Positions 1 through 64,000 of a stretch of DNA of 64,000 bases are shown here, one piece after another. The notes under the pieces were generated by a model that saw only the letters and a program-made list of their open reading frames with translations, was not told the DNA's origin and ran no database searches. A program made the position numbers and the translations under genes. The DNA lies in NCBI RefSeq assembly GCF_903944925.1, contig NZ_CAJATU010000183.1, positions 1 to 64,000 on the forward strand. The letters are read 5' to 3'. Numbering within the stretch: the stretch's first letter is position 1; each line of letters begins with the position of its first letter. The stretch comes from an uncultured Rhodopila sp. GTDB lineage: Bacteria; Pseudomonadota; Alphaproteobacteria; Acetobacterales; Acetobacteraceae.

Positions 1-1
1 C

Positions 2-145
2 GGTATCGGCGGTGTCAGCCAGGCGGCGGGCGAGACCGGTGCCGCGGCGTCCAGCTTCCTGACCGCCGCCGCCGATTTGTCCCGGCAGGCGGACCAACTG
101 TCCGGGGAGGTCGGCAGCTTCCTGGCCGGTGTCCGGGCGGCTTAG
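2..145 (+). CDS. Methyl-accepting chemotaxis protein, C-terminal end (partial)
   Basis: This is the last 47 codons of a gene that enters from the left edge. The Ala/Ser/Gln-rich helical sequence ends in ADQLSGEVGSFLAGVRAA, the usual finish of a chemoreceptor signalling coiled coil followed by a short tail. The family assignment rests only on this C-terminal pattern. The sensing and membrane regions lie outside the window. A second receptor gene is encoded nearby on the opposite strand, with a decayed toxin-antitoxin pair in between. Confidence 0.6.
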   Translation, partial: GIGGVSQAAGETGAAASSFLTAAADLSRQADQLSGEVGSFLAGVRAA

Positions 146-202
146 ACTCTGCCTTCCGGCCGTTTCCGTTCAAAATGAACGGACAGCCGTAGTGGCGAGA
201 GT

Positions 203-553
203 CTATCCAGCGGTCTCAAGCGCGCGGGCGATGATGTCCGGTGCGCCGGCAATCGCCCGCAGATACGCCATGGCGGGTGCGTCCGGGTGTTTCCGCGCCT
301 GCTCCCAGTCGCGCAGCGTGCCAACGGGAATGTGGTAGCGCGCGGCGAACACGGACTGCGAGATGCCCAGGCGCTTGCGCACCGTCCGCACGATCGCCGC
401 CGCCGTTTCGGCTGCGGTCAGGACAGGCGCGGCATCCGTATCGGCCTCAACCTGGCGGGCGATGTCGCCGTCGGTCAGGGAATCCTGCGCCGCCCAATCC
501 GTCCGGCGGATCGCTTCGGCGAGCAAATTCGGTGTGACTTTCACGGTAGCCAT
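203..553 (-). CDS. XRE-family HTH regulator, antitoxin partner of BrnT-like gene
   Basis: This 116-residue DNA-binding protein probably acts as the antitoxin and autorepressor of the toxin gene upstream. The C-terminal half carries a Cro/C1-type helix-turn-helix around residues 58-105, with LGISQSVFAARYHIPVGTLRDWEQ as the core (recognition helix GTLRDWEQ). The N-terminal half is acidic and would be the partner-binding part. The start codon overlaps the 3' end of the toxin reading frame by 13 nt and has an AGGAG ribosome site, so the two are translationally coupled. The classical BrnA partner is a ribbon-helix-helix protein, so this is a different antitoxin class paired with a BrnT-like toxin. 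Family confidence is high; antitoxin role is inferred from context. Confidence 0.75.
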   Translation of the reverse strand: MATVKVTPNLLAEAIRRTDWAAQDSLTDGDIARQVEADTDAAPVLTAAETAAAIVRTVRKRLGISQSVFAARYHIPVGTLRDWEQARKHPDAPAMAYLRAIAGAPDIIARALETAG

Positions 554-803
554 ATGCGTTGCTCCTGCCTGCCGGCCTTGCGAACGGAAATCAGACGGCA
601 GGTTTGACCGCGCATCGTGTAGGTGAAGACGAACAGCCGCCCGTTCACCAATCCGAACGCATTGAAACGGGTTTCCCCGTAGTCCCTCCGGTCGTCCTCA
701 ATCCGCCCGATCATGGTTTCCAATACGGCAGCCCAAGGACGAGCGAAACGCCGTGCTTGCGGCGGTTGATCGCGTCCTTCGCGGAGTCGAATTCGATGTC
801 CAC
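541..803 (-). pseudogene. brnT: BrnT-like ribonuclease toxin, frameshifted
   Basis: Two adjacent frames together give a complete BrnT-type RNase toxin. The GTG start at 803 gives VDIEFDSAKDAINRRKHGVS, the usual BrnT N-terminus. The second frame gives ETMIGRIEDDRRDYGETRFN and LISVRKAGRQEQR, the usual C-terminus. The frame breaks in the CCC run near 732-734. Adding one G on the coding strand would restore the family-typical LGAAVLETMIG join. Loss of the toxin with an intact antitoxin is a common end state, but a sequencing error in a short homopolymer would look the same. The product would be an endoribonuclease that cleaves mRNA. Confidence 0.75.
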
Positions 804-872
804 GACTATACGGCCAAGCCGTAGGGTTTGCAACGTTTCATCTCAGTCACTCCCTTCCTTCCTCCCCAATCA

Positions 873-3179
873 CTAAGCCGCGCGCGGCTCGACCAATGCC
901 GCCAGCCGCGCCTGGAACCGGACATCGGTTGCCGCATCCAACGCCAGCGCCAGGCCGAGCACCCCCGCCTCGCTCCGCCGCACCACCATCGGCAGGGGAA
1001 ACCCGACGGCATCGATGCTCAGCACCCCGCGGCAGCCGATACCGGGCGCCGGAACAGCGCCGCGCACCCCGGCGCCAGCGGCTGACAGATCCGTGACCCG
1101 GGCATCCAGGGTCTGACCGCCGACGGTCAGCCGGCACGGCAGATCCACCCTCCACCTCCGGCACCCCCGCCGATCGGCTTCGGGCGCGGAGGTGCGGACC
1201 ATCCGGATGACGGTGTGGCGCAGATCTTCCACGGCTTCGCGCAGGCGGGCGCTATTGGCGTGCACGTCCGCGGCATGACTGCCGGTTGCGGCCGCCTCGG
1301 CGGAGACTTCGGTGGTTCGGGCGGTCATCTCGTTGGCGGCATGCGCGGCTTCCGTCATGCTGCGGGCGATATCGTCGGTTACGGAACCCTGCTGTTCGAC
1401 GGCGAGGGCGATCGAGCCGGCGATCGCATCGATCTCCCCGATCGTCTGCTCGATCCGCGCCACCGCTGCGACCGATGCGCCGGTGGCCGAGCGCACCTGG
1501 TCGATATGCCGGGCGATCTCACCGGTCGATCGCGCGGTTTGCGTGGCCAGCGCCTTCACCTCGGCGGCAACCACGGCGAAACCCTTGCCCGCCGAACCGG
1601 CGCGGGCCGCCTCGATGGTGGCGTTCAGCGCGAGAAGATTGGTCCTGGCGGCGATGTCGCCGATGATCCCGGCGACGGCGCCGATGCTGTCGACCTGCCG
1701 GGTCAGAGCCTCGATCTTTTCCCGCGTCTCGCTGCCGGCGGCGACTGCGCGGCCGACAACTGCGTTGGACTCGCCGACACGGAGGCTGATCTCGCGGATC
1801 GAGGCGGTCAGCTTCTCGGCGGCGCAGGCCACGCTGCGCGCCGTCTCCAGCGCCTGGCCCGCGGCCGCGGCGGCGTTCCGGGCGGAGTCGCCGGTCCGGG
1901 CCGCCGAACCGCCCATGGTGTCCGCGGTTGCCGACATGGCGGCGGTGCGGGTGCCGATGTGGCGCAGCGCGTCGCCGGTTTCCGCTTCGACCTTGTCGGC
2001 CATGGCGATCAACGCCGCGCGCTTTGCCGCCTCGGCCTCGCGGCGCCCGGTTTCCTGCTCCGCGGCGAGCCGCCGCTCCTGCTCCATGTGGTCTTTGAAC
2101 ACCAGCACGGCGCGGGCCATCTCGCCGAGTTCGTCGGTGCGCGAGGTATCCGGAACGGCCGAGGCCAGATCGCCGCCAGCCAGGCCGCGCATCGCCGTGG
2201 TCAGATGCTGCACCGGGACGGCGATGCTGCGGCCGATGAGGACCGCCAGCACCAACCCGATGCCGACAGCGCCGGCGGAGGTACCCAGGCCGAGCCGGTA
2301 CGCCGAAGCCGTGCCGGCCAGCATCGCGGAAATCGCTTCCTCCGCTGAGTCCACCGCATGCCGGCGCTGCGCGGCGGCGGCCCCCAGCACGGCGGCGGAC
2401 GCCGCATCCCGTGCGGCGGTGGCCACGCCAAGCTGCACGTCGGCCTCAACCAGCCTCTGCAGCGCGTCACCAAGCCGATCGGCCGGCTCCGCGGCACCTT
2501 TGAGGAACCGCTGCATGCGCCGGTTGCCGGCGGCGGCGTCGGCCAGCGCCGCGAGGCTTTCCCGCAGGGCCAGCAATGCCGTTGTGGCGACATTCGCATC
2601 GGCCGGGGCGCGCGACGCTACGAACCGCATCGCCGCCGCGTCGCCGAACCCGAAGCTGTCGGCTACTCGGGCGACCGCGCCGGGCAGCGCCGCGTCGCCG
2701 CCGCCGTCCACCCGAACCATCGCCGAGACGATGGTCCTGAGGTCGGTTGCCGCGGCCTGCAATTGCTCGATGGCGGAGCGGCGGGCCTGGACAGCGGCGA
2801 CGGTGGCATCCACCGCGGTTCGATAGCGGGTCGCCAATGCCAGCAGGTCCGTCCCGGCGGCACCGCTGCTATTCTTGATGGCCTGGTCGAGCGCCGCTAC
2901 CGCGCTTTCCGCCGCACGCTGGTCGTCCATCGTTGCCGACAGCGCATATTGCACGGTGCTGGCCCGCGCGTCGCCGACGCGCAGGGCAACGTCGGTGGCA
3001 ACGGTCACGCTGGCGCTGTCGCGGCTGACGCGCGCCGCCTCGACGCCGACAGTGTCGAAACCGCGCAGTGCCACGGCCGCCAGCACCGCCAGCAGAAGCA
3101 GGACGATGGTCAGGCCGCCGAAGATGCGCTTGCGCAGCGACAGGGCGAACAGCCCTGCCGAACCGAAATGGTCCTGCAT
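873..3179 (-). CDS. Methyl-accepting chemotaxis protein with C-terminal PilZ domain
   Basis: This 768-residue transmembrane chemoreceptor has a membrane segment near residues 19-39 ([17 protein letters not shown]), then a roughly 260-residue helical periplasmic sensor. A second membrane segment lies near 300-322, followed by HAMP (322-375) and a signalling domain whose hairpin tip contains the family-typical [20 protein letters not shown]. After the receptor, residues about 668-765 form a PilZ-like domain with [10 protein letters not shown] and DLSAAGAG, matching the RxxxR and (D/N)xSxxG c-di-GMP-binding motifs. The receptor may therefore integrate c-di-GMP level with its extracellular signal. 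The start has a GAGGAA ribosome site. No CheA/CheW genes are nearby, so it must feed a remote chemotaxis array. Ligand is unknown. Confidence 0.88.
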
Positions 3180-3225
3180 TTACGTATTCCTCGCCGGTTG
3201 AAACGGGGTGGCTGCCCGGCGCGGG

Positions 3226-4215
3226 TCAGCCCGCCTGCTTGATCTGGTCGATGACGGCCTTGCCGAACTGCTTTTCGAAGCCGGCATTGGCGGCCGACAT
3301 GGCGGCGGCGAATTTGCCGCGGTCGATATCGCGCTGCACCGTCATGCCGGCCTTTTGCAGGCCGGCGATGCCGGCGACCGCCGCCTCGGCGGCGAAACGC
3401 CGCGACGCCGCCGCACCCGTCCTGGCCGCGCCGACGACGTGGCCTTTGTCTTCGGTCGAGAGTTCGTCGAAGGCGTCCGGCGCCATGATAAAAACGGCCG
3501 GATCGTAGGCGTGGGCGCTGAGCGTGAGGTATTTCTGCACCTGGTCGAACCTGGCGGCCTGGATGGTGGCGATGGGATTCTCCTCGCCGTCGAATTTGCC
3601 GGACCGCAGCGCTTCATACAGTTGAGGGAAGGGCAGCGATGCAACGTCCACGCCGAGCGACTGAAAGGCGAATATGAAGACCTGCGACTGCGGCACGCGC
3701 ATCTTCAGGCCCTTGATATCGTCGGGCGTGACCACCGGGCGCCTGGCGTTGGTGATGTGGCGCAGGCCGTTCTCGCCCCAGGCCAGCATGACCATGTCCT
3801 TGGCGGCGAAACGCGGGTTGAAGGATGCGCCGATAGGTCCGTCGAACACAGCGTAGGCGTGCGGCAGGTCGCGGAACAGGAAGGGGATGTTGAAGACCCC
3901 GACCTCCGGCACGACGCTGGACAGGCCCAGGCCGGTGATGAAGGCGAGATCGATGCTGCCGAGTTGCACGCCCTTTGCCAGTTCGACGTCCCCACCCAAC
4001 GCGGCATCCGGGAACTGCTGGAGGGTGATCCGGCCGCCCGTGCGTTTGGCGAGGTCATCAGCGAAGGCGGTGGCGCCGGCGCCAAGTTGCGATTGCTGCG
4101 GCAGGATGTAGCCGATGCGCAGGGTGCGTGCGGCGGCACCGGCCTGGCGGCTTGTGGCGAGCACGCCGGATGCGGCGGCGGCTCCGGTCAGCAGGATGTG
4201 GCGGCGGTGAAGCAT
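3226..4215 (-). CDS. TRAP transporter substrate-binding protein, DctP family
   Basis: This 329-residue periplasmic solute-binding protein belongs to a tripartite ATP-independent transporter. The N-terminus RRHILLTGAAAASGVLATSRQ is a twin-arginine-like signal peptide ending near residue 28. The mature part starts TLRIGYILPQQSQLGAGA and includes the family pattern GLKMRVPQSQVF plus the conserved Arg that clamps a carboxylate ligand. DctP proteins usually bind organic acids; the actual ligand cannot be read here. The membrane subunits DctQ and DctM are absent from both sides, so it is an orphan in this window. An AAGGAG ribosome site precedes the ATG. It runs in the same direction as the chemoreceptor downstream, so a sensing partnership is possible but unproven. 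Confidence 0.88.
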   Translation of the reverse strand: MLHRRHILLTGAAAASGVLATSRQAGAAARTLRIGYILPQQSQLGAGATAFADDLAKRTGGRITLQQFPDAALGGDVELAKGVQLGSIDLAFITGLGLSSVVPEVGVFNIPFLFRDLPHAYAVFDGPIGASFNPRFAAKDMVMLAWGENGLRHITNARRPVVTPDDIKGLKMRVPQSQVFIFAFQSLGVDVASLPFPQLYEALRSGKFDGEENPIATIQAARFDQVQKYLTLSAHAYDPAVFIMAPDAFDELSTEDKGHVVGAARTGAAASRRFAAEAAVAGIAGLQKAGMTVQRDIDRGKFAAAMSAANAGFEKQFGKAVIDQIKQAG

Positions 4216-4331
4216 GAGGGGGCACTCCTTGAACGAACCGGAGGCCCTGTTAGCGGAGGAAGGTTAATACTTTATGAATGGGACTCAAAATTGACGAACA
4301 CTTGGATATACTGGCAGGTATTTGCTTTTTG

Positions 4332-5207
4332 TTAAAGCCTTGCCGGCAGGGCGGGCAGCAAATCGAACGCCCGCGCCCGCGCCGTGCGGGCCAGCAGCCA
4401 CCGTGTCGCGGCGATTGAGACGAAGGCCACCGCGAGGCCGCTCAGCAGGTCCACGCCGTAATGCGCGCCCTCGGTCATCACCGCGGCGATCAGCAGCAGG
4501 TTCAGGACCAGCGACGGGATGAACCATTTGCGCCCGCGCGCCGCATAGGCCAGCACCACGCCCAGCACGGTATGATAGGACGGAAACGATATGATGCCCT
4601 GCGTCCGGCCGATAACCGGCAGCGCGTGGTCCCGCAGCGCCAGGATGTCGGCGCGCCATGGCTCGATCCCGACGCCATGCTGCGACCAGGCGCCGACGGC
4701 CGGCAGCAGCATCATCACGGGCGTGATGATGACAATCGGCAGGAGTCCGGCGAGCAGCAGCTCATCGACGCGCCGCCGATCGGCGTGGCAGAAATACAGG
4801 ATCAGCAATACGACCTGTACCGGCGCACTCGCGTAGACGTAGGCCAGCAGGGCATGCACCGGCGGATGCGCATGCACCCAGGTGTACCAGGCCATCCAGT
4901 CGAAGCCGAGCGCCGCATCCCAGCGGGCCAGCGATGCATCCATCATGGCAAACGGCGTCGCGGCCATCGCGGTATAGGACAGGATCGCCCCGGCATCCGA
5001 CAGCGCCCAGATTTGCGCGACGGCGCCGGCGAAGCGTGCTGCCGCAGGATTGCGCCGGTGGATCAGCACCGACAGGCCGCACATCAGGACGACCAGTCCG
5101 AAGGCCGGCCAGCGCGAAGCGATCGTCATGCCCTGAGCGGGCAGCAGGATGGCATCCATCGCGGCAATCGCGCCGATCACCGACCAGATCAGGAGCTGTG
5201 CGTTCAT
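4332..5207 (-). CDS. PAP2-superfamily integral membrane protein
   Basis: This polytopic membrane protein of about 291 residues has six or so hydrophobic segments. The C-terminal part holds ISFPSYHTVLGVVLAYA and later HYGVDLLSG, matching the SGH- and SRxxxxxHxxxD-like motifs of type 2 phosphatidic acid phosphatases in the Aur1/Ipt1-like branch. It may dephosphorylate or transfer head groups on lipid phosphates at the membrane. I place the start at the ATG at 5207 because GAGG lies six bases upstream; a longer form from 5234 lacks a clear ribosome site. It is divergent from the benzoate operon and shares that intergenic region. Substrate is unknown. Confidence 0.75.
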   Translation of the reverse strand: MNAQLLIWSVIGAIAAMDAILLPAQGMTIASRWPAFGLVVLMCGLSVLIHRRNPAAARFAGAVAQIWALSDAGAILSYTAMAATPFAMMDASLARWDAALGFDWMAWYTWVHAHPPVHALLAYVYASAPVQVVLLILYFCHADRRRVDELLLAGLLPIVIITPVMMLLPAVGAWSQHGVGIEPWRADILALRDHALPVIGRTQGIISFPSYHTVLGVVLAYAARGRKWFIPSLVLNLLLIAAVMTEGAHYGVDLLSGLAVAFVSIAATRWLLARTARARAFDLLPALPARL

Positions 5208-5347
5208 CAGGCGCCTCGATTGCCAGAGCAGCATAGGGACAGTTTAATAATGAACAGCCAGCCGCAGCGGTCTGAGCAAGACCGTGAACGCACCCTAATG
5301 TGAACCTGAATCAGGCGGATGATGACTCTTCCGTTTCCCGCGCAACA

Positions 5348-5365
5348 TGCATTATAGTGCATGCA
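5348..5365. promoter_or_regulatory. Putative BoxR-type operator over benzoate operon promoter
   Basis: The sequence TGCA-TTATAG-TGCA-TGCA lies about 35-50 bases before the CoA-ligase start. TGCA-N6-TGCA is, as I recall it, the operator pattern described for the benzoyl-CoA-responsive repressor BoxR. A TATAGT hexamer inside it (5353-5358) could be the -10 box, which would place a repressor directly on the promoter. The match is visible in the sequence; its function is inference. No boxR gene lies in the window. Confidence 0.5.
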
Positions 5366-5398
5366 ACCGGGACGCCTGACGCCCGGACGCGAGGGAAC

Positions 5399-6949
5399 AT
5401 GCACACCGGCAACGCCGTCCACTGGTTCGCCGATCGGCACGTGAAGGAAGGCAACGGCGGTCGCCCCGCGTTCCAGGATCCGTGGCGGGCGCTCAGCTAC
5501 CAGGATTTGCAGGCAGCAACCTGCCGGTTCGCCAATGCCCTCCGGGATGCGGGCATCGGCCGGGAGCGGCGCGTCGTGCTGCTGCTGCAGGACACTATCG
5601 ACTTCCCCATCGCCTTTTGGGGCACGATGCGCGCGGGCGCGGTGCCGGTGCCGATCAATACGCTGCTGACGGCGGATACGGTGGGGTATATTCTGGCGGA
5701 TAGCCGGGCGGAGGCGGTGGTGGTTTCGGCCCCGCTGGTGTCGGCGCTGCTGCCGGTGCTGAGCGGCGTCCGGACGGTGATCGTCGCGCAGCCCGACGGG
5801 TCGGGGCCGGCTTTGGCGGACCCGGCGTGGCTGGCTTTCCCGGAGTTGCTTGCCGGCGGCGACCCTGCCCCCATGACCGCCGAAGCGTCGCCGGATGAGG
5901 TCGCGTTCTGGCTGTATTCGTCCGGATCGACCGGCGCGCCGAAGGGCGTGAAGCATGTGCATTCCAGCCTGCGCTTCTGCGCGGATAGCTATGGCGCCCG
6001 GGTGCTGGGGATCCGGCCGGATGACGTGATGTTTTCGGCCGCCAAGGCGTTCCACGCCTACGGCCTGGGCAACAGCATCATCTTTCCGACGTCCGTTGGC
6101 GCGACGACCGTGTTCCTGCCGGAGCGGCCGACACCGGACGCGGTGCTGGGGATGATGCGGCAGCATAACCCGACCTTGTTCGGCGGCGTCCCCACGTTGT
6201 ACGCCGCGCTGCTGGCCAATCCGCATATCGGTCCCGGGGCCGGTTCGGCGTCGCTGCGCCGCTGCATCTCGGCCGGAGAGGCGTTGCCCGAGGATATCGG
6301 CAAGCGCTGGAAGTCGCTGGTGGGCGTGGATATCCTGGACGGCATCGGCTCGACCGAGCTGCTGCACATCTTCATCAGCAACAGCCCGGACGACATCCGC
6401 TACGGCACCAGCGGCAAGCCGGTGCCGGGCTACGAAGCGCGTATCGTGGACGACCATGACCGCCCGGCGCGCAACGGCGAGGCCGGCGAACTGGTGGTGC
6501 GCGGCGACAGCGCCGCCGAGGGCTACTGGAACCAGCGGGCGAAAAGCCGGCGGACGTTCCAGGGCGAATGGACCTATACCGGCGACACCTATATCCGGGA
6601 TGAGGACGGTTATTACCGCTTCCAGGGCCGCAGCGATGAGATGCTGAAGGTCAGCGGCGTCTGGGTGTCTCCGTTCGAGGTCGAGGAAGCGCTGATCTCG
6701 CATCCCGCCGTCTTGGAGGCCGCGGTAATCGGCCGGATGGACAAGGACGGGCTGGTAAAGCCGAAAGCCTTCGTGATTTTGCAGGAAAGCGCGCGCGAGG
6801 AGCCGGTTGATGTTTTGATTGCCGCCTTGCAGACCCATGTGAAGGAACGGGTCGGCGTCTGGAAATATCCGCGCTGGATCGAGGTGGTCGAAAGCTTCCC
6901 GAAAACCGCGACCGGCAAGATCCAGCGCTTTCGGTTGCGGGAGGTTTGA
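5399..6949 (+). CDS. bclA: Benzoate-CoA ligase (AMP-forming)
   Basis: This ligase activates benzoate to benzoyl-CoA with ATP and CoA, the entry step of the box pathway in the cytoplasm. It has 516 residues, as expected for BclA/BadA-type ligases. The phosphate-binding loop YSSGSTGAPKGVKH is near residue 173. AFHAYGLGN, the acyl-pocket region of benzoate ligases, lies near 220. YTGDTYIRDEDGYYRFQGRSDE marks the hinge, and the C-terminal KTATGKIQRFR carries the catalytic lysine. I use the ATG at 5399 (GAGGG five bases upstream, N-terminus MHTGNAVHWFADR typical of the family). An upstream ATG at 5300 would add 33 unusual residues and include the operator. The stop overlaps the next ATG as TGATG. 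Confidence 0.92.
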   Translation: MHTGNAVHWFADRHVKEGNGGRPAFQDPWRALSYQDLQAATCRFANALRDAGIGRERRVVLLLQDTIDFPIAFWGTMRAGAVPVPINTLLTADTVGYILADSRAEAVVVSAPLVSALLPVLSGVRTVIVAQPDGSGPALADPAWLAFPELLAGGDPAPMTAEASPDEVAFWLYSSGSTGAPKGVKHVHSSLRFCADSYGARVLGIRPDDVMFSAAKAFHAYGLGNSIIFPTSVGATTVFLPERPTPDAVLGMMRQHNPTLFGGVPTLYAALLANPHIGPGAGSASLRRCISAGEALPEDIGKRWKSLVGVDILDGIGSTELLHIFISNSPDDIRYGTSGKPVPGYEARIVDDHDRPARNGEAGELVVRGDSAAEGYWNQRAKSRRTFQGEWTYTGDTYIRDEDGYYRFQGRSDEMLKVSGVWVSPFEVEEALISHPAVLEAAVIGRMDKDGLVKPKAFVILQESAREEPVDVLIAALQTHVKERVGVWKYPRWIEVVESFPKTATGKIQRFRLREV

Positions 6950-7809
6950 TGCGGCGAGGCACGCTTCGGGTCAGCGGCGGCGAGTTGGAAACAGCGTGGT
7001 GGGGACCGGGCCCGGCGGAAGCGCCGACCCTGGTGTTGCTGCATGAGGGGCTGGGCTGCGTCGATCTGTGGCGGGATGTGCCGGAGCGGCTGGCGGACTC
7101 TATCGGCTGGGGGGTGTTTGCCTATTCGCGGTTCGGCTACGGGCGGTCCGATACGACAGCGCTGCCCCGGCCGGTGACGTATATGCACAACGAGGCTTTG
7201 GAGGTTCTGCCGGACGTGCTGGCGGCGGCCGGCATCGGCCGGTGCGTGCTGGTTGGCCATTCCGATGGCGGATCGATTGCGGCGATCTACGCGGGGTCTC
7301 ATCCCCGATCGTCATGGCCGGGCGCGTCCCGGCCATCCGCGCACCGGCCGCGGGGGGCGGATGGCCGGGACGCGCCCGGCCATGACGGAGAGACGCGAGT
7401 CGTTGGCCTTGTTACGATCGCCGCGCATTTTTTCGTCGAAGACCTCAACATCGCTTCGATCGAGCGTATCAAGGCCGAGTACGAAGCCGGTGGCCTGCGC
7501 GATCGCCTTGCGCGCTATCACCGGAACGTCAATACAGCGTTTTGGGGCTGGAACGGCGCCTGGCTGAACCCGGATTTCCGGGCATTCGACATTACGGGGT
7601 TCCTGCCGCGCATCGACGTGCCGATCCTGGCGTTGCAGGGCGCCGACGATCCGTATGGAACGGATGAACAGCTTCACATATTCGAAGCCAATGTCCGGGC
7701 GCCGATAACGGTCGCACTCATTCCGGGCGCCAAACACTCGCCGCATCTGGAGGCAAAGGAAGCCACCCTGGCCGCCATCACGCGTTTCATTACGGAACTG
7801 CCGACATGA
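6949..7809 (+). CDS. Alpha/beta hydrolase of benzoate operon, carrying an in-frame palindrome
   Basis: This 286-residue alpha/beta-hydrolase fold protein has the nucleophile elbow VLVGHSDGGS, an acid residue in LQGADDPYG and a histidine in PGAKHSPH. Similar hydrolases accompany box genes and are thought to act on a lactone or thioester side product; that role is inference. About 30 residues after the elbow (SHPRSSWPGASRPSAHRPRG and onward) have no family counterpart. They are encoded by the palindromic repeat at 7311-7386. The reading frame resumes in VVGLVTIAAHFFVEDL, the normal next strand. The insertion sits just behind the nucleophile helix, so activity could be lost or changed. Start and stop are coupled to both neighbours (TGATG and ATGA). 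Confidence 0.85.
   Translation: MRRGTLRVSGGELETAWWGPGPAEAPTLVLLHEGLGCVDLWRDVPERLADSIGWGVFAYSRFGYGRSDTTALPRPVTYMHNEALEVLPDVLAAAGIGRCVLVGHSDGGSIAAIYAGSHPRSSWPGASRPSAHRPRGADGRDAPGHDGETRVVGLVTIAAHFFVEDLNIASIERIKAEYEAGGLRDRLARYHRNVNTAFWGWNGAWLNPDFRAFDITGFLPRIDVPILALQGADDPYGTDEQLHIFEANVRAPITVALIPGAKHSPHLEAKEATLAAITRFITELPT
7311..7386. repeat. Palindromic repeat, perfect 30-bp arms, inside a coding sequence
   Basis: Two perfect 30-nt inverted arms are separated by 16 nt. The left arm starts GTCATGGCCGGGCGCGTCCC and the right arm ends CGCCCGGCCATGAC. The element belongs to the dispersed family seen at ten other places in this window. Here it is inside the hydrolase gene of the benzoate operon and keeps the frame open. 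Confidence 0.9.
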
Positions 7810-9449
7810 TCGATTTTCAAACCGACCCGAGCCGCTATCGCCATTGGAAGCTGTCGTTCGACGGACCGATTGCGACGCTGACGATGGACGTCGATCCGAA
7901 CGGCGGGTTGATGGAAGGGTATGAACTGAAGCTGAATTCCTATGATCTCGGCGTCGATATCGAACTGGCCGACGCGGTGCAGCGGCTGCGGTTCGAGCAT
8001 CCCGAGGTCAGGACGGTGGTGTTGCGCTCCGGCAAGGAGGGCGTGTTCTGCGCCGGCGCGAATATTCGCATGCTGGGCAAGTCCTCGCACGGGCACAAGG
8101 TGAATTTCTGCAAGTTCACCAATGAGACGCGGCTGTCGATCGAGGATGCCAGCGAAAATTCGGGCCAGATCTACCTGGCGGCGATCAGCGGCACGGCGGC
8201 GGGTGGCGGATACGAACTGGCGGTAACGGCGGATCATATCATGCTGATCGACGACCGCCGCTCCACCGTTTCTTTGCCGGAATTGCCGCTGCTGGCGGTG
8301 CTGCCCGGCACCGGCGGGCTGACGCGGCTGACCGACAAGCGCCGGGTGCGCCGCGACCGTGCCGATGTGTTCTGCACGACGGAGGAAGGCGTGCGCGGCA
8401 AGCGTGCGGTCGAGTGGCGACTGGTGGATGAGGTCGTTCCGCCGTCCGCCTGGGATGCCAAGGTGACCGAGCGGGCGCTGGAACTGGCCGCGCGATCGGA
8501 CCGGAATGGCGAGCGCGGGGTTGCGCTGACACCGTTGCAGCGAACGATCGAGGGCGATGCGGTCTCGTATCCGTTTGTCCAAGTGGCGATCGACCGGCCG
8601 GGGCGCTGCGCTGCGATCACCGTACGCGGGCCTGAGGAACTGCCGGGCGATCTGCGCGGCATCCACGACTCGGGCGCGTCATTCTGGCCGTTGGCGATGG
8701 CGCGGGAACTGGATGACGCGCTGCTGCATCTGCGGCTGAACGAACCGTCCATCGGGCTGATCGTGTTTCGCACGCTGGGCGATCCCGGCCTGGTGCTGGC
8801 GGCGGATGGGTTGCTGGAACAGTATCAAACCGACTGGCTGGTGCGGGAAATCCGCTTGCTGTTGAAGCGCGTGCTGAAGCGAACCGACATGACGGCCCGC
8901 AGCCTGATTACGCTAATCGAGCCGGGAAGCTGCTTCGCCGGCACCCTGGCGGAACTGGTATTTGCGGCGGACCGTTCCGTCATGTTCGCGGGCACGGTGA
9001 AAGGCGACAACCGCGGCGCCGCCACGCTGCACCTGTCGGCGCTGAATTTCTCCGCCTTCCCGATGGGCAACGGACTGTCGCGGCTGGCCAACCGTTTTTA
9101 CGGCGAACCGTCGTCTCTGGACGCCGCAGCCCGGCTTATCGGCGAAACGCTGGACGCCGATGCCGCGGAAGCCGGCGGCCTGATCACCTTCGCCTATGAC
9201 GACACCGACTGGGACGACGAAGTGCGGCTGATCCTGGAGGAGCGCGCCTCGTTCTCACCCGACGCGCTGACCGGCCTTGAGGCCAATTTGCGCTTTGTCG
9301 GGCCCGAGACCATGGAAACGCGCATCTTCGGCCGCCTGACCGCCTGGCAGAACTGGATTTTCCAGCGCCCCAACGCCGTGGGTGAGACCGGATCGCTGAA
9401 ACGATACGGCTCCGGCGTGCGGCCCGACTTCAACCCGGAACGCGTCTGA
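7806..9449 (+). CDS. boxC: 2,3-epoxybenzoyl-CoA dihydrolase (BoxC)
   Basis: This enzyme hydrolytically opens the ring of 2,3-epoxybenzoyl-CoA to 3,4-dehydroadipyl-CoA semialdehyde and formate. It has 547 residues, the usual BoxC length, built from two crotonase-like halves. The N-terminal part reads FDGPIATLTMDVDPNGGLM; the oxyanion-hole region is VFCAGANIRML, followed by ISGTAAGGGYELAVTADH. The second half carries the SLITLIEPGSCFAGTLAEL region. These are diagnostic of BoxC against ordinary enoyl-CoA hydratases of about 260 residues. The start overlaps the hydrolase stop by four bases, and boxB follows after 13 bases, so all are in one transcript. Confidence 0.95.
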   Translation: MIDFQTDPSRYRHWKLSFDGPIATLTMDVDPNGGLMEGYELKLNSYDLGVDIELADAVQRLRFEHPEVRTVVLRSGKEGVFCAGANIRMLGKSSHGHKVNFCKFTNETRLSIEDASENSGQIYLAAISGTAAGGGYELAVTADHIMLIDDRRSTVSLPELPLLAVLPGTGGLTRLTDKRRVRRDRADVFCTTEEGVRGKRAVEWRLVDEVVPPSAWDAKVTERALELAARSDRNGERGVALTPLQRTIEGDAVSYPFVQVAIDRPGRCAAITVRGPEELPGDLRGIHDSGASFWPLAMARELDDALLHLRLNEPSIGLIVFRTLGDPGLVLAADGLLEQYQTDWLVREIRLLLKRVLKRTDMTARSLITLIEPGSCFAGTLAELVFAADRSVMFAGTVKGDNRGAATLHLSALNFSAFPMGNGLSRLANRFYGEPSSLDAAARLIGETLDADAAEAGGLITFAYDDTDWDDEVRLILEERASFSPDALTGLEANLRFVGPETMETRIFGRLTAWQNWIFQRPNAVGETGSLKRYGSGVRPDFNPERV

Positions 9450-9462
9450 AAGGATCATCGCC

Positions 9463-10911
9463 ATGACCGATGCCATCGAGATCGACTATGACGGGCTGAT
9501 TCCGAACAATGTCGGCCTGGCCGAGGACTTGCGCGTCCGCAAGGCGCTGGAGACCTGGCATCCGGGCTATATCGACTGGTGGAAGTCGATGGGACCGGAA
9601 GGCTTCCAGAACGATCCGGTCTACTTGCGCACCGCCATCGGCGTCGGCAGCGAGGGCTGGGCGAAATTCGGCTTCGTCCGCATGCCGGAATACCGCTGGG
9701 GCATCCTGCTGGCGCCAAAGGTCGAGGGGCGGACGATCCCATTCGGCGCGCATAAGGGCGAGCCGGCCTGGCAGGATGTGCCCGGCGAATACCGTGCCAT
9801 GCTGCGCCGCCTGCTGGTGATCCAGGGCGACACCGAACCCGCCTCGGTCGAGCAGCAGCGGCATCTGGGCGCGACGGCGCCCTCGCTGTACGACCTGCGC
9901 AACCTGTTCCAGGTGAATGTCGAGGAAGGCCGCCATCTCTGGGCGATGGTCTATCTGCTGCAGAAATATTTCGGCCGCGACGGGCGGGAAGAAGCCGAGG
10001 AACTGTTGCGGCGGCGTTCGGGCGATCAGGACTCACCGCGGATGCTGGGCGCGTTCAACGAGCGCACGCCGGACTGGCTGTCGTTCTTCATGTTTACCTT
10101 CTTCACCGACCGCGACGGCAAGATGCAGTTGGCGGCGCTGGCACAATCCGGATTCGATCCGCTGTCGCGCACCTGCCGCTTCATGCTGACGGAAGAAGCG
10201 CACCACATGTTCGTCGGCGAGACCGGGGTGTCGCGTACGATCCAGCGCACCTGCGACGCGATGAAGGAAGCCGGCATTGAAGATCCATACGATATTGAGC
10301 GCGTCCGCGCGCTGGGCGTGATCGATCTGCCGACGATCCAGAAGAAGGCCAACCTGCATTTCTCGCTGACCCTGGATCTGTTCGGCAACGAGATCAGCAC
10401 CAACGCCGCGAATGCCTTCAATGCCGGGCTGAAAGGCCGTTACCACGAGGACAAGCTGACAGACGATCATCTGCTTACTGCATCCGTCTACCCGGTCCTG
10501 CGCCTGCGCGACGGCGTCATCGTCAACGAGGACGTTCCGGCGCTGTCGGCGCTGAATATGCGGCTGCGCGACGATTACGTCGAAGATGCCGCGGCCGGTG
10601 TCGCGCGCTGGAATCGCGTGCTGGAACGGGCGGGCATCGATTTCCGCATCTCCCTGCCGCACGTCGCCTTCAACCGCCATATCGGCGAGTTCAGCGGCGT
10701 GCGCACTGATACCACGGGTTCCGTGCTGAGCGCCGACTCCTGGCAGGCGCGCAAGGAAACCATGCTGCCATCGGTGGAGGACAATCTGTTCATTGCCAGC
10801 CTGATGCATGCCGCGCGCGAACCCGGCGCCTATGCGGGCTGGATCGCGCCGCCGCGGCAGGGGATCGACAACAAGCCGGGCGATTTCGAGTACGTGCAGA
10901 TTGTCCGATGA
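9463..10911 (+). CDS. boxB: Benzoyl-CoA 2,3-epoxidase, diiron oxygenase subunit (BoxB)
   Basis: This is the oxygenase component that converts benzoyl-CoA to 2,3-epoxybenzoyl-CoA using O2. Its 482 residues are typical. The diiron ligands fit the published pattern: a Glu in QGDTEPASVE (about 125), ExxH in EGRH (155-158), Asp in FTD (about 216), and ExxH in TEEAHHMFVGE (244-247). Electrons normally come from the flavin/iron-sulfur reductase BoxA, whose gene is not in this window. The last bases overlap the sulfurtransferase start as ATGA. Confidence 0.95.
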   Translation: MTDAIEIDYDGLIPNNVGLAEDLRVRKALETWHPGYIDWWKSMGPEGFQNDPVYLRTAIGVGSEGWAKFGFVRMPEYRWGILLAPKVEGRTIPFGAHKGEPAWQDVPGEYRAMLRRLLVIQGDTEPASVEQQRHLGATAPSLYDLRNLFQVNVEEGRHLWAMVYLLQKYFGRDGREEAEELLRRRSGDQDSPRMLGAFNERTPDWLSFFMFTFFTDRDGKMQLAALAQSGFDPLSRTCRFMLTEEAHHMFVGETGVSRTIQRTCDAMKEAGIEDPYDIERVRALGVIDLPTIQKKANLHFSLTLDLFGNEISTNAANAFNAGLKGRYHEDKLTDDHLLTASVYPVLRLRDGVIVNEDVPALSALNMRLRDDYVEDAAAGVARWNRVLERAGIDFRISLPHVAFNRHIGEFSGVRTDTTGSVLSADSWQARKETMLPSVEDNLFIASLMHAAREPGAYAGWIAPPRQGIDNKPGDFEYVQIVR

Positions 10912-11780
10912 AAATGGCGGGGTTCGTTCATCCGGAATACCTGGTCGAGACCGATTGGCTCGCCCGCCATCTCGGCGATGTGGTCGTGCTGGACTGCACG
11001 ACACACCTCATCCCCGATCCGCGGATCACCTATATCGTCAAGCCGGGCCGGGAGGATTTCGAACACGGCCATATCCCCGGCGCGCAGTTCTGCGACGTCT
11101 CGCGGGATGTGTCGGACACCTCGCAGAAGCTGAATTTCATGCGGCCGTCGCCGGAAGACTTCGCCGCGGCGATGCGCCGTTTCGGGATCAGCAACAATAC
11201 CCGGGTGGTCACCTACAGCACATCCAACCCGTGGTGGGCGACCCGGGTCTGGTGGCTGCTGCGGGAGTTCGGGCACGATAGAGCGGCCGTGCTGAATGGC
11301 GGTCGGCAGAAATGGACGGCGGAAAACCGCGAACTCGAAGCCGGGTCGGCCACGCCGCGGCCCGCCGGCAGTTTCACGGTGCGCGAAATCCGCAACCTGA
11401 TGGTGGGCAAGGAGGCGGTCAAAGCCGCCATCGGCGATGCCCGGATTTGCACCCTGAACGCGCTGCTTCCCGCCCAGCACGCCGGCACCGGCGGCAACAG
11501 CTACGGCCGTCCCGGGCGCATCGCCGGCAGCGTGAACGTACCGGCGGCGCATCTAATCGATCCCGCCACGAACACGTTTCTTTCCGCGGACGAACTGCGT
11601 GTTCGCTTCGACGCGGCGGGGGCGATCGGTCGATCGGTCATTGCGTATTGTGGCGGAGGGATTGCGGCCAGCGCGGATGCGCTGGTGCTGACGATGCTTG
11701 GCCATAACGACGTCAGGATTTACGATGCTTCGCTCTCGGAATGGGCGAAGGATGAGAGCCTGCCCATGGAGACGGGCTGA
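10908..11780 (+). CDS. Sulfurtransferase with two rhodanese domains
   Basis: This 290-residue protein has tandem rhodanese domains. The N-terminal domain has no catalytic cysteine (its loop reads VVTYSTSNPWWATR). The C-terminal loop is VIAYCGGGIAAS with the active Cys, the standard arrangement for thiosulfate or mercaptopyruvate sulfurtransferases. A CDVSRDVSDTS segment in the first domain matches the family linker. The start overlaps the boxB stop by four bases, so it is translationally coupled to benzoate catabolism. Its job there is not obvious; iron-sulfur maintenance for BoxA or detoxification are guesses. A second ATG two codons in (10914) is equally possible. Confidence 0.88.
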   Translation: MKMAGFVHPEYLVETDWLARHLGDVVVLDCTTHLIPDPRITYIVKPGREDFEHGHIPGAQFCDVSRDVSDTSQKLNFMRPSPEDFAAAMRRFGISNNTRVVTYSTSNPWWATRVWWLLREFGHDRAAVLNGGRQKWTAENRELEAGSATPRPAGSFTVREIRNLMVGKEAVKAAIGDARICTLNALLPAQHAGTGGNSYGRPGRIAGSVNVPAAHLIDPATNTFLSADELRVRFDAAGAIGRSVIAYCGGGIAASADALVLTMLGHNDVRIYDASLSEWAKDESLPMETG

Positions 11781-11788
11781 AACCGCTC

Positions 11789-11821
11789 GTGTCACGGCCG
11801 GATTTAGTCCGGCCATGACAC
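11789..11821. repeat. Palindromic repeat between convergent genes
   Basis: GTGTCACGGCCGGATTTAGTCCGGCCATGACAC forms a 14-bp stem with one mismatch around a TTTAG loop. It is a member of the dispersed family and lies between the sulfurtransferase and ridA, which converge. It could serve as a bidirectional terminator hairpin, although no U-tract follows. Confidence 0.8.
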
Positions 11822-11828
11822 TCAAAGC

Positions 11829-12179
11829 TTACTTGCAGGCAGTCACCTGGATCTCCACCAGCGCCTCCGGCGATGCCAGCTCGGCCTGCACGCAGGCCCG
11901 CACCGGAGCGCCGTCCTTCGGCAGCCACGGCGTCCAGACCTCGTTCAGCCCGGCACGGTCCTTCATGTGCTTGACCCAGATCGTCGCCGTCAGCAGGCGG
12001 GTCTTGTCCGTGCCGTGATGCTCCAGCAGGGCGTCGATCTGCTCCAGCACGTCGGCCGTCTGGCCCTTGATGTCCTTGCCGGTGTCGTTGGCGATGACGC
12101 CGGGCAGGTAGACGAAACCGTGATATTCCACGGCTTTGGACAGGATCGGGCCAGGCTCGGTGCGGATGATCTTGCTCAT
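11829..12179 (-). CDS. RidA family protein (reactive imine/enamine deaminase-like)
   Basis: This 116-residue protein of the YjgF/YER057c/UK114 family hydrolyses enamine/imine intermediates released by PLP enzymes. It starts MSKIIRTEPGPILSKAVEYH, shows GVIANDTGKDIKGQT, and ends VRACVQAELASPEALVEIQV with the conserved arginine and glutamate of the subunit-interface pocket. I trimmed the open frame, which extends far upstream, to the ATG at 12179 because the family N-terminus begins there. It is transcribed away from the aldo/keto reductase, and the 90-nt gap between them holds both promoters. RidA would fit next to PLP-dependent glycine cleavage, but it is on its own transcript. Confidence 0.9.
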   Translation of the reverse strand: MSKIIRTEPGPILSKAVEYHGFVYLPGVIANDTGKDIKGQTADVLEQIDALLEHHGTDKTRLLTATIWVKHMKDRAGLNEVWTPWLPKDGAPVRACVQAELASPEALVEIQVTACK

Positions 12180-12269
12180 TGAGGACTCCGGGTTGAACGT
12201 ATGGCTGCTTTCTAGGCCAAGCCGCGCCGCTCGGCCAGAGTGCGGGGTCTCGCGGACGGGGAGGGAACC

Positions 12270-13268
12270 ATGGAAACGCGGGTGTTCGGACGGTCGGGTT
12301 TGCGGATCTCGGTGCTGGGCTTCGGCTGCGGCGCCGTCGGCGGTTTGATGGTGCGCGGTTCGGCCGCGGACCAGGACCGGGCGGTTGGCCTCGCACTGGC
12401 AGCCGGGGTCAATTACTTCGATACGGCGGTGCAGTACGGCAACGGCCGGTCGGAAACCAATCTCGGCCGCGTGCTGGCGGCGCAAAAGCCGTCCGGCGTG
12501 CATGTCGGCACCAAGGTCCGCGTGCCGTCGGGGAGTTTCGGCGATATCGGTGGCGAGGTCGCCCGTTCGATCGACGGCAGCCTGGGACGCCTCGGCATGG
12601 ATCATGTCGATATTTTCCATCTGCACAATCCGATCACCGCGAACGGCGGCGGAGAAACGCTGAGCATCACGCAGGTGATGGACGAAATCGTTCCGGCTTT
12701 CCATAGGCTGCGCGATGCCGGCAAGACGCGGTTCCTCGGCATCACCGCCGTCGGCGACACCGCGGCGTTGCAGGACGTGATCGATTCGGCGGCGTTCGAC
12801 AGCGCCCAGGTCAGCTACAACATGCTGAACCCGTCGGCCGCGACCGCGCTGCCGCCGAACTACCCGGCGCAGGACTATGGCCGCTTGTTCGACCACACCC
12901 GGAAAGCCGGTGTCGGCATCGTCGGCATTCGCGTGCTCGCTGCCGGAGCGTTGAGCGGCACAGCCGAACGCCACCCCACCGCCAGCGCGCCGCCCGAACC
13001 CATCGGCTCCGCCCATAGCTACGCCATGGACCTGGAACGCGCCCGGCGATTGATGCCGCTGGTGACGGAGGGTTTTGCCGGCAGCCTGGCGGAGGCGGCG
13101 ATTCGTTTCGCTATCTCCCACCCCGCCATGGGCACCATCCTGGTTGGCATGGCGACTGTCGGCGAGTTCGAGGGCAGCCTGTCGGCGGTGCGGAAAGGTC
13201 CGCTGCCCCCGGCCGCGCTCCATCGGCTGAATGAGTTGACGGCAGGGTTTGCCGGGGAAGCGCGGTAG
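12270..13268 (+). CDS. Aldo/keto reductase
   Basis: This 332-residue NADPH-dependent oxidoreductase has a TIM-barrel fold. It opens METRVFGRSGLRISVLGFGC, typical of the family. The catalytic tetrad is visible as Asp in NYFDTAVQYG, with Tyr four residues on, Lys in HVGTKV and His in DIFHLHNP. The C-terminus AISHPAMGTILVGMATVGEF is the cofactor-binding region. Start chosen at 12270 because GAGGG precedes it; the frame is open ten codons further upstream. Substrate cannot be read from the sequence. Confidence 0.9.
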   Translation: METRVFGRSGLRISVLGFGCGAVGGLMVRGSAADQDRAVGLALAAGVNYFDTAVQYGNGRSETNLGRVLAAQKPSGVHVGTKVRVPSGSFGDIGGEVARSIDGSLGRLGMDHVDIFHLHNPITANGGGETLSITQVMDEIVPAFHRLRDAGKTRFLGITAVGDTAALQDVIDSAAFDSAQVSYNMLNPSAATALPPNYPAQDYGRLFDHTRKAGVGIVGIRVLAAGALSGTAERHPTASAPPEPIGSAHSYAMDLERARRLMPLVTEGFAGSLAEAAIRFAISHPAMGTILVGMATVGEFEGSLSAVRKGPLPPAALHRLNELTAGFAGEAR

Positions 13269-13333
13269 ATTTCACCAAGCGCGACGGCTTCGGCCATCCC
13301 CGAGGGAAAGGTGCGGGTTGCGGCAAAGCAAGT

Positions 13334-13474
13334 TGTAACACGGACTAAAGGGATTCAGGCACAGATTACACCGAATAATCGCGCGCCCTGGGCGGGATCG
13401 ATTGGTCTGAACGCTTCATGCGCCCAGACAAAATCAGTAAAATCTGTGGCTTAATCCGTGCAATCTGTGTTACA
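13334..13474. repeat. Imperfect long inverted repeat, intergenic
   Basis: The 34-nt left arm (13334-13367, begins TGTAACACGG, ends CACAGATT) pairs with 13441-13474 at 27 of 34 positions. A second inner pair, CTGGGCG (13388-13394) and CGCCCAG (13421-13427), nests inside. The unit sits between the aldo/keto reductase and gcvP, is less GC-rich than its surroundings and resembles the CAGATT/AATCTG-type dispersed elements known from other bacteria. No gene is visible in 13269-13530. Confidence 0.65.
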
Positions 13475-13530
13475 TCTTGCCTTCTGCCACAACAACACGG
13501 ACCTCTAAGAGGCTGGGACCGCCGTCCGCG

Positions 13531-16392
13531 TCACTCCGCGGCCTGCGCGTAAGCCTCCAGCGGCGCGCAGGTGCAGACCAAATTCCGGTCGCCATAGACA
13601 TTATCCACCCGCTTCACCGGCGGCCAGTATTTTGCCCCCCCCACCCACGGCAACGGAAACGCCGCCTGCGCGCGTGAATAGGCGTGCGTCCATACATCCG
13701 CCATGACCTCTGCCGCGGTATGCGGCGCGTGCTTCAGCGGATTGTCCGCGCGGTCCAGCACGCCGGCGCCAATCGCCCCGATCTCCGCGCGGATCGCGAT
13801 CATCGCGTCACAGAAACGGTCGAGCTCCGCCTGCGATTCACTCTCCGTCGGCTCGATCATCAGCGTCCCCGCCACCGGCCAGGACATCGTCGGCGCGTGG
13901 TAGCCGAAATCCTGCAGCCGTTTCGCGATGTCCTCGACCTGCACGCCGGTTTCCGCGACGAAGCCGCGGCAGTCGATGATGCACTCATGCGCCACCCAAC
14001 CGCCCGGCCCGGCATACAGCACCGGATACGACTCGCGCAGCCGGCTGGCGATATAGTTCGCCGACAGGATCGCCACCTCGGTTGCCCGCTTCAGCCCGCC
14101 GGGCCCCATCATCCTGATATACGCGTAGGAAATCGGCAAAATCAGCGCGCTGCCGAACGGCGCCGCGGAGACCGGACCAATCCCCGTCGCCGGTCCGGCA
14201 TCCGGGCGCAATGGATGGTTCGGCAGGAACCCCGCCAGATGCGCCGCCACGCCGATGGGCCCGATGCCGGGACCGCCGCCGCCATGCGGGATGCAGAACG
14301 TCTTGTGCAGGTTCAGGTGGCAGACATCCGCGCCGATGGAGGCCGGCGAGGTCAAGCCGACCTGCGCGTTCATGTTGGCGCCGTCCATGTAGACCTGGCC
14401 GCCATGCTGATGCACGACCGAACAGATGTCGCGGATCGCGCCCTCGAACACCCCATGCGTCGAGGGATATGTCACCATCAGCGCCGCCAATCTGTCCGCG
14501 TGCTTCTCCGCCTTGGCGCGCAAATCGGCCAAATCGACATTGCCGTCACGGTCGCAGCCGACGACAACAACCTTCAGCCCCGCCATCGCTGCGCTGGCCG
14601 GATTCGTGCCGTGGGCCGAGGACGGGATCAGGCAAACGTCGCGATGCGACTCGCCGCGCGATTCGTGCCAGGCGCGGATCACCAGCAGCCCGGCATACTC
14701 GCCCTGCGACCCGGCGTTCGGCTGCAACGACACCGCGGCAAAGCCGGTGGCCGCGCACAGCCACGACTCCAGCCGGCGGATCAAGGTCAAATACCCCGCC
14801 GTCTGGTCGACGGGCGCGAAGGGATGGATATCGGCAAACCCCGGCAGGGTGATCGCGATCATCTCCGCCGTCGCATTGAGCTTCATCGTGCAGGACCCGA
14901 GCGGGATCATGCTGCGGTTCAGCGCGATGTCCTTGTCTTCCAGCCGCTTGAGGTAGCGCAGCATCTCGTGTTCGGCGTGATACCGGTTGAACACCGCCTG
15001 CTGCAGGAACTCGGTGCCGCGCAGCAGCCCGGCCGGGATCGCGGCGACCGCGCCCTTCAGCTCCGCCCCCAGCAGTCCGGCCAGCGCCAGCAAATCGTCG
15101 CGTGTGACCGTCTCGTCCAGCGCAATGCCGACACCGCCACCATCGACGCGGCGGAAATTGTAGCCGGCATTGGCGCCGCGCTCGATCAGGTCGTCTGCGC
15201 CCTCGACAACGATGGTGCCAAAGAACGAGTCGTGCCGCACCCGCAACCCGGCACGCAGCGCGCAATCCGCCAGCATCCGCGCCTGCAGCGACACCCGCAG
15301 CGCGATGCGTTGCAGACCCTCCGGCCCGTGCCACGCGGCGTAGAACCCGGCGATCACCGCCAGCAGCACCTGCGCGGTGCAGATGTTGGAGGTCGCCTTC
15401 TCCCGCCTGATGTGCTGCTCGCGCGTTTGAAGCGCCAGCCGCATCGCCGGCTGCCCGGCGGCATCCAGCGACACGCCGACAAGCCGCCCGGGCATGGCGC
15501 GCTTATAGGCGTCGCGCGTGGCGAAGAACCCGGCATGCGGGCCGCCGAAACCCATCGGCACGCCGAAGCGTTGCGCCGAACCGACGACGACATCCGCCCC
15601 CATCTCGCCCGGCGGCGTCAGCAGCGCCAGCGCAAGCGGATCGGTTGCGACGATCGCCAGCGCGCCCACGTCATGCGCCGCGGCGATTTCCTCCGACAGG
15701 TCGCGCAACTGTCCGGTGGTGCCGGGATATTGCAGCAGCAACGCGAACGGGTTGACCGCGCCGACGGCGAACACATCCCCGGGCACGACGCGCGCCAGGG
15801 TGATGCCGAGGTGCTTCGCCCGCGTCGCCAGCACCGCCAAGGTCTGCGGATGCAGGTCGTCCGCCACCGCCAGCACGTTGGACTTCGTCTTGCTCAGCGC
15901 GTGGGTCATCGCCATCGCCTCGGCCGCGGCGGTCGCCTCGTCCAGCAGGGAGGCGTTGGCGATCTGCATGCCGGTCAGGTCGCAGATCATGGTCTGAAAG
16001 TTCAGCAACGCTTCCAGACGCCCCTGCGCGATCTCTGCCTGATAGGGCGTGTAGGCGGTGTACCATCCGGGATTCTCCAGCACGTTTCGGAGAATCACCG
16101 GCGGCGTCACCGTGCCGTGGTAGCCCATGCCGATCAGCGATTTTTTCACGCGGTTTTGCGCTGCGAGGCCGCGCAGTTCGGCGATCGCCGCCGCCTCGTC
16201 GATGGCAGGCGGCAGCTCCAGCGCCGCGTTGGACCTTATGGGCGCGGGCACGGTCTTGCCTGCAACATCGTCCAAAGTCGCCGCGCCAACCGCATGCAGC
16301 ATGGCGGCGAGTTCGGACTCCGAGGGGCCGATATGGCGGCGGACAAAGCCGTCGTTCTCTTCCAGTTCCGCCAAATCGGCCAAAAGGTCCAT
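13531..16392 (-). CDS. gcvP: Glycine dehydrogenase (decarboxylating), P-protein
   Basis: This PLP enzyme decarboxylates glycine and passes the aminomethyl group to lipoyl-GcvH. It has 953 residues, the single-chain form. The N-terminal half includes [20 protein letters not shown] and [20 protein letters not shown]. The C-terminal half has [18 protein letters not shown] and the PLP-lysine motif [15 protein letters not shown]. It is the last gene of gcvT-gcvH-gcvP, two bases after gcvH, and is controlled by the riboswitch upstream of gcvT. Confidence 0.97.
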
Positions 16393-16394
16393 GC

Positions 16395-16781
16395 TTACAG
16401 CGTCTCCAGCAATTCGTCGTAGCCATCCTGGTCGAGCAGTGCCTCGAACGACTCCGGGTCGTCCAGTTCCAGGCGGAAGAACCAGCCCTCGCCCTCGGCG
16501 TCGCTGTTCACGATGGACGGATCCTCGACGATGGTTTCATTGATCTCGACAATCTTGCCGGCGAGCGGCGAGTAGACGTCGGATGCCGCCTTGACGCTCT
16601 CGGCGACGGCGCAGGCCTCGCCCTCGGTCACCGCGCGCTCCAGCTCCGGCAGCTCGATGTGCACGAGGTCGCCGAGCTGCTCCTGCGCATAGTCGGTAAT
16701 GCCCACCGTGGCGATGTCGCCGTCCAGCAACACCCATTCATGGTCCTTGGTGAAACGTTTATCCGCACTCTTGCTGGCCAT
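16395..16781 (-). CDS. gcvH: Glycine cleavage system H protein
   Basis: This 128-residue lipoyl carrier shuttles the aminomethyl group between P and T proteins. The lipoylation site is Lys64 in [12 protein letters not shown], flanked by the conserved [19 protein letters not shown] before it and ENE-like [11 protein letters not shown] after it. It lies 14 bases after gcvT and 2 bases before gcvP. Confidence 0.97.
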
Positions 16782-16795
16782 TGGCCGTTTCCTTT

Positions 16796-17959
16796 TCAGC
16801 GGTGGTAGCGATGGGGGACAAAGGGAAGCGGCACGACGGTCGCGGGGAGCGTCTTGCCGCGGACAATGAGGTTCAGCCGAGCGCCATCGTGTGCCAGGTC
16901 CTTGCGGACATAGCCGATGGCGATCGGCCCGTTGACCGACGGGCCGAAGCCGCCGGAGGTGACGATGCCGGCCTCGGTGCCGTCATCGGCGACGATCGTG
17001 GTTTGTGCGCGGGCGGGCGTACGGCCGTCCGGCTGGATGCCGACGCGGTGGCGTGTGGTGCCGTTGTCGAGCTGGTCGCGCATCAGCAGGCCTCCCGGGA
17101 AATCCCAGCTCAGTTTGCGGCGCTTGCCGATGACCCAGGTCAACGCGGCCTCCACCGGGCTGGTCAACTCATCGAGGTCGTTGCCGTACAGGCAAAGCCC
17201 GGCCTCCAGCCGCAGCGAATCGCGCGCGCCCAGGCCGATGGGGACGACTTCGGGCTGGGCCACCAGCAGGTCCGCCAGGGCCTCGGTGCTGCTGCCGGGG
17301 ACGGAGATTTCGAAGCCGTCCTCCCCGGTGTAGCCCGAGCGGGAGACGAAGCAGCCGATGCCGCCGATGTCCACCGCGCCGAAGCCCATGAACGGCAATT
17401 TCGCGGCTGCCGGCGCCAGCCGGGCGATAACGGACGCCGCCTGCGGACCTTGCAGCGCGAGCAAACCGCGACCCTCCAGCACGCCGATAGCGATGCCGTC
17501 CGGCAGGTTGGCGGCGAGGTGGGTGAAATCCACCTCTTTCCGGCTGGCGTTGACCACGACGAACAGGCGGTCGTCGGCCAGCCTGGCGACCATCAGGTCG
17601 TCGATGATGCCGCCGGCCTCGTTGGTCAGCAGCGTGTAGCGCTGGCGCCAGGGCTTGAGGCCGGCGATGTCGCCCGGCACCAGGCGCTCCAGCGCGTCGG
17701 CGACTCCGGTTCCGGTCAGGAACGCCTGCCCCATATGCGAGACATCGAACAGGCCGGCGGCTTTGCGGGTATGCAGGTGCTCCGCCATCACCCCGCCGCG
17801 GCAGCGCGCGCCAAGGGCGCCTGTCAGGTCGTAAAGCACCGGCATGGCATAGCCGGCGAACGGCACCATGCGGGCGCCGTGCCGGCGGTGCCAGGAATCG
17901 AGCGGGGTTTTGAGCAAGGGAACGGGGGTCGGATCGTCTGGCAGTGCGTTCTGCGCCAC
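16796..17959 (-). CDS. gcvT: Aminomethyltransferase, glycine cleavage T-protein
   Basis: GcvT transfers the methylene group from lipoyl-GcvH to tetrahydrofolate and releases ammonia. It has 387 residues, slightly longer than the E. coli protein because of an N-terminal extension before TPLDSWHRRHGARMVPFAGY. Further motifs are GLFDVSHMGQ, the folate/aspartate region YTLLTNEAGGIIDDLMV and SRSGYTGEDGFEI. It is the first gene of the gcv operon, with the glycine riboswitch ending about 50 bases before the start. Confidence 0.96.
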   Translation of the reverse strand: MAQNALPDDPTPVPLLKTPLDSWHRRHGARMVPFAGYAMPVLYDLTGALGARCRGGVMAEHLHTRKAAGLFDVSHMGQAFLTGTGVADALERLVPGDIAGLKPWRQRYTLLTNEAGGIIDDLMVARLADDRLFVVVNASRKEVDFTHLAANLPDGIAIGVLEGRGLLALQGPQAASVIARLAPAAAKLPFMGFGAVDIGGIGCFVSRSGYTGEDGFEISVPGSSTEALADLLVAQPEVVPIGLGARDSLRLEAGLCLYGNDLDELTSPVEAALTWVIGKRRKLSWDFPGGLLMRDQLDNGTTRHRVGIQPDGRTPARAQTTIVADDGTEAGIVTSGGFGPSVNGPIAIGYVRKDLAHDGARLNLIVRGKTLPATVVPLPFVPHRYHR

Positions 17960-18007
17960 GAAGGTCTCCGCGTACAGGGCCTCCCCGCCGGCGGCATGCC
18001 GGAAGAG

Positions 18008-18200
18008 TTGGCCCCCCTCTGTCGTGGTACCTGAGAGATTCGGGGTTTTCCCCCTTACCCCGTCGGTGCGGACGACACCTGCGCGGCGCCCGGCTTTCCA
18101 GAGGTCCCTTTACCCGTCGCGGTCCCTTGTGCCTGAGCGTTTCCGGGGGCCGGTTGCGCCTTCGGCGGCGGAGTCGCCCCCGCACTCTCCCGCGGCGGGT
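18008..18200 (-). promoter_or_regulatory. Tandem glycine riboswitch upstream of gcvT
   Basis: Read on the minus strand there are two aptamers in series. The first starts GCGGGAGAG near 18195, with CCGAAGGCGCAA (18154-18165) and CGCTCAGGCA (18130-18139), then AAGGGAC. The second has CTCTCAGG (18030-18037) followed by ACGACAGAGGGG (about 18012-18024). These are the conserved segments of the gcvT RNA motif. Glycine binding normally switches on gcv expression. The promoter must lie in about 18200-18270. Aptamer 2 has a long GC-rich first stem and is less canonical than aptamer 1. Confidence 0.93.
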
Positions 18201-18271
18201 GCCCGGGACGACTGCACCATGCCCCGGTTGGGGGGCGGATGCCAAGCGGTTTGATGCGCTGCGGTGGTGCC

Positions 18272-18805
18272 TTAGCTCTGCCGGCGGCGGGCGGCCAGCA
18301 GGCCGAGCAGTCCGGCGCCGAGCAGGGCCGCCGAAGCCGGCTCCGGCACATAGGCGTAGCCGGAGGCGACCAGCCTCTCCTGACCGGTGGTGCTGCAGGA
18401 CGACCAGGGGTAGCATTCGGCTGACTGTGGATTTTGCGTATATCCGGCATCGAGGACGAACGGATCGAGTCCCGGCGTTGCCAGGGAATGCTCGAGAGTC
18501 ACCGTCAGGGTCAACTCGCCGGCCCCGCCCGAGATCACGGTGTCCGCGCCATTGACATTAAAGGCGGTGATCTCGGCACCCGGGATTACCGTTGATGCGT
18601 CAAGCGCCAAGCCGGTGACGGTATCAATATACCCGCCGTCGTTCTTGAAGCCATACTGGTTGAGCGCGAACTCCCCGGTCAACGCCGTGCCGTCGCTGAA
18701 GGTTGCGACAATGCCGATGGGCAGGTTGTAGACATCCGCTTTTGCGGGGGACAGCGATGCGAAAGAACCGACAAGGAGGGCACAGGCGAACAAAACAGTG
18801 CGCAT
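18272..18805 (-). CDS. PEP-CTERM sorting domain protein
   Basis: This 177-residue exported protein has a signal peptide at residues 1-23 (LFACALLVGSFASLSPAKA). It ends VPEPASAALLGAGLLGLLAARRRQ: a PEP motif, membrane helix and Arg cluster recognised by exosortase. The middle is a beta-rich extracellular domain with one cysteine pair (ECYPWSSC). PEP-CTERM proteins are usually delivered to the surface or biofilm matrix; the exosortase itself is not in this window. It lies upstream of the gcv riboswitch in the same direction but is probably a separate unit. Confidence 0.88.
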   Translation of the reverse strand: MRTVLFACALLVGSFASLSPAKADVYNLPIGIVATFSDGTALTGEFALNQYGFKNDGGYIDTVTGLALDASTVIPGAEITAFNVNGADTVISGGAGELTLTVTLEHSLATPGLDPFVLDAGYTQNPQSAECYPWSSCSTTGQERLVASGYAYVPEPASAALLGAGLLGLLAARRRQS

Positions 18806-18920
18806 GGTGGCGATCCCATAATTATTATAATATCATTTATTTGATCGGAATGTATGTGTCAACGTAAGTCTGACGCCTGTCGGGCGGGTCGGACCGAAGC
18901 CGAACACCTTCGCCCTCACT

Positions 18921-18939
18921 GTCATGGCCCGGCCGTGAC
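18921..18939. repeat. Short member of palindromic repeat family
   Basis: GTCATGGCCCGGCCGTGAC is a near-perfect short palindrome with the same ends as the longer copies. It lies between the PEP-CTERM gene and the PPK2 gene. Confidence 0.6.
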
Positions 18940-19013
18940 GGAGAGGAAGAAACCGCCGCTGCAACCACTCGCTTATCCTGATGGCCATCGGGCCAGCAGC
19001 CGACCCCGCTGAA

Positions 19014-20027
19014 TCAGCCCGGATTGATCTCCCGGCCGCGCTTCAGCGACGGGTGGACGGTCTTGTTGAGGATGCGCAAGTCGGTGCCAATCACATGCGC
19101 GCTGGCGCCGACGATCAGCGGATCCGGGCCGGTGACGATGCTGGTGTCCTTGCCCTCATACGGCAGCAACTCGAGCAGATGCTGCATCGCATTCAGCCGG
19201 GCGCGCTTCTTGTCGTCGGACTTGATAATCGTCCACGGCGCGTCGGCGGTGTCCGTGTAGAAGAACATCGCCTCCTTCGCCTCGGTGTAGTCGTCCCACT
19301 TGTCCAGCGAGGCGCGGTCTATCGGCGACAGCTTCCATTGCTTCAGCGGGTCCCGCTCACGCTCTCCGAACCGGCGCCGCTGCACCTCGCGGCTGACGGA
19401 AAACCAGAACTTCACAAAAATGATGCCGGCGCGGACCAGCATCTGCTCGAACTGCGGGCATTGCCGCATGAACTCCAGGTAGTCGTTCGCGGTGCAGAAG
19501 CCCATCACCCGCTCGACCCCGGCGCGGTTGTACCAGGAGCGGTCGAACAGCACGATCTCCCCGGCGGAGGGCAGATGCTCGACGTAGCGTTGGAAATACC
19601 ACTGCGTCTGCTCCCGCTCGGTCGGCTTTTGCAGCGCAATCACCCGCGCGGTGCGCGGATTCATGTGCTCGGTGAAGCGCTTGATCGTGCCGCCCTTGCC
19701 GGCCGCGTCGCGGCCTTCGAACAGCACGACGATGCGCTGCCCGGTCTGCTCGATCCAGCGCTGCGCCTTGAGCAGCTCGCGCTGCAGCTCAAGCATATGC
19801 GCCTCATACGGCGCGGTGCGCATGGCGATCTTGTACGGATACTCGCCGGATTCGAACAGCCGCCGGATGGCGGCCGGATCGTGCCGCATCGCCGCGATCG
19901 TATGCGCAGCGGACGCGGCCGGCACCGGCTCAGGCACCGGCGGGGGTTGCGGGGTCTCGGCAATGGCAGGCCCGCTGGCGCCGTTCGCGCCCGGAGCACT
20001 CTGCTTTGCCACGTCAGGTCCCGCCAC
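19014..20027 (-). CDS. ppk2: Polyphosphate kinase 2 family protein
   Basis: This cytoplasmic enzyme uses polyphosphate to phosphorylate nucleotides. Its 337 residues comprise an Ala/Pro-rich leader of about 45 residues, absent from many homologues, then the kinase domain. The Walker A loop is LFEGRDAAGKGGTIKRF, with Walker B-like VLFDRSWYNRAGVERVMGF and the lid region SREVQRRRFGERERDPLKQW. The sequence WKLSPIDRASLDKWDDYTEA is typical of the PPK2 family. NDP versus NMP class cannot be settled by eye. The small gene downstream of the start side (20046-20327) runs in the same direction. Confidence 0.93.
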   Translation of the reverse strand: MAGPDVAKQSAPGANGASGPAIAETPQPPPVPEPVPAASAAHTIAAMRHDPAAIRRLFESGEYPYKIAMRTAPYEAHMLELQRELLKAQRWIEQTGQRIVVLFEGRDAAGKGGTIKRFTEHMNPRTARVIALQKPTEREQTQWYFQRYVEHLPSAGEIVLFDRSWYNRAGVERVMGFCTANDYLEFMRQCPQFEQMLVRAGIIFVKFWFSVSREVQRRRFGERERDPLKQWKLSPIDRASLDKWDDYTEAKEAMFFYTDTADAPWTIIKSDDKKRARLNAMQHLLELLPYEGKDTSIVTGPDPLIVGASAHVIGTDLRILNKTVHPSLKRGREINPG

Positions 20028-20045
20028 GGACGGGGCTGCCGCTGC

Positions 20046-20327
20046 TCATGCCGCTCCCGCCTCGAGCGGATAGTCGCGCACTGGATCGATCCCGGCCGCT
20101 TCGAGGAATTTCCGCAGCGATGCGACCTCCTCCTTGGACAGGGTGTGGTGCGAGTCGCGGAACCCGTGGGTATGCCCTTTGAGCTTGACGACGAGATGCC
20201 CGTGCCCGCCATGGGTGACTTCGCCGCCGAGGGTCTCGACGATCGAATAGGCCAGCCGCGGGTCGATATTGCTGCTGACGGGATGGGCGAACAGGGCATG
20301 CAGCGTTTGGCGTTGCTTGTGGTTCAT
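20046..20327 (-). CDS. Small HicA-like basic protein of unknown function
   Basis: This 93-residue protein starts MNHKQRQTLHALFAHPVSSN and has THGGHGHLVVKLKGHTHGFRD followed by a KEEV helix. The pattern of a short helix, GGxH-rich strands and a helix recalls the dsRBD-like fold of HicA toxins, though no HicB partner follows. A GGAG site lies ahead of the chosen ATG; a start 23 codons further upstream is possible. It precedes ppk2 by 18 bases and may be cotranscribed with it. Function not known. Confidence 0.65.
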   Translation of the reverse strand: MNHKQRQTLHALFAHPVSSNIDPRLAYSIVETLGGEVTHGGHGHLVVKLKGHTHGFRDSHHTLSKEEVASLRKFLEAAGIDPVRDYPLEAGAA

Positions 20328-20427
20328 CGGACCGCACTCCTGACGGTCCGCATAGTCCAACCCCAACCCGGCCGCTTTGTCGTTGATGTATGTCAACCAA
20401 TATCGCCAATGGAATCAGATCGATAAG

Positions 20428-22281
20428 TCAGCGTTTGAGGCTCAGGATGGTGGGCACGATCGGGTCCAGGGCGACGGTGAACTGCTGCACCTGCCGGGCC
20501 GGGCCCGGAAAGCGCAGGTCCTCGACCGTAGCGGGCGCCTCCAGCCGCACCTCGATTTGCCCCGGCGCCTGCCACGGCGCAGCCGCCTGCAGCGCCAGGA
20601 TCGTCTGATCGCCGTGGCGCAACCAGCGCGCCTCGACCCCGGTGGCTGGCAAGCCGTCCGGTCCGCGCAGCTCCGCGCGGGGCGACACCCCCGCATCGCG
20701 CAACAGCGCCGCAAGGCCCGCCAATCCACCCGGGCCGTCGGGGCCGCCGCTCAGCAGCATGGCCTCCGGCAGCAGGGCGACCCCGGTCAACGGCGGAGCG
20801 GGCAGCTTGCGGCTATGCTGGTCGAACAAGCCGGGTTCGGTATCCGCCAGCACCCTGCCGCCGCGCCCGGCGAACGCGCGGATTTCGCTGACCTCGGCGG
20901 CGGACAGGGCGATGGCGTGCGGCAGGATCAGCACGTGCAGCCCGTCGCGCTGCAGGGCCCCGGCCTCGACCATGGCGGAGGACAGCAGGCGCGGCTGCAC
21001 GGCAAGTCCCGCCAGGCGATCGAGCACCTGCCGGCGCGACGCGCGCCAGGTATTGTCCTCATACTCCCGGGCGGCATCCCGGCTGGTCCAGGCGGCGCCC
21101 TTGGGCCGTTGGTCCAACATCCAGCGGGTGCGAAAGCTGGCCTGGGAATACAGCACCGCAACCGGATCGGGGGACGCTTCGGCCGCCATGATCGCCGGCG
21201 CCACCTGCCGCAGGGAGGCCACCAGCCCGGCAATCTCGTTGCCGCGCGGTGCAGCCGAACCGTCCGGCTGCACGACGTCGTCGCGCTCATCCCAGACGAT
21301 CAGTCCGCGGCCGCCGTGCAGCAGGTTGCGCCAGAGTCCGTGTGCCTCGCGCGGGCCGCTCGGAAAGCTGGTGCGCAACGTGATCAGGGCGGGATTGAAG
21401 GCGCGGGCAAGATCCAGCGCGCTGTCGAAGTCGTAGATCTCCATGACATCGACCGCTTGCGCCAACAGGCTGTAGTCGTAGCCCCCCCACCCCGGGATCT
21501 GTCCCCCCTCCAGCCCGGCCAGGGCCGTCGCATCGGCCCGGTGCACGGCATCCGTACCGGCACGCACGGCGCGGGCGAAGGCAATGTCCATCCAGGCCTT
21601 GAAGTCCGCCCAGGCGGAGTAGTTGTCGTCCGTCCGCCGCATCGCCGCGTCGGTCAGCTCCGGCACGACCGCATCCCAATCGGCGAAGGCCGTGCCCCAT
21701 TGGCGGTTCAGGGCGCCGATATCGGCGTACTGCGTCTTCAGCCACTGCCGCATCGCGGTCAGCGAGGACGGTGCGATGTCCGCGTCCCAAGCGGCGGCCA
21801 GGTCGCCGATACCGGATTCGTCGGCCAGATTGTAGAACAGCGGGTGGTAGCGGGATTGGTCACGCACCACCTGCTCCAGGCGCCCCTGGACCGCGGCCAG
21901 CCAGTCCGGGTCCGACAGGCCCGGTTCGCGCACGAATACGCCGGTGTCGGCGGGGTCCGCCCGCAGATGCGCCTTGGCGGCGTCAAACCGCCAGGTCACT
22001 GCCTTGCCTTGGGTATAGCGGTGGTAGGGGGCGTAGAAGTCGGTGGCGATGTTCTCCAGGTACCAGGGCAGGCCGGATGCCTGCTTGTCGGCCAGGATCG
22101 ACGGGCCGATATGGCCGCTGGTGGCACTCAACTTGGTGGCGGTGAAACCCAGCCGTGCCAGGCCCGCGATCTGGGTGGGCGTGCGGTCCTGCCACATGAT
22201 GAGCTGGAATTCGTCGAATGGTGGGGCCGTTGCCGAACCGGTGAGCAGCGCCAGGAGAAAGATTGAGACCAGCGCTCGCAT
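20428..22281 (-). CDS. Secreted glycoside-hydrolase-like protein (GH42-type architecture)
   Basis: This 617-residue protein has a signal peptide at residues 1-19 (LVSIFLLALLTGSATA). The barrel part includes YHPLFYNLADESGIGDLAA, where the Glu fits the acid/base position of clan GH-A enzymes. A later LEGGQIPGWGGYDYSLL could hold the nucleophile. The region around 390-520 (HVLILPHAIALSAAEVSEIR, then GRGGRVLADTEPG) looks like the class-I glutamine-amidotransferase-like trimerisation domain of beta-galactosidases, followed by a small beta domain. The substrate is unknown, and the activity needs testing because the match to classic GH42 is weak outside these motifs. Confidence 0.6.
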   Translation of the reverse strand: MRALVSIFLLALLTGSATAPPFDEFQLIMWQDRTPTQIAGLARLGFTATKLSATSGHIGPSILADKQASGLPWYLENIATDFYAPYHRYTQGKAVTWRFDAAKAHLRADPADTGVFVREPGLSDPDWLAAVQGRLEQVVRDQSRYHPLFYNLADESGIGDLAAAWDADIAPSSLTAMRQWLKTQYADIGALNRQWGTAFADWDAVVPELTDAAMRRTDDNYSAWADFKAWMDIAFARAVRAGTDAVHRADATALAGLEGGQIPGWGGYDYSLLAQAVDVMEIYDFDSALDLARAFNPALITLRTSFPSGPREAHGLWRNLLHGGRGLIVWDERDDVVQPDGSAAPRGNEIAGLVASLRQVAPAIMAAEASPDPVAVLYSQASFRTRWMLDQRPKGAAWTSRDAAREYEDNTWRASRRQVLDRLAGLAVQPRLLSSAMVEAGALQRDGLHVLILPHAIALSAAEVSEIRAFAGRGGRVLADTEPGLFDQHSRKLPAPPLTGVALLPEAMLLSGGPDGPGGLAGLAALLRDAGVSPRAELRGPDGLPATGVEARWLRHGDQTILALQAAAPWQAPGQIEVRLEAPATVEDLRFPGPARQVQQFTVALDPIVPTILSLKR

Positions 22282-22406
22282 ATCAGCCCCGTCGGCGCCG
22301 CTGCGGCGCGCTTTCCGGGAAGCGTTTAGCGGATTGGGCCGATCATTGCGAGGTGCAACTGGACGGGCTGGGACGGGAGTGGCGGTCGACGGGTTTGGTC
22401 CGGTAA

Positions 22407-22441
22407 GTCGTGGGTGGCCGGACTAAATCCGGCCATGACAC
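22407..22441. repeat. Palindromic repeat
   Basis: GGTGGCCGGACTAAATCCGGCCATGACAC at the right end repeats, inverted, the core of the copy at 11789-11821. A related imperfect copy follows at about 22508-22537 (GTCATAGCCCGGCTTGTCC). No gene is visible in 22282-22544. Confidence 0.8.
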
Positions 22442-22544
22442 AAGGACAACGGTCCCACGCGGTGGCATGATGCCAACGGCGAATGAGGACAACTCTTTGC
22501 TTAAACGTCATAGCCCGGCTTGTCCTCGCCACGACGTGAGCGCG

Positions 22545-23768
22545 TCAGGCCGGCCTGGCAAGACCGTAAAGCCCGACATTGATCGTCCCGGCACGGAACC
22601 CGCCCTCGCAATAGGCCAAATAGTAATCCCACATGCGGCGGAAGCGATGATCAAATCCCTGAAGCTCGATCTCCGGCCAAGCGGCGAGGAAACGGCGGCG
22701 CCATTCCGCCAGGGTGCGCGCGTAGCTGTCGCCAAATGTTTCCATCGACCGCAGCACCAGCCCGGCCCGTTCGGTCTGGCGGCGGATTTCCGTGATCGTC
22801 GGCAGCATGCCGCCGGGAAAGATGTAGTGCTGGATGAAATCGGTGCAGCGGCGGTAGCCCTCGAACTGGTCTTCGTCGATCGTGATGGCCTGCACCACCG
22901 CCAGCCCGCCGGGCTTGAGGCGGTCGTGCAACGCCGAGAAATAGCTCGGCCAATAGGCCTCGCCGACAGCCTCCATCATCTCGATGGAGACGATCCGGTC
23001 GAACGTCCCGCCGACATCGCGGTAGTCCTGCAGCCGTAAATCGGCTGGCGTGTCCGGCCCGTTCAGACGCCGCGTCGCATAGGCCAGTTGCGCGGCCGAC
23101 AGGGTCACCCCGGTCACCCGGCATCCGGCGGCGCGCACCAGTTGCTCCGCCAGCCCGCCCCAGCCGCAGCCGATTTCCAGCACCGCGTCGCCGGGGCGCG
23201 TGTCCAGCAGCGCGATGGCGCGGCGCTGCTTTTCAGTCTGCGCGTCCTCCAGCGTCTGCTCGTCCGCGGTGAACAGCGCGGAGGAGTAGCTCATGCCGCT
23301 GTCCAGCCAGGCGGCGTAAAAGTCGTTGCCGAGATCGTAGTGATGCCGGATGTTGCGCTTGCTGCCCCGCCTGGTGTTGGCGTTCAGGCGGTGCAGGACC
23401 CGGTTGCGCAGCCGGTGGAACCAGTTGGCGTCGAAGGCGTCCCGCAAGGTCGGGATGTTCCGCCCCGCCAGTTCGACCAGCGCCGGCAGGTCGGGGCTGT
23501 CCCAGTCGCCGTCGATAAAGGCCTCGGCGAAGGCGATGTCGCCTTGCAGCAGCAGCCGCCGCAAGGTCCGCCAGCGGCGCAGCACCAGCACGCCCTGCGG
23601 CCCGTCGTCGCGCCCGTGCGACAGCCGGAAGCCCGACGGTGTGACGATCGTCAGCCGCCCGTCATGGATGCGGGACAGCAGCACGTCCGACAGCCGGCGC
23701 GCCAGCCAGCCGAGATCGGGGCGCAGGTCGGAGCAAGCCGGGAGGGCATCGATCGACAGGTCGGTCAT
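22545..23768 (-). CDS. cfa: Cyclopropane-fatty-acyl-phospholipid synthase family methyltransferase
   Basis: This 407-residue SAM-dependent enzyme acts on unsaturated acyl chains of membrane phospholipids. The N-terminal lipid-binding part has FAEAFIDGDWDSPDLPALV. The catalytic part has NIRHHYDLGNDFYAAWLD, SAM loop VLEIGCGWGGLAEQL, and IVSIEMMEAVGEAYW. The C-terminal YYLAYCEGGFRAGTI keeps the conserved cysteine of Cfa. The start was set at 23768 (MTDLSIDALP), because upstream residues overlap the DUF1365 gene in another frame. It is the last gene of the oxidoreductase-DUF1365-cfa operon. UfaM-type furan fatty acid methylases are relatives, so it may methylate rather than cyclopropanate. Confidence 0.9.
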   Translation of the reverse strand: MTDLSIDALPACSDLRPDLGWLARRLSDVLLSRIHDGRLTIVTPSGFRLSHGRDDGPQGVLVLRRWRTLRRLLLQGDIAFAEAFIDGDWDSPDLPALVELAGRNIPTLRDAFDANWFHRLRNRVLHRLNANTRRGSKRNIRHHYDLGNDFYAAWLDSGMSYSSALFTADEQTLEDAQTEKQRRAIALLDTRPGDAVLEIGCGWGGLAEQLVRAAGCRVTGVTLSAAQLAYATRRLNGPDTPADLRLQDYRDVGGTFDRIVSIEMMEAVGEAYWPSYFSALHDRLKPGGLAVVQAITIDEDQFEGYRRCTDFIQHYIFPGGMLPTITEIRRQTERAGLVLRSMETFGDSYARTLAEWRRRFLAAWPEIELQGFDHRFRRMWDYYLAYCEGGFRAGTINVGLYGLARPA

Positions 23769-23770
23769 GG

Positions 23771-24538
23771 TCAGCCTTGCAGGATAGAAACGACAGTAAC
23801 GGGATTGTCCGGCGGCGCCGGGCGCGGCTGGACCCGCAGGCCCTTCAGCCAGAGCTTTGCCGCCTCCCAATGAATTGCGCCGAGCACCTTGAGGCTCAGG
23901 ATCCCGTGCCGCAGCACGATGCCGGCCAGCGCGGCATCCGACAGCCTGGTCCGGCGCCCGACGAACGAGGCGGTGATAACGCGTCCCTCGGCATCGTCGC
24001 CATGCACCACTACCGCGGTGGTCTCGGCGGGAGGCACGACGCGGAACGCGTAGGTCATCGCCATGCCGTTGAACGGGGAGACGTAGAACGCCTTGTCGCA
24101 GCCCTGCCGGAGGGTCTTCGCCGCGGGGTCATCGACCGGGATCAGGTAGCTGTGGCGGCCGCCGAAGGTGTTGTGCACCTCATACAGCATGGCGGACAGG
24201 ACGCCGTCGCGCCGGTAGCAGAAGAACACCGTAATCGGATTGAACACATGCCCCAGCACCCGCGGCATGCACAGAAAGCGGATCGGCCCGCCATCCGGCT
24301 GCAGCCCGGCCGCCGCCATCGCCGCCTCGACCTGTCCGCGCAGGTTGCCGACAGAGCCGTCCAGATGGTCGCGGTCGTCGAAGCTGATCAGGTTGAACCG
24401 GTTGTGCGAGAACAGCCGCAATCGCGTTGGCAGATCGTCCAGGTCGAACAGCATCCAGCACAGCCGGTAGCGCAACGCATGCCGCCGCGGCTTGTAGCGC
24501 TGGTGCATGACCGTGCCGGAGTACAGCGCAGAGGTCAC
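23771..24538 (-). CDS. DUF1365 family protein
   Basis: This 255-residue protein has motifs ALYSGTVMHQRYKPRRHALR near the start, LCMPRVLGHVFNPITVFFCY in the middle and EVHNTFGGRHSYLIP. This family is consistently found between an FAD amine-oxidase-like gene and a cfa-like gene in proteobacteria, as here, and is linked to modified fatty acid formation; its chemistry is not established. A GTG at 24538 is used because it overlaps the upstream stop as GTGA, giving translational coupling, and fits the family N-terminus. Confidence 0.88.
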   Translation of the reverse strand: MTSALYSGTVMHQRYKPRRHALRYRLCWMLFDLDDLPTRLRLFSHNRFNLISFDDRDHLDGSVGNLRGQVEAAMAAAGLQPDGGPIRFLCMPRVLGHVFNPITVFFCYRRDGVLSAMLYEVHNTFGGRHSYLIPVDDPAAKTLRQGCDKAFYVSPFNGMAMTYAFRVVPPAETTAVVVHGDDAEGRVITASFVGRRTRLSDAALAGIVLRHGILSLKVLGAIHWEAAKLWLKGLRVQPRPAPPDNPVTVVSILQG

Positions 24539-25851
24539 GCCGCCAGCTCCGCCTGCATCACGCGGATGCGGCCGCTTTCGTCCGCCACCGTCCACGGTCG
24601 CCTCACGCCGCCGAGCTGCTCCGCCACCGCCAGGCCCGCTTGCAAGCCGTCCTCATGGAAGCCGGAGCCGAACCAGGCGCCGCAGAACCAGGTGCGCTGG
24701 CGGCCCTGCAACGACCACAGCGCCTCCTGCGCCCGCATGGCGCCCGCGTCGAACAGCGGGTGTTCGTAGACCTGTTCGAGATGAACGCTTTCCGGCAACG
24801 GTTCCATCGCGGGATTGAGAGTTACGAATAAAGGTAGAGCGTTCCCCAAATCTTGAAGACGATTCATCCAGTAGGTCACGTGCAGTTCATCGGCCTCATC
24901 GCTTTTGCCGATATAGTTCCAGCTCGACCACACAGCCTTGCGCTTCGGCATCAGGCGCGGGTCGCCGTGCAGCACGGCCCGGTTGCTGGTGTATTGGAAG
25001 GCCCCAAGCAGCGTGGCTTCCGGGTCCGTCGGCTGCTCCAGCAGCGCCAAGGCGTTGTCCGCGTGGCAGGCCAGCACGACGTGGTCGAAAGTGCGCGACT
25101 CACCGGCGGAATCCCGAACCACCACGGCGTCTGGCTGGCGGTGGATCGATTGCGCGGCGACCCCCAGCCTGGGGTCGTCGATCGCCTGCACCATGCGCTC
25201 GACATAGCTCCGGCTGCCGCCCGCGACGGTGCGCCAAATCGGTCGGTTGGTGAATTTCAGCAGCCCGTGGTTTTCGCAGAACCGGATGAAGTGGCGCGCC
25301 GGGTAGTCGCGCAGGGTGGCGGCGGAGGCGGACCAGATCGCGCCCGCCATCGGCAGCAGATGGTCCTGCTGGAACGCCTGGCCATAGCCGTTACTGTCCA
25401 GTAACTCGCCCAGCGACGTGCTGCCCGGCAGCCGATCGGCCAGGCCGGGGGCGTCGCGGTAGAAGCGGCGCAGGTCCCGGAGCATGGACCAGAAGCGCGG
25501 CCGGATCAGGTTTATCGGCTGGCCGAACAGCCCGCGCAAATCGTTGCCGCCGTATTCCAGCCGCCCGTCGTCGAGCGAAACGGCGAAGCTCATTTCCGAG
25601 GCGTTGGTGGCGACGCCGAGATGCGCGAACAGCGCCGTCAGGTTGGGATAGGTGAGCTCATTATAGACGATGAAGCCGGTATCGACGGGCGTCACGGTGT
25701 CGCCGAAGCGAACCTCCACCGTGTTGCTGTGGCCGCCGGGGCGCGGCGCGGACTCATATAAAGTGACCCGATGCCGCCGGCTGAGCAGCCAGGCGGCAGA
25801 GAGTCCGGAGATGCCGCTGCCGACGACGGCAATGTCCAAGGTTTGATCCAC
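24535..25851 (-). CDS. FAD-dependent oxidoreductase, amine-oxidase fold (COG2907 type)
   Basis: This protein of about 438 residues has an N-terminal dinucleotide fold (IAVVGSGISGLSAAWLLSRR) and PRPGGHSNTVEV. The C-terminal FAD contact is WFCGAWFGSGFHEDGLQAGL. Relatives act on fatty acyl chains, and UfaD of furan fatty acid synthesis is of this general kind, which suggests desaturation or isomerisation of a methylated chain; that is inference. Two starts are possible. The GTG at 25851 (VDQTLDIAVV) has GGGG upstream. The ATG at 25887 would be almost at the transcript 5' end of the sigma-type promoter (leaderless). The much longer open frame to 26079 runs through the promoter and is not used. 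Confidence 0.88.
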   Translation of the reverse strand: MDQTLDIAVVGSGISGLSAAWLLSRRHRVTLYESAPRPGGHSNTVEVRFGDTVTPVDTGFIVYNELTYPNLTALFAHLGVATNASEMSFAVSLDDGRLEYGGNDLRGLFGQPINLIRPRFWSMLRDLRRFYRDAPGLADRLPGSTSLGELLDSNGYGQAFQQDHLLPMAGAIWSASAATLRDYPARHFIRFCENHGLLKFTNRPIWRTVAGGSRSYVERMVQAIDDPRLGVAAQSIHRQPDAVVVRDSAGESRTFDHVVLACHADNALALLEQPTDPEATLLGAFQYTSNRAVLHGDPRLMPKRKAVWSSWNYIGKSDEADELHVTYWMNRLQDLGNALPLFVTLNPAMEPLPESVHLEQVYEHPLFDAGAMRAQEALWSLQGRQRTWFCGAWFGSGFHEDGLQAGLAVAEQLGGVRRPWTVADESGRIRVMQAELAA

Positions 25852-25892
25852 CGTGACGCCCCGAAAATGATTGTTGGTTACAATCATAGAAG

Positions 25893-25921
25893 TGATACGT
25901 GCGACGCAAGGGGGTGGATCA
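25893..25921 (-). promoter_or_regulatory. RpoE-type (ECF11-like) promoter for oxidoreductase operon
   Basis: On the minus strand, TGATCC (25921-25916) is followed by exactly 18 nt and TATCA (25897-25893). It resembles the TGATCC-N18-TAAGA pattern reported for the Rhodobacter RpoE regulon, with a weaker -10. Directly downstream, 25867-25887 is a perfect 8-5-8 inverted repeat (ATGATTGT / ACAATCAT). Confidence 0.7.
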
Positions 25922-25935
25922 CCCGATTTAGCACG

Positions 25936-25964
25936 TGATCCATCCGCAAATGAATCACGTAAGA
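25936..25964 (+). promoter_or_regulatory. RpoE-type (ECF11-like) autoregulatory promoter for rpoE-chrR
   Basis: TGATCC (25936-25941), 18 nt, TAAGA (25960-25964) is an exact match to the -35/-10 pattern reported for singlet-oxygen-responsive RpoE in Rhodobacter. It lies about 120 nt before the preferred sigma start, consistent with autoregulation. Confidence 0.85.
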
Positions 25965-26087
25965 GGTTCCGTGAATGCAACCGCGCCCGCTTCCGGAGCT
26001 TCGGACACCCGTCTTGCGCCTGCCCTGCCGGGTGGCGGAGCGGCGGGGCTGGTGCTGCCGTTCCGCCGCCGTATATCAACGGCAGGC

Positions 26088-26651
26088 ATGACTTCGGACA
26101 CTCCGGCTTCGGACGACCACGCGGCGCTGATCCAGGCGATCGCGCAACGGCGCGATCGTCGCGCCTTCGCGGCGCTGTTCCGTTTCTTCGCCCCGCGGGT
26201 GAAGGCCTGGATGCTGCGCGGCGGCGCCAGTCCGGTCACGGCCGAGGAACTGGCGCAGGAGACGATGCTGACGGTCTGGCAGAAGGCCGCTTTGTTCGAT
26301 CCGGCCCGGGCGGGGGCCTCCACCTGGATTTTCACGATTGCCCGCAACCAGCGGATTGATTCGCTCCGCCGCGAACGCCACCCCGCCACTCTGCTGCCCG
26401 ATCCGGCCGAGGAGCCGGAGGGGCCGGTTCAGGCCGATCGCGTGATGGCGATGGCGGAGCAGGAGTCGCGCATCCGCGCGGCGATGGCGGACTTGCCGGC
26501 CGAACAGGCCGACGTGATTCGCAAGGCGTTCTTTGAAGACAAGGTGCATGCCGAGATCGAGAAGGAACTCGGGATTCCTTTGGGCACCGTGAAGTCGCGG
26601 CTGCGGCTGGCGATGAACCGCCTGCGCGCCGCCCTGGGGGATGTGACATGA
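26088..26651 (+). CDS. rpoE: ECF sigma factor, RpoE/ECF11-like
   Basis: This 187-residue RNA polymerase sigma factor has region 2 at FAALFRFFAPRVKAWMLRGG through STWIFTIARNQRIDSLRRE, and region 4 at VIRKAFFEDKVHAEIEKELG and IPLGTVKSRLRLAMNRLRAA. It should read TGATCC/TAAGA promoters such as the two in the divergent region beside it. The ATG at 26088 gives a family-typical length. The frame is open upstream, and a GTG at 25971 would sit right at the predicted transcription start, so a longer protein is possible. It overlaps chrR by four bases, which fits a sigma/anti-sigma pair held by translational coupling. Confidence 0.93.
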   Translation: MTSDTPASDDHAALIQAIAQRRDRRAFAALFRFFAPRVKAWMLRGGASPVTAEELAQETMLTVWQKAALFDPARAGASTWIFTIARNQRIDSLRRERHPATLLPDPAEEPEGPVQADRVMAMAEQESRIRAAMADLPAEQADVIRKAFFEDKVHAEIEKELGIPLGTVKSRLRLAMNRLRAALGDVT

Positions 26652-27259
26652 TCGCGCATCACCCGAGCGAGACGACCTTGCTCGCCTATGCCGCCGGGAC
26701 CTTGCCGGAGGCACTGGCGATCGTCGCGGCGACGCATATCGGCGGATGCCACCTGTGCCGGCACCGGCTGGAGGCGCTGGAGGCCGTCGGTGGCGTCCTG
26801 CTGGACTCGCTGCCGCCGGCCGCGCTGTCCGACGATGCATTGGATCGCCTGCTGGCGCGGGCGGACGAAGCCGCCCCGGCGCCGCCGCCGGTGCTGAACG
26901 CCGGCTTGCCGCCGCCGCTGGATCGCGTGCCGCTCGGCCGCTGGTGGCCCATCGGCCTTGGCGCGCGCTGGCGGCCGTTGCAGGCGGAGGGCGCGGCCTG
27001 GGGCGGGCTGGTACTGGTGCAGCCCGGACGGGCGCTGCCGCGCCACGGGCATGACGGGCTGGAACTGACCTGCGTGCTGAAGGGCGCATTCTCCGACGGC
27101 TCCGGCCGGTACGGGCCGGGCGACCTGTCGGAACCGCAGGATGATCACGACCTGCCGCCGGTGGCCGAGCTCGGCGAGCCATGCCTGTGCGTCATCGCTT
27201 CGGAGGGCATGCGGCTGCGCGGACTGCTCGGCTGGGGCCAGCGGATGATCGGATTATGA
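26648..27259 (+). CDS. chrR: Zinc-binding anti-sigma factor with cupin domain, ChrR-like
   Basis: This 203-residue protein would hold RpoE inactive until singlet oxygen or organic peroxide is present. The N-terminal zinc anti-sigma domain shows H5, H30, C34 and C37 (in HHPSE and THIGGCHLC), matching ChrR H6/H31/C35/C38 with a one-residue offset. The C-terminal cupin has LPRHGHDGLELTCVLKGAFS with the metal-binding His/His/Glu set. Start overlaps rpoE as ATGA. The esterase gene follows after 7 bases, so the operon continues. Confidence 0.93.
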   Translation: MIAHHPSETTLLAYAAGTLPEALAIVAATHIGGCHLCRHRLEALEAVGGVLLDSLPPAALSDDALDRLLARADEAAPAPPPVLNAGLPPPLDRVPLGRWWPIGLGARWRPLQAEGAAWGGLVLVQPGRALPRHGHDGLELTCVLKGAFSDGSGRYGPGDLSEPQDDHDLPPVAELGEPCLCVIASEGMRLRGLLGWGQRMIGL

Positions 27260-27266
27260 GGCAGGG

Positions 27267-28232
27267 ATGGCGCATGGCTGGTTGGGGGTGGCGATGCTGA
27301 CGGTGCTGTCGGCCTGTTCTCCGATAACGGTGCTCAATACGCTGGCGCCGCGCCAGGGCATCAGCGAAATCCACGATGTGCCTTATGCCACGGGCGAGCG
27401 GCACGGGCTGGACATCTATGCGCCCGCGGACGCGGCGGGCGCCCCGGTCGTGGTGTTCATCTATGGCGGCGGCTGGAAGGACGGCGACAAGGCGAGGTAT
27501 CGCTTTGCCGGCGCGGCCCTGGCGGGACGCGGCTTCGTCACCGTGGTGCCGGACTACCGGGTGTTCCCGGTCGTGCGCTTCCCGGTTTTCATCCAGGATG
27601 CCGCGGCCGCGGTGGCATGGACCATGGCGAACATTGCCCGATACGGCGGCGACCCGCGGCGCGTTTTCCTGATGGGCCACTCGGCCGGGGCGCAGATCGC
27701 CGCGATGCTGACCCTGGATCGCCGGTGGCTGGGCGCCGAGGGGCTGGACCCGGACCGCGACATCGCCGGTTTCGCCGGGCTGGCCGGGCCGTATGACTTC
27801 CTGCCGCTGCATGACCCGGAACTGGACGATATTTTCGCTCCGGCCGGCGATCTGCGGCTGACCCAGCCGATCAGCTTCGCCCGCGGCGATGCGCCGCCGG
27901 TGTTCCTGGCCGCGGGAACGGCTGACACCACGGTGCTGCCGCGGAACACGGTGAACCTCGCCGCCGCCATCCGCCGCGACGGCGGCCGGGTGGAGGAAAA
28001 GCTGTATCCGGGGATCGGGCACAAGCTAATGCTGGGCGCGTTCGCCGCGGTGCTGCGCTGGCGGGTGCCGGTGCTGGATGACGTGACCGGGTTTCTGGAT
28101 CGGATTGCGGGGCGGCCCGTCATGGCCGGCGCAGGCCGGCCATCCACGCCTTTCCGCCGGCGAACACCGCAAGGCGTGGATGGCGGGCCTGCGCCCGCCA
28201 TGACGGTCAGTACAGAGGGGCGTTCACCATGA
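27267..28232 (+). CDS. Alpha/beta hydrolase (esterase/lipase-like), probable lipoprotein
   Basis: This 321-residue hydrolase has an oxyanion motif in FIYGGGWKDGD, nucleophile FLMGHSAGAQIAA, an acid residue in AAGTADTTV and His in PGIGHKLM. The N-terminus MLTVLSACSPIT contains a lipobox (LSAC), so it is probably anchored in a membrane. The last about 45 residues (from RPVMAGAGRPSTPFRRRT) are encoded by the palindromic repeat at 28118-28205, so the original protein likely ended near residue 285. The extended end overlaps the DUF1295 start as ATGA. As part of the sigma operon it may release or edit acyl chains; that role is inference. Confidence 0.85.
   Translation: MAHGWLGVAMLTVLSACSPITVLNTLAPRQGISEIHDVPYATGERHGLDIYAPADAAGAPVVVFIYGGGWKDGDKARYRFAGAALAGRGFVTVVPDYRVFPVVRFPVFIQDAAAAVAWTMANIARYGGDPRRVFLMGHSAGAQIAAMLTLDRRWLGAEGLDPDRDIAGFAGLAGPYDFLPLHDPELDDIFAPAGDLRLTQPISFARGDAPPVFLAAGTADTTVLPRNTVNLAAAIRRDGGRVEEKLYPGIGHKLMLGAFAAVLRWRVPVLDDVTGFLDRIAGRPVMAGAGRPSTPFRRRTPQGVDGGPAPAMTVSTEGRSP
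28118..28205. repeat. Palindromic repeat forming the 3' end of a gene
   Basis: The repeat reads CGTCATGGCCGGCGCAGGCC..CCATCCACGCCTT in the left half, with GGCGTGGATGG..GCCCGCCATGACG in the right half. It shares the CCATCCACGCCTT block with copies at 30063 and 54111. The reading frame of the esterase passes through it without a stop. Confidence 0.85.
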
Positions 28233-29029
28233 TCATCACTTTCATCGCCGCTACCATCCTGCTCTCCGCGATCATGGCGGGGGCCTGGGCGTTGCAGCGC
28301 GCCACCGGCAATTCCGGCTGGGTGGACGTGGTCTGGTCGTTCGGACTCGGCATTGCCGGGCTGGTCCTGGCGCTGGTGCCGGGGATCGAATCCCCATCCA
28401 CCCGCCAGATCGTCGTTGCCGTGCTGATCGCGCTGTGGTCGATCCGCCTCGGCCTCTATATCGCGCAGCGCTCGACGCACGGGCCCGAGGACGCGCGCTA
28501 TGCCGCGCTGCGCCGGGAATGGGGACCGCAGTTCGAGCAGCGGCTGTTTGTCTTCCTGCAAATCCAGGCCGCCGCCGCGGCCCTGCTCGGCCTGTCGATG
28601 CTGTTGGCGGCGCATAATCCTGCGCCCTGGCCGAGAGGCCTGGATTTCGCCGGCATCGCCGTGCTGATCATTGCCGTCGCGGGAGAGGGCATCGCCGACG
28701 AGCAATTGCGCCGCTTCAAGGCCGATCCCGCCAACAAGGGCCGGGTCTGCGACGCGGGGCTGTGGGGATGGTCGCGGCATCCAAACTACTTCTTCGAGTG
28801 GCTCGGCTGGGTCGCCTATCCGCTGCTGGCGATCGACCTGTCCGGCGGCTGGTACTGGGGCTGGCTGGCCGTCTCCGGCCCGGCCTTCATGTACTGGCTG
28901 CTGGTCTACGTTTCCGGCATCCCGATGCTGGAGCAGCAGATGCTGCAATCGCGCGGCGCCGCCTATACGGCCTACCAGGCCCGGGTCAGCGCTTTCTTCC
29001 CGCTTCCGCCTAAAGGATCGCCGACATGA
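28229..29029 (+). CDS. DUF1295 membrane protein
   Basis: This 266-residue integral membrane protein has about six hydrophobic segments. The C-terminal CDAGLWGWSRHPNYFFEWLG is the signature of the DUF1295/steroid 5-alpha-reductase-like and ICMT-like fold, where the RHPNYF region binds a nucleotide or SAM cofactor. Relatives co-occur with cfa-type genes in lipid-modifying clusters and are candidate membrane reductases or methyltransferases. It overlaps both neighbours by four bases, so it is fully embedded in the rpoE operon. Confidence 0.88.
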   Translation: MIITFIAATILLSAIMAGAWALQRATGNSGWVDVVWSFGLGIAGLVLALVPGIESPSTRQIVVAVLIALWSIRLGLYIAQRSTHGPEDARYAALRREWGPQFEQRLFVFLQIQAAAAALLGLSMLLAAHNPAPWPRGLDFAGIAVLIIAVAGEGIADEQLRRFKADPANKGRVCDAGLWGWSRHPNYFFEWLGWVAYPLLAIDLSGGWYWGWLAVSGPAFMYWLLVYVSGIPMLEQQMLQSRGAAYTAYQARVSAFFPLPPKGSPT

Positions 29030-30051
29030 GTCTCGTCACCGCCGCCACCACCGTCATCGAGCGCATGCCGATACCGGATGCCGTCACCTCGGCCGGGATC
29101 GCGTTCCTGGTGGACCGCACCCGCCGCAAATTGGCCCGCGCGGGCGGCGGGTCGGACGTGGATTTCGCCCGCCTGATGGCCGAGCACCCGATCGCCGTGC
29201 GGCCGGATGCGGCGAACGAGCAGCATTATGAAGTGGCGCCGGCGTTCTTCGGCCTGGCGCTCGGCCCGCGCCGCAAATACTCCTGCTGCCTGTACCGCTC
29301 GGACAGCGACACCCTGGCCATGGCTGAGGAGTACGCGCTGGCGGAAACCGCGGTGCATGCCGGGCTGGCCGACGGGCAGGATGTGCTGGAACTCGGCTGC
29401 GGCTGGGGTTCGCTCAGCCTGTGGATGGCCGAGCGGTATCCGGCGTCGCGCATCACCGCAGTGTCGAATTCCCGCCCGCAGCGCGAATACATCGAAGGCG
29501 AGGCGGCGAAACGCGGGGTCGCCAACCTGCGGGTGATCACCGCCGACATGAACGACTTCGCCGCCCCGGGGACCTTCGACCGGATCGTGTCCGTGGAGAT
29601 GTTCGAGCACATGACCAACTGGCAGTCACTGCTGCGCCGGATCCATGGCTGGCTGCGCCCGGACGGGCGGCTGTTCCTGCACGTGTTCAGCCACCGCTCG
29701 GCGCCGTATCTGTTCGACACCGCCGACAAGGAGGACTGGATCGCCCAGCATTTCTTTACCGGCGGCATCATGCCGAGCCACGGCCTGATCCGGCACGTCG
29801 CGGACGTGTTCGAACTGGAGTCGGACTGGCGCTGGAACGGCACCCACTACGCCCGCACCGCGCGCGATTGGCTGGCCAATTTCGACCGCGAGCAGGATGC
29901 GGTGATGGACGTGCTGCGCGGGGTCTATGGCGCGGACGCAGCGCTGTGGAAGCGTCGCTGGCGGCTGTTCTTCCTGGCGACGGCGGGGCTGTTCGGGCAT
30001 GCCGGCGGCGAGGAATGGGGCGTCAGCCATTACCGTCTACGGCCGATCTGA
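29026..30051 (+). CDS. SAM-dependent methyltransferase, cyclopropane-synthase-like (short form)
   Basis: This 341-residue class I methyltransferase is of the CFA/coclaurine N-methyltransferase-like type. Motifs are NEQHYEVAPAFFGLALGPRR, SAM loop VLELGCGWGSLSLWM, IVSVEMFEHMTNWQ and FTGGIMPSHGLIR. It lacks the long N-terminal lipid-binding part seen in the cfa gene at 22545-23768, so it may act on a soluble or different lipid substrate. It is the last gene of the rpoE-chrR transcript and overlaps DUF1295 by four bases. A palindromic repeat follows immediately and may end the transcript. Confidence 0.87.
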   Translation: MSLVTAATTVIERMPIPDAVTSAGIAFLVDRTRRKLARAGGGSDVDFARLMAEHPIAVRPDAANEQHYEVAPAFFGLALGPRRKYSCCLYRSDSDTLAMAEEYALAETAVHAGLADGQDVLELGCGWGSLSLWMAERYPASRITAVSNSRPQREYIEGEAAKRGVANLRVITADMNDFAAPGTFDRIVSVEMFEHMTNWQSLLRRIHGWLRPDGRLFLHVFSHRSAPYLFDTADKEDWIAQHFFTGGIMPSHGLIRHVADVFELESDWRWNGTHYARTARDWLANFDREQDAVMDVLRGVYGADAALWKRRWRLFFLATAGLFGHAGGEEWGVSHYRLRPI

Positions 30052-30062
30052 ACGGTGTTTTC

Positions 30063-30152
30063 CCGTCATGGTGCGCGCAGGCGCACCATCCACGCCTTGC
30101 GGCGCCGGTTCAGGCGAAGGCGTGGATGGCCGGCTTCCGCCCGCAATGACGG
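30063..30152. repeat. Palindromic repeat
   Basis: The repeat opens CCGTCATGGTGCGCGCAGGC, contains CACCATCCACGCCTTGCGG in the left half, and has GGCGTGGATGGCCGG and CAATGACGG in the right half. It begins 12 bases after the methyltransferase stop. Confidence 0.85.
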
Positions 30153-30239
30153 AACCCGGCGATGATGGTGCGACTTCGATCCGAACACATCGTGATCGGA
30201 GGCCGTGAACAGGGTTGAGCAACCGGCGTTGAGACGCGG

Positions 30240-31526
30240 ATGCACTATCTTCGTTCACCGGACGCCGCCGGACTATCCTGTCGCGTAAGCCTGAATGCCC
30301 GGGCGGCGGCGGCCGACCCGCCGCGGCAGGGACGGGGCGGCAAACTCGCCGAACTGGACGGGCTGCGGGGGGTTGCCTCGCTGGTCGTCGTGGCCTGGCA
30401 CTTCGTCTATGCCTTCCTGCCGCAATATATCGGCATCGTTCCGGACTTCGATCCGGCTGCGGGGCTGGTGGGCTCTCCGGCCTTCGCCCTGCTCAACGGG
30501 CCGGGCGCTGTGATGTTGTTTTTCGTGCTGTCCGGCTACGTGCTGCCGCTGGGATATTTCCGCTCCGGGCGAACCGAGGTGGTGCTGCGGGCGGTGGCGA
30601 AGCGCTGGTTCCGGCTGGGGTGCCTGACGCTGCTCGCTGCGCTCGGGTCGTATCTGTTGTTCCGGTTTGGCTGGTACTATTTCCGCGAGGCGGCGGGGTT
30701 GACGGAATCCGCCTGGCTGGGCAGCTTCGGCGGCGGCGATGTGAACGGGCAGTTGCAGCCATCGCTGTTGAGCGCCGTGCTGGAGGGGTCGGTTTTCGCC
30801 TTCATCCGCCCCGCCGATGCCTACAACCCGGTGTTCTGGACGATGCGCGACGAGTTGTTCGGCAGCGTATTGGTGTTCGCGCTGGCCCCGCTGCTCTGGC
30901 GGTGTCGCGCGCTGGCGGGTGCCGCGCTGCTGGTGCTGGCCGCGGCAGCGGTGCAGTGCGTGGACCCGCGGCTGGCGGCGTTCGTCGCGGGGCTGGCTTT
31001 GTCCCGCGCGAATGCAAGCGGGCGGCTATCGGTGAACCGTTTCTTGGCGCCGGTATGCCTTGTGTCGGGGCTGGCTTTGTTCGGCTACCTGGAGCCTCGA
31101 GGGGCCTATGCCTGGCTTGGCTTCCTGCCGGATGGATCGCAGTGGCGGTATGACCGGATGTGGCTGCATATACTGGGCGGAGTGCTGCTGATCCTGGGCG
31201 TTTTGGGCAGCGAGCGCGCAGGGTCGCTGCTGGCCTCCGGCGCGGGACGCTTCCTGGGGCGGCTGTCGTTCCCGGTCTATCTGTTCCACTTCCCGCTGCT
31301 GTGCTCGTTGACCTGCTGGCTGTTCCTGGCGGTGCGGCCGTCGTTGGGACAGGATGCGGCCGTGGCGGTGGCGGCGCTGGCGACTTTGCCGGCGCTGCTG
31401 GCGGTCGGCTATGCCTTCGCCCGGGTTGACGAACTATGGGTGGCGCGGCTCAACCGGATGGCCCGTAGGGCGATCGCGGTTCCGAACCGATTCAGTATCG
31501 TTCACGCGAATGCGGAGGGGACGTAG
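30240..31526 (+). CDS. Acyltransferase 3 family membrane protein (OafA/YrhL type)
   Basis: This 428-residue polytopic protein has about ten membrane helices. The family signature is at the N-terminal side: KLAELDGLRGVASLVVVAWH with the catalytic-type His, then VMLFFVLSGYVL. A later FLGRLSFPVYLFHFPLL is also typical. Such proteins O-acetylate surface sugars or peptidoglycan. The substrate is not evident and no glycan genes adjoin it. The 3' end overlaps the FAD monooxygenase gene by 25 bases, tail to tail. Confidence 0.88.
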   Translation: MHYLRSPDAAGLSCRVSLNARAAAADPPRQGRGGKLAELDGLRGVASLVVVAWHFVYAFLPQYIGIVPDFDPAAGLVGSPAFALLNGPGAVMLFFVLSGYVLPLGYFRSGRTEVVLRAVAKRWFRLGCLTLLAALGSYLLFRFGWYYFREAAGLTESAWLGSFGGGDVNGQLQPSLLSAVLEGSVFAFIRPADAYNPVFWTMRDELFGSVLVFALAPLLWRCRALAGAALLVLAAAAVQCVDPRLAAFVAGLALSRANASGRLSVNRFLAPVCLVSGLALFGYLEPRGAYAWLGFLPDGSQWRYDRMWLHILGGVLLILGVLGSERAGSLLASGAGRFLGRLSFPVYLFHFPLLCSLTCWLFLAVRPSLGQDAAVAVAALATLPALLAVGYAFARVDELWVARLNRMARRAIAVPNRFSIVHANAEGT

Positions 31527-32710
31527 CCGTAAAGCCAGTCCTCAAACTCGGCCTGGCTTCCCTTCGCCTGCTCCGCCACCCCGCGCAAAAACACCTCCGC
31601 GTCAGGTTCATACGATCGGCTGCCCTGTACCGCACTGCGCGCCTGGATGATCTGGGTGCGATAGATGCGGCTGGCGTCATAACGGGTCAGTGCGGTTTCG
31701 ATGTCGGGAGTCTGTTGCAGAAAGTGCGCAAGCTCGATTGCGTCCTCGAAAGCCGTATTGGCGCCCTGCCCCAGCGTTGGTACCATGGCGTGGGCTGCGT
31801 CGCCGAGCAGTGTGACGCGGCCGTGGCTCCATCGTGTGGTTGGAAGCCGATCGGCTATCGGGCGTTCGACGATGTCCCCGGGCGGGGTGGCTTGCAAGAT
31901 GGCTGCTATCGGCGGCGCCCAGCCGGCGAAGATCTGTTGCACCCGCAGCATCGGCGTTGTCGTTACTGTACCGCCGATGGCGTGTTCCGGCAACAGCGCG
32001 GCGGCGCTCCAGAAGATGAAGCCGCCGCCCACGTCGAACAGGGTGAAGACCCGGCCGTCCGGTCCGGTGATGATGGTGGCTTCGTTGGGCGGTATGGCAT
32101 CGCTGTCGTATCGGATGACGGCACGCCAGGACGTGCGGCCGGCGTAACGGGGTGGACCATCGCCAATCAGGAACTCCCGCACCGCCGAACCGATGCCGTC
32201 GGCGCCGACAAGTAAATCCGCTGTTGCCGTGGAGCCGTTGTCGAAATGGGCTTCGATATTACTTGTGTTCTGCTTAAAGCCAATCAGACGGGTGTTGAGG
32301 TGGATTGTTTCGGAAGGCAGGTGGGAGGCCAGGGTTTCCTGGAGGCAGGACCAGCGGATATTCAGCAACGGCTGGCGGTATCGTTGCTTTATCGTCAGTT
32401 GGTCGCTGGCCAGCGTCTCGCCGGTGCTTTTCCTGACGGCTACTCTGTGTGTTTCGCTGCCGAGCGCTTTCAGCGTTGCGCCGATACCGGGCACGATCGT
32501 TTCAATGGTGTTGAGGCCGTTCGGAGCGAGCGACAGGCCGGCGCCGACTGGCCGCAGCTCCCGGGCTTTTTCGTAGATCTGCGCGTCGATGCCCTGCTTG
32601 CGCAGCGCGATGGCGGCGACCAGGCCGCCTAACCCGGCGCCGGCGATGACGGCTGTCCGGATGGTCTTCGTCGCAGGCAGCGTGTCGAGAGTCACGTGTG
32701 GTGCCTCCAT
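31502..32710 (-). CDS. FAD-dependent aromatic monooxygenase (salicylate-hydroxylase-like)
   Basis: This 402-residue group A flavoprotein monooxygenase uses NAD(P)H and O2 to hydroxylate an aromatic acid. Its motifs are in canonical order: AVIAGAGLGGLVAAIALRKQ (FAD fold), DLLVGADGIGSAVRE (DG motif) and VTLLGDAAHAMVPTLGQGAN (GD motif). The resemblance is to salicylate and 3-hydroxybenzoate 6-hydroxylase types; the substrate cannot be fixed by eye. It is a single gene with no ring-cleavage partner next to it, convergent with the acyltransferase. Two palindromic repeats lie upstream. Confidence 0.88.
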   Translation of the reverse strand: MEAPHVTLDTLPATKTIRTAVIAGAGLGGLVAAIALRKQGIDAQIYEKARELRPVGAGLSLAPNGLNTIETIVPGIGATLKALGSETHRVAVRKSTGETLASDQLTIKQRYRQPLLNIRWSCLQETLASHLPSETIHLNTRLIGFKQNTSNIEAHFDNGSTATADLLVGADGIGSAVREFLIGDGPPRYAGRTSWRAVIRYDSDAIPPNEATIITGPDGRVFTLFDVGGGFIFWSAAALLPEHAIGGTVTTTPMLRVQQIFAGWAPPIAAILQATPPGDIVERPIADRLPTTRWSHGRVTLLGDAAHAMVPTLGQGANTAFEDAIELAHFLQQTPDIETALTRYDASRIYRTQIIQARSAVQGSRSYEPDAEVFLRGVAEQAKGSQAEFEDWLYGYVPSAFA

Positions 32711-32779
32711 GCGGGTGGATGGATGTTTGTATCACAAGGAATGGCGGCGCGGGCATCGTCCGCGTGTCGTGGCTTCACC

Positions 32780-32855
32780 GTTGGCCCGGCTTGTCCGGGC
32801 CAACCCTGTCGTGGCACGTGCGGGAATAGGTGGTGCGGACAAGCCGGGCCATGAC
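32780..32855. repeat. Palindromic repeat, variant form
   Basis: GTTGGCCCGGCTTGTCCGGG is answered by GGACAAGCCGGGCCATGAC about 50 bases later. The unit has the same general design as other copies but a different stem core. Confidence 0.65.
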
Positions 32856-32914
32856 TGTGAAGGGACACCAACCTGTCCCGGGCATTCACGACTTACTGCG
32901 CTCGTCGGGGGAAA

Positions 32915-32951
32915 GTCGTGGATGGCCGGACTAAATCCGGCGCCATGACAC
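32915..32951. repeat. Palindromic repeat
   Basis: GTCGTGGATGGCCGGACTAA followed by ATCCGGCGCCATGACAC is nearly identical to the copy at 22407-22441, apart from a two-base insertion in the right arm. It lies 41 bases beyond the histidine kinase stop. Confidence 0.8.
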
Positions 32952-32992
32952 AACTGGAAAAGTGCCTTGCGCAAGGGGCTGGGTCTCATCGT

Positions 32993-34378
32993 TCACGACG
33001 CGTCCGCCGCGGTGCGCCTGGCCGCCCGCGCCGTTGGCACCTCCGGTTGCCGCCAGGGAATCCACAGCCGCACGCTCAATCCGTGCGGCACGCGGTCGGA
33101 CAGCTCGATGTCCCCGCTATGCGACTGGACGATCGCCCGGACGATCGACAGGCCGAGGCCCATGCTTCCGCTCGGGTCATCGCGGTGCGCATCGCCGCTG
33201 AAAAACGGCTTGAACACATCCTCCTTCTGCTCCTCCGGGATGCCCGGCCCGTCGTCGTCGATCGTTACGACAAAGCCATCCGGTTCCTGCTCCAGGCTGA
33301 CGGTCACGCCGGCATCGAGCTTAACCGCGTTGTCGATCAGATTGATCAGCGCCCGCTGCAGCGCCTGCGGGCGGCATGACGCGGCGCAGTGCAACGGTCC
33401 CTCGTAGCGAACTTCGGCGCCGGCATCCTCAAAATCGTCGCAGATGGTTTGCAGCAGCACCGCCATGTCCACCCGCTCCATCGCCTCGCGCGCGCTTTCC
33501 TCGCGGATGAACGCCAATGTCGCGGTGATCATCGATTCCATGGTGCGGATGTCGGTCAGCATCTTGGCGCGGGTTTCCTCGTCCTCCACGGTTTCGGCGC
33601 GCAGCCGCATGCGGGTCAGCGGCGTCCGCAGGTCGTGACTGACCGCGGCCAGCATGCGTGTGCGCTCGACAACGAAGCGCCGCAGCCGCCCGGTGACCAG
33701 ATTGAACGCGTGCGCGACCTGCCGGACTTCGAGCGTGCCTTCCTCGGCGACCGGGGTCGGATCCTTTAGGTCGCTGAGACCTTCGGTTGCCGCAGCCAGC
33801 CTGACCAGCGGGCTGACGACCCGGCGGGTCGCCCACAGCGAGACAACGGCGATCAGCAAGGGGCTGCCGATGAGCCAGGCGACCAGACCGGGCGATAACC
33901 AGTGATGCCCCGGCGGCGGCCGCACCACGCCCGGGTCGAGATCGAACCGGAGCCAGCCTTCGCCGCGGCGAACGACAACCGCCATATTGCCGGACTGCCG
34001 ATCGGCCCGGCTTTCCCGGCCTACGGCCTGGAGCAGCGTGCCGGGCGCGAGCCACGCCGCGACGGCATCGCGTAAAAAGATTACCTCGTGGCCGCCGGTG
34101 CTATCGAGCGCAGGTGGCTGGCCAGTGCCCTGTTGCACCCGGAAGCCGCCGTCCGACGATGCCGCCAGGATCGCCGCATCCTGGTCCGCGGGCAGCGCCT
34201 GCAACAGCCGCAGCACCATGCCGATGCGCGCGGCCGGTGCGAGGAATTCCGGCGGCAGACCCGGCCGCGTATCGACCGACAGCAGAAGCGCCCCGGTCAT
34301 GGCATGCGCCGCCGCGATCACAACGACGACGATCGCGGCGATCTGGCGGGTGGTTCCGCCGGCAAGCTGGCGCTTCAT
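32993..34378 (-). CDS. Sensor histidine kinase, EnvZ-like
   Basis: This 461-residue inner-membrane kinase has a membrane segment near residues 13-35 (IAAIVVVVIAAAHAMTGALL), then a periplasmic domain of about 130 residues. A second segment lies near 170-190, followed by HAMP. The phosphoacceptor is in LAAVSHDLRTPLTRMRL. The ATPase boxes are ALINLIDNAVKL (N), DDGPGIPEEQ (G1) and SMGLGLSIVRAI (G2). It overlaps the upstream response regulator by four bases. The signal is unknown; nothing in the flanks names a target. Confidence 0.93.
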   Translation of the reverse strand: MKRQLAGGTTRQIAAIVVVVIAAAHAMTGALLLSVDTRPGLPPEFLAPAARIGMVLRLLQALPADQDAAILAASSDGGFRVQQGTGQPPALDSTGGHEVIFLRDAVAAWLAPGTLLQAVGRESRADRQSGNMAVVVRRGEGWLRFDLDPGVVRPPPGHHWLSPGLVAWLIGSPLLIAVVSLWATRRVVSPLVRLAAATEGLSDLKDPTPVAEEGTLEVRQVAHAFNLVTGRLRRFVVERTRMLAAVSHDLRTPLTRMRLRAETVEDEETRAKMLTDIRTMESMITATLAFIREESAREAMERVDMAVLLQTICDDFEDAGAEVRYEGPLHCAASCRPQALQRALINLIDNAVKLDAGVTVSLEQEPDGFVVTIDDDGPGIPEEQKEDVFKPFFSGDAHRDDPSGSMGLGLSIVRAIVQSHSGDIELSDRVPHGLSVRLWIPWRQPEVPTARAARRTAADAS

Positions 34379-35100
34379 GGCTCGTCCCCGGACGAGGTCA
34401 CCGCCGGCGTAAACATGTAGCCGCCGTTGCGAACCGTCAGGATCAGCGTCGGATCCTTCGGATCAGGCTCGATCTTGCGTCGCAGCCGGCTGATCTGGAT
34501 ATCGACGCTGCGGTCGAACGGCACGGCCGAACGTCCGTGCGCCAGGTCCAGCAGTTGCTCACGCGTCAGCACCCGGCCGGCGTGCTGGCAGAACACGTTC
34601 AGCACGTTGAACTCCGCGCTGGTCAACGACACCTGGAGTCCGTCCGGAGACTGAAGTTGCCGCGTGCCGAGGCTCAGGCGCCAGCCGTCGAACACAAAAA
34701 CTGCTGTCTGCCGCCGGGATATGCCGAACAGGCGGCTGCGGCGCAGCACCGCGCGCACGCGGGCCAGCAGCTCGCGGGTGCTGAACGGCTTTGTTACGTA
34801 ATCGTCGGCGCCGACCTCAAGGCCGACGACGCGGTCCGCCTCGGCCCCGAGTGCGGTGATCATGATGATCGGTACTGTCGAGACCGTCCGCAGCCGGCGG
34901 CAGATGCTGAGGCCGTCGTCGCCGGGCAGCATGAGGTCAAGCAGCACGAGGTCGATCTTGTTGTCCGCCATGATGCGGTCGACCGGCTTGCCATTGGTGG
35001 CGAGCGAAACCCGGAAGCCATGCTCCCGCATGAAACGGGACACCATACGGCCGATTTCCGCATCATCCTCGATAAGCAGCAGATGTGATGACGACTCCAT
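34375..35100 (-). CDS. Response regulator, OmpR/PhoB family
   Basis: This 241-residue protein has a receiver domain (LLLIEDDAEIGRMVSRFM; phospho-Asp in DLVLLDLMLPGDDG; Lys in YVTKPFSTRELLAR) and a C-terminal winged helix. That helix carries VSLTSAEFNVLNVFCQHAGR and SVDIQISRLRRKIEPDPKD. The start is placed at the ATG at 35100 (MESSSHLLLIEDD); the open frame continues 18 codons upstream without a family match. It is first in a two-gene operon with the kinase. Confidence 0.93.
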   Translation of the reverse strand: MESSSHLLLIEDDAEIGRMVSRFMREHGFRVSLATNGKPVDRIMADNKIDLVLLDLMLPGDDGLSICRRLRTVSTVPIIMITALGAEADRVVGLEVGADDYVTKPFSTRELLARVRAVLRRSRLFGISRRQTAVFVFDGWRLSLGTRQLQSPDGLQVSLTSAEFNVLNVFCQHAGRVLTREQLLDLAHGRSAVPFDRSVDIQISRLRRKIEPDPKDPTLILTVRNGGYMFTPAVTSSGDEP

Positions 35101-35529
35101 GGACAATCCTGAGGCTGGCGGTGCACAATGCCGTGTGGCGGTGGTTGCATACACGATAGAGGGTCGCGCGAATCACGCATAGGTAACAGTGTGTATCAGA
35201 CAATTTTCTGAAACCAAAAACCGGCGTTTTCATCGAATTCCTGGTTGAACCGGCGGTTCGCCTGCGGTAGCCAAGCTCACCGGCAAGCAAACAGGCTCGA
35301 TGCTGCCGAATAAGGAGATTGAATATGATTATAGTCGCGCCATATGCTGGTCCAGCTTCGCGGGTTATCTCCGCGGCTGGCTAGAAACGACCTGTGCATC
35401 GAGGCCAGGTCTACAAAAAATAATCATGCCGATTGGGATGAAACGTATCGGGACCGGTGGCGGATTCCCGCGTGCCGGCCGTCGCGTCAGCGCCGGTAGT
35501 TTCAACGATACGATGGAGATACCATACAG
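35101..35529. other. Intergenic region with divergent promoters
   Basis: This 429-nt stretch lies between the response regulator (leftward) and the hemerythrin-like gene (rightward). It is less GC-rich than its neighbours, notably around 35150-35350. A 77-codon open frame at 35300-35533 has no recognisable features. The region probably holds both promoters; I see no convincing -35/-10 pair or RNA structure. GGAG at 35515 serves the downstream gene. Confidence 0.5.
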
Positions 35530-36060
35530 ATGAAGTCAATGTTGATCGCTGCCACCCTGTTGAGCGGACTCGCCGTAACCGGACCGCTGAGCGCCGCCAG
35601 CGCGCCTGCGGCCCTGAATATCCCGCCCTCCGAGGCGCTGAAGCATGAGCGGGTGTTGGAGTCGCTGCAGCAGATCGCCGGGCGCAGCTCGGCCACCGGC
35701 AGCGCGGCCCGGCAGGTCATTGTTGTGCTGAACCGGTATATCGCGTTCGAGAACGAAGCGATTCTGCCGCAACTGACGCTGCTGCCGACGCTGGCCTCCG
35801 GCACGGCGCGGCCCGACATGATGTGGGCGATAGCCGGCAGCGATCGGCTGCGAGAGGAGCATGAGGCGGTTCAGGGCATGCACCGCGACATTATTGCAAC
35901 GGTTCTGGATCTACGGGCTGCGGCGATCGAGGAAGACGATGCGGCAACGCTGCAACTGACGGAAGATCTGGCTGCGGCCGATCTCGCTGCCGTAGAAGTA
36001 ACGGAACCGGCTGCGGAAATGGTTGGCGAGCTGGTGCGTAACAAACTGCCGCCGACGTAA
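35530..36060 (+). CDS. Exported helical protein, possibly hemerythrin-like
   Basis: This 176-residue protein has a signal peptide at residues 1-23 (LIAATLLSGLAVTGPLSAAS). The mature part is all-helical. SEALKHERVLESLQQIAG, then IAFENEAILPQLTLLPTL, then LREEHEAVQGMHRDI recall the three helices of hemerythrin/HHE proteins, with His and Glu at several expected metal positions. The middle segment has FENE in place of the usual HxxxE, so iron binding is uncertain. It stands alone; a divergent two-component system is its neighbour. If not hemerythrin, it is an uncharacterised exported helical bundle. Confidence 0.65.
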   Translation: MKSMLIAATLLSGLAVTGPLSAASAPAALNIPPSEALKHERVLESLQQIAGRSSATGSAARQVIVVLNRYIAFENEAILPQLTLLPTLASGTARPDMMWAIAGSDRLREEHEAVQGMHRDIIATVLDLRAAAIEEDDAATLQLTEDLAAADLAAVEVTEPAAEMVGELVRNKLPPT

Positions 36061-36078
36061 TACCGGCCGCCACACCGC

Positions 36079-36156
36079 GTCATCGCCGGCGTCATTGCGG
36101 CCATGACACGGTGTGGCAAAGATCGTCGACGGCCGGGCGTGTTCCGGCCATGACGG
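36079..36156. repeat. Palindromic repeat, partly degraded
   Basis: CGTCATCGCCGGCGTCATTG, GCGGCCATGACACGG and then GACGGCCGGGCGTGTTCCGG-CCATGACGG lie in the gap between the hemerythrin-like gene and gspJ. It carries the family ends but the left arm is rearranged. Confidence 0.7.
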
Positions 36157-36251
36157 TGAGGGGCGGAGGCGGTCCGGCAAAATCCTTCTCCGCCCTTCGC
36201 GTTATCGCGATACGCATGGGGCAAAGCCGCAGGCCGACGTCCGGCGCGCCA

Positions 36252-36827
36252 TCACGGCCGCGACAGCAACGGCGCCACCACGATGTCGGGCCACCGCGCC
36301 GGATGTGCCCCGGTAAACGTCACCCGCAACCGGATCAGCAGCGGAAGCTCCGGCTCCTTCCACGACGCGACCCACACGCCGGAGCTTTGCCAGTAGCTGA
36401 TGCCCAGCCGCGCCACACCGCTCATCAGTTCGGTCTCCTGCGGCGGCGGCACGCCGCGCAGCGCTTCGCCGTGATGGTAGGGCCGCCATCGCAGCACCAG
36501 CCGCGTTCCCGACACCGCCAGGCCGGCTTCGATCGGGATGGCCTCCAGCCCGGACCCCGGCACCCGCAGCCGGGTCCGTCCGGTCAGCGCCGTCGCGGAC
36601 CCGTCGATCGACGACTGCGCCGCCTCGTCCGCGGGAGCCAGATTTTCGATGATCTGCCGCAGGCTGCGGTCCACCGCCTCCAGGTCGGTCTTGCCGTCCG
36701 ACAGGCGCGATTCCTGCCGCCAGGCGACCAGCCCGAAGCGCACGGTCTGGCTCAGGCCAAGCAGCAGGAATCCAAACACCGCCACAACCACCAGGATCTC
36801 CAGCAGGGTGAAACCGCCCTGCCTCAT
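36252..36827 (-). CDS. gspJ: Type II secretion minor pseudopilin GspJ
   Basis: This 191-residue minor pseudopilin belongs to the tip complex of the type II secretion pseudopilus. The class III signal MRQGGFTLLEILVVVAVFGF has the Gly/Phe cleavage site and Glu+5 used by prepilin peptidase. Length and the C-terminal LPLLIRLRVTFTG segment fit GspJ. Last of gspE-F-I-J; the start overlaps the gspI stop by four bases. Confidence 0.85.
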   Translation of the reverse strand: MRQGGFTLLEILVVVAVFGFLLLGLSQTVRFGLVAWRQESRLSDGKTDLEAVDRSLRQIIENLAPADEAAQSSIDGSATALTGRTRLRVPGSGLEAIPIEAGLAVSGTRLVLRWRPYHHGEALRGVPPPQETELMSGVARLGISYWQSSGVWVASWKEPELPLLIRLRVTFTGAHPARWPDIVVAPLLSRP

Positions 36828-37231
36828 CCGCCGACTTGCTCAGTGTAGAGTTCGACTTGCCGGGCGGTGCCGCCGTCGTCCCAGGCGATCCAGACGGTGA
36901 CGCCGTACAGCACCACAGGCACCGACGCGGCGCCCCGAGGCCCTACCACGCCCACCGGCCGGACCGTGGCGCTCGCTACCGGGGCCACGTGCAGGCGCCA
37001 GCGGAAACCGCCGCCGTCGTCGCCGTGCGTATCCCCCGGCGCCAGCCTTTCCCCGTGCGTCGCGGCGGCGAGGCGGGACTTCGCCCGGACCAGCGCCTGG
37101 TCCACCATCGTTGCCGTGCGGGTCGCCCGCAGGCCGGTTCCGACCGCCGCCATCAGCGCCGCCGCCGCCATCCCGGCGATGATCAGCGCGATGATCACCT
37201 CCAGCAGGGTGAAGCCGCGCTGCCGGTTCAT
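36824..37231 (-). CDS. gspI: Type II secretion minor pseudopilin GspI
   Basis: This 135-residue minor pseudopilin has the prepilin leader MNRQRGFTLLEVIIALIIAG followed by a helix with VDQALVRAKSRLAA, the usual GspI pattern before its short beta domain. It forms the pseudopilus tip with GspJ and GspK; no gspK is present here. The four-base overlaps on both sides mark a coupled operon. Confidence 0.85.
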   Translation of the reverse strand: MNRQRGFTLLEVIIALIIAGMAAAALMAAVGTGLRATRTATMVDQALVRAKSRLAAATHGERLAPGDTHGDDGGGFRWRLHVAPVASATVRPVGVVGPRGAASVPVVLYGVTVWIAWDDGGTARQVELYTEQVGG

Positions 37232-38451
37232 CCGCCCGCCAGGTCGTTCAGGCTGAGCATCGCGGTCATCAGCGACGCGACGATGCCGCCGACGGCGACG
37301 CCCATCAGGATGGTGATCGCCGGCACCAGCAAGGAGGTCAGCCGCGCCGTCGCCAGCCGGGTGCGTTCCTCATGGATGTCGGCGGCGCGCAGCGCCATCG
37401 CGCCAAGCTGGGCGGTTTCCTCGCCGAGGCGCAGCAGGTGGATGGTGCGGGGCGGGAATACCCCGGCGGCTTCGAGTTCCGGCGTCAGCGACCCGCCGCC
37501 GCGGGCGGTCAGGCTGGCGCGCTCGACCGCCAACCGGCCAGCGCGGCTGCCCATGGCGTCGCGCACGATGGCCAGCGCCGGGATCAGCGCGACGCCGTTC
37601 AACAGCAGCGTGCCCAACACCCGGCTGAACCGCGCCGCCAGGATCTCCTTAGTCAGCCCGCCGACAATCGGCAGGCGCAGCAGCACGCGATCCACCACCA
37701 GCCGGATCGAGTCCTGCCGCAGCGCCGTCCGCGCCAGGAGTAGAACCGCGACGAACCCGGCCAGCAGCATCAGCCCGTCCGTCTGGACGAAGTCGCCGGC
37801 ATCGATCAGGAACCGGGTGGAGGCCGGCAGCGCGACCCCGCTCTGCTCGAACATCGGCACGAATTGCGGCAGCACCTCGGTCAGCAGCAGCGTCACCGCG
37901 CCGAACATGGCGAGCAGCAGGACGGCGGGGTAGATCAGCGCCGACGTTACGGTGGACGCCAAAGCCCGCTGCCGATCGAGCAGATCGGCAATACGCGCGA
38001 GGGTCGGCCCGAGATTGCCGCCCGCCTCGCCGGCCCGCACCAGCCCGGTATGCATGGCGGGAAAGCTGGCCGGATAGCGCGCCATGGCGGTGGATAGCGG
38101 GCTGCCGTCGCGCACCGCGTCACGCAGCCCGGTGACCGTCGGCCTGACCCGTGCAGGCGCGGTTTCCTGCATGTAGTGCAAGGCGCGGTCCAGATCCTGC
38201 CCCGCCGTCAGCATCGTCGCCAGTTCGCGGATCAGATCCGCGACATCCTGCTTGCGCAGCCCCCTGCGGGCGCCTAGGTCGAGATGCATCAGCCCCGACC
38301 AGCGCGCCGCCTTGTCGGCTGGTTCGGCGCGCACCGGCATGGTGCCCTGGCGCTGCAGCCGGGCGATGACTTCGTCCGCGCTGGCGGCTTCCATCACGCC
38401 CGCGAGCTTCTCGCCACCGGCGCCGATGGCGGTGTACCGGAAGGCTGTCAT
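37228..38451 (-). CDS. gspF: Type II secretion inner-membrane platform protein GspF
   Basis: This 407-residue platform protein is formed by two repeated GspF domains. The first has KQDVADLIRELATMLTAGQD and the second LLNGVALIPALAIVRDAMG. Three membrane segments are visible, near 165-190, 215-240 and 370-400. It couples the ATPase to pseudopilus assembly. Start overlaps gspE, stop overlaps gspI. Confidence 0.92.
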   Translation of the reverse strand: MTAFRYTAIGAGGEKLAGVMEAASADEVIARLQRQGTMPVRAEPADKAARWSGLMHLDLGARRGLRKQDVADLIRELATMLTAGQDLDRALHYMQETAPARVRPTVTGLRDAVRDGSPLSTAMARYPASFPAMHTGLVRAGEAGGNLGPTLARIADLLDRQRALASTVTSALIYPAVLLLAMFGAVTLLLTEVLPQFVPMFEQSGVALPASTRFLIDAGDFVQTDGLMLLAGFVAVLLLARTALRQDSIRLVVDRVLLRLPIVGGLTKEILAARFSRVLGTLLLNGVALIPALAIVRDAMGSRAGRLAVERASLTARGGGSLTPELEAAGVFPPRTIHLLRLGEETAQLGAMALRAADIHEERTRLATARLTSLLVPAITILMGVAVGGIVASLMTAMLSLNDLAGG

Positions 38452-40145
38452 GGATCAGCCCGGATGCTTCGGGTGACCTCCTCGATTGTCGTCTCGCCCG
38501 CCAGCGCGGCGGCAAGGCCGGCGTCGAACATCGTCTCCATCCCGCCCGCGACCGCGGCCCGTTCGATCGTGCTGTGATCGGCCCGGGAGAAGATCAGGCG
38601 TTCGATCTCCGGCCCCATCTCCAGGAACTCCGCGATGGCGGCACGACCGCGGTAGCCGGTCTGGCGGCAGGCGGGACAGCCGGCGGCGTGGCTGAGGGTG
38701 ATTGGCTTGGTGTTAGTCCGACGATCCAGGCCGAAGCGTTGGACCAATTCGGGCGCGGCGGGCGCTTTCTGACGGCAATCGGGACACAGGCGGCGCACCA
38801 GCCGCTGCGCCATCACCCCGCGCAGGACGGCGGTAAGAAGGTAGTCCTCCACCCCCATGTCGCGCAGCCGGGTCACCGCGGCGGCGGCGGAATTGGTATG
38901 CAGGGTGGACAGCACCAGGTGCCCGGTCAGCGCCGCCTGCACTGCGATCTGGGCGGTCTCGCCGTCGCGGATTTCGCCGACCATGATGACGTCGGGGTCC
39001 TGGCGGAGGATGGAGCGGAGCAGGCTGGCGAAGGTCAGGCCGATTTGCGACCGCACCTGGATCTGGTTGATGCCGTGAAGCTGGAACTCGATCGGGTCCT
39101 CCACAGTGATGACCTTGCGGGTGACCGCGTTGAGCGCCAGCAGCCCGGTGTACAGCGTGGTGGTCTTGCCGCTGCCGGTCGGGCCGGTGACCAGGACGAT
39201 GCCGTTTGGCAACTCCAGCGCGCTGCCCAGCTTACGGATCACCGCCGGCGACAGCCCGAGCCGCGCATAGTCGAACGCCACGGCGGCGCGGTCGAGGATG
39301 CGCAGCACCACCGTCTCGCCATGCAGCGACGGGATGGTGGAGACGCGGAAATCCACGTCCTGCCCGCGCACCGCCATCTTGATGCGGCCGTCCTGCGGCA
39401 TTCGCCGCTCCGCGATATCCAGCCGGGCCATGATCTTGATGCGCGAGGTGATCGCCGCGGCCAGATGCCGCGGCGGCGTCTCCGCTTCGTGCAGCACGCC
39501 GTCGTAGCGGTAGCGGACGCGCAGGCGATCCTCGAACGGCTCGATATGGATGTCGGATGCCTGAGTCTCGACCGCCCGGGTAATCAGGACATTAACCAGC
39601 CGGATCACCGGTGCCTCGCTCGCCAGATCCTTCAGCCGATCGGCGTCGTCTTCGAGGGGGAGGTTGCCGTCCGGGGCGGGTTCGGCACAGTCTCCCTCCG
39701 GATACAGCCGGTTCATCGCCGCTTCCAGCTCGATCGGCACCGCGACCTCGAGCCGGACCCGGCGCCCGGTCGCCGCGGCCACGGCGGATGGTGTGAACGG
39801 GTCCAGCGGATCTGCCGCGGCCAGCACCAGCGTGTCGTTGTCGGCCGCGAGCGGAACCGCCCGGGCGTGGCGCAAAAAGGCCGGGGCGAGGCGATCCGGC
39901 AGCACCGGCTCCAGGGTTGGGTAGCGATCGATGGACGTGACCGGGACCGACAACAGGGTGGCGTAAGCGTCGGCGAGGCCGCGCTCGGACACCAGGCCCA
40001 ACTGGATCAGGATGGCATCAAGGCGCTGGCCGGATTCGGCGGCGGCACGGCGGGCGCGATCGAGGGTCCTTTGGTCGCAATGGCCTTGCCGCAACAGGAT
40101 ACCGGCCAGCGCGTCGAGCTGCTGATCGGTTGCGGTCGTCTGCAT
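38448..40145 (-). CDS. gspE: Type II secretion ATPase GspE
   Basis: This 565-residue hexameric assembly ATPase has an N-terminal MshEN-like domain (LVSERGLADAYATLLSVPV). The ATPase core has Walker A VTGPTGSGKTTTLYTGL, the Asp box and VMVGEIRDGETAQIAVQAAL. A C-terminal zinc module has CPDC and CPACRQTGYRGR. The overall order matches GspE, although the PilB and MshE families are close; the pseudopilin and gspL/M genes beside it favour type II secretion. First gene of the minus-strand operon. Confidence 0.9.
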   Translation of the reverse strand: MQTTATDQQLDALAGILLRQGHCDQRTLDRARRAAAESGQRLDAILIQLGLVSERGLADAYATLLSVPVTSIDRYPTLEPVLPDRLAPAFLRHARAVPLAADNDTLVLAAADPLDPFTPSAVAAATGRRVRLEVAVPIELEAAMNRLYPEGDCAEPAPDGNLPLEDDADRLKDLASEAPVIRLVNVLITRAVETQASDIHIEPFEDRLRVRYRYDGVLHEAETPPRHLAAAITSRIKIMARLDIAERRMPQDGRIKMAVRGQDVDFRVSTIPSLHGETVVLRILDRAAVAFDYARLGLSPAVIRKLGSALELPNGIVLVTGPTGSGKTTTLYTGLLALNAVTRKVITVEDPIEFQLHGINQIQVRSQIGLTFASLLRSILRQDPDVIMVGEIRDGETAQIAVQAALTGHLVLSTLHTNSAAAAVTRLRDMGVEDYLLTAVLRGVMAQRLVRRLCPDCRQKAPAAPELVQRFGLDRRTNTKPITLSHAAGCPACRQTGYRGRAAIAEFLEMGPEIERLIFSRADHSTIERAAVAGGMETMFDAGLAAALAGETTIEEVTRSIRADP

Positions 40146-40304
40146 CGTTGCCCGGCCTCCTGCCTTGAAACATCGAATAGGTTGCCGGGGAGAGCGCTAG
40201 CAAATGACAGGTAATTGATGGCGGGTTCAGCGCAGTCTACAGGTGTTGCGGCTATTGATGGATAGACGTCTGTTTCGGGATCGGCGGACACGCGGGAGAT
40301 GACA

Positions 40305-40640
40305 ATGGTGCGGTGGGTCGGGGTGGTTGCGATGCTCGCTACGGTCGCCGCGGCTCAGCCGGCATCCGCGCGGGAGCGAAGTCCGGTGTGCCGCGAGCCG
40401 TCGGTAGTCGACGAAATGACCCGGCAAATCCGCCTGAGCAACTACTACAGTTTTGTGAATCCGAGACTGGTCACGGAACAGGCGACCAGAACCGATAACG
40501 TCGTCCGCTGCCAGGTCTGCGTCGAATCGGCGCCTTTCGACATGACGCAATTCGGCGACCGGCCAATCCGGCAATGCCTGGCGCATGGGTTCGAGGTGAG
40601 GATCGTTCCGGCGGGATTCGTGGTGCGCGACCTGCAGTGA
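40305..40640 (+). CDS. Small exported cysteine-containing protein coupled to gspH
   Basis: This protein of about 111 residues has a signal peptide at residues 1-20 (VGVVAMLATVAAAQPASA). The mature part has cysteines in SPVCREPSVVD, VRCQVCVES and IRQCLAHG, so one or two disulfides are likely. I do not recognise the family. The start is placed at 40305 because GGGAG lies six bases upstream; an ATG at 40299 abuts it. The stop overlaps the gspH GTG (GTGA), so it is cotranslated with a secretion gene and may be an accessory or substrate. Confidence 0.65.
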   Translation: MVRWVGVVAMLATVAAAQPASARERSPVCREPSVVDEMTRQIRLSNYYSFVNPRLVTEQATRTDNVVRCQVCVESAPFDMTQFGDRPIRQCLAHGFEVRIVPAGFVVRDLQ

Positions 40641-41053
40641 CGCACCGCCCGGGCAGCAGCGGGTTCACGCTGATCGAAATGATCGTGGTGATCGCCGTGA
40701 TGGGCCTCCTCGGCAGCCTCGTGCTGATGCGGCAGCCCTGGCACAGCGCCGGACTGACCATGGACGCCACCCAACGCGCGTTTGACCGCGCCCTGCGCCT
40801 GGCGCGGGCCCGCGCCATCGCGCAGGATCGTGTCGTCCCGGTGGTTACCGGCGCGTCCGGGTTCTCCATCGATGGCGCGCCGCCGGTGCTGCTGCCGGCG
40901 CAGGAGGCCATGAGCGAGGCGCGTTTCGTTTTTATGCCGGATGGCGGGTCGTCCGGCGCAACGGTCATTCTTGCTTCTCAGACGAAAAGAATTGCCGTCA
41001 CCGTGAGCTGGTTGAACGGCCGCATCAGGACCCTGGAACTCGGCGCGCCCTGA
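40637..41053 (+). CDS. gspH: Type II secretion pseudopilin GspH
   Basis: This 138-residue pseudopilin has the leader VTHRPGSSGFTLIEMIVVIA (GTG start, Gly-Phe cleavage site, Glu+5). A helix with AFDRALRLARARAIAQ and the beta domain motif EARFVFMPDGGSSG follow, typical of GspH/FimT proteins. It uses a GTG overlapping the preceding stop. It is on the opposite strand from gspE-F-I-J, which diverges from here. Confidence 0.85.
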   Translation: MTHRPGSSGFTLIEMIVVIAVMGLLGSLVLMRQPWHSAGLTMDATQRAFDRALRLARARAIAQDRVVPVVTGASGFSIDGAPPVLLPAQEAMSEARFVFMPDGGSSGATVILASQTKRIAVTVSWLNGRIRTLELGAP

Positions 41054-41171
41054 CTTAGCGGCGTCGGGCACGACTTTGTGACCATTCGGTCCAATCCATC
41101 CGCAAGAGCGCCTCGTATTGCTTGTGTGGTCGCGCTGCAAAGCAAGACCAAACAAACGGGAGCAGCAGAGT

Positions 41172-42038
41172 ATGCACAGTATTGCACGGCCGGCGGTGCC
41201 GAACCGCCGGGGACTTCTTCGCGCCGCGGGGATGGCGGCTGCCGCCGCGTCGATTGCTGCCACGGGCACCCCGGGCGCGCGCGCCGCCAGCGCACCCGGC
41301 GATGCGGCAATCCTGAATTTTGCTTTGAATTTGGAGTATCTCGAAGCGGAATTCTACTTGATGGCGGTCAATGGAACAGGTCTTCCATCGACAGCAATCG
41401 GCGGGACGGGGACTCAGGGCAATGTCATCGGCGGCGGCGTCGTGCCGTTCAAAACCCCGGCGATCGAGCAATACGCCAGAAATATTGCCGCTGATGAGCT
41501 GGCGCACGTTGAATTCCTGCGCGCGGCGCTCGGCAGCGGCGCGGTCGCACGGCCGGGGATCGATCTTTACAACAGCTTCAACACCCTCTGGCAGGCCGCC
41601 GGGCTGATCAAGCCGGGCGAAACGTTCAATCCTTTCGCCGACGAAGTCAGTTTCCTGCTCGGCGCCTACGTGTTCGAGGATGTCGGTGTCACGGCCTATA
41701 ATGGCGCTGCGCCGTTGATTGCGTCCAAGACCTACCTGGCGGCGGCGGCAAGCATTCTCGCAGTCGAGGCCTACCACGCGGGAAGTATTCGAACGTTGCT
41801 GTACCAGCTTGGCCTGGGCGAGCAGACGGCGAAGATCTCCGCGGTGCGGGCGGCGGCGTCCGGAGCGGCGGACGATCAGGGCGTGGTGATGAACGGCAAT
41901 GCCAATATCATGCCGACAAATATCAACGCACTGGCGTTCAGCCGGACGACGACGCAGGTTCTGAACATCGTGTATCTCGGGGGTGCAAGCGCAAACTATG
42001 GATTCTTCCCGGCCGGGTTGAATGGCGCGATTGCCTGA
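41172..42038 (+). CDS. Ferritin-like domain protein, Tat-exported
   Basis: This 288-residue protein has a twin-arginine leader ([20 protein letters not shown]) and a ferritin-like four-helix bundle similar to the Ferritin_2/desiccation-associated PCC13-62 group. Visible helices are [40 protein letters not shown] and [20 protein letters not shown]; the ExxH pairs (ELAH, EAYH) could bind a diiron site. It is a single gene inserted between gspH and gspL. The role is unknown; periplasmic stress protection is a guess. The ATG at 41172 is preferred over 41118 because the Tat signal then sits at the N-terminus. Confidence 0.85.
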
Positions 42039-42050
42039 GGGTCGATCCCT

Positions 42051-42183
42051 GTGTCATGGCCGAGCGTGTCCCCATAGCTATCAGGTTAAGCGAGTTGACT
42101 GAGCAAGGGCTTCTGCCTCATCGTTATGGCCGGGCGTGTCCCGGCCATGACGGATGGGGCAGCGCCGGCCGGCGCCATGACAC
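42051..42183. repeat. Palindromic repeats, two to three half-sites
   Basis: GTGTCATGGCCGAGCGTGTCC (42051 on), then CGTTATGGCCGGGCGTGTCC-CGGCCATGACGG (42122-42153), then GGCGCCATGACAC (42171-42183). The gap 42039-42452 before gspL holds no other recognisable feature. Confidence 0.75.
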
Positions 42184-42452
42184 GATGGGACGACATGCGC
42201 GATCGTCGCTTTCATGCAACGGCCGCTACTCATTCCTGTCTCAATTCGAACTCCAAAGCGTGCAGCGCCTGCCGCAGCTTCCCCAGAGTGCGGAGACGGC
42301 CACCTTGCGGCTCCGGCCTTCGATGGGCAGGCCCTGCGCACGCTCAAAGTGCTTGTAAACGATCAATGCTATACGAGCGTTAGCACGCTCTCGCATTCGC
42401 GATTGGTGTTTCGGCGCTGCCGGACTCATGGTCCCGGCCGGGGGTCCGACAC

Positions 42453-43436
42453 ATGCTGGCTGAATTTCTCGCCTGGTGGGGCGCGCGGATCGCCGAGTTG
42501 CTGCCCGCGTCCCTGACAAACGCCGCTGCGGTTGCGGACGGCATCGTCATTGATGCCGGCGCAACCGACACGGTGATGGCATGGCAGCGCCGGAAGGGCC
42601 GCGAAGAGCCGATCGGCCTTGGCGTGGCGGGTCGGCTGGCGGCGCGCAAGACCGTGCTGCTGCGTCCCGCGGCCGGCATGGTGCTGGAAAAGCGTTATGC
42701 CGTGCCGACGGCGCCGCGCAACGACCTGGATCAGATGCTGCGGCACGACCTTGCCCGCATCACCCCCTTCCCCGCTTCCGCCCTGTTCTGGCGCTGGGAC
42801 GGGAGGCCGAAGCCGGGAGACCGAACCCGGACGGATATCGTGCTGACGATGGTGCCGAAGGCGGCACTGGCTGCGGCACTGGAAAGCCTCGCGGCGGCCG
42901 GCATCGTGCCCCGCTACCTGGAAATCGACTCCGGCGGCCAGCGCCGGCTGTTGCCGCTGGCGGAGCACGCCGCGGCGCGGTCCCGCCTGCTGCCGGCGCT
43001 GGCCTGGCTCTGCGGCGGCCTGGCGGTGGCGGCGGTGGTCCTGCCGTTCCTGCTGCAGGCGCTGGCGCTGCGCGGCACGAACGCGGAGATCGCCGCGCTG
43101 CAGCCGGCGGTGGCCCGGGTCGAGGCGCTGCGGCGGGGCCTGAACGACGGCAACGCCGGGCGCGAGGTGCTGACGCGCGAACAGGAGCGTACGGCAGATG
43201 TGCTCCAGGTTCTGGCGACGCTGACGCGCATCCTGCCGGACGACAGTTTCCTGACCGACTTTGCCCTGCGCGACCGCCATTTCACCATCAGTGGCCGATC
43301 GGCTTCGGCCCCGGGGTTGATCACGGGGCTGTCGGCGGAGCCTTCGATCCACGATGCGGCGTTTGCCGCCCCGGTGACGCGGATCGAGGGCGCCACCGCC
43401 GATGTGTTCACCATCGGGGCGGAGGTCCGGCCATGA
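42453..43436 (+). CDS. gspL: Type II secretion protein GspL
   Basis: This 327-residue bitopic platform protein has a cytoplasmic actin-like part with LEKRYAVPTAPRNDLDQMLR and DLARITPFPASALFWRWDG. One membrane helix lies near residues 182-205, followed by a coiled coil and a periplasmic ferredoxin-like domain resembling PilN (ILPDDSFLTDFALRDRHFTI). GspL bridges GspE and the inner-membrane platform. It starts gspL-M-N, four-base overlapped with gspM. Confidence 0.82.
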   Translation: MLAEFLAWWGARIAELLPASLTNAAAVADGIVIDAGATDTVMAWQRRKGREEPIGLGVAGRLAARKTVLLRPAAGMVLEKRYAVPTAPRNDLDQMLRHDLARITPFPASALFWRWDGRPKPGDRTRTDIVLTMVPKAALAAALESLAAAGIVPRYLEIDSGGQRRLLPLAEHAAARSRLLPALAWLCGGLAVAAVVLPFLLQALALRGTNAEIAALQPAVARVEALRRGLNDGNAGREVLTREQERTADVLQVLATLTRILPDDSFLTDFALRDRHFTISGRSASAPGLITGLSAEPSIHDAAFAAPVTRIEGATADVFTIGAEVRP

Positions 43437-44023
43437 TTCCCGCCGCGTGGCGAGTCGGCCGAACCGGGCAGGCGCTGGCCGTCGGCTGCGGCGTGCTGGC
43501 GCTGGGTTTGATCTGGCTCGGCGCTGTCGCCCCGCTTTGGTCATTCTATGCCGATGGACAGGCGGAACTCGAGCAGCGGCAGGCGTTGCTGGCCCGCATG
43601 CAGGGCGTGGCGGCGAGCCTGCCGGCTGTCCAGGTGGCCGCAGCGTCGCGGCGCGGTGACGAGGCCGGGGAGGCTACCGCCATGCTGCCGGGCGCCACCG
43701 ATGCGCTGGCGGCGGCGGCGCTGCAGGAGTCGGTGCAGAAGATGGCGAGCGCCGCCGGGGCCAGCCTGACAGCGGTGGAGACGCTGCCGGCGGCGACGGC
43801 GGCGGAGCACTGGCACAAAGTTTCGTTGCGTATTAGCCTGAATGCCCCGTGGCCCGTGCTCATTGGCCTGATGCATGCGGTCGAGCGGGCGCCGGCACGC
43901 ATTTTCATCGGCGACGTGCATTTTCACAGCCCGGCGGTGGTGACCCATCCGGCGACCCTGCCGATACAGGCTTCCATGGTGCTGTTCGGCTTCCGGCCGG
44001 CCGAACCCGGGGCCGGCACGTGA
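43433..44023 (+). CDS. gspM: Type II secretion protein GspM
   Basis: This 196-residue bitopic protein has a membrane helix near residues 13-36 (ALAVGCGVLALGLIWLGAVA). A coiled coil (AELEQRQALLARMQGVA) and the periplasmic domain follow, ending PATLPIQASMVLFGFRPAE. It matches the GspM type II secretion membrane-protein layout. ATG overlaps the gspL stop; its own stop overlaps the next GTG. Confidence 0.78.
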   Translation: MIPAAWRVGRTGQALAVGCGVLALGLIWLGAVAPLWSFYADGQAELEQRQALLARMQGVAASLPAVQVAAASRRGDEAGEATAMLPGATDALAAAALQESVQKMASAAGASLTAVETLPAATAAEHWHKVSLRISLNAPWPVLIGLMHAVERAPARIFIGDVHFHSPAVVTHPATLPIQASMVLFGFRPAEPGAGT

Positions 44024-44538
44024 TCGACACCCGGCTGACGGCGGCGGGCGCGGCGGCGCTGTGTTTGTGCGGGGTGATCGGGGTGGAACTCGCGGGCGGC
44101 CGCGCGTTGCCGGACGCCATGCCGGGCCGGGTCGGCCCGGCGGTGTCCGGCGGCGGTTCCGCGGGTGCGGCAGGGGAAGCGCCGGGCCGGCGGGATGTGC
44201 GGCTGGCGGCAATCCTGGCGCGGCCGTTGTTCAGCCCGGATCGCCGGCCGGCAGCCTCGGCGGCGCGGAGCGTCAGCGGGCTGCCGCGGCTGACCGGGAT
44301 CGTCGTGACGGGATCGCGCAAGCTGGCCATCTTCGCGGGGCCGGGCAAGGCGATGGTGGCGGAGGAAGGGGTGCGGCTGGGGGCATATGAGGTGACGGCG
44401 ATCAGCGACGCCGGCGTGACGGTGGCGGGACCGGAGGGGACGACCGTGCTGCGGCCGATATTCGATCCTGCATCGCCGCCGGCAGCGAAAGCGGCGGCGT
44501 TTCAGCGGCCGGAACCGCCGAAGCCCGCGACGAAGTAG
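44020..44538 (+). CDS. Type II secretion GspC/GspN-like protein
   Basis: This 172-residue protein has an N-terminal membrane helix (AAGAAALCLCGVIGVELAG), a Gly/Ala-rich linker, then DVRLAAILARPLFSPDRRPA. The homology-region-like segment SGLPRLTGIVVTGSRKLAIF resembles the GspC HR domain that contacts the secretin. It is shorter than full GspC and lacks a PDZ domain, so it is a GspC/N-like connector. GTG start inside the gspM stop. It ends the plus-strand gsp operon. Confidence 0.65.
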   Translation: MIDTRLTAAGAAALCLCGVIGVELAGGRALPDAMPGRVGPAVSGGGSAGAAGEAPGRRDVRLAAILARPLFSPDRRPAASAARSVSGLPRLTGIVVTGSRKLAIFAGPGKAMVAEEGVRLGAYEVTAISDAGVTVAGPEGTTVLRPIFDPASPPAAKAAAFQRPEPPKPATK

Positions 44539-44639
44539 GCGCGCGGCGGGTTTATCCTGACATGTGCTGGTCGCGCTTGCGTCGGCGCGGCTTCCCGGCT
44601 AGGTGACAGCATCGACGCGCCAGTTGCTGGCGATGGTAT

Positions 44640-44729
<90 letters not shown>

Positions 44730-44797
44730 GCGCTCGACTAGGGCCGTAAGGTGCTGATGTTTCTTCCTTATTTCCAGTCCGGTTTTCGATCAACCAC

Positions 44798-45835
44798 CTA
44801 GTCCGCGTCACAGTGATTCGACTCTTTGGCGACATCCGGATAGACCCGCGCCAGCTTGGTGCGGGCCTTCTCGGTGGTGAACCGCCATTTGATGCGCGCG
44901 CCGGAAGCGTTGCGCTGCCTCTGCCATGCCTCGATCTCGGAGACCAGGACATCACGCTCGCCGATGCGGCGGTCGAGACACTGACGGCGTAGCACGCCGA
45001 TTTCGATTTCCACCATGTTCAGCCAGCTGGCGTGCTTGGGCGCGTAGTGAAACTCCAGGCGTTGGAGAATACGATGCGATTCGGGCGCCGGAAAGGTTCC
45101 ATATAAGGGCCCCGGCGGTGTGGGTCGAAAGATCGTCCAGGACTACACGGATGTGCTCCGCATCCGGATAATGTATGTCGGCGAGATCGCGCATGCAGGC
45201 GGCGAAATCCTGCGCGGTTCGATGCTGCGTCACCTTCACATGAAGCCAGGATTTGTGCGCGTCGAGAAACACAAACAGGTTCGCGGTGCCGTTACAGCGG
45301 TATTCACAATCGTAGCACTTCGGCTGGCCGGGATCGGCTCGCGCACCTCGCCGATGAGCTGTGTCGGACTTTCGTCGAAGCAATCCACCGGTCGCTTCGG
45401 ATAGGCCTCTTCGGCGTAAACATCGAGCACGTCCTCCATCCGCGCGACGTGGGTGCCGTCCACCTGCGGAATGCACCACATGTCCCTCTGCCACGGCTTG
45501 AGGTCGTCCTCGGCGAGACGCCGGCGCACCGTCTCGCGGGACAGGTTCCGTCAGCCGGACCATCGCGTCCGCCAACAAGTCGAGCGTCCAGCGCTTGCGC
45601 CACTCGGGCGGGTTGGAGCAGGCCGTGGCGACCAGCAACGCCGTCTCCTTGCCGGACAGCTTGTGCTTCGCTCCCGGGCGCGCGTGCTCACTGAGCGCCG
45701 GTTCCAGGTTGCCTTCGACAAAGCGCCGTTTGGTTCGATAGACCGTGGACCCGCCAACCGAGACGCTGCTCGCGATTACGTCGTCGCTGACGCCTGCATC
45801 GGCTGCCGGAAGGATTTGATCCCGCTTGATTTTAC
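44798..45835 (-). pseudogene. IS630-family transposase remnant, multiply frameshifted
   Basis: Alternating minus-strand frames spell out one transposase. ADAGVSDDVIASSVSVGGST and GNLEPALSEHARPGAKHKLSG belong to the N-terminal HTH region. [31 protein letters not shown] (first catalytic Asp), VVLDDLSTHTAGAL (second Asp) and WLNMVEIEIGVLRRQC (third, Glu) cover the DDE core. Frame shifts occur near 45545, 45325 and 45100, and the N-terminus is cut at about 45835, right where the Cache gene ends. No clear terminal inverted repeats or TA duplication were found. It is an inactive relic. Confidence 0.88.
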
Positions 45836-46359
45836 TTTAGATAGCCCACATAGTAGATCCCGATCACGTCGTGGGACTGGTTATGTATTGGCTCGTACCC
45901 TGTTACATAGGGCTTGCCCAAGATATCCACATCACCGAAAAATGATTCATCTTTCTTTATCGATCCGATCACTTTGCCCTTGGGGTCCAGAATCGTTCCG
46001 ACGGCGCGCGTACCGTCGTCGCGTTTCACGTTAGTCGATACCCGGACAAACTCCTCGCCGCTCTTCACAAAGATCGTCGCGGTGCCTCCAGCCTGCTTTA
46101 CAACCGAGTCGACCAATTCAAAGTTGTTATTGATCTTGGTGGTGCCGAAATAGATGGCCGGAACTTGCTTGCTCCCGGCCATATCAGTCCCTTCGATTTT
46201 CGGAGTGCCGAGTTTGGCCGCCTCCGACTTCAAAAGTTCCATTGCGTCCTGTACCTTGGTATTCTCCTGGCTTCTGCCAATGCTTGGCAAAAGTACGGCG
46301 GCGCTGACGACTAAGCATCCAATCACAACAAATCTTACGAAGTCCCGTCTTGCGTTCAT
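45832..46359 (-). CDS. Exported Cache-domain protein
   Basis: This 175-residue protein has an N-terminal signal or anchor (DFVRFVVIGCLVVSAAVLLP) followed by a single Cache-like sensor. Segments are VPAIYFGTTKINNNFELVDS, TATIFVKSGEEFVRVSTNVK, VGTILDPKGKVIGSIKK and FFGDVDILGKPYVTGYEPI, a pattern typical of Cache3/Cache2 fusion domains. These sense small molecules, usually fused to a chemoreceptor or kinase, but here the domain stands alone. A strong GAGGAGG ribosome site precedes the ATG. It is noticeably AT-richer than its surroundings, consistent with transfer. Its stop abuts the IS630 remnant. Confidence 0.8.
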   Translation of the reverse strand: MNARRDFVRFVVIGCLVVSAAVLLPSIGRSQENTKVQDAMELLKSEAAKLGTPKIEGTDMAGSKQVPAIYFGTTKINNNFELVDSVVKQAGGTATIFVKSGEEFVRVSTNVKRDDGTRAVGTILDPKGKVIGSIKKDESFFGDVDILGKPYVTGYEPIHNQSHDVIGIYYVGYLK

Positions 46360-46413
46360 AGCTTCCTCCTCTGATTTCGTTTTTTTCAGGCTGATGCAAA
46401 CGATTGGCGGCAC

Positions 46414-47876
46414 GGCCTGCCTCGAAGGCGTCCCACGACTACGGCGGTTGTAACGCCCGCACGGGTAGGAAACATGCTATTGCTGGCAGAAAGTCTCAAT
46501 CTATGGTTACGTCTGGTTAATTTATCGACACAGGGCGTGTTTGACTACCACCCAAAAAGCGACAACGCTCTCCGAACAAACACACGGGCCATTTGTTTCA
46601 AGCCTCCCACTTTCTTTATTTAATTAGCATAGAGGCTGTCACTGGCATGAATTTTTGTCAACGTTGCAGAGCATGCCATTTGTGTTACCGTCCCCGCGAT
46701 CACCGGCGGATGTTGCACACAAATATCACAGGCTGGGTTCAAGCGGGGACCATGGACCAAACATGCCGTCTGGCTGCTGCTCGCGAAGCCATGGTCCAGA
46801 CCGCACAGGTAATCACCATCGGTGTCGCTGACGGTCCAGCGTCCGAGTGCAGCGATCTCACTGATGCCGCTGCGGACTGGTGGTGCCCGCCGTTCCCTCG
46901 GAGGCGACGCGTTCGTGGACTGTCTCGGCAAACGGGTTGGCGGCTTCGATGCTGCCGTTCATCCGCTTTCAAGCGATCTTGTGCGCGGTCTGTCTCAAAT
47001 CCGCCCGGCCGTGGGTGTCTGCAATCTCACCGACTTCGGCAAGGCTGCCGCTCGCTTATTTCTAACCAGCAATCTATAGGATCTATGGAGCGTGCTGCCG
47101 AGACGGTTGGCTGCGCCGGAGCGGCACCCTACGGCTACGGCTACGCAAATGGGTTGACCGTCCTGTGGTCGATCACCTGAATCGCCCGCATTGTTCTGCC
47201 GTGGTCGTAAACCTTGATCCTCAATCCCGGCCCCACCTCAGCCCCCAAGACCATCGGGTGACCATCCGCCCCGAAAACGTCCGGGCGCGTCCGGGCAAAC
47301 AGCTTACGTCCGTGCCCACCGTCGGCAAGGAGTTCCAGAACGAAGAACTGCTGGCCGTCAGGCAACGTCATCGGGTGGCGTATGAACGCCATTAGAACCA
47401 CCCCAGCGAGCATGTCGTCTCTGCCTTTCGGACCCGGGGTCGTAGGATACAGCGGCTATCGCTCCGGTCGAAGGTCACCGAACCCCACCGCTCGCCATCG
47501 GCCACGCCGCCAACACCGCCCCATCGAGACGGCGATGGCCGAACCCCCAGGCCGATGATGCCGGCGCGTGTCCGATGATGGAGCGACAACGATACAATCG
47601 CCTGCACCGTATAGGCAGGCGCCAACGCCTGCAGGGCGACAAGCATCGTGACGAGCGTCGGGCCGTCCACGCCGCCCGCGTCATCATCCTTGTGCTACCC
47701 GCCAGTATCTCCCGCCATCGCCCGAGCCACCGCCAAGCGCCGATTTTGCTCCCTTGCCCGGCCCCGACGACATCGCATACGCTGCTTTGCGGCAGGATCA
47801 TTGCCATTCAGCGTCCGTAAGGGCAAAAGGACCCCCGGCGCGCCCAAAAGGCAGTTGCATATCGCCAAGGAAGTTT
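46414..47876. other. Gene-poor eroded region before gltB
   Basis: Over 1.4 kb no open frame convinces me. About 46440-46700 is AT-rich. A 195-codon frame at 46593-47180 is Cys/Arg-rich in one frame while a different frame at 46822-47079 reads more protein-like, suggesting a broken gene. A minus-strand frame at 47141-47413 (MTLPDGQQFFVLELLADGGH, 76-90 residues) could be a small gene, low confidence. The gltB promoter must lie in the last few hundred bases. Confidence 0.5.
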
Positions 47877-52526
<4,650 letters not shown>

Positions 52527-52599
52527 ACACTGACCCGCCGAGGCAGGCCCCGGTTCCCGTGCGGAACCGGTTCGGCCGGCTGCCGGCGATTGGGAGACG

Positions 52600-54054
52600 A
52601 TGATGGGTAAGGTTACCGGTTTCCTTGAGATCAGCCGCCACGACCGCACGTACGAAAAGCCCGAAGTGCGCCTGAAGTCCTATGACGAGTTTGTCCTGCC
52701 GCTACCGGCCGAGGAACTCAACGGCCAGGCGGCGCGCTGCATGGATTGCGGGATTCCGTTCTGTCACAACGGCTGTCCGGTCAACAACCAGATCCCGGAC
52801 TGGAACAATCTCGTCTACAAGGAGCAGTGGGAGCAGGCTGTCGTTAACCTGCACTCCACCAATAATTTCCCCGAGTTTACCGGGCGCGTCTGCCCTGCCC
52901 CGTGCGAAGCGGCCTGCACGCTGAACATCGACGATAACCCGGTCACCATCAAGACGATCGAATGTGCCATCGTCGATCGCGGGTGGGCGGAAGGCTGGAT
53001 CAAGCCGATACCGCCGACACATTCGACGGGCAAGACGGTGGCGGTGGTGGGATCGGGGCCGGCCGGGATGGCGTGCGCGCAGCAATTGGCGCGCGTCGGC
53101 CATGCGGTGACCTTGATCGAAAAGCAGGACCGCATCGGCGGCCTGCTGCGCTACGGCATTCCCGACTTCAAGATGGAAAAGCACCACGTCGATCGCCGGG
53201 TCGATCAGATGGCGGCCGAGGGCGTGAGCTTCCGCACCAACACGGATGTCGGCACCGACGTGTCGATCGACGACCTGCTGGCGGAATTCGATGCGGTCGT
53301 CCTGGCCGGCGGTGCGGAATGGCCGCGCAACCTGGACGTGACCGGGCGCGAACTCGACGGCATCCATTATGCGATGGATTTCCTGACCCAGCAGAACAAG
53401 CGCGACGCCGGGGATGACGAGGCGACGGCCGCGCCGTTCGGCACGATCTCCGCCAAGGGTAAGCATGTCGTGGTCATCGGCGGCGGCGATACCGGGTCGG
53501 ACTGCATTGGCACCTCGGCGCGCCAGGGCGCCGCCAAGATCACCCAGATCGAGATCCTCCCGAAGCCGCCGGTGAAGGAAAACAAGGCGATGGTCTGGCC
53601 GGATTGGCCGACGAAGCTGCGGTCGTCGCACGCGCATGAGGAAGGCTGCGAGCGGGACTGGGCGGTGCTGACGAAGAACGCTGTCGGCGCCAACGGGCGG
53701 GTCACGGCGCTGGATTGCGTGCGGGTGGAGTGGGAGAAGACCCCGGACGGCCGCATGGCGATGAAGGAAGTCGCCGGCAGCGCCTTTCAGATCAAGGCGG
53801 ACCTGGTGCTGCTGGCGATGGGGTTCCTCGGGCCGCGGCGCGGCGCGCTGCTGGAGCAGTCGGGGGTGACGTTGGACCCGCGCGGCAACGTGCTGGCGGA
53901 TACGGTTCAGTACCGGACGTCGCGCGACAAGTTGTTCGCCGCCGGGGATATGCGGCGCGGGCAGTCGCTGGTGGTGTGGGCGATCCGCGAGGGGCGGCAA
54001 TGCGCCCGAGCGGTGGACCTGTTCCTCATGGGAACGAGCACGCTGCCGCGATGA
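52600..54054 (+). CDS. gltD: Glutamate synthase (NADPH) small subunit
   Basis: This 484-residue flavoprotein passes NADPH electrons to GltB. The N-terminal cysteine clusters that hold two 4Fe-4S centres are visible as [20 protein letters not shown] and [13 protein letters not shown]. The FAD fold is [20 protein letters not shown], the NADPH fold [20 protein letters not shown], and the C-terminal FAD contact [20 protein letters not shown]. Two ATGs are adjacent at the start (52600 and 52603). Confidence 0.97.
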
Positions 54055-54110
54055 AGGCGGGCGCAGGCTCGGTAGGCGTTACCATAGCGCCCCGACGGCT
54101 GCGCTTTTCT

Positions 54111-54165
54111 CCGTCACGGTGCGCGAAGGCGCACCATCCACGCCTTGCGGTGCCGGTTGAGGCAA
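54111..54165. repeat. Palindromic repeat, right half missing
   Basis: CCGTCACGGTGCGCGAAGGC, CACCATCCACGCCTTGCGG and GTGCCGGTTGAGGCAAA match the left three-fifths of the copy at 30063-30152, including sequence beyond the stem. The right arm is absent. The gap 54055-54359 after gltD contains nothing else I can identify. Confidence 0.8.
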
Positions 54166-54359
54166 ACTCGCGGATTCCGCTACTTGCCGTCCTGGCGGGT
54201 CGGCTCCGGTGAAGAGTCGCTCATAGTGCCGGCCGGCATTATAGAACGGCGAAGTAATATACTTTATCAAGTCTTGAAAACAACGTTTACCAGTGTGTTC
54301 CGCCTGATCGCGCAATGCCAGCCGATCGGCCGCGGCAGCGGCATAACCGGTTCCGGCCG

Positions 54360-54887
54360 TCAGTCCTGGCGCGGCCGGCGCACCAGGACGCAGATTTGCT
54401 CGACAAGCCGATCCCCCTCGACCGGCTTGCGCAGGACGTGGAAACTGCCCCCGGCAACGACGGCGACGGAGGTCACCTGTTCGGCATAACCGGTCAGCAG
54501 GATCGCCGGGAGGGCGGGCTGCAACTGACGGGCCTGATGGATCAGGGTGATGCCGTCTGCGCCCGGCATGGACAAATCGGTCACCAGGACATCGAAACCG
54601 GTCTGGCTGCGCATCAGGGCCATCGCCTGCGCGGCATCGATGGCCTGAACTGCCTCAAAGCCTTCGGCGTCCAACAGATCGGCCAATGTTTCGCGGACTG
54701 AGTCGTTGTCATCGACCAGCAGGACACGGCCCCGACTGCCGGCGGGTTCGTCGGGCGGAAAGATGGCAAGCGCCGCGTCGGACAGAGCGGGCCTGAGCGC
54801 GCCGGCACGCATCCCGAACGGTGCGGCAACCGGGGGCCGATCGGCGTCCGGGATATCGACGCGCTCTCGAAGATACGAGACGTTCAT
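54360..54887 (-). CDS. Single-domain response regulator
   Basis: This 175-residue protein has a variable N-terminus of about 55 residues, then a receiver domain: RVLLVDDNDSVRETLADLLD, phospho-Asp in DVLVTDLSMPGADGI, Thr in ILLTGYAEQ and Lys in FHVLRKPVEGDRL. There is no output domain. The receiver resembles the CheY-like type attached to hybrid kinases. The ATG at 54887 is preceded by AAAGGAG; an ATG at 54905 lacks one. No kinase is adjacent. Confidence 0.9.
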   Translation of the reverse strand: MNVSYLRERVDIPDADRPPVAAPFGMRAGALRPALSDAALAIFPPDEPAGSRGRVLLVDDNDSVRETLADLLDAEGFEAVQAIDAAQAMALMRSQTGFDVLVTDLSMPGADGITLIHQARQLQPALPAILLTGYAEQVTSVAVVAGGSFHVLRKPVEGDRLVEQICVLVRRPRQD

Positions 54888-55688
54888 GCTTGTCTCCTTT
54901 GCCATGGGCGAGCAGCACAATCGGAGTGAAACCGGCCAAATGCGACAATTTCTACTTGTGTATGTCTTTCATTGGACACGCTCCGGTTGATTGCGCGTGC
55001 AGGGTGTATTGTTTGGATAAAATCCACTCTACTCTTAGGCGAAATTACCAACGCACGAGCCAATATTTTTATCATCTGCAACATGTTTAAAGTTGAAACA
55101 GCTTTAGACCAACCCGGCCTGATCATGCGTGCTGAATCAGCGGATATCAAGAACTTGTGATGTTGGTTGTGAATTGCCTCAGACAGTTACACCGGACGGA
55201 TCGACAGGCGGCAGGTTAGGTCGATATAACAACCGTATCGTATACAATATGTTATTTGGTTGCTGAGTTTTCCTTCCGGCTCGTAAATCCCTACCAAATT
55301 TGCGATCCCGGCATCGAGCGACGATTGGCTTTCGATATGATAGACGCACTTGTTATGGTTTAATGACAAATTTGCTCCGATTTCGTGATTTGAATCGCCA
55401 CACAGAACCTCCCCGTCAAGAACCTCACTGCCCTTGATACCATTCACGCAAGAAGTGTTGACCACCTGAACATCACCGTCTCGACGGCCGTTTTGTCGCC
55501 AATCCCGTGCGATTCGGGGTCACCGGCGATCGGCTCGCCGAATGCCGGACCCGGGTGCCGGACACAAGCGCCTGCGTCGGCGACCGCCGTCATGTTGATA
55601 CGATCTTGACGCAAACTTGCTCGCAATCCCTGGTAACCGCGGCCGGACGTATGCGTAGTTTGCGCCGTAAGATTGAACAGGTGCGTGC
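54888..55688. other. AT-rich intergenic patch
   Basis: This 800-nt region is much less GC-rich than the surroundings, especially 54890-55470, suggesting acquired DNA. The only open frame of note is on the minus strand at 55187-55465, described separately. A GTG near 55689 begins the next gene. No tRNA, IS end or repeat was recognised. Confidence 0.6.
55187..55465 (-). CDS. Possible small cysteine-containing protein
   Basis: This frame of about 92 codons has a GTG start and six cysteines (for example NTSCVNGIKG, GEVLCGDSNHE, ITYCIRYGCYIDLTC). Base use is much more AT-rich than neighbouring genes. The frame is open about 16 codons further upstream without a better start, so this may be the tail of a truncated secreted protein. 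There is no recognisable family and no clear ribosome site. It may not be a gene. Confidence 0.3.
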   Translation of the reverse strand: MVNTSCVNGIKGSEVLDGEVLCGDSNHEIGANLSLNHNKCVYHIESQSSLDAGIANLVGIYEPEGKLSNQITYCIRYGCYIDLTCRLSIRPV

Positions 55689-57047
55689 GTGCCGTTGCTC
55701 CAACCATCAAACCTCGACCGCAGGCGATTCGCCGCGCTCGCCGCGACCGCGGTCCTCACCCGCTGCGCCGCCGTGCCCGACATCGGCGCGCTCACCGGCC
55801 GCGACATCGCCCTGCCGGGTCGTCACAACCCCGGGCCGCCCGGCCGGCAGAGCAGCGCCGACGCGCTGCAGACCCAGTACGACCTGCAAAAGGGGTTATC
55901 GGACAGTCCGATCGTTTCGGGCAACACCGTCACGCTGCTACCGGGCGGGGCGCAGGCTTTCGCGGCGATGTTCCAGGCGCTGGGCGCGGCGCGCGACAGC
56001 ATCAACCTGGAGTATTTCATTCTCGCCAACATCAGCTCCGGCGGAACCCGCCTCTCGGACATCCTGCTCGATCGTCTGGGCGCCGGGGTCAAAATCAACA
56101 TGATCTACGACGCGTACGGATCGCGCGACACCCCGGCGGCGTTCTTCGACACCTTGCACAAGGCCGGCGCCAAGGTGATCGCCTTCAACCCGATCGACCC
56201 GTTCAAGCTGCGCATCGGCTGGGCGCCGAACGACCGCGACCATCGCAAGATCATGGTAGTGGACGGGCGTGTCGGCTTCACCGGCGGGGTCAACCTGGAC
56301 ACGGCGTACGAAAACCCGCCGAGCGCCGGCATTCCCGCCGATGGCAACACCAGGAACGCCTATTGGCGCGATGCGGCGGTGCGCATCGAAGGCCCGGCGG
56401 TGGCCGAGCTGCAGAAACTGTTCTTCGGCACATGGCGGGAGCAAAAGGCGCCCGCCGCCGAACCGGCGGACTATTTCCCGCCGCTGCCGCGCACCGGTGT
56501 CCAGACGATCCGGATCATCGGCAGTTCTCCGGGCAATCAACAGCCGCTGTATTACGCCTCGGTGCTGACGGCGATGCGCAACGCGGATCGCCGGGTCTGG
56601 CTGACCAGCGGCTATTTCGTGCCGCCGCACCAGGAACGCGAGGAACTCGCGGCGATCAGCCGCGCCGGGATCGATGTGCGCATCGTCGTGCCGGCGTTCA
56701 GCGACGTGCAAGCTGCGGTATATGCGGCGCGGGCGTCGTATGGCGACCTGCTGGAGGCGGGTGCGAAGATCTACGAAATGCGCGATGCCGTGATCCACGC
56801 CAAGCTGGCCGTGGTGGATGACACCTGGACGGTCGTCGGCTCATCCAACCTCGATCGCCGCAGCGTGGTGTTCAACAACGAGGTCGATGCGGTGATCCTG
56901 GGCCATGACACGGCAGCCCAGGTGGAGGCCCTGATCCGGAAGTATATGGATGCGTCCCGGCCGATAGAGCTGGACCGCTGGAAGCAACGGCCGTTCAGGG
57001 AACGCATGCGGGAGATGGAGGCACGGGTCTGGGAGTACTGGATGTAG
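55689..57047 (+). CDS. Phospholipase D family protein (cardiolipin-synthase-like)
   Basis: This 452-residue protein has two HKD motifs of the PLD superfamily: DRDHRKIMVVDGRVGFTGGV near residue 180 and AVIHAKLAVVDDTWTVVGSS near 365. They are arranged as in bacterial cardiolipin synthases ClsB/ClsC, which join phosphatidyl groups by transphosphatidylation. The N-terminus NLDRRRFAALAATAVLTRC looks like a twin-arginine-type export signal, so the enzyme may act at the periplasmic face of the membrane. GTG start. Lipase versus synthase cannot be told by eye. Confidence 0.87.
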   Translation: MPLLQPSNLDRRRFAALAATAVLTRCAAVPDIGALTGRDIALPGRHNPGPPGRQSSADALQTQYDLQKGLSDSPIVSGNTVTLLPGGAQAFAAMFQALGAARDSINLEYFILANISSGGTRLSDILLDRLGAGVKINMIYDAYGSRDTPAAFFDTLHKAGAKVIAFNPIDPFKLRIGWAPNDRDHRKIMVVDGRVGFTGGVNLDTAYENPPSAGIPADGNTRNAYWRDAAVRIEGPAVAELQKLFFGTWREQKAPAAEPADYFPPLPRTGVQTIRIIGSSPGNQQPLYYASVLTAMRNADRRVWLTSGYFVPPHQEREELAAISRAGIDVRIVVPAFSDVQAAVYAARASYGDLLEAGAKIYEMRDAVIHAKLAVVDDTWTVVGSSNLDRRSVVFNNEVDAVILGHDTAAQVEALIRKYMDASRPIELDRWKQRPFRERMREMEARVWEYWM

Positions 57048-57069
57048 CCCGCGGCGCCGCGCCCGCACT

Positions 57070-57771
57070 TCAGGTCGGCTTGCGGCGCCCCGCCACCGGC
57101 AACGACGGCGCCTTGGCAGGTTTGTCCGGCCCCCACAGGCGCTGGTAGTAGCTATCGGCAAGGTGCAGCGCAGCCACCGGGTTGTGACCCAGCACGCGGT
57201 CCTTGGCGACCAGCACGGTGCTCAGGCCCTTGGCATACTTGAAGAACAGGCTGTCGTGGCCGATGCAGAGTCCCATTACGACATTGAACTCGCAGCCATG
57301 GGCATTCAGCATTTCGGCCTGGGAGACCGGGTTGCAGAGCGGCTCGAACCCGCCGGGCCGGATCTTCTCGGAATCCTCCAGGCCGATTTCCTCTTTCGGA
57401 ATGTTGCCGTTCTTGCAGGCAACCGAGACGACTTCGAAGCCGTGGCTTTCCAGGATGCCGGACAGGATATAGGCGTGTTCGATGAAGCTGATGCAGTTGG
57501 CGATGCCGATTTTGCGAAAGCCCATCTTCCTGGAGAACTGCACGATCTCCTCGACGCGGGTCCATTTGCAGTAGCCCTCTGACTCGACCCTCGCCGCCAC
57601 CCGGGCGATCCGGCGCGTCTCCGGGTCGTCGTAGAGCGCCCGCGCCGCGGCCTGGGTTTCCGGATCGACCTTGCTCGGGCAGAAGCCCGGACCGCCGCTT
57701 TCCGCCTCGCCGTCGCGACAGGCGCGCACGGTTGAGGGGCAATAGGCGCAAGCGGGGTCTTCGTAATCCAT
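57070..57771 (-). CDS. DUF1847 family metal-binding-like protein
   Basis: This 233-residue protein has a cysteine-rich N-terminus, DPACAYCPSTVRACRDGEA and GFCPSKVDPE, like a zinc or iron-sulfur motif. The domain that follows includes KIGIANCISFIEHAYILSGI, VVSVACKNGNIPKEEIGLED and NVVMGLCIGHDSLFFKYAKG. The second part matches DUF1847, whose function is unknown. The ATG at 57771 begins at the first family residue; a longer frame from 57918 adds an unrelated stretch. It is convergent with the PLD gene. Confidence 0.8.
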   Translation of the reverse strand: MDYEDPACAYCPSTVRACRDGEAESGGPGFCPSKVDPETQAAARALYDDPETRRIARVAARVESEGYCKWTRVEEIVQFSRKMGFRKIGIANCISFIEHAYILSGILESHGFEVVSVACKNGNIPKEEIGLEDSEKIRPGGFEPLCNPVSQAEMLNAHGCEFNVVMGLCIGHDSLFFKYAKGLSTVLVAKDRVLGHNPVAALHLADSYYQRLWGPDKPAKAPSLPVAGRRKPT

Positions 57772-58095
57772 AGGTCCAGCCTTCCGGTCATTGTCGGTAT
57801 CGGCACCCGTCTCTGCCGGTGGCAGCCGCGCGACATTGATCCAGATCAAAACAGGATGTAACGATAGGCAGTCAATGGCGTAGAAATTCGAAAGCACTAG
57901 GCTAATGGTTGGTTTCAACTTGATCCCGATAGCGCCGGGCCGGCGAACATCGGCACTGCATCGCCGGCGACACCCGCTTGACCAAACCCGGCCATAATGG
58001 CCAAACTCCCGGCCAACGGAACGTCCGAGTCAAACCGCATACCGCCTCCGGCGTCCCGAGGTCCAGAAACTGCGATACGATGAAAGGGAGAACGC

Positions 58096-58581
<486 letters not shown>

Positions 58582-58611
58582 AGCGCCGCGCGGCATATAG
58601 GGAGTACGACC

Positions 58612-60993
58612 ATGGGCTTCGAAGGCATCGGTGCATCCGTACGCCGCAAGGAGGACGTGCGCTTCCTCAGCGGCAGGGGCAACTACACCGACGACATCAA
58701 CCGTCCCGGCCAGCTTCACGCCTACATCAAGCGCGCTGACAGACCGCATGCGCGGATCGACGCGATCGATACCGCGGCGGCGGGGAAGGCACCCGGCGTG
58801 GTGCGGGTGTTCACCGGCGCCGACATCGCCGCGGAGAATATCGGCGGCATTCCCTGCGGCTGGCAGATCCATAACAAAGACGGCTCGCCGATGGCCGAGC
58901 CGATGCATCCCGTGCTCGCTGTCGGCAAGGTGCGCCATGTCGGCGACCCGGTCGCCGTGGTGATCGCCGACAGCCGGCAGGCGGCCAAGAACGCCGCCGA
59001 ACTGATCGAGATCGACTACACCGACCTGCCCGCGGTGGCGAACCTGACCGATGCCGTCGCCGCCGGCGCGCCGGAGGTGCATGACGGCGTCGCCGGCAAC
59101 CTCTGCTACGACTGGGTCATTGGCGACAAGGCGGTGGTGGACGGCGTGTTCGCCAGCGCCCATCGCGTCGTGAAGCTCGACCTCACCAATAACCGGCTGA
59201 TCCCCAACGCGATGGAGCCGCGCGCCGCCATCGGCGACTACGACACCTCATCCGGCGATTATACTTTGTATACCACCAGCCAGAATCCGCACGTGATCCG
59301 CCTGCTGATGGGCGCCTTCGTGCTGCACATCCCGGAGAACAAGCTGCGTGTCGTGGCCCCGGATGTCGGCGGCGGCTTCGGCTCGAAGATCTACCACTAC
59401 GCCGAGGAGGCGATCGTCACCTGGACCGCCGGCAAGGTCCGCCGCCCGGTGAAATGGACGGCCGAACGCAGCGAAAGCTTCATGTCCGACGCGCATGGCC
59501 GCGACCATGTCAGCACCGCCGAGATGGCGATCGACAAGGACGGTGTGTTCCTCGGCCTGCGCATCACCACCCTGGCGAACATGGGCGCCTACCTGTCCAC
59601 TTTTGCTCCGGCCGTGCCGACTTACTTGTACGCGACCCTACTGGCAGGCGTCTACAAGACCCCGGTGATCTACTGCAACGTCAAGGCGGTGTTCACCAAC
59701 ACCGTCCCGGTGGACGCCTATCGCGGCGCCGGGCGCCCCGAAGCGACCTATCTGCTGGAGCGCCTGGTCGATGCCATCGCGTATGACACCGGTATCGACA
59801 AGATCGAACTGCGGCGGAAGAATTTCATCCCCGCCGACGCCTTCCCCTACCAGACGCCGGTAGCGCTGCAATACGACAGCGGCGACTACCAGACGACGTT
59901 GAACGTCGCGCTGCAAACCGCCGGCTGGGACTCCTTCGAAGCCCGCCGCGCCGAAGCGAAAAGGCGCGGCAAGCTGCGCGGCATCGGCATTTCCACCTAT
60001 CTGGAAGCCTGCGGCATCGCGCCTTCGGCGGTCGTCGGTTCGCTCGGCGCCCGCGCCGGCCTTTACGAAGTCGCCAACATCCGGGTCCACCCCACCGGCA
60101 GCGTCACGGTGTTCACCGGCACGCACAGCCACGGCCAGGGGCACGAAACCACGCTCGCCCAGCTTGTCGTCGATCAGCTAGGCGTGCCGCTCGACCAGGT
60201 CGAGGTCGTGCATGGCGATACCGCGAAAATCCCGTTCGGCATGGGCACCTATGGCAGCCGCTCATTGGCTGTCGGCGGGTCCGCGATGGTCAAGGCGATG
60301 GACAAGATCATTGCCAAGGGCAAGAAGATCGCCGCCCATCTGCTGGAAGCCTCAGTCCAGGACATCGAGTTCAAGGACAACACCTTCACCGTCGCCGGCA
60401 CCGACCGGTCGAAGACGCTGACGGATGTTTCGCTCGCCGCCTACGTGCCGCACAACTACCCGATCGAGGAACTCGAACCCGGCCTGGACGAAACCGCGTT
60501 CTACGACCCGAAGAACTTCACCTTCCCCGGCGGCTGCCACATCGCCGAGGTCGAGATCGACCCCGAAACCGGCGTGGTGGAGATGGTGAATTTCATCGCC
60601 GTGGACGATGTCGGCCGCGTGGTCAATCCGATGATCGTCGAGGGCCAGGTGCAAGGCGGCGTCGCCCAGGGCATCGGCCAGGCGCTGTTCGAATCCGCCA
60701 TCTACGACCCGGACGGACAGCTTCTGTCAGGCTCCTTCATGGACTACACGATGCCGCGCGCGAACGATATTCCGCCTTTGTCGGTCGCCACCGAAAACAC
60801 CATGTGCACTCATAACCCGCTCGGTTCCAAAGGCTGCGGGGAGGTCGGCGCCATCGGCTCGCCACCCGCGGTAATGAACGCCGTGGTGGACGCGCTGAAG
60901 GAATACGGCGTGCGGCACCTGGAAATGCCGGCAACCGCGGCGAAAATCTGGTCGATCATCCAATCCGCGCAGCCGCGTATAGCGGCCGAGTAA
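58612..60993 (+). CDS. coxL: Molybdenum hydroxylase catalytic subunit, form II CoxL-like
   Basis: This 793-residue catalytic subunit carries the molybdopterin cytosine dinucleotide cofactor. The active-site loop is [27 protein letters not shown] is the form II signature, unlike the AYxCSFR loop of true CO-oxidising form I enzymes. Other family regions are [36 protein letters not shown] and [20 protein letters not shown] with the catalytic Glu. The true substrate is unlikely to be CO; purines, aldehydes or N-heterocycles are candidates. Confidence 0.93.
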
Positions 60994-61016
60994 CGAAGGC
61001 AAAAGGGAACATCAAG

Positions 61017-61811
61017 ATGTACGATTTCGCATACGAGAAACCCGGCAGCCTGGCCGATGCCGTCAAGCTGCTGTCAGCCGATCCGGACGCCAAGGCGCTG
61101 GCCGGGGGGCAGACGTTCATTCCGGTGCTGAAGCAGCGGCTCAACCGGCCGTCCACCGTCGTGGACCTGGCGAAGCTCGGCCTGACCGGCATCACCGTAT
61201 CCGGCGACAAGGTCACCATCGCCGCCATGACAACGCACGCAACGATCGCCGCCAGCCCCGAGATCAAAGCCAAAATCCCCGGTCTGCAACATCAGGCTTC
61301 GCTGATCGGCGATGAGGCGGTGCGGCACCGCGGCACCATCGGCGGCTCGCTGGCCAATAATGATCCCGCTGCCTGCTATCCCTCCGCTGTACTCGCCCTG
61401 AACGGTACAATCAAAACCGATCGGCGGTCGATTCCGGCGGATGAGTTCTTTCAGGGAATGTTCACCACGGCGCTGGAGCCGGGCGAGATCATTACGTCCG
61501 TGGAGCTGCCGGTTCCGCAGAAGTCGGCCTACGAGAAATTCCGCAATCCGGCGTCGCGTTATGCGATCGTCGGGGTGTTCGTGGCGAAGTTCGCCTCCGG
61601 CGTGCGGCTGGCGATAACCGGTGCCGGCCAAGGCGGCGTGTTCCGGCATGCGGAGTTCGAGAAGGCTTTGTCGGCCAATTTCGCCCCTGAAGCGATTGCC
61701 GGAATCGCGACCCCGGCGGAGGGCCTGAACGGCGATATTCACGCCAGCCCGGAATATCGGGCGCATCTGATCGGGGTCGTGTCGAAACGGGCGGTCGCCA
61801 AGGCCGCCTGA
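61017..61811 (+). CDS. coxM: Molybdenum hydroxylase FAD subunit (CoxM-like)
   Basis: This 264-residue FAD subunit passes electrons from the iron-sulfur subunit to an acceptor. It opens MYDFAYEKPGSLADAVKLLS. The FAD pyrophosphate loop is AKALAGGQTFIPVLKQRL, and the second FAD motif is VRHRGTIGGSLANNDPAA. Last of the S-L-M operon, 23 bases after the large subunit. The gene order differs from coxM-S-L of classic CO oxidisers, and no coxD/E/F/G maturation genes follow. Confidence 0.94.
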   Translation: MYDFAYEKPGSLADAVKLLSADPDAKALAGGQTFIPVLKQRLNRPSTVVDLAKLGLTGITVSGDKVTIAAMTTHATIAASPEIKAKIPGLQHQASLIGDEAVRHRGTIGGSLANNDPAACYPSAVLALNGTIKTDRRSIPADEFFQGMFTTALEPGEIITSVELPVPQKSAYEKFRNPASRYAIVGVFVAKFASGVRLAITGAGQGGVFRHAEFEKALSANFAPEAIAGIATPAEGLNGDIHASPEYRAHLIGVVSKRAVAKAA

Positions 61812-61882
61812 CAGCTTCGGCAATGGGTCGGCGGCGCAGTCCTGCAACTGCTTAGTCATAGCCGCTAGCAGATGGGGTTCCG

Positions 61883-62731
61883 ATGAGCGGCCAACCGCCC
61901 TGGCGTGAACTGAACCTGGCGATGTGGAATGCGAAAGCCCCGCTTCATCTGACGTCGCGAACTTACGATATCGCCGGCTTCAAGGCAGGCCGCATGTCGC
62001 TCCGGCCGCACGAAACCGCAGATCTGGGCGTTGTGGCCGGAAAGACTCTGATCCATTTACAATGCCATCTCGGCCTGGACACGCTTTCCTGGGCACGCCT
62101 CGGCGCCCGGGTCACCGGATTGGACTTTTCTGCGTTGGCCGTGCAGGCCGCGTCGGATCTTGCGCGAGACATGGATCTCGATGCGCACTTCGTAACCTCG
62201 GACGTTTATGATGCGCCCGCCGCGGTGGAGCATCGCACGTTCGATATCGTTTACACGGGTGTTGGCGCGCTGTGCTGGATCCCCGATATGGAAAGATGGG
62301 CGGAGGTGGTGCGCGATTTGCTCCGCCCCGGCGGCGAACTGTATTTGTTCGAGTTCCATCCGGTAAAATGGATGATCGAAGGCGGCGCACCGGACGATAT
62401 CGTCATACGGGACGGTTATTTCTCGCCGGCTGAGGGGTATCGCGAAGCAGGCGGCGTAACCTATGCCGATGCATCGATCCCCGCAGCCGCGACACCGACG
62501 GTGCAATGGAACCACCCGCTCGGCGAGGTCATTACCGCGTTGACGAATGTCGGACTTAGGATCACCGCGTTGCGCGAGCTTGACCGCGACGTCATCCGCC
62601 AATGGAGCATGATGGAACCAACGGATGACGGCATGTACCGCATGCCCGGTGACCTACCGTCATTGCCGCTGATGTATGTGCTGAGAGCCCGCCGGGACGT
62701 TGGCACGGCAATCGTCAGCCATTCGACATGA
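61883..62731 (+). CDS. Class I SAM-dependent methyltransferase
   Basis: This 282-residue methyltransferase has SAM-binding motif I in LIHLQCHLGLDTLSWARLGA (a His/Gln variant), motif II in VTGLDFSALAVQAA, and motif IV in FDIVYTGVGALCWIPDM, followed by LLRPGGELYLFEFHPVKWMI. Close relatives are annotated as generic methyltransferases with unknown substrate. It lies downstream of the molybdenum hydroxylase operon in the same direction, 71 bases away, so it could be read from the same transcript. Confidence 0.85.
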   Translation: MSGQPPWRELNLAMWNAKAPLHLTSRTYDIAGFKAGRMSLRPHETADLGVVAGKTLIHLQCHLGLDTLSWARLGARVTGLDFSALAVQAASDLARDMDLDAHFVTSDVYDAPAAVEHRTFDIVYTGVGALCWIPDMERWAEVVRDLLRPGGELYLFEFHPVKWMIEGGAPDDIVIRDGYFSPAEGYREAGGVTYADASIPAAATPTVQWNHPLGEVITALTNVGLRITALRELDRDVIRQWSMMEPTDDGMYRMPGDLPSLPLMYVLRARRDVGTAIVSHST

Positions 62732-62820
62732 ACGCGGTCGCCCGCGCAGGCCGGCAAAACTATCGGGCAACCAGGTCTGTTCCTGATGCAATCCTGGTCC
62801 GCATTCCCCATATTGCTCCA

Positions 62821-63018
62821 ATGACCCAATATATCATTGTCCCGAACGGGGATGGATCCGGCTTTAACATAACGGTGTCAGGCGCCAACGGCGCACGCCA
62901 GACCATGATGGGCTTCGATTCGGAGGCGGAAGCCGAGGCGTGGATCGCGCAGGACAGGCGGCTTGACGGCCCTGACGAGCCTGCGCCGGAATTCCAGGAC
63001 GCCGGCGCAAGCGACTAG
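62821..63018 (+). CDS. Small conserved-type protein, unknown function
   Basis: This protein of about 65 residues has MTQYIIVPNGDGSGFNITVS and QTMMGFDSEAEAEAWIAQDR. The pattern of a beta hairpin then EAEAEAWI helix is typical of small DUF-type proteins of alphaproteobacteria. The start is at 62821, although the frame is open upstream over the methyltransferase stop. No known function. Confidence 0.6.
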   Translation: MTQYIIVPNGDGSGFNITVSGANGARQTMMGFDSEAEAEAWIAQDRRLDGPDEPAPEFQDAGASD

Positions 63019-63034
63019 CCGACGCGCGGAGCTG

Positions 63035-63292
63035 CTAAGGCGTGCCGCCGCCGAAGCCGCGTTTTCGCAGCCGCTCCAGCTTACCCAGGCATATCCGGCA
63101 CGTCACCGCCTCAGACGGCGGCTCCGCCCAACCCGAGGCAGCCCCGGGTTCGGTCGCGCACAGCGCCATCCGGCAGCCCGGCGTCACCGCATGATACATC
63201 GCCGATCGGCCGGCCGCTTTGGCTGGTCCATCTTTTCGCAGGGCAACGAAGACCCGGCCCGATTCGATGATAATGTTCGCCTCCCACAACAC
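63035..63292 (-). CDS. Small protein with C-terminal CxxC, unknown function
   Basis: This protein of about 85 residues ends with SEAVTCRICLGKLERLRKRG, where the CxxC pair suggests a small metal-binding motif with MYHAVTPGCRMALCATEPGA before it. Its compact basic and cysteine-bearing nature looks like a real small gene. The correct start among the first codons is uncertain. It converges with the preceding small gene (17 bases apart). Confidence 0.55.
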   Translation of the reverse strand: MLWEANIIIESGRVFVALRKDGPAKAAGRSAMYHAVTPGCRMALCATEPGAASGWAEPPSEAVTCRICLGKLERLRKRGFGGGTP

Positions 63293-63452
63293 GTGTTCGC
63301 GAGGTTGCTAACCCATTACAGCCGGACCACCAAGCATTTGTTGCCGGGCTTAAGGATTGGATGAAGATTAGATCAAGGGTTTTTTGGAACACGATGAAAC
63401 GTTCGGTTGATCACATTACAGCCGGAACAACCGGCGGCACTCCCTGCCCGGC

Positions 63453-64000
63453 ATGGCAATGACCGCTCTCGCGCAATTGGCCGCAACCCCGGGGCCGGCA
63501 TCTCTGCCCTACTGCGACCCTGCGTTCCCCGACCGTCTGCTCAACCTGCATGCGGCCCGCCCCGCTGCCTGGCACGCCGGCATGCCCGTCCTGTTCGTCC
63601 ACCACGGCGTCACCCGCAACGGCCAGGACTACCGTGACTACTGGATGCCGCATGTGGACCAAGGCGGCTTCCTGGCGATTGCCATCGAGTTCCCGCACGC
63701 CTCCTTCCCCGAGCACCTTTGGTACAACTTCGGCAATCTCCGTTCCGCGGACGGCTCGGCAAACCCGAGGCGAGACTGGACCTTCGGCATCGACGACCGC
63801 CTGTTCGCCGCCCTGCGCGAGCAGGGGATCACCACCACGCACCGCTACGGCCTGTTCGGCCACTCGGCCGGCGGCCAGTTCGTCCACCGGATGCTGTCGT
63901 TCGGCTATCGAGAGCATGTCGCGGTGGCCGTCGGCGCCAACGCCGGCACCTATGCGATGCCCGACCTGTCGATCGACTGGCCCTGGGGCCTCGGCGCCAC
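63453..64000 (+). CDS. Alpha/beta hydrolase, N-terminal part (partial at window edge)
   Basis: 182 codons remain before the right edge. VLFVHHGVTRNGQDYRDYWM contains the oxyanion-hole His/Gly run of a secreted-type hydrolase. RYGLFGHSAGGQFVHRMLSF carries the Ser nucleophile (GHSAGG), followed by AVGANAGTYAMPDL. This resembles PHB-depolymerase-like and dienelactone-like hydrolases. The acid and His residues and the end lie outside the window. Two adjacent Mets (63453 and 63459) are possible starts. Confidence 0.85.
   Translation, partial: MAMTALAQLAATPGPASLPYCDPAFPDRLLNLHAARPAAWHAGMPVLFVHHGVTRNGQDYRDYWMPHVDQGGFLAIAIEFPHASFPEHLWYNFGNLRSADGSANPRRDWTFGIDDRLFAALREQGITTTHRYGLFGHSAGGQFVHRMLSFGYREHVAVAVGANAGTYAMPDLSIDWPWGLGA

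What the first reader, a model, noticed from the sequence alone, without database searches (positions are those of the whole stretch)
25893..25964. Divergent pair of TGATCC-N18 promoters between an rpoE-chrR operon and a lipid-modification operon
Both strands carry TGATCC with exactly 18 nt before a -10-like element: TAAGA on the plus strand (perfect) and TATCA on the minus strand. The plus promoter serves the ECF sigma factor itself and the minus one serves the FAD oxidoreductase-DUF1365-cfa operon. Their -35 boxes face each other 14 bp apart. This gives a self-contained singlet-oxygen switch with its lipid-modifying targets wired on both sides.
Basis: partly seen in the sequence, partly recalled or inferred. 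Interest (0 to 1): 0.72.

Follow-up and report, generated by a model that had tools for sequence, protein, structure and literature searches.

The report
Two-way singlet-oxygen sigma promoter pair
A purple bacterium carries a back-to-back pair of promoters that most likely switch on both a light-damage alarm (a sigma factor with its inhibitor) and a set of membrane-lipid-modifying genes; this wiring is already known from related bacteria, but the start codon of the alarm gene appears to sit right where its RNA begins, a pattern shared by many relatives that may be a new detail.

Summary
TGATCC-N18-TAAGA (+, 25936-25964) and TGATCC-N18-TATCA (-, 25921-25893) lie back to back, -35 boxes 14 bp apart; both fit the published ECF11 sigma-E motif TGATCC-N16-CGTA equally well. 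They separate rpoE-chrR (followed by a hydrolase, DUF1295 and a CMAS methyltransferase) from a FAD oxidoreductase-DUF1365-CMAS operon that matches the furan-fatty-acid set ufaD-ufaO-ufaM. Both promoters are kept in 18 of 18 fetched same-genus loci with this gene order (window included). A blind pattern search found the pair in 14 of 385 alphaproteobacterial genomes, 11 of them exactly between ufaD and rpoE. The genome encodes photosynthetic reaction-centre proteins. Rhodobacter sphaeroides is published with the same neighbouring operons, each with an RpoE promoter, so this is a new member of a known kind. One addition may be new: an in-frame ATG/GTG lies 5-8 nt after the rpoE -10 in 44 of 71 promoters outside the genus; ufaD (nine close loci) and a lipocalin gene show the like. 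This predicts leaderless sigma-E-dependent mRNAs and a longer sigma factor. There are no transcription data; function is inferred.

The parts
25936..25964 (+). sigma-E (ECF11) promoter of rpoE-chrR: TGATCC-N16-CGTA-AGA
   Evidence: matches published consensus
25893..25921 (-). sigma-E (ECF11) promoter of the ufaD-ufaO-ufaM operon: TGATCC-N16-CGTA-TCA
   Evidence: matches published consensus
25922..25935 (.). 14-bp spacer between the two -35 boxes; 9-14 bp in 15 of 18 genus loci (27, 200 and 264 in the others), 12-111 bp in 28 loci outside the genus, so not a fixed length
25971..26651 (+). rpoE (ECF11 sigma-E); predicted start GTG 25971 at the predicted +1 (leaderless, 226 aa); the later start ATG 26088 is the alternative
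26648..27259 (+). chrR zinc anti-sigma factor; its ATG overlaps the rpoE stop
   Evidence: TIGR02451 over cutoff, Cupin_7, Zn ligands
27267..28232 (+). alpha/beta hydrolase (BD-FAE/esterase-like), 7 nt after chrR, probably same operon
28229..29029 (+). DUF1295 protein, overlaps the preceding gene
29026..30051 (+). CMAS-family methyltransferase (about 30% identical to the ufaM product in the window); candidate FufM-like enzyme, inferred
24535..25887 (-). ufaD-like FAD oxidoreductase; ATG 25887 lies 5 nt after the -10 pentamer (predicted leaderless); alternative start GTG 25851
23771..24538 (-). ufaO-like DUF1365 protein; start GTG 24538, overlapping the ufaD stop, is my choice
22545..23768 (-). 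ufaM-like CMAS methyltransferase ('cfa'); start ATG 23768 is my choice

Best explanation
This is the autoregulated ECF11 (sigma-E/ChrR) singlet-oxygen response module of a purple bacterium close to Rhodopila. ChrR holds sigma-E inactive until singlet oxygen or organic peroxide leads to ChrR loss (known in R. sphaeroides, inferred here). Free sigma-E then fires both back-to-back promoters. To the right it makes more sigma-E and ChrR from overlapping genes, plus a hydrolase, a DUF1295 protein and a second CMAS methyltransferase. To the left it makes the furan-fatty-acid enzymes UfaD, UfaO and UfaM; the R. sphaeroides counterparts of the first two promote ChrR turnover, closing a positive loop. 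Shown here: motif, gene order, conservation, domain content, reaction-centre genes. Inferred: transcription, signal, lipid products, co-transcription. Also predicted: the rpoE, ufaD and (elsewhere) lipocalin mRNAs begin at or within 1-2 nt of their start codons (leaderless), giving sigma-E a 39-residue N-terminal extension here.
For: Motif and geometry; published ECF11-type consensus TGATCC-N16-CGTA. Both promoters in 18 of 18 fetched same-genus ufaD/rpoE loci, and in two further same-genus loci read with short flanks (L052, L056). A blind pair search hit 14 of 385 class genomes; 11 of the 14, own included, lie between ufaD and rpoE-chrR. ChrR subfamily model over cutoff; all eight zinc ligands at matching positions. 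The best PDB match of RpoE is 2q1z/2z2s (that this is the R. sphaeroides sigma-E/ChrR complex is recalled). R. sphaeroides has the two operons side by side with RpoE promoters; UfaD/UfaO/UfaM functions. Two PF00124 reaction-centre genes over cutoff. Start codon at +1: 35 of 39 promoters in the first set, 21 of the 40 loci there being from the genus fetch and window; 44 of 71 in the class survey, 44 of 44 in frame, against 1.3 per offset at offsets 11-60; lipocalin ATG followed by a signal-peptide-like start at offset 5-6 in 6 of 30 loci read.
Against: No expression data for this organism. In 28 of 99 class loci with an rpoE hit no promoter of this form was found within 350 nt, and 27 of 71 promoters lack the +1 start codon. 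Named R. tropici (L116) has no such rpoE promoter within 420 nt, and Aminobacter (L118) none on the ufaD side. A paper on S. meliloti says all its leaderless mRNAs start with AUG and that non-AUG starts are inefficient (PMC3616915, passage), while the window's predicted start is GTG. The ufaD-side +1 ATG is limited to the 9 closest loci, and in 5 of those it opens a short separate frame rather than ufaD. My regular expression fixes positions 1-5 and CGT, so per-base conservation there is by construction. The reversed-pattern controls (0) contain CTAG, which is rare in such genomes (recalled), so they are not a fair null.
Confidence: 0.88

Rival explanations
1. The paired TGATCC boxes are an inverted-repeat operator (TGGATCAC-N12-GTGATCCA) for a dimeric repressor or activator, not two promoters.
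For: The two boxes form an 8-bp inverted repeat.
Against: The gap varies from 9 to 264 bp in the genus and 12 to 111 bp outside it, and each box keeps its own CGT(A) at N16. Three loci with rpoE but without a neighbouring ufaD keep only the plus promoter (L072, L076, L083).
Confidence: 0.03
2. Only the rpoE promoter is real and the minus-strand match is a chance site near a common hexamer.
For: TGATCC is frequent (55 in the window) and single full sites are near chance frequency in the genome. In 5 of 33 loci outside the genus with divergent ufaD and an rpoE promoter no minus promoter was found.
Against: The minus site is kept in 18 of 18 genus loci and 28 of 33 loci outside it; the R. sphaeroides operon has an RpoE promoter.
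Confidence: 0.04
3. In this organism rpoE is translated from ATG 26088, and the upstream in-frame codons are an untranslated leader that happens to lack stops.
For: The solved sigma-E chain aligns only from query residue 45; the first half of the extension is weakly constrained, and the three closest loci show 11 synonymous and 11 non-synonymous changes; the +1 codon here is GTG, reported as inefficient in leaderless mRNAs elsewhere; a purine-rich GGCAGG lies directly before ATG 26088, though closer than a usual Shine-Dalgarno (recalled).
Against: In-frame +1 start codons in 44 of 71 distant loci, 44 of 44 in frame; whole-codon indels, and 152 synonymous against 44 non-synonymous changes in the last 14 columns of nine loci (pairwise counts, not independent).
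Confidence: 0.25

Closest known systems
Rhodobacter sphaeroides rpoE-chrR and RSP_1091-1087 operons (ECF11 sigma-E/ChrR singlet-oxygen response)
   Same: Neighbouring operons, each with an RpoE promoter; first two target genes ufaD (RSP_1091) and ufaO (RSP_1090) (PMC3818230, PMC7380195, passages). Divergence is inferred from the locus order; the passages seen do not use the word
   Different: Here ufaM lies in the target operon (in R. sphaeroides it is RSP2144, elsewhere), and chrR is followed by hydrolase-DUF1295-CMAS; predicted leaderless rpoE
Mesorhizobium terrae plasmid cluster (NZ_CP044217.1, L117)
   Same: CMAS and FAD oxidoreductase on one strand; chrR, alpha/beta hydrolase, DUF1295 on the other (annotated); rpoE and both promoters found by my scan
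   Different: Photolyase next to it; about 39% ChrR identity; the minus box reads TGATCT
Pseudomonas syringae PSPTO_1043 and Shewanella RpoE2 regulons
   Same: Same -35/-10 motif, sigma-chrR pair with its own motif, targets include cfa/FAD/DUF-type homologues (PMC5507510, PMC4336711, passages)
   Different: The lipid genes sit in a separate photolyase-containing operon, judged from the tables and passages seen
Streptomyces coelicolor SigR/SigR' isoforms
   Same: An autoregulated promoter yields an N-terminally extended sigma factor controlled by a zinc anti-sigma factor (PMC4921905, passages)
   Different: Different ECF group (recalled); a second promoter gives the short form there; a sigma-70 consensus scan found no promoter in 22400-30300 here, and stability of the extended form is untested

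Membership tests
ECF11 sigma-E/ChrR pair | ECF sigma factor (regions 2 and 4) next to a ChrR-family zinc anti-sigma factor | tested here: met
   Sigma70_r2 and r4 over cutoff; TIGR02451 143.2 bits against cutoff 124.5. The equivalog NF051881 scored 159.6, below its cutoff of 300
ECF11 sigma-E/ChrR pair | ChrR zinc ligands: HHCC in the anti-sigma domain and HHEH in the cupin-like domain | tested here: met
   H5, H30, C34, C37 and H133, H135, E139, H167 against 6/31/35/38 and 141/143/147/177 in R. sphaeroides (legend seen)
ECF11 sigma-E/ChrR pair | Own promoter of the form TGATCC-N16-CGTA | tested here: met
   Sequence and conservation; consensus from passages
ECF11 sigma-E/ChrR pair | Activation by singlet oxygen or organic peroxide | not testable with these tools
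   Needs experiment; reaction-centre genes present
Furan-fatty-acid operon (ufaD-ufaO-ufaM) | FAD oxidoreductase, DUF1365 and CMAS methyltransferase encoded together | tested here: met
   Pfam hits over cutoff for all three; same order as the consecutive R. palustris tags RPA2571-2570-2569
Furan-fatty-acid operon (ufaD-ufaO-ufaM) | Orthology to the R. sphaeroides or R. palustris enzymes and furan product | not tested
   Reference sequences were not compared and no product data exist
FufM dimethyl-furan methylase (gene at 29026-30051) | Orthology to RPA0924 | not tested
   RPA0924 sequence not at hand; only the low identity to the ufaM product (about 30%) resembles the 26% reported for RPA0924 and R. 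sphaeroides UfaM
Leaderless mRNA | TSS coincides with the first base of the start codon | tested here: inconclusive
   Start codon 5-8 nt after the -10 pentamer; no mapped TSS

The most novel reading that the evidence does not exclude
In most Alphaproteobacteria that have an ECF11 promoter before rpoE, the stress-induced, sigma-E-driven rpoE mRNA is leaderless, so the sigma factor made during stress is translated without a Shine-Dalgarno sequence and may carry an N-terminal extension missed by annotation. In the Rhodopila group the rule extends to the regulon (rpoE, ufaD or its leader peptide, lipocalin), so promoter and start codon form one unit. The extension, or leaderless initiation itself, may tune the positive feedback loop, as the unstable SigR' isoform does in Streptomyces.
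Probability: 0.6. Interest if true: 0.52.

Novelty: new member of a known kind. Interest (0 to 1): 0.38.

Why it matters
The divergent layout places a membrane-damage alarm and lipid enzymes that feed back on it under one sigma factor in one 72-bp region, and its presence in several alphaproteobacterial families fits the view that the furan-fatty-acid feedback loop is at the core of the response. If rpoE is leaderless, annotated start codons of many ECF11 sigma factors may be wrong, the true protein may carry an extra N-terminal segment, and the stress response would depend on the leaderless translation route, which is easy to test.

Tried and rejected
Weighed and dropped: an operator-palindrome reading (variable spacing); a fixed helical phasing between the boxes (the gap of about 13 bp typical of the genus is not kept outside it); L085 as a further target (its TAAGA site lies against a frame that looks to me, by eye, like an antitoxin); the other single genome sites (no convincing gene start at the right distance; not studied further). 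L109 and L111 carry the pair but no ufaD/rpoE homologue beside it, and L107 has ufaD on one side only. Whether the second methyltransferase is FufM was left open for lack of the reference sequence. The genome-contig scan gave only 3 loci, which are the same contigs as three of the fetched loci by length. Dufour et al. 2008, the source of the core regulon, was not held under the DOI that I tried from memory and is known here only through the review PMC6852236 (abstract, sections 7, 15, 16 and passages). Literature on a leaderless rpoE: only; (leaderless + ChrR) returned one unrelated paper; of the 14 papers I saw the listing of 12 and passages of two (PMC3616915, PMC4921905). Subscription papers are not held, so absence from print is not shown. 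No structure prediction was run. On rechecking I raised the rival 'start at ATG 26088' from 0.20 to 0.25 because of the statement on non-AUG leaderless starts; the class-wide reading rests mostly on ATG (41 of 44) and keeps its odds.

Full report
Observation. On the plus strand TGATCC 25936-25941 is followed after 18 nt by TAAGA 25960-25964; on the minus strand TGATCC 25921-25916 is followed after 18 nt by TATCA 25897-25893; 14 bp separate the boxes. The literature describes the motif of this sigma group as TGATCC-N16-CGTA (P. syringae consensus, PMC5507510, passages; R. sphaeroides TGATCC-N15-GCGTA, PMC5036791, passage).

Chance. TGATCC itself is common (55 in the window). TGATCC-N16..20-TAWNW occurs twice in the window, only at this place (shuffle mean 0.39; 5 of 100 shuffles reach 2). 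In the whole genome there are 15 exact TGATCC-N16-CGTA sites, close to my own estimate of about 13 for ten fixed bases in 7 Mb on two strands, so a single site proves little. The divergent pair, with 20 fixed bases, is another matter: of 385 genomes of the class it was found in 14; 11 of those 14, the window included, lie exactly between a ufaD homologue and rpoE-chrR, one (L107) has ufaD on one side only, and two (L109, L111) lie elsewhere. The tool's reversed-pattern control read zero, but the reversed pattern contains CTAG, which I recall to be depleted in such genomes, so I do not lean on it.

Genes. Right of the pair: an ECF sigma factor (Sigma70 r2 and r4) and a ChrR anti-sigma factor (TIGR02451 over its cutoff; NF051881 below its cutoff), then an alpha/beta hydrolase, DUF1295 and a CMAS methyltransferase, with a 7-nt gap or overlaps. 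The eight zinc ligands listed for R. sphaeroides ChrR are present (H5, H30, C34, C37; H133, H135, E139, H167). Left of the pair: FAD amine-oxidase family, DUF1365 and CMAS. In R. sphaeroides and R. palustris such proteins are UfaD, UfaO and UfaM, the enzymes of methylated furan fatty acids (PMC7380195, passages); the three R. palustris genes bear consecutive tags, as the three lie together here. I did not align the window proteins with those references. The genome has two PF00124 reaction-centre genes over cutoff, so light-driven singlet oxygen is a plausible hazard. The nearest named record found with a close ChrR (85%) is an uncultured Rhodopila.

Conservation in the genus. ChrR matched in 27 of 33 same-genus genomes, own included. 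I fetched long stretches for 20 of the 26 others. In 14 of these 20 all eight genes are found in the stretch; three lack part of the set (L068 at a contig end, L073, L074) and three (L072, L076, L083) have no ufaD in the stretch. The 17 with ufaD opposite rpoE plus the window make 18, and 18 of 18 have both promoters (the expression allowed any sixth base and CGT plus any base; L071 has TGATCT on the plus side and L082 CGTT on both). Two of the six not fetched, read with short flanks, also have both (L052, L056); one (L057) has no ufaD in its stretch. The three loci without ufaD keep the rpoE promoter only. The spacing between boxes is 9-14 bp in 15 of 18, and 27, 200 and 264 bp in the rest.

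Conservation in the class. ChrR matched in 162 of 385 genomes. I took 116 loci from the stronger hits listed there (stretches); weaker, split and unlisted hits were left out. Of 116, 99 gave an rpoE hit and 17 did not; 71 of the 99 had a TGATC-N17-CGT site within 350 nt and 28 did not; 36 had a divergent ufaD, 33 of them with an rpoE promoter, of which 28 also had the minus-strand promoter, with gaps of 12-111 bp. These loci include those found by the pair search, so the two results overlap. The layout is widespread in the class.

Leaderless start at rpoE. In nine close loci the block RTGAATGCA right after the -10 is strongly conserved, and the start codon in it is in frame with rpoE without a stop. 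In the first set of 40 loci, 39 have a promoter and 35 of those have an in-frame, open ATG or GTG 5-7 nt after the -10 pentamer (exceptions L059, L102, L104, L110; L116 has no promoter). In the class survey 44 of 71 promoters have one at 5-8 nt; 41 are ATG and 3 GTG. Every ATG/GTG at these offsets is in the rpoE frame (44 of 44; a third would be expected), against a mean of 1.3 per offset for offsets 11-60 (65 in 50 offsets). The two sets share 11 places (eight locus ids, plus L099/L120, L105/L060 and L108/L058), so they are not independent. The other 27 of 71 have no such codon; several have a first in-frame start 19-35 nt on. With ECF promoter numbering as I recall it, the +1 base lies about 6-7 nt after the pentamer, so these codons sit at the RNA 5' end.

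The window's own start. Here the start would be GTG 25971, adding 39 residues before ATG 26088. In nine close loci the extension varies in length only by whole codons, and its last 14 columns show 152 synonymous against 44 non-synonymous single-base codon differences (pairwise, not independent); over the whole extension the counts are 249 to 181, and for the three closest loci 11 to 11, so the first half is weakly constrained. Against it, leaderless mRNAs of S. meliloti are all reported to begin with AUG, with non-AUG starts called inefficient (PMC3616915, passage).

Other start sites. On the ufaD side the nine closest loci have ATG exactly 5 nt after the pentamer: in four it opens ufaD itself, in five it opens a 16-19-codon frame that ends at or just past the ufaD start codon, which suggests translational coupling; the more distant loci lack it. 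A genus-wide search for the promoter followed by RTG 4-6 nt after the pentamer gave 59 matches in 25 of 33 genomes, with 1 in the reversed control. Of the 30 loci read from it, six (L228, L230, L233, L237, L246 and L247, the last in the own genome) start a lipocalin-like protein with a signal-peptide-like N-terminus directly at that ATG (Pfam was run only on a 60-residue piece of the own one, PF08212 at 24.3 bits against cutoff 24; the others by eye). That start codon is hard to doubt, which supports the reading that this sigma factor's promoters here produce leaderless mRNAs. Some other matches are probably chance (for example the short frames in L225, L239, L243, L245).

Comparison. R. sphaeroides has RSP_1091-1087 upstream of rpoE-chrR, each operon preceded by an RpoE promoter, with RSP_1091 and RSP_1090 needed for ChrR turnover (PMC3818230, passages), and the review PMC6852236 describes a conserved core regulon including rpoE-chrR and the furan genes (section 16). 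Named plasmid records show a similar neighbourhood in Shinella, Mesorhizobium and Aminobacter and a rearranged one in Rhizobium tropici; in these, R. tropici lacks the rpoE promoter within 420 nt and Aminobacter the ufaD one. The window is therefore a new example of a known system. The hydrolase-DUF1295-CMAS tail after chrR and the predicted leaderless start are the parts I did not see described in what I read; the search for the latter was small and I made none for the former. The extended sigma factor recalls SigR' of Streptomyces, where the autoregulated promoter gives an unstable longer form (PMC4921905, passages); whether the extension matters here is unknown.

Verdict. Observation confirmed, interpretation supported by comparison though untested by experiment, novelty modest; the leaderless rpoE pattern is the part worth following.

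Noticed in passing
28117-28206 and 30063-30152: Two copies of an approximately 90-nt imperfect palindrome (arms of 36 nt, 94% and 78% complementary, 18 nt between), one inside the 3' end of the hydrolase gene and one just after the CMAS gene; related pieces at 32883-32929 and, more weakly, 22402-22433. Looks like a dispersed repeat.
   Followed up: partly
L066-L070, upstream of ufaD: A 16-19-codon leader frame opening at the predicted +1 and ending at or just past the ufaD start codon; a possible translational-coupling leader peptide.
   Followed up: partly
L084 and L247 (own genome, contig C40 near 55363-55388): A further sigma-E-type promoter before a lipocalin-like gene, with counterparts in five other same-genus loci read.
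   Followed up: yes
L075 and L077 upstream of rpoE: In two loci the two promoters are 264 and 200 bp apart, so the tight back-to-back packing is not essential.
   Followed up: no
20428-22281 (-) and 30240-31526 (+): Flanking genes: a protein with a Pfam GH42 hit over cutoff on a short stretch and an acyltransferase 3 family protein; relation to the module unknown.
   Followed up: no
L111 (G075, contig C3 near 37965): The divergent pair also occurs between two genes with signal-peptide-like starts (by eye) about 8 kb from a chrR hit, possibly further targets.
   Followed up: no
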